Origin: Candidatus Woesearchaeota archaeon
GTDB lineage: Archaea; Nanobdellota; Nanobdellia; Woesearchaeales; WALR01
Direction of reading: 5' to 3'
Length of the DNA stretch: 13,996 nt
Assembly: GCA_015522765.1 (NCBI GenBank)
Contig: WALR01000069.1
Location: 1-13,996, forward strand
Shown here: positions 1-13,996 of the stretch, in pieces
Layout: each line of letters opens with the position of its first letter
Numbering within the stretch: the stretch's first letter is position 1
Program-made: the position numbers and the translations under genes
Notes under the pieces: generated by a model
Seen by the model: the letters and a program-made list of their open reading frames with translations, nothing else
Databases searched by the model: none
Told to the model about the DNA's origin: nothing

Positions 1-139
1 ATATTATTATCCCCGCGATTATGACTATTAATGCAATGACATGCCCGGGCTGGAGCTGAACCTTGCTCTTATACTCGTCGAAATACCTTACTATGCCTCC
101 TATCCCTGAGGGCATTGATATCTTATCATTCTTTGCCAT
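1..139 (-). CDS. Preprotein translocase subunit Sec61-beta (SecG-like), 3' end cut off
   Basis: This is the N-terminal 46 residues of a small membrane protein, read leftward from ATG at 139 and running off the window edge. It begins MAKNDKISMPSGIGGIVRYF and continues DEYKS, then KVQLQPGHVIALIVIIAGII. The basic start, the PSG-x-G-G-x-VRYF-DE motif and the single hydrophobic helix starting near residue 34 are the signature of archaeal Sec61-beta. In this family the protein is the small tail-anchored subunit of the SecYE-beta protein-conducting channel, with its N-terminus in the cytoplasm. The family is usually 50-60 residues, so only the end of the membrane helix should be missing. A TATA-like box about 26 bases before the ATG implies a leaderless transcript. 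Recognition rests on the motif; I see no rival family. Confidence 0.9.
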   Translation of the reverse strand, partial: MAKNDKISMPSGIGGIVRYFDEYKSKVQLQPGHVIALIVIIAGIII

Positions 140-157
140 AACCCTTAGAATGAGAGA

Positions 158-172
158 TTAATATTTAAATTT
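158..172 (-). promoter_or_regulatory. TATA box for sec61-beta
   Basis: On the minus strand the sequence reads AAATTTAAATATTAA. Its centre lies about 26 bases before the ATG at 139, the usual archaeal distance from TATA box to transcription start. The mRNA is therefore predicted to start at or next to the start codon, with no leader. No Shine-Dalgarno motif precedes this ATG, which agrees. Confidence 0.6.
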
Positions 173-205
173 ACCTATTTGAGGACAATAAGGAATAATC
201 ATGAG

Positions 206-515
206 TGTAGGGCAACATAAGCCACCTTCTGTGAGATGCAAACAGTCCGTCAGACTGAGATCATCCTCCCGGCATTCAACTAAGCGTCTGAGACTTGCAC
301 CAGCCAGGACTCGCCGTTTCATCCTCTCCCTGATAACTTCAGGTCCTACTTACCTGTCGCCAGGCTACGGAGCCATCATCATTGGTCAGGGCGGTGTCGT
401 TTCTGAGCGGTTGCCGCCCCTTTCAGGACCTCCCTTCCGGGAGTGGCTGCTTCCTCCTAAGAGGGGTGGGTGGACTTTCCCGGGCACGAAGCCCAGCGCC
501 GGGTGTTACCCTACA
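206..515 (-). ncRNA. rnpB: RNase P RNA (archaeal)
   Basis: This is the catalytic RNA of RNase P, which removes 5' leaders from pre-tRNA. The ends are set by an 11-base P1 helix: 5' UGUAGGGUAAC (515-505) pairs with 3' GUUGCCCUACA (216-206), with one G-U wobble. The 5' conserved segment GGGAAAGUCCACC contains AAGUCCACC (477-469). This pairs with GGUGGCUU (226-219) in the 3' segment ACAGAAGGUGGCUUAU to form the P4 helix, including the bulged U typical of this RNA. Between P1 and P4 is a GC-rich hairpin closed by a UUCG loop (near 480-500). The internal blocks GAAACGACACCGCCC and GAUGAAACGGCGA resemble archaeal RNase P cores. The length of about 310 nt fits archaeal type A. No clear oligo-T terminator follows. 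A plus-strand open frame across the locus is an antisense artefact. Confidence 0.93.
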
Positions 516-529
516 GAAGAGTGTAATGC

Positions 530-542
530 GCATATATTAATC
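530..542 (-). promoter_or_regulatory. Putative TATA box for RNase P RNA
   Basis: The minus strand reads GATTAATATATGCG, preceded by an A-rich CGAAAAATA stretch that could act as a BRE. Its centre is about 22 bases before the first P1 base (515), which fits transcription starting at or just before the mature 5' end. It lies in the 49-base gap between the methyltransferase stop and the RNA, which holds nothing else recognisable. Confidence 0.5.
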
Positions 543-564
543 TATTTTTCGGTTAATGCGGGCT

Positions 565-1662
565 TTATCCCTTCTTTATTATTAACAGTCTTACCTCCCC
601 CTTCCCCTGGAGTACGGGCCTGTCCTCCTCTATTTTCAGGGTGCTGCTCCCAAGAAGTGCAAGGCATTCATCGTGGAGCTTCTTATTTGTTGCCACAACG
701 CACATCCTGCCTTTGCTGTTCAGGACGAATTCTGCCTGGTGGAACAGCTCTCTCAGGCTGTTCCTCTCCTCGTTTCCGCGCAGAGAATCTGGCTGTGCAA
801 TGATTATGTCAATCTCCTCCTCTCCGTAAAGGGTGTCAAGCCATTCTACCTCTCTCTTCAGGCAGTTTATCTCCACGCCTGCAAGCTTCGAGTTTATCCG
901 GGCGGCCCTGACGCTTGCATAAGACCTGTCCATGCATACAAAGGTGCATTTCTCCTTCTCCTGTTTCCCCCTCATTTTAGAGATGAAAATAGCCCCTTCT
1001 ATCATCGTGCTTCCTGAGCCGCAGAAAGGGTCTATTATGAGGTGTTTCCCCCTGCCAACAGACCTGAATGGCAGGTAAAAAGAGGCAAAGGCAATGGGGG
1101 CGCTAAGCGACTCCCTGTGCATCAGGTGCCTGTAGCTGCGCCTTGAAAGCTCCCTCTTGAAGATGTCTATCCCGAGGTATGCCCTTCCCCCTGCGAACAA
1201 TAAAAGAAACAGGGTGTCATACCCGTTGAGGCTCACACTCAGTTTTATCCCTTCCTCCTCTGCCTTCTTAAGTATGAGCGCTCCTGCGAGTGAGGCGGCG
1301 TATGTGCTGCTGAATCCCCTGCCGCCTCCAATTGTTGTCACCCTGAATCTACCCCCCCTTATGAAGAGCTCCTTTATCTTAAGTTTCCCCGTGTCCTCTG
1401 CCTTTTTTATTATCCCCTCAGCGCAGATGAGGATAGCCCTTCTTGCAGACTGCATCTCCCCAATCCTCTCGGCTTTTTCCACAACTTCATCTATCCTTCC
1501 CCTCAACTTTATGATTACTCCTCCTTTGATAGGGGAAATCTCCTCGTATCCTTTTATGAGCATTCCCGCCTCATCTATGCATACATCCTCCAGGCCCTGC
1601 GGACAGCTGATAAGCACGGAGACAGCCCCTTCCTTATCCGTCCATAGGGATTTATTACTCAT
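565..1662 (-). CDS. THUMP-domain class I SAM methyltransferase (RlmL/Trm14-like), altered motif IV
   Basis: This 365-residue protein has the layout of the COG0116 family (Trm14, RlmL and relatives), which methylate guanine N2 in tRNA or rRNA. Residues about 10-165 look like a ferredoxin-like plus THUMP RNA-binding region. The family motif before the catalytic domain appears as ELSRRSYR (171-178). The Rossmann methyltransferase follows, with SAM-binding motif I DPFCGSGS (211-218) and a motif II acid in CMDRS (D245). Motif IV, normally N/D-PPY and the guanine-binding catalytic loop, reads AQPD here (289-292), so activity may be changed or lost. The gene starts 32 bases after the gyrA stop and probably shares its transcript. 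No Shine-Dalgarno is visible at the ATG, which is the first in frame. Whether the substrate is tRNA or rRNA cannot be told. Confidence 0.82.
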   Translation of the reverse strand: MSNKSLWTDKEGAVSVLISCPQGLEDVCIDEAGMLIKGYEEISPIKGGVIIKLRGRIDEVVEKAERIGEMQSARRAILICAEGIIKKAEDTGKLKIKELFIRGGRFRVTTIGGGRGFSSTYAASLAGALILKKAEEEGIKLSVSLNGYDTLFLLLFAGGRAYLGIDIFKRELSRRSYRHLMHRESLSAPIAFASFYLPFRSVGRGKHLIIDPFCGSGSTMIEGAIFISKMRGKQEKEKCTFVCMDRSYASVRAARINSKLAGVEINCLKREVEWLDTLYGEEEIDIIIAQPDSLRGNEERNSLRELFHQAEFVLNSKGRMCVVATNKKLHDECLALLGSSTLKIEEDRPVLQGKGEVRLLIIKKG

Positions 1663-1694
1663 AACTAAGCGGTAGAATTAGGTGTTTAATAAGC

Positions 1695-4139
1695 TTACTC
1701 TGAGACAACAGAAGAGTATACAACCTTGTCCTCTCCCCTCAGCCTTATTATCCTTACACCCTGGGTGTTTCTTCCTATTAAGGATATTGTCGATGCAGGG
1801 AACCTTATTATGTTGCCGCTCCTGCTCACAACAATTACCTGGTCGTCGTCGTCCACTGCGATGACCGAGACCACTCTGCCGTTTCTTTCGGTGCATCTTA
1901 TATTCGTCACCCCTGTGCCCCCTCTTCCTGTAAGCCTGTATTCAACTATCCTGCTCCTCTTCCCGAAGCCGTTCTCTGTGATTGTAAGAAGGCTCTTTGA
2001 GGGGTCTGCGGCGACGACTCCTATAACATAATCATCCTTTCTGAGTCTCATCCCCCTCACCCCCCTTGTGCTTCTCCCGACTGTCCTCAGCTGGGATTCC
2101 TTGAAACGGACCGCCTTTCCCTGGTGGGACGCCATTATTATCTCCCTGCTTCCGTCAGTGGCAATTACATTTACGAGCCTGTCATCATCGTCCAGAATTA
2201 TTGCCCTTATCCCCCCTCTTCTGGGATGGGAGAAGTCCGCAAGGCTGGTCTTTTTGACTACACCCTTCCTTGTTGCGAAAAGCGCGAAAAGCCCGTCTTT
2301 AAACTCTTTCAGTGGAAGAAATGCGACAGCCTTCTCCCCCTTCTCGAGCTCTATGAAGTTCTCTATGTGCCTCCCCTTTGAATACCTCATCCCCTCGGGA
2401 AGCCTGAACACCTTCACCCAATGCACCTTTCCCCTGTCTGTGAATACGAGGAGATAGGAGTGTGTCGAGGCGCTTATAACCCTCTCTATAAAATCGTCCT
2501 CCTTTGTGGAGGCGACTGTTATACCGACGCCCCCCCTGTTCTGCTGCTTGTAGTCTTTAAGCCCCGTCCTCTTTACATAACCCTCACGGCTGACCGTCAC
2601 AATCATCTGCTCCTCGTCTATAAGGTCCTCTGTCTCAATCTCTTCGTACTCGCTTTCAACTATCTCTGTCCTCCTCTCATCTCCGAACATCTCCCTCATC
2701 TTAAGCGTCTCCTCAATGATTATGCTGTTGACCTTATCCTCTGATGAGAGTATGCCCTCATATTCTCTTATGCTTACTTCAAGCTCCTCTTTTTCCTTGT
2801 TGAGCTTCTCGCTCTCAAGCCCTGTAAGCCTTGAAAGCTTCATGTCAAGCACAGCCTGTGCCTGTATCTCTGAAAGCCCGAAGTCATTGATGAGGCCGCT
2901 CTTTGCCTCTGCCGAGGATGATGAGCCCTTTATCAGCGCAACAACCCTGTCAATATTGATTATTGCCTTTATCAATCCGACCACTATGTGAAGTCTCTCC
3001 TTTGCCTTTCTCAGCTTAAACTCTGTCCTTCTCTTAACAACCTCCCTCCTGTGGGCTATGAAAACCTCTATGAGCCTCTTGATGCCCATTGTTACAGGCG
3101 AGTTGTTGACAAGTGCAAGGATAATTATTGGGAATGTGTCCTGCATCCTCGTAAACCTTAATAGGTTGTTAAGAACAACATCAGGGCTGGCGTCCCTCTT
3201 CAGCTCTATCACGACCCTCATCCCCTCCTTATCCGATTCATCTCTCAGGTCGGATATCCCTTCCAGGTGCTTCTCCCTCACAAGCCTTGCTATCTGCTCT
3301 ATGAGCAGAGCCTTGTTCACGAGATAGGGGAGCTCATTGATTATTATTGCGCTCTTCCCCTGCTTCTCCTCGACGGTTGTTTTTGCCCTCACTATCACCC
3401 TTCCCCTTCCAGTGGTGTACGCATGCGTGATGCTTCCCCTCCCCATTATTATGCCGCCTGTAGGGAAGTCAGGGCCCTTTATTATCGAGAGCACCTCCCT
3501 TACGCTCATGTCAGGGTTTTTTATGAGGCCCACGATTGCATCGCATACTTCCCTTAAGTTGTTGGGCGGGACGCTTGTCGCCATGCCCACTGCTATGCCG
3601 CTGCTTCCGTTCACAATAAGATTCGGAAACATTGAGGGCAGAACAACAGGCTCCTTCAGGGAGCCGTCAAAGTTATCCACGAAGTCAACTGTCTCCTTGT
3701 CTATGTCCTCGAGCATTGCCTCCGCGGTCCTGGCAAGCCTCGCCTCTGTATACCTCATAGCGGCCGGCGCATCCCCGTCTACGCTCCCGAAGTTTCCCTG
3801 CCCCTCTATGAGCGGGTATCTGAGTGAGAAGTCCTGAGCCATCCTTACGAGGCTCTCATAAACAGCTGAGTCGCCGTGGGGGTGAAACTTTCCTAAGACC
3901 TCCCCGACTATCCTCGCGCTCTTCTTGAACGGCTTGTTGTGGAACATGCCCAGCTGGTGCATGCCGAAGAGGACCCTCCTGTGGACAGGTTTCAGGCCGT
4001 CCCTGGCATCAGGCAGAGCCCTGCCAACTATAACGCTCATAGCATAGTCTATATAGCTCTGCTTCATCTCCTGCTCTATCTGTCTTATTATGAGCCTTTT
4101 GTCCTTTTCTTCCCTTTCCTCGGAATCTTCTCCTTCCAT
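1695..4139 (-). CDS. gyrA: DNA gyrase subunit A
   Basis: This 814-residue protein is the breakage-reunion subunit of DNA gyrase, which with GyrB adds negative supercoils using ATP. The winged-helix/tower core fills about 15-500. It contains the catalytic tyrosine in AAMRYTEAR (Y130) and the drug-region motif HPHGDSAVYE (86-95), with Ser91 and Glu95 at the positions equivalent to E. coli Ser83 and Asp87. Residues about 508-814 form the C-terminal beta-pinwheel that wraps DNA, with repeated blades. The GyrA box is QNRGGVG (533-539) instead of the classic QRRGGKG. The acidic, charged first 20 residues precede the conserved start of the core. AAGGA lies 6 bases before the ATG, supporting this start. 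No gyrB lies next to it here. Gyrase in archaea is generally held to be of bacterial origin. Topoisomerase IV A is the alternative, but the near-canonical GyrA box argues for gyrase. Confidence 0.95.
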   Translation of the reverse strand: MEGEDSEEREEKDKRLIIRQIEQEMKQSYIDYAMSVIVGRALPDARDGLKPVHRRVLFGMHQLGMFHNKPFKKSARIVGEVLGKFHPHGDSAVYESLVRMAQDFSLRYPLIEGQGNFGSVDGDAPAAMRYTEARLARTAEAMLEDIDKETVDFVDNFDGSLKEPVVLPSMFPNLIVNGSSGIAVGMATSVPPNNLREVCDAIVGLIKNPDMSVREVLSIIKGPDFPTGGIIMGRGSITHAYTTGRGRVIVRAKTTVEEKQGKSAIIINELPYLVNKALLIEQIARLVREKHLEGISDLRDESDKEGMRVVIELKRDASPDVVLNNLLRFTRMQDTFPIIILALVNNSPVTMGIKRLIEVFIAHRREVVKRRTEFKLRKAKERLHIVVGLIKAIINIDRVVALIKGSSSSAEAKSGLINDFGLSEIQAQAVLDMKLSRLTGLESEKLNKEKEELEVSIREYEGILSSEDKVNSIIIEETLKMREMFGDERRTEIVESEYEEIETEDLIDEEQMIVTVSREGYVKRTGLKDYKQQNRGGVGITVASTKEDDFIERVISASTHSYLLVFTDRGKVHWVKVFRLPEGMRYSKGRHIENFIELEKGEKAVAFLPLKEFKDGLFALFATRKGVVKKTSLADFSHPRRGGIRAIILDDDDRLVNVIATDGSREIIMASHQGKAVRFKESQLRTVGRSTRGVRGMRLRKDDYVIGVVAADPSKSLLTITENGFGKRSRIVEYRLTGRGGTGVTNIRCTERNGRVVSVIAVDDDDQVIVVSRSGNIIRFPASTISLIGRNTQGVRIIRLRGEDKVVYSSVVSE

Positions 4140-4145
4140 TCTTAT

Positions 4146-4150
4146 TCCTT
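4146..4150 (-). promoter_or_regulatory. Shine-Dalgarno site of gyrA
   Basis: AAGGA on the minus strand ends 6 bases before the ATG at 4139. It supports that start and indicates a leadered mRNA, unlike the divergent primase gene. Confidence 0.55.
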
Positions 4151-4210
4151 AATATGATTTTATCCTCAATAAACCCCTCAATATTCTCATTGTACTTAGT
4201 GTTCTGACCA

Positions 4211-4222
4211 CTCTTATAAGCC
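4211..4222 (-). promoter_or_regulatory. Putative TATA box for gyrA
   Basis: The minus strand reads GGCTTATAAGAG. Transcription would begin about 25 bases downstream, near 4190, leaving a leader of about 50 bases that carries the AAGGA site. A second box-like stretch, CTTATAAAAAC at about 4271-4281, could give a longer leader. The choice between them is open. Confidence 0.45.
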
Positions 4223-4256
4223 TTTTGGTAGCTAGTCTTATTCCAAAGAAACAATT

Positions 4257-4266
4257 AAAATATAAG
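4257..4266 (+). promoter_or_regulatory. TATA box for the primase gene
   Basis: AAAATATAAG is centred about 24 bases before the ATG at 4286 and is preceded by a purine-rich stretch. This spacing puts the transcription start at the start codon, so the mRNA is probably leaderless. No Shine-Dalgarno motif is visible. Confidence 0.6.
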
Positions 4267-4285
4267 TTGTGTTTTTATAAGCGTT

Positions 4286-5704
4286 ATGGATAAAGGAACA
4301 GCCGCAGAAGGCGCAATTACCCCCTCATTAAGGATGAAGTACTATAAAAGGAGGGATGTGTGCGAAGCCATAGTTGAGAGTGCAAGGGACAGGGAGGTGG
4401 GTGTCCGATTCTCATCCGGCTTTGGAAGGAGGCCCTCCATACTTGAATACCCTGATGATGTGTTGAGATACGCGATGAAGGGGGCAACCTCTTTTCATCT
4501 GTCCGAGGAGAGATGGCGTGATCCCCTCCAGATTAATCCGGCGATGGGCGAAGAGGAGTCAAACAGCCTTAGGAGCGGCTGGGACCTTGTGATTGACCTT
4601 GATGGGGCATACTTTGAATATTCTAAGATAGCGGCCCAGCTCATAATAAGGGTCATTAAGGGGCTTGGCGTCGAATCCCTCAGCGTCAAGTTCTCGGGGA
4701 ACAAGGGCTTTCACATAGGCATACCCTTCGAGGCTTTCCCCTCTAAATGGGCCTACAGGGAGGCTCCTGTTCCTCTTTCCCGCCTTTTCCCTGAGGCTCC
4801 GCGGAGGATTGCGGCATATCTAAAGTGGAGGACAAGCGAGCTTCTTGTGGAGAAGGTGATGGAGCTTGAGGACAATAATGTGAAGAGGGTCGCTCTGAAT
4901 ATAGGACTTGATGTTAATAAGATAACCAGCTCTGGGTTCATTAATAGGTACATAGGGGACAAGATTGTTAATATAGACACAATTCTTCTTGCCTCGAGGC
5001 ATCTCTTCAGGAGCCCCTACTCCCTTCATGAGAAGTCAGGGCTTGCCTCAATACCTATAAGACCGGGCAGGGTGGCGCTGTTCTCAAGGGAAGAGGCAAG
5101 GCCCCTAGATGTTAATGTTGAGATGAAATTTCTTGAGAGGAATGCAAGGAAGAATGAGGCTTTAAGACTGCTTCAGGAGGCATGGGACAATGATGAGAAG
5201 TCATTATCAGAACCGTCCGAGGAGGATAATGATAAAAAGGCGTTCTTTAAGGAGCTGAGGGAGAGCGACAACCTCGCTGTAAAAAATATTATGCAAAAAC
5301 AGGGGGTCCTGCCCTCAACAATAATGCCTCCCTGCATAAAGCGCATAATGGAAGGGCTTAATGACGGGAGGAAACGCGCATTGTTCATACTCATAAATTA
5401 CATGGGGAGCCTCGGCCTGAGCTATCCTGAAATTGAGGATGCTGTGAGAGAGTGGAATAAGAGGAACAGGGAGCCGTTAAGGTGGAACTATGTTCTCTCT
5501 CAGCTTTCCTATTATAAAAAGAGAAAGAGGGCCATAAGCCCCCCCTCCTGCGACAACCCTGCCTATTACAAGGACATGGGTATCTGCCACCCTGACTCTT
5601 TGTGCAGCACTATAAGGAATCCTCTCTCCTACACGCTTAAAAGGGCGAGGGGGCTTAACCGGGGCAGTAAAAGGGGCAAGAATTCTGTCAAGAAAAAGGA
5701 TTAA
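4286..5704 (+). CDS. Fused DNA primase: PriS catalytic core plus PriL iron-sulfur domain
   Basis: This 472-residue protein carries both halves of the archaeo-eukaryotic primase, which makes primers for replication. The PriS core (about 17-282) shows the metal-binding pair in VIDLDG (D104, D106), the nucleotide-binding motif SGNKGFH (137-143), a third acid in VNIDT (D231) and the family signature SRHLFRSPYSLHEKSGL (237-253). A charged linker (about 283-345) leads to a reduced PriL C-terminal domain (about 346-456). Its four cysteines, C350, C422, C434 and C440, match the 4Fe-4S ligands. The PriS part has one cysteine only (C26), so the usual zinc stem is missing, and the helical PriL N-terminal domain is absent. 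Single-chain primases are known from Nanoarchaeum and other small archaea. The ATG matches a leaderless promoter; Met17, close to the usual PriS start, is an alternative. The gene ends in a 4-base stop overlap with the convergent gene. Confidence 0.93.
   Translation: MDKGTAAEGAITPSLRMKYYKRRDVCEAIVESARDREVGVRFSSGFGRRPSILEYPDDVLRYAMKGATSFHLSEERWRDPLQINPAMGEEESNSLRSGWDLVIDLDGAYFEYSKIAAQLIIRVIKGLGVESLSVKFSGNKGFHIGIPFEAFPSKWAYREAPVPLSRLFPEAPRRIAAYLKWRTSELLVEKVMELEDNNVKRVALNIGLDVNKITSSGFINRYIGDKIVNIDTILLASRHLFRSPYSLHEKSGLASIPIRPGRVALFSREEARPLDVNVEMKFLERNARKNEALRLLQEAWDNDEKSLSEPSEEDNDKKAFFKELRESDNLAVKNIMQKQGVLPSTIMPPCIKRIMEGLNDGRKRALFILINYMGSLGLSYPEIEDAVREWNKRNREPLRWNYVLSQLSYYKKRKRAISPPSCDNPAYYKDMGICHPDSLCSTIRNPLSYTLKRARGLNRGSKRGKNSVKKKD
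5692..5701 (-). terminator. Possible oligo-T terminator of the KaiC operon
   Basis: Right after the minus-strand TAA the sequence runs TCCTTTTTCTT, a short pyrimidine/T tract of the kind that ends archaeal transcripts. It lies inside the last codons of the convergent primase gene. The call rests on base composition alone. Confidence 0.3.
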
Positions 5705-6204
5705 AGCAATATCACCCTGTCAACAACCTTTTTTATCTTCTCAACTGCCTCGCTTTCCGCGTCATCCCTCAGGCAGGTAAGCACGCTTATTGCGCCGGCC
5801 ATCGCGCTTGTCACAAGTATATCATGGCTGGTCTTAAATGCTTCTTCTTGGCTTGAATAAACGAGGAATGTCGATAGCGAGTCCAGGAGTATTGTTGCGG
5901 GCTTTTCTTCGTTCAGGATTCTTCTCAGGGCTGTTATAAGACCCTCCATGTCAGAGGGGGCGTCTATGTATGTGCAATTTGGAAACTCAGGGGGATTTTG
6001 CAGTACAGTCTTTGTTACGCCGTCTATGACGAACAGCCTATCATCGTTGAACCCCGCATCGTTAAGTGACCGGTGCACCTCCATAAATGGCTTGTTTAAT
6101 GTTATATAACACATCTTCTCGTTCTTCTCCTGAAACACCTGGTTTAGGATGCCCGTCAGCTTGTTAAGGAATTCTTCGTAGGGCAATACAACGAGGAAAT
6201 TCAT
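5701..6204 (-). CDS. Small RecA/KaiC-fold protein without Walker A (second paralogue)
   Basis: This is the last gene of the KaiC operon. The 167-residue product starts MNFLVVLPYEEF, a beta strand in the place of KaiC strand 1, but no GxxGxGKT loop follows. A helix (about 13-28) and a strand MCYITLNKP fit the next KaiC elements, with the catalytic Glu pair absent. A Walker-B-like strand TILLDSLSTF has its Asp at about 108, and the C-terminus ends in KKVVDRVILL. The product aligns along its length with the preceding gene's product (FVIDGVT/FIIDTVS, then LLDSLSTFLVY/VVDSLNSLLMY), so the two are paralogues. ATP binding is unlikely. A structural or regulatory partner of the KaiC protein is a reasonable inference. 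I chose ATG 6204 because GGGTGG precedes it; the longer reading would use GTG at 6213, inside that site. I do not recognise a named family. Confidence 0.75.
   Translation of the reverse strand: MNFLVVLPYEEFLNKLTGILNQVFQEKNEKMCYITLNKPFMEVHRSLNDAGFNDDRLFVIDGVTKTVLQNPPEFPNCTYIDAPSDMEGLITALRRILNEEKPATILLDSLSTFLVYSSQEEAFKTSHDILVTSAMAGAISVLTCLRDDAESEAVEKIKKVVDRVILL
5729..5734 (+). terminator. Possible oligo-T terminator after the primase gene
   Basis: A run of six T lies 25 bases after the primase stop, within the end of the convergent gene. Oligo-T runs end transcription in many archaea. There is no hairpin, so the support is only compositional. Confidence 0.3.
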
Positions 6205-6209
6205 CTTTG

Positions 6210-6215
6210 CCACCC
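6210..6215 (-). promoter_or_regulatory. Shine-Dalgarno site deciding the ATG 6204 start
   Basis: GGGTGG on the minus strand sits 5 bases before ATG 6204. A GTG at 6213 falls inside it, so the site favours the ATG. The same arrangement recurs before the upstream paralogue. Confidence 0.6.
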
Positions 6216-6243
6216 TGCTTGTTTACCATTTTCAAGAGCCATG

Positions 6244-6744
6244 TTAAGCCTCTTCGAACACGAACACATCCTTGATTGCTTCCTTGAGCCTCTCAATCAT
6301 CTCTCCCCCCTTAACAACGATGCATATCACATCGGTATTCCCGAATCCAACCGCAAAACTCCTCATTAACTTTGTTATCCTGTTCAGGGAGTTGTACATT
6401 AAAAGGCTGTTAAGGGAGTCTACGACCACGAGACTGTCCCCCTTATTATTCTTAACCACCTCTGCAACCCTGTCATTAATCTCGTCTATCATTGCAGGCG
6501 ACGAAACAAATGACACCCTCTCATCCTCTTCTTTAGGCGCATTGAACATCATGCTGACCGTATCAATTATGAACGGCTGCTTAATACCCCCTACAATCTT
6601 CTTAACATCCGAGGCGAGTCTTGATGTTGATACCCAAACCACCTGTTTGTCCTCATTTATAATCTCCCTTGCAAGTTTTGAGAGCTTCTCGTTGTACTCG
6701 TCTTTGGAAAACTCCTTTACCACTTTCAGACTGTTACCATTCAT
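6244..6744 (-). CDS. Small RecA/KaiC-fold protein without Walker A (first paralogue)
   Basis: This is the middle gene of the KaiC operon, giving a 166-residue product. Strand 1 (SLKVVKEF) is followed by SKDEY where KaiC has its P-loop, then an amphipathic helix and the strand KQVVWVSTS, with no catalytic Glu pair. A central FIIDTVS element and a Walker-B-like strand LVVVDSLNSLL (Asp near 109) remain. The product is homologous along its length to the next gene's product, and both look like a KaiC domain stripped of its nucleotide site. Translation probably starts at ATG 6744, preceded by GGTGG. A longer form could start at GTG 6777, which overlaps the kaiC TAG stop by one base; translational coupling to kaiC is possible either way. 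Function is unknown. Binding to the KaiC hexamer or to a membrane partner is only inference. Confidence 0.75.
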   Translation of the reverse strand: MNGNSLKVVKEFSKDEYNEKLSKLAREIINEDKQVVWVSTSRLASDVKKIVGGIKQPFIIDTVSMMFNAPKEEDERVSFVSSPAMIDEINDRVAEVVKNNKGDSLVVVDSLNSLLMYNSLNRITKLMRSFAVGFGNTDVICIVVKGGEMIERLKEAIKDVFVFEEA

Positions 6745-6749
6745 GTTTA

Positions 6750-6754
6750 CCACC
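6750..6754 (-). promoter_or_regulatory. Shine-Dalgarno site deciding the ATG 6744 start
   Basis: GGTGG on the minus strand lies 5 bases before ATG 6744. It favours that ATG over the in-frame GTG at 6777, which has no such motif at the right distance. Confidence 0.55.
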
Positions 6755-6776
6755 AAATAAAAATCCCTGCAGGTCA

Positions 6777-8288
6777 CTAGCGTATATTACTTGATAGGTC
6801 TTGGAACGCCTTGAATATCTTTTCTTCCTCTATGCTTCTGCTCGCTGTTCCTGTCATTATTCCCTTAACCCCCTTGAAAGTGTTTTCTACCTGCACCCCT
6901 TTTTTATCTATTTTATACTCTCTTAATCCCTTATCATGATTTGAGTCCCTTACCTTAAGCACGGTGAGGAACCTCTTCATCTCAGAGTCAAGCTCCACAT
7001 ATCTCAGGAGTATTATGTTGTCTATGACTGTTGAGAGCTTCACATATTCAGAGCTGAAGCTCTGGGAGAGCTCTGAGCTTGATGAGTGGGTGAACCAGGC
7101 GGTTATCCCCTCTGACTTGAGGTAGTAGCCGAGCCTCTTTATGAACTCCAGAACCTCTTTTTTTGAGAACACCTTCTCCATACTTGAGAGGCTGTCAATC
7201 ACGAGCCTTGAGGGCTTAAACCTTTCAATCTCGTTTTTTATGTTAATTAGATGCTCGTATATGAGCGCATTCTCAGGAAAGATGGAGAGTATCTTTATGT
7301 TCTTCTTCATCGCATTCTCTGATATGAAGCTGAAGTGGAGCGCCTCCTTGACAATCTGGCTTTCAGGCTCCTCGAATGTGATAAACATCCCCTTCTCCTT
7401 GTTCAATGCCCCTCCCGATAGGAACTGGAGCGAGAGAATTGTTTTTCCTGTGCCGCTCGGGCCTGATATGAGTGTTGTAGATGCCTTTACAATCCCCCCT
7501 TCCACCAGCCTGTCAAAGCCCCTTATCCCTGTCTTTACCTTCTCATCATATGCTCTCTTTACCTCTGCCAGTTTGATTGGTGTGAAGAAGACGAGCCCCT
7601 TATCGCTTATCTTAAAAGGGATAGGCCCCTGAAAGAAGGATGTCCCCCTCATCTTTACTATGTTGAATATACGCGTTGGTCTCTCATCTTCCTCCTTAAA
7701 AGTGAGCTTAAGAATCCCGTCGGATATGAATTCTTCAACCCCAAAGGATGAATTCCCAGCGTTGTCTGATAATACCTCGCTTGTCAGCAGGGTTGTGCAT
7801 CCCAGGTTGTTAAGCGAGTTTCCGAGTTCAAATATGAATTCTCTTATGAGTGCCTTATCATGTATGAGATAGCAGATGGCCGTTATGGAATCTATGACCG
7901 CCCTCTTTGCCCCTGAGACCTTTATCATCCTCTCTATCGCCTCCACGAGCTGCCTGACATCTCTCATGGTAAAGGGCTTTGACGAGTCCATCTTCCAGTC
8001 CTTCATGATTCTTCTCAGGTCGCTGAAATGGAGCCTTACCCCGTCAACGAGGTCTGCAGAGAAAAAGCTCATCCCCTTAAGGTTGTTGAGGGCTTTAATA
8101 ACTGGTTCTGTTGTTGTAAGGTAGATCCCTGTCTCCTTGAATTTTGAGTAGCCGTTAAATAGGAACTGCATTGCGAAGATTGTCTTGCCTACTCCGCTTG
8201 TTCCAGACATAAGTACGCAGTGCCCCCTCGGCAGGCCGCCATTGAGGGATTCATCAATCTGCTCTATCCCTATTGCGCATCTTTCCAT
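6777..8288 (-). CDS. KaiC-like double-domain RecA-family ATPase
   Basis: This 503-residue protein has two KaiC domains in tandem. CI (about 1-240) has Walker A GTSGVGKT (29-36), TTTE (58-61) at the catalytic Glu position, and Walker B AVIDS (D133). CII (about 250-485) has Walker A GPSGTGKT (276-283), the full FEE pair (E306, E307) and Walker B LVIDS (D365). CII also keeps KLSTVIDNIILLRYVE (417-432), aligning S419-T420 with the cyanobacterial KaiC phosphosites Ser431-Thr432. Length matches cyanobacterial KaiC (about 520). The family forms hexamers; archaeal members have been proposed as signalling hubs, usually without KaiA or KaiB, and neither is seen here. The gene leads a three-gene operon with two P-loop-less RecA-like proteins. 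A TATA box about 29 bases upstream suggests an almost leaderless mRNA. Clock function should not be assumed. Confidence 0.92.
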   Translation of the reverse strand: MERCAIGIEQIDESLNGGLPRGHCVLMSGTSGVGKTIFAMQFLFNGYSKFKETGIYLTTTEPVIKALNNLKGMSFFSADLVDGVRLHFSDLRRIMKDWKMDSSKPFTMRDVRQLVEAIERMIKVSGAKRAVIDSITAICYLIHDKALIREFIFELGNSLNNLGCTTLLTSEVLSDNAGNSSFGVEEFISDGILKLTFKEEDERPTRIFNIVKMRGTSFFQGPIPFKISDKGLVFFTPIKLAEVKRAYDEKVKTGIRGFDRLVEGGIVKASTTLISGPSGTGKTILSLQFLSGGALNKEKGMFITFEEPESQIVKEALHFSFISENAMKKNIKILSIFPENALIYEHLINIKNEIERFKPSRLVIDSLSSMEKVFSKKEVLEFIKRLGYYLKSEGITAWFTHSSSSELSQSFSSEYVKLSTVIDNIILLRYVELDSEMKRFLTVLKVRDSNHDKGLREYKIDKKGVQVENTFKGVKGIMTGTASRSIEEEKIFKAFQDLSSNIR

Positions 8289-8312
8289 CTTTATTAAATA
8301 ATGGTTGCTCCA

Positions 8313-8322
8313 GTTTTTAAAC
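8313..8322 (-). promoter_or_regulatory. TATA box for the kaiC operon
   Basis: The minus strand reads GTTTAAAAAC, preceded by the purine-rich AAGGAAAA (possible BRE). It lies about 29 bases before ATG 8288, giving a very short or absent leader. Confidence 0.55.
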
Positions 8323-8346
8323 TTTTCCTTGGAAATGGGGTATTAT

Positions 8347-8352
8347 AAAAAA
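8347..8352 (-). terminator. Oligo-T terminator after the giant secreted-protein gene
   Basis: Six T on the minus strand, within TTCTCTTTTTTATAATA, lie about 20 bases after the giant gene's stop and before the kaiC promoter. The position between two transcription units fits an archaeal terminator. Confidence 0.45.
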
Positions 8353-8371
8353 GAGAATAGATTAAAGGTAC

Positions 8372-11300
8372 TTAGCAGTCTCTCGTTGAAAGTATAAGCT
8401 TACCCGGCTCAACGCTTCCTGCACTGCAGTCCCCTATATCCTGATTCCAGCTGCTTACATAGCCCCAGTTTGACATATCACAAGAGGTGCATTTACAATT
8501 ATTGTCAAGGTGCTCAATCCTTACCACAAGCTTCTCGCCAGGCTTAAGATGAAGCTTCTTTGGAGCGGGTACAACAGTGGTATCCTGCATCCATGGATAC
8601 TCCTTATCATCCCAGCTGCTCTCATTGACGAGGAGCTTTCCATCTTCGCTTTTCCTGTATAAAAGGATGCGCATATCCTCATTTGTCTGGCCCTGGCAGT
8701 ACCGTATATCCGGTGCGTCCCATTTGGGATTTCCATTTTTATCCTTCTCAAGGGGAACATTTGAATATCTCGTCTTATCAGAGGCTGGCTCATACTCCGG
8801 CTCATAGCTATCCATTCCGTTCTTTTTAACAACCTTAACCACGATATCAGGGCACCAATTACCATTATCCGTGCCGGTTTGAACCTTTATAAAGTCCTTA
8901 CCATGATTTTCGACAAACGACTTCTGCGCCTCGTATGTCCTGCAATGCCCCCTCTCTACTGTGAAATAGGCAGAGTAATCTCCTTCACAAGGGAGATTAG
9001 AGGTGTCTATCTCCAGGGACATGTTATGGGGCTCTGTATCACACCTGACATAGATATTACTAAGGTCATAGTCCACTGTTTTAAGCGGCTTCTGCTTGGC
9101 TTCCAGCTCAATACTCGCGGAATCAGAGTCTCCATTCTTGCCTTCTATATCTGTCCATGAATCTGTAGCCTCACAGCTAACAGTATAAGTTGCCGGATCA
9201 GTGAATGTGTGAGATACAGCTGATTGCCCGTTAGCAGAGGGGCCATCCTCTTTAGATGTTCCATCCCCAAAGTCCCATCTAAATGTATAGGGCGGGTCTC
9301 CCTGGCCTGCCGTGCATGTAAGCTGGGATGTTAAGGGGGCGTAGCCGCTTAAAGGATTCGCCTCTACTGATACAACAGGCAGTTTATTCCTCCTTATAAC
9401 CGTTATTGCAAACTCTGAGTCTGCATGCGCCCCATGCACATCAGTCGCCCTTACAGTGCATGTTGCAGGCGTAAAGGGGTCCTTCTTAGGAGTATTGTAG
9501 TAGCCATCAGTAGGGGTCATTGTAAGGGTATCCCCGCTAACCTCGCATTTCACATCCCCCTGCTGCACCACTGAATATGTTAAGGCGTCATTGTCCGGGT
9601 CGCCTGAATAAGATGTTAAATCCAGTGTCTTTGACTCATCCCAGTACATGACCTGATCAGGGATGTCTATTGAGGGCTTCCTGTTGGTGTTATGAACAAT
9701 TATAGTCAATGACTTTTCATCATAAGCGCCTGAGTCGTCACTAACCTTAAGATGGAGGTTGTATGTTCCCTCATCGTCATATGATGGGGTCCACTCAAAT
9801 ACCCAGGTGTACTTCCCGCCTGCTGACGATGTGCTCTTATCAATTGATGAAGGAACGACCTCGCCGTTCTCGTCAAATCCCTTGATGAACTTGTCAGCCA
9901 GCTGTATGTTTGAAGAAGACGGGACAAGGTGTAGTGTGTCCCCATCTATGTTTATGTCCTTGTCAGATGCCGCTATCTCTATCCTCAGCTTGTCCCCCTC
10001 ATTAACCTCAAATGAGTCATCAGAAGGACTGATAATTGAAGGAAGCCTGTTGTTATTCTTCACGGTTATCTTCATGCTTGCATCCGCATTGGCAATGCCA
10101 TCTGATGTTCCCACGGAGATGAGATAGGATCTATAGGATTGCTTGTTGCTCGCCTGAGCATAATCAGGAACCCAGCTCAGTCGTCCATCGCTGAATGACG
10201 GGCTTCCTGTGCTGGCGTCAAAGTCCTCGTAAGACTTGATTATCTGCAGGGCGTTGGTATAATAAACCAAGGGGTCGTTATCAGGGTCTGAGGAGAACTT
10301 GCTAATGTCAAAGGTAGCCAGGTGGCCCTCCTCAACCTCCAGGTTAGAGGGTGCTATTGAGGGCTTCCTGTTCTTGTTTATCACATGTATCCTCGTCTTC
10401 TTAACTTCGCTCTTTGCCCTGTTGGAATCTGTGGCGAAGAATGTTACATAATAATCAGGGCCGTTGTCCGCGCTGTTGTAATCCGTTGTCCAGCTGAGCG
10501 TGCCTGTACTGCTGCCTGTTCCCTGCTGCTGGGAGAATGATGCGCCGGGCACTCCGCTTGTGTCAGCTGTTATCTGAACCGTGTCGTGCTCAGGGTCTTT
10601 CGCAACAACTTCAAAAGAGACTGTCTGTGTTTCCTCAACATTAACAACATCAGGTGCCATAATGGTTGGGGGCTCATTTATATGACCAACATTGATATAG
10701 AAGTTCTGGGTGCAGTACATCCCCCTCTTAGTGTTTTCCACTGCCTTAAGGGAAAACTTATATCTCCCGACCTCTGCAGCGTTCTGATTTATCTTCTTGC
10801 CATCAGGCGTCACGCTACCCGTCCAGCTGGAGGGCGGCGTAAGAATGAACTTTACAGAGTCCCCGTCAGGAGAGTAAACATACTTGGAGATATCGATATG
10901 GACGGAATTGCCCTCGTCAAAGTAAAAGTCAGGCACCCCGCATTGAGGGGCATCATCCAGCCTGTAATCAACCTCGAGGTCGTAAGCCTTAAGCACGCCA
11001 AAAGTAGCATTGAAGTCTATGGGGACATAGCACAGCTCTCCTCCGATGCAGGCGCACTTTGTTTTGTGGGAAACAGGAGCTAATTCACACCCATCCTTAT
11101 CCACCATCACTCCTTCTTGTGTACTTTTACATTTATCATGAGTGTCAGGTATGCCGTCTCCATCGCTGTCTTTAAATGTGGCTCCTCCGCAGAGTGCATT
11201 TATACACTCGTCAAGGTCTTTTATTGATTGTTTAAACTCACCCTTACAGGAATCCCTTGAGGTTATTCTGCAGAAACCTTCCTCTTCGCAACAACCCCCT

Positions 11301-13825
11301 GCTTCTTGATAGCCTCCCCCTAATTGGTTATTATAGCACTTATCAAGATAATCATTCACCACGCCTGAGAAGTCAGCCGTCCTCTCAGGTTTTTTAAGCA
11401 CGCCCTTATGGCTCCACTCAGGCGGATAGCCAGACTCAGCAACATCCATGGATGCATCAACCGGCGGAACCCTGTTTTTATTGTAACACACACTGTTGAT
11501 GACTACATCTGTCTCGTTGCTGCAACAGGCCGATGTGCCGTCGTAAGTGCTATTTATATAGTATTCATGCGGGTCATCGCCGCAGCAGTAATTTGATGAA
11601 ACCCCTTCGGTGCCTGCATGAGCTATATCATAACCCTTGGCTGTATCATCACAGAACTGATTGCCCTTAGCCCATCTATGGGCTGGTTCACAGGGTACAT
11701 TTTCATTAGCACCCACCCAGGTGGCGTTGGCAAAATACATCTCGCAATAGCTCTTTGAGGCAAGGTTGTGGTCGCCTATATCAGCGTCCTGCCAGCCTGC
11801 CCTTCCGCCGTAAAAGACGCATATCTCCTTGTCCGGGCTTTTATCATAATCGTTTGGGGAATGTCCGCTGACATCTAGAAGTGTCCCAGCAGGGTAGCAT
11901 TTTCCATTATAAACGCATTCATCAGCCCCTGCGCAGCAGGCCTCATCTGCTGGGTCTGTTTCAGTCGTCCCAGAGCAGTCCCCTCCCGGAGCGTAGCAGC
12001 CGCCCATTGACTCATCCCAGTCGCTGTAATAATCTGCAAACTCGTGGGCGTCGTCGCCGCAGCATTCTGTCTCGCCTACAGCGTAGTCTACTCCAGGGCT
12101 ATCTTCGCCCCACTTAAGCCACTTCTTCACTCCGAGCTTAGTGCTGTGCTCATCGAACACTGCCTCGAGTTTTCCCTCGCAGCAGTCTCTTGATTTATCA
12201 TAGCTGGAGTTGAGGTAGTCATCCGCGTTGCAGTACTTATAGTTCTCCTGGTAGATTATGTCTCCTGTGAGGTCCCTTATCATATAGGTCTTCTCCCTGT
12301 AGTTCCTGTCAGTAGTCTCTGACTTTATGGCGAGGCCGCCTGAGGGGTAATAAGAGTAATTTGATAAAGAAACATGATTGCCGAAGTGCTTCTCTATTGA
12401 CGCAACCTTTGACTCTGGAGTGTAAGTATAAATAGTGTACATGTTGGGAGCACTAACCTTGGTAACCCTCCCCAGCACATCATAATCATAGGCGGTTTGT
12501 CCTATACTCTTTACTCTGTTAGTACCAGGATAATAAGTATATGGCATATTGTTGAATGAGAGCCTGTCCCCCTCTTTGTTATAGGTGTAATTGAGAGAAT
12601 GGGCATAATAACCGTGGTTCTCTGCCTTAAAAAGCCTGTCAATCGCGTCATAATAGAATCTGGCATTAAATCCTCCCTTGGCTTTTATCATTTTGAGATT
12701 ACCATTTAAGTAGTAATCAAAGTTTTCCTTGAGGAGTTCCTCGTTGTTACTCATTGCAATAGTGCTGTTAACAAAACCCCTTGGGGTGTAATCGTATGTC
12801 ATAAACAATTTTCCCCCTCCGAGGCTCTTCTTCTTCATCATGCCGTAATTATTGTAATCAAGGTCTGCAACCCTCTTATCAATCACCCCGTCATTCCCAA
12901 CATCGATATCTATCGACTTAACCTCCCCCAAGAGGTTGTAGTTAAATATCCTCTTAACATTGCCGGGGTCGACTATTGACTTCATAAGCCCCCCTGGAAG
13001 GGCATTAAAAGAAACCTCATAAGTGGATCTCTCGAATGGCGTGGCCCTGCCGTTCTCTGAGTTTTCAAGCTGGGCATCATCAATGAGCACATAGCGTCTT
13101 TCCCTCCCACTGCTGAAAGGGTTTCCAGTGGAGGAAACAAAGAACTGGACTACAATCCAATCCGCACCCTCTAAAGCCGGGCTTATATCAACGGAGTAGC
13201 GGTGCCACCCCTTCTGCTTGCTCACATTGAAGTAGTATGTTATATCACCCACAGGATTCATTATCTCCCTTGTAGAGGGGATGAAAGGGCCCTTAAAGGT
13301 GTTAATCTTAAGTGAGAGCGGTGTGTTGAGGTCATCGCTCTTTGCAAAGAATGACACGACATAGCTCTTTGAAGGATTAACCTTCACAGGCAGGAACTTA
13401 ATGTCGGCATAGTTTTGTGCACCCTTTACCACGCTTGGCGTCTCAATCTTCAGGCATTCTCCATCGTAACATGCAGAGGCAGGCATGAACTTGCACCATC
13501 CATCCTTAAGAAGGAACAACTCGTCATCATGGCTGTCAAATCCGCCGTCTGTCAACAGGTTCTTGTTTTTGAATATGTAAACATCACTTGCAATCTGACC
13601 TGTTGCATCATATCTGGGCAGGATTGTTACTAGCCTGCTATCCGAACGGCAGAGTCTCCCCCTTGTCCGTTCGGTGAATAAACAGTGGCTATCCCCGTCA
13701 AAATAATTCTTGGTGTATTCCAACGCATTAGCAGGGAATGATGAAACATGGATAGGAACGAATATTATGAGCATTAAAATAAGCAGTGCCAAAGAACATC
13801 CCTTAATTAAACTTGTCTGTTTCAT
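8372..13825 (-). CDS. Giant secreted multidomain protein: YD/RHS repeats, Cys-rich cassette, Ig-like repeats, PKD
   Basis: This 1817-residue protein is exported: a basic start, a hydrophobic stretch (about 9-29) and a possible ANA cleavage site near 34. Residues about 88-265 resemble a carbohydrate-binding jelly-roll (NLLTDGGFD at the start, VLIDDAQLE at the end). YD/RHS-like repeats follow (about 268-530; for example YDYDVLGRVTKV). Residues about 530-880 hold some 27 cysteines, including six CC pairs and two CCGDD-x-HE units (588 and 747). DSDGDGIPDTHDKC (886-899) is a thrombospondin type-3 calcium repeat. Five Ig/cadherin-like repeats (about 965-1478) are joined by linkers such as NRKPSI, then a PKD domain (about 1484-1556) with WDFGDG. 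The last 235 residues are unrecognised and lack a membrane anchor. GGTGA lies 9 bases before the ATG. The gene sits 15 bases after another YD-repeat gene. Adhesion or cell contact is inferred, not shown. Confidence 0.9.
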   Translation of the reverse strand: MKQTSLIKGCSLALLILMLIIFVPIHVSSFPANALEYTKNYFDGDSHCLFTERTRGRLCRSDSRLVTILPRYDATGQIASDVYIFKNKNLLTDGGFDSHDDELFLLKDGWCKFMPASACYDGECLKIETPSVVKGAQNYADIKFLPVKVNPSKSYVVSFFAKSDDLNTPLSLKINTFKGPFIPSTREIMNPVGDITYYFNVSKQKGWHRYSVDISPALEGADWIVVQFFVSSTGNPFSSGRERRYVLIDDAQLENSENGRATPFERSTYEVSFNALPGGLMKSIVDPGNVKRIFNYNLLGEVKSIDIDVGNDGVIDKRVADLDYNNYGMMKKKSLGGGKLFMTYDYTPRGFVNSTIAMSNNEELLKENFDYYLNGNLKMIKAKGGFNARFYYDAIDRLFKAENHGYYAHSLNYTYNKEGDRLSFNNMPYTYYPGTNRVKSIGQTAYDYDVLGRVTKVSAPNMYTIYTYTPESKVASIEKHFGNHVSLSNYSYYPSGGLAIKSETTDRNYREKTYMIRDLTGDIIYQENYKYCNADDYLNSSYDKSRDCCEGKLEAVFDEHSTKLGVKKWLKWGEDSPGVDYAVGETECCGDDAHEFADYYSDWDESMGGCYAPGGDCSGTTETDPADEACCAGADECVYNGKCYPAGTLLDVSGHSPNDYDKSPDKEICVFYGGRAGWQDADIGDHNLASKSYCEMYFANATWVGANENVPCEPAHRWAKGNQFCDDTAKGYDIAHAGTEGVSSNYCCGDDPHEYYINSTYDGTSACCSNETDVVINSVCYNKNRVPPVDASMDVAESGYPPEWSHKGVLKKPERTADFSGVVNDYLDKCYNNQLGGGYQEAGGCCEEEGFCRITSRDSCKGEFKQSIKDLDECINALCGGATFKDSDGDGIPDTHDKCKSTQEGVMVDKDGCELAPVSHKTKCACIGGELCYVPIDFNATFGVLKAYDLEVDYRLDDAPQCGVPDFYFDEGNSVHIDISKYVYSPDGDSVKFILTPPSSWTGSVTPDGKKINQNAAEVGRYKFSLKAVENTKRGMYCTQNFYINVGHINEPPTIMAPDVVNVEETQTVSFEVVAKDPEHDTVQITADTSGVPGASFSQQQGTGSSTGTLSWTTDYNSADNGPDYYVTFFATDSNRAKSEVKKTRIHVINKNRKPSIAPSNLEVEEGHLATFDISKFSSDPDNDPLVYYTNALQIIKSYEDFDASTGSPSFSDGRLSWVPDYAQASNKQSYRSYLISVGTSDGIANADASMKITVKNNNRLPSIISPSDDSFEVNEGDKLRIEIAASDKDINIDGDTLHLVPSSSNIQLADKFIKGFDENGEVVPSSIDKSTSSAGGKYTWVFEWTPSYDDEGTYNLHLKVSDDSGAYDEKSLTIIVHNTNRKPSIDIPDQVMYWDESKTLDLTSYSGDPDNDALTYSVVQQGDVKCEVSGDTLTMTPTDGYYNTPKKDPFTPATCTVRATDVHGAHADSEFAITVIRRNKLPVVSVEANPLSGYAPLTSQLTCTAGQGDPPYTFRWDFGDGTSKEDGPSANGQSAVSHTFTDPATYTVSCEATDSWTDIEGKNGDSDSASIELEAKQKPLKTVDYDLSNIYVRCDTEPHNMSLEIDTSNLPCEGDYSAYFTVERGHCRTYEAQKSFVENHGKDFIKVQTGTDNGNWCPDIVVKVVKKNGMDSYEPEYEPASDKTRYSNVPLEKDKNGNPKWDAPDIRYCQGQTNEDMRILLYRKSEDGKLLVNESSWDDKEYPWMQDTTVVPAPKKLHLKPGEKLVVRIEHLDNNCKCTSCDMSNWGYVSSWNQDIGDCSAGSVEPGKLILSTRDC

Positions 13826-13834
13826 ATTTTCTTT

Positions 13835-13839
13835 TCACC
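13835..13839 (-). promoter_or_regulatory. Shine-Dalgarno site of the giant secreted-protein gene
   Basis: GGTGA on the minus strand lies 9 bases before ATG 13825, within the 15-base gap after the upstream stop. It fixes the start just before the signal peptide and shows that the gene is translated from a shared transcript. Confidence 0.6.
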
Positions 13840-13840
13840 T

Positions 13841-13996
13841 TCAACTTTTTGCAATCCAGCTCTCATTAACACGGCCGACAATGTCATAGTGAGTATGCGT
13901 TACAAATCCCAAGTTATCTTTCATAGTAACAGTCCTGCCAAGATCGTCATAGCTAAGCCATCTCTTCCCCGTGTTGGGGTCATATAAGGATAGCAT
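13841..13996 (-). CDS. YD/RHS-repeat protein, C-terminal end only
   Basis: Only the last 51 codons are inside the window; the frame is open to the edge and ends at TGA 13843-13841. The peptide reads YDPNTGKRWLSYDDLGRTVT, then MKDNLGFVTHTHYDIVGRVN, then ESWIAKS. Two YD-type repeats (YDDLGRTVTM and YDIVGRVNESW) place it in the RHS/YD superfamily of secreted repeat-shell proteins. It stops directly after a repeat, with neither an RHS core end motif nor a toxin-like tail, so it may be a shortened shell or half of a split protein. The neighbouring gene, 15 bases further on, opens with a signal peptide and also holds YD repeats, so the two are probably co-transcribed. The first in-window codon happens to be ATG, but the true start is expected to lie outside. 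Confidence 0.75.
   Translation of the reverse strand: MLSLYDPNTGKRWLSYDDLGRTVTMKDNLGFVTHTHYDIVGRVNESWIAKS

Follow-up and report, generated by a model that had tools for sequence, protein, structure and literature searches.

What does a two-domain KaiC do in an archaeon when it is encoded next to two small proteins that look like fragments of itself? Many archaea encode several proteins of the KaiC family, few of which have known partners. In the 13,996-nucleotide stretch analysed here (the window), from a Woesearchaeota-lineage (DPANN) archaeon, a kaiC gene is followed on the minus strand by two small genes, here called B and C. The reading we favour, to which we give a probability of roughly 55%, is that the locus is a KaiC signalling operon whose two small, catalytically dead products bind and regulate KaiC. 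The spacing of the three genes suggests a single transcript. Public protein predictions give 166 residues for B and 167 for C. The features discussed below are collected in Table 1.

Table 1. Features of the kaiC locus, in positions of the window
Feature	Position	Strand	Remarks
Putative promoter element, TATA-like box TTTAAAAA	8314..8321	-	~29 bases upstream of kaiC start; from sequence
kaiC, RecA domains CI and CII	6777..8288	-	503 aa; from sequence and profiles
CI Walker A GTSGVGKT	8181..8204	-	residues 29-36; from sequence
CI catalytic Glu pair position	8106..8111	-	Thr60-Glu61 instead of Glu-Glu; from alignment
CII Walker A GPSGTGKT	7440..7463	-	residues 276-283; from sequence
CII catalytic Glu pair	7368..7373	-	Glu306-Glu307, intact; from alignment
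Ser419-Thr420	7029..7034	-	aligns with the Ser-Thr pair in KaiCs of known structure (S431/T432 in cyanobacteria); from alignment
B, P-loop-less KaiC-like protein	6244..6777	-	177 aa from GTG 6777; likelier 166 aa, ATG 6744
GGTGG, possible ribosome-binding site	6750..6754	-	5 bases upstream of B ATG 6744
B Ser52-Arg53	6619..6624	-	at position of KaiC catalytic Glu pair; from alignment
B VVVDSLNS, Walker B-like strand	6406..6429	-	aligns with KaiC Walker B strand
C, P-loop-less KaiC-like protein	5701..6213	-	170 aa from GTG 6213; likelier 167 aa, ATG 6204
GGTGG, possible ribosome-binding site	6210..6214	-	5 bases upstream of C ATG 6204
C Leu-Asn-Lys-Pro (39-42)	6088..6099	-	Asn-Lys at position of KaiC catalytic Glu pair; from alignment
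C ILLDSLST, Walker B-like strand	5869..5892	-	Asp111 in all 56 relatives; from alignment

The kaiC product matches KaiCs of solved structure with E values of about 1e-89 and is a two-domain protein with tandem RecA domains, each carrying a Walker A motif. Its CII glutamate pair is invariant among the eight two-domain KaiCs of the order. The protein is non-canonical in that the first catalytic glutamate of CI is replaced by threonine, the pair reading Thr-Glu in all eight, the window included. The Ser-Thr pair, which in cyanobacterial KaiC is the phosphorylation pair S431/T432 (PMC5520375), is complete in six of the eight, among them that of the window; the KaiC of genome G028, where the small genes are present, has Ser-Val at this position, and that of G084 has Ser-Ser. 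The NCBI models for circadian clock KaiC score the window protein below their cut-offs (NF006799, 383.2 bits against 408; TIGR02655, 324.1 bits against 546.25).

An earlier note on this DNA had described the three reading frames, had taken B and C to be alignable paralogues with a RecA-type fold, and had read VVVDSLNS and ILLDSLST as their Walker B strands. The reading frames were found on the minus strand where they had been placed, both motifs fall on the Walker B strand of KaiC in alignments, and the kinship is borne out by two comparisons. B and C match one another in BLASTP (E value 6e-4; 19% over 112 columns), and a profile of 21 relatives, from which both window proteins were left out, gives C 125 bits and B 78.5 bits, the best of 200 shuffles of each reaching 4.6 and 8.3 bits, respectively. 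The same leave-out profile, which like the counts of small genes at kaiC loci uses small proteins only, gives 19.0 bits for KaiC CII against 5.7 bits for the best CII shuffle. For CI it gives only 8.2 bits (CI shuffles, 4.1 bits), a value close to that of shuffled B, and thus lends no support to a link with CI. Homology to KaiC was recovered with hhalign (E value 5e-6) and by profile against KaiC in the PDB (1e-5), and C exceeds the Pfam KaiC cut-off. The predicted structures of B and C are RecA folds that match KaiC, the model of B being the poorer and missing its first 13 residues; the best Foldseek match of B is ArlH (FlaH), with an E value of 2.8e-6. The leave-out profile with its shuffles and the fold searches together rule out a chance resemblance to KaiC.

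The loss of the Walker A motif and of the catalytic glutamate pair, also claimed in the earlier note, extends well beyond the window. It was followed in 56 small proteins from 46 sequences (the window, 40 G loci in two batches, L052, L056, L107, L108 and L114), which have domain scores above 60 bits, KaiC matches at 1e-10 having been removed and identical rows kept once. None of the 56 domains, B and C included, has a Walker A motif, and none has Glu-Glu at the catalytic position, which is occupied by Ser-Arg in B and Asn-Lys in C. In the small-protein set, L074 has a Walker A-like string, which lies outside the domain. Moreover, both B and C end before the C-terminal Lys/Arg hairpin of KaiC. 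With all three elements lost, no half of an ATP site is left in either protein, and the loss of the hairpin argues against their being ordinary in-ring subunits. Asp64, Asp111, an Asn/Ser-Lys/Arg element and aromatic residues are conserved at the old pocket in the 56 proteins; the top 12 conserved positions place four at strand ends, a clustering that is not significant (p = 0.16).

The gene set is not peculiar to this assembly: kaiC followed by a B-type gene on one strand was found at five loci. The order has eight two-domain kaiC genes, in 7 of 352 genomes, and a B-type gene follows in five of the eight cases. Four of these loci have B and a second small gene (G000, G252:C43, G059 and G028), and one ends at a contig edge inside B; no small gene accompanies the kaiC genes of G252:C66, G175 and G143 over the stretch covered. 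The five loci come from five families with order and strand alike. The earlier note had named two outcomes that would count against its reading, folds unrelated to RecA/KaiC and related genomes in which the small genes never adjoin kaiC; neither was borne out. The second small genes of two lineages belong to different clades. The window B and C lie on long branches, which makes single placements in the trees unsure, that of the window B above all; three long-branch rows were left out of the small-protein tree test, and L079 was left out of the KaiC tree.

The small genes also keep company with KaiC-family genes more widely. Among the best 150 places listed for each family, 40 small genes have a listed KaiC-family gene no more than 3 kb away, in 23 cases on the same strand, where about one would be expected assuming 1.3 Mb per genome; the other 110 have no listed KaiC gene within that distance. 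When the four complete sets, with their eight small genes, are left out, 32 of 142 remain so placed. Six of the 23 rows of the profile used come from kaiC loci (window, L042, L052). The small genes of L052 and L056 lie in overlapping open reading frames. Searches of a large protein set by methods that need shared five-residue words returned only one near-identical protein each for B and C when single proteins were used, and 10 matches by alignment. Even sampling of the phylum yielded matches in just two of 371 genomes, that of the window and G252. A scan of named genomes (40 loci) gave no further trio, and its bacterial two-domain KaiCs lack a small gene over the stretch covered.

The earlier note knew of no described system with this set. 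In kind this does not hold: the general idea of inactivated KaiC domains in archaeal KaiC signalling is already in print. Makarova, Galperin and Koonin reportedly described in 2017 a network of archaeal KaiC signalling in which some KaiC-like domains are inactivated. In the parts of Galperin et al. 2018 that concern them (PMC5847659), inactivated KaiC domains, or iKaiC, are tied to archaeal KaiC signalling, the term is applied to DUF835 and MEDS, and the examples occur as fusions with receiver, PAS or HalOD1 domains. B and C share with iKaiC a KaiC-family domain lacking ATPase motifs and, to judge from gene neighbourhood, a probable link to KaiC signalling. Unlike those fusions, they stand alone, downstream of a two-domain KaiC that carries a Ser-Thr pair. 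Both exceed the Pfam cut-off of 27 bits for DUF7090 (C, 32.2; B, 28.3) and C that for DUF7504; B, with 23.2 bits, falls below the DUF835 cut-off of 33.1, and C is not among the DUF835 matches. Seven of 23 relatives match DUF835 at E <0.001. Pfam assigns no function to any of the three families. A literature search for KaiC together with Woesearchaeota found nothing.

Comparison with better-known systems sharpens the picture. The window resembles cyanobacterial KaiABC in its two-domain KaiC with both Walker A motifs, CII glutamate pair and Ser-Thr pair, and has two small candidate partners where cyanobacteria have KaiA and KaiB; it differs in the CI threonine, in falling short of the clock cut-offs, and in that B and C have predicted KaiC-type rather than KaiA or KaiB folds. 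No KaiB was detected in the four genomes searched, which speaks only weakly against a KaiB-type clock, G000, G059 and G028 being 76-85% complete. ArlH of the archaellum likewise has a KaiC-like RecA fold and, according to the relevant part of PMC8978795, acts by docking on another ATPase; it binds ATP, whereas B and C have no P-loop, and the window holds no archaellum genes.

Elongator offers a different precedent. Elp4/5/6, which as a heterohexamer bound to Elp123 make up a eukaryotic tRNA-modification ring, are paralogous RecA folds without a Walker A consensus, and B and C could form a non-catalytic pseudo-hexameric ring of their own, stacked on or beside KaiC. We regard this as unlikely, and kinship with Elongator was set aside as the prime reading: scores for KaiC-like chains equal or exceed those for Elongator, Elong_Iki1 clears its cut-off by a narrow margin, and the small genes are mostly single rather than paired. 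The neighbour of B and C is KaiC. A paper on Elongator, moreover, states that yeast Elp456 is known to bind and hydrolyse ATP, so that it gives no clean example of a dead ring. The residues conserved at the old pocket would also suit ligand-sensing adaptors, in which the emptied pocket binds another small molecule and the proteins signal to KaiC or others from outside any ring. The spread of the family, found in 134 of the 352 genomes against the seven with two-domain KaiC, is consistent with such a role; the conserved Lys/Arg may, however, form pairs with the Asp residues and in that way simply plug the pocket, and we hold this reading to be improbable.

That the small genes merely travel with kaiC, or are remnants with no common function, would accord with the three kaiC genes that lack them, with there being four known complete sets and with the long branches of B and C. 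It is nevertheless very unlikely, given the shared arrangement across five families, the clustering far above expectation even without the complete sets, and the residues conserved across 56 proteins.

We return to B and C as candidate partners of KaiC. In the earlier note the dead subunits were proposed to cap, dock on or tune the hexamer, a reading that the fold and neighbourhood results support in part. To judge from its motifs, KaiC would form the usual double ring, turn over ATP mainly in CII and autophosphorylate Ser419-Thr420. Made from the kaiC transcript, as gene spacing suggests, B and C would be dead iKaiC-type domains that have given up both the cis half (P-loop and Glu pair) and the trans half (Lys/Arg hairpin) of the ATP site, while the edge of the sheet where the nucleotide once lay retains conserved residues. 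Most likely this edge, a former ring interface, would serve them to bind KaiC, or one another when on KaiC, and they would set its ATPase or phosphorylation state or present it to an output partner, the regulatory part that KaiA and KaiB play in cyanobacteria. A more specific version, which we consider quite unlikely, has B and C alternating in a pseudo-ring that uses the emptied nucleotide edge to stack on the KaiC hexamer, gates CII phosphorylation and replaces KaiA and KaiB, the second dead subunit having been recruited separately in two lineages.

The gene set thus names two candidate partners for a Ser-Thr-bearing KaiC with no detected KaiB, and three small proteins make a direct test of KaiC partnership possible. 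If B and C do regulate KaiC, they would show how a ring that phosphorylates itself can be kept under control by degenerate proteins related to its own domain. The same arrangement turns up in a handful of distant relatives, and some archaea may thus pair KaiC with inactive proteins dedicated to it.

Comparison of the window KaiC with KaiC proteins of known structure reveals alignment over nearly the full length, with an E-value of about 1e-89. Walker A motifs are present in both RecA domains, CI and CII, the Glu pair is found in CII, and Ser-Thr occupies the position of the cyanobacterial phosphorylation pair. The first Glu of CI, a residue important for CI hydrolysis, is replaced by Thr. Since the same substitution is found in 8/8 two-domain KaiCs of the order, it is a trait of this KaiC group and not of the operon. 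The Ser-Thr pair is complete in six of these eight proteins and is Ser-Val and Ser-Ser in those of genomes G028 and G084, respectively. In a tree with six bacterial KaiCs, the eight archaeal proteins form one clade with support of 100/100. The window KaiC scores under the NCBI cut-offs for clock KaiC, and no KaiB was found in the four genomes searched.

Features of the window and of the loci compared with it
Locus	Feature	Coordinates	Strand	Remarks
Window	kaiC	8288-6777	-	503 aa
Window	B	6777-6244	-	adjoins kaiC closely
Window	C	5701-6213 (read 6213-5701)	-	close behind B
Window	fused PriS-PriL primase	4286-5704	+	convergent with C
Window	probable surface protein	8372-13825	-	1,817 aa; upstream of kaiC
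Window	DNA gyrase subunit A	1695-4139	-	complete
Window	RMKL/Trm14-like RNA methyltransferase	565-1662	-	score far under Trm14 cut-off
L028	longer small-family member	5968-6885	+	305 aa
L035	longer small-family member	6009-6893	+	294 aa
L056 (G028)	hydrophobic ORF	1094-1456	-	120 aa; no Pfam match
L024	B-type small gene directly behind CDGSH/4Fe-4S protein gene	5313-6631	+	not behind kaiC
L108	single-domain KaiC pair and small gene	5362-7397		small gene P-loop-less, opposite strand
L114	single-domain KaiC pair and small gene	4089-7412		as L108
L064	single-domain KaiC pair and small gene	4657-7400		as L108
L062	C-terminal KaiC domain protein	1681-3786	-	700-820 aa
L075	C-terminal KaiC domain protein	1353-3815	-	700-820 aa
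L077	C-terminal KaiC domain protein	1538-3658	-	700-820 aa; DUF5752

In the window sequence, a TTTAAAAA box situated some 29 bases ahead of the kaiC start is presumably its promoter element. B and C more probably start at ATG 6744 and ATG 6204, respectively, because each ATG is preceded by GGTGG at an identical 5-base spacing and because public predictions of 166 and 167 residues fit them. The end of C overlaps the primase gene by 4 bases; the latter, a single ORF, matches both PF01896 and PF04104, the small and large archaeal primase subunits. The long protein upstream of kaiC contains Ig-like, cadherin-like and PKD domains, and the gyrase subunit (NCBIfam, 1,167 bits) is encoded here by an archaeon whose order is a Woesearchaeota (DPANN) lineage.

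B and C are KaiC homologues with the same predicted fold, encoded behind kaiC, that have lost catalytic motifs. Walker A is absent from all 56 small-protein domains compared, and the Glu pair is replaced, most often by Asn-Lys (29 domains; the pair seen in C) and otherwise by Asn-Arg (6), Ser-Arg (5; the pair seen in B), Ser-Lys (5) or another combination (11). Two Asp residues, D64 and that of Walker B (D111 of C), are retained in 56/56. The small proteins that were aligned with KaiC domains end after the strand VVDRVILL, about 40 residues short of the domain end, and lack the VKMRG/LKVRD hairpin, the source of the trans Lys/Arg in KaiC rings. Some relatives carry other C-terminal extensions (up to 305 residues in total); in L028 and L035 this end is about 110 residues longer. 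The most conserved positions gather at the C-terminal strand ends, the old nucleotide edge, which hold 10 of the 20 most conserved (3.8 expected, p 0.001) and 7 of the top 16 (p 0.014) but 4 of the top 12 (p 0.16).

Two-domain KaiC is rare, with eight genes in 7/352 genomes of the order (E 1e-60) and occurrence in 2/371 genomes of an even sample of the phylum (E 1e-55). Two same-strand small genes lie downstream of kaiC in the window, G059, G028 and one locus of G252 (C43), which has an additional small gene directly upstream. In G028 the hydrophobic ORF intervenes and the second small gene runs to the contig end; in G084 a B-like ORF begins 7 bases past the kaiC stop and meets the contig end after 62 residues. 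No small gene was found downstream of kaiC within the stretch examined at the second G252 locus (C66), G175 or G143 (1.4 kb in the last). Tree inference for the 56 small proteins places the four B genes in one group with the L024 gene (97/83). The second genes of the window and G252 group with the G252 upstream gene (95/97), apart from those of G059 and G028, which pair together (100/99). Monophyly is rejected for the four second genes (p-AU 0.009) but not for the four B genes (p-AU 0.72). The KaiC-B pair therefore seems ancestral, with a second partner that differs by lineage, a reading that long branches render tentative.

The small family extends to 134/352 genomes of the order (E 1e-8). 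Among 150 listed small genes, 40 are within 3 kb of one of 150 listed KaiC-family genes (about 0.95 expected), 23 of them on the same strand, and 27 are within 1 kb (about 0.42 expected). At L108, L114 and L064 a small gene lies on the opposite strand beside two adjacent single-domain KaiC genes, a split counterpart of the two-domain set. Proteins with a C-terminal KaiC domain and a long N-terminal part, which in L077 contains DUF5752, are encoded near small genes at L062, L075 and L077.

The literature already describes inactivated KaiC domains of archaeal signalling: PMC5847659 terms them iKaiC, counts DUF835 among them, and refers to Makarova 2017 for detail. One-domain KaiCs in archaea, where KaiB is rare, are covered in PMC5520375. 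The strongest precedent for a partner protein from the KaiC family is ArlH, a KaiC-like protein that acts on a motor ATPase (PMC8978795); a further KaiC-type regulator is CirA of Haloferax (PMC13286277). No paper on the kaiC-B-C trio was found in the literature covered, which excludes Makarova 2017.

Overall, we infer that B and C probably bind a face of KaiC and affect its action. A small subunit without Walker A, the Glu pair and the hairpin would, if placed in a ring, be unable to bind ATP or to assist the adjacent subunit. As both halves of the ATP site are lost, we favour an arrangement in which B and C dock on or cap the KaiC ring rather than mix into it.
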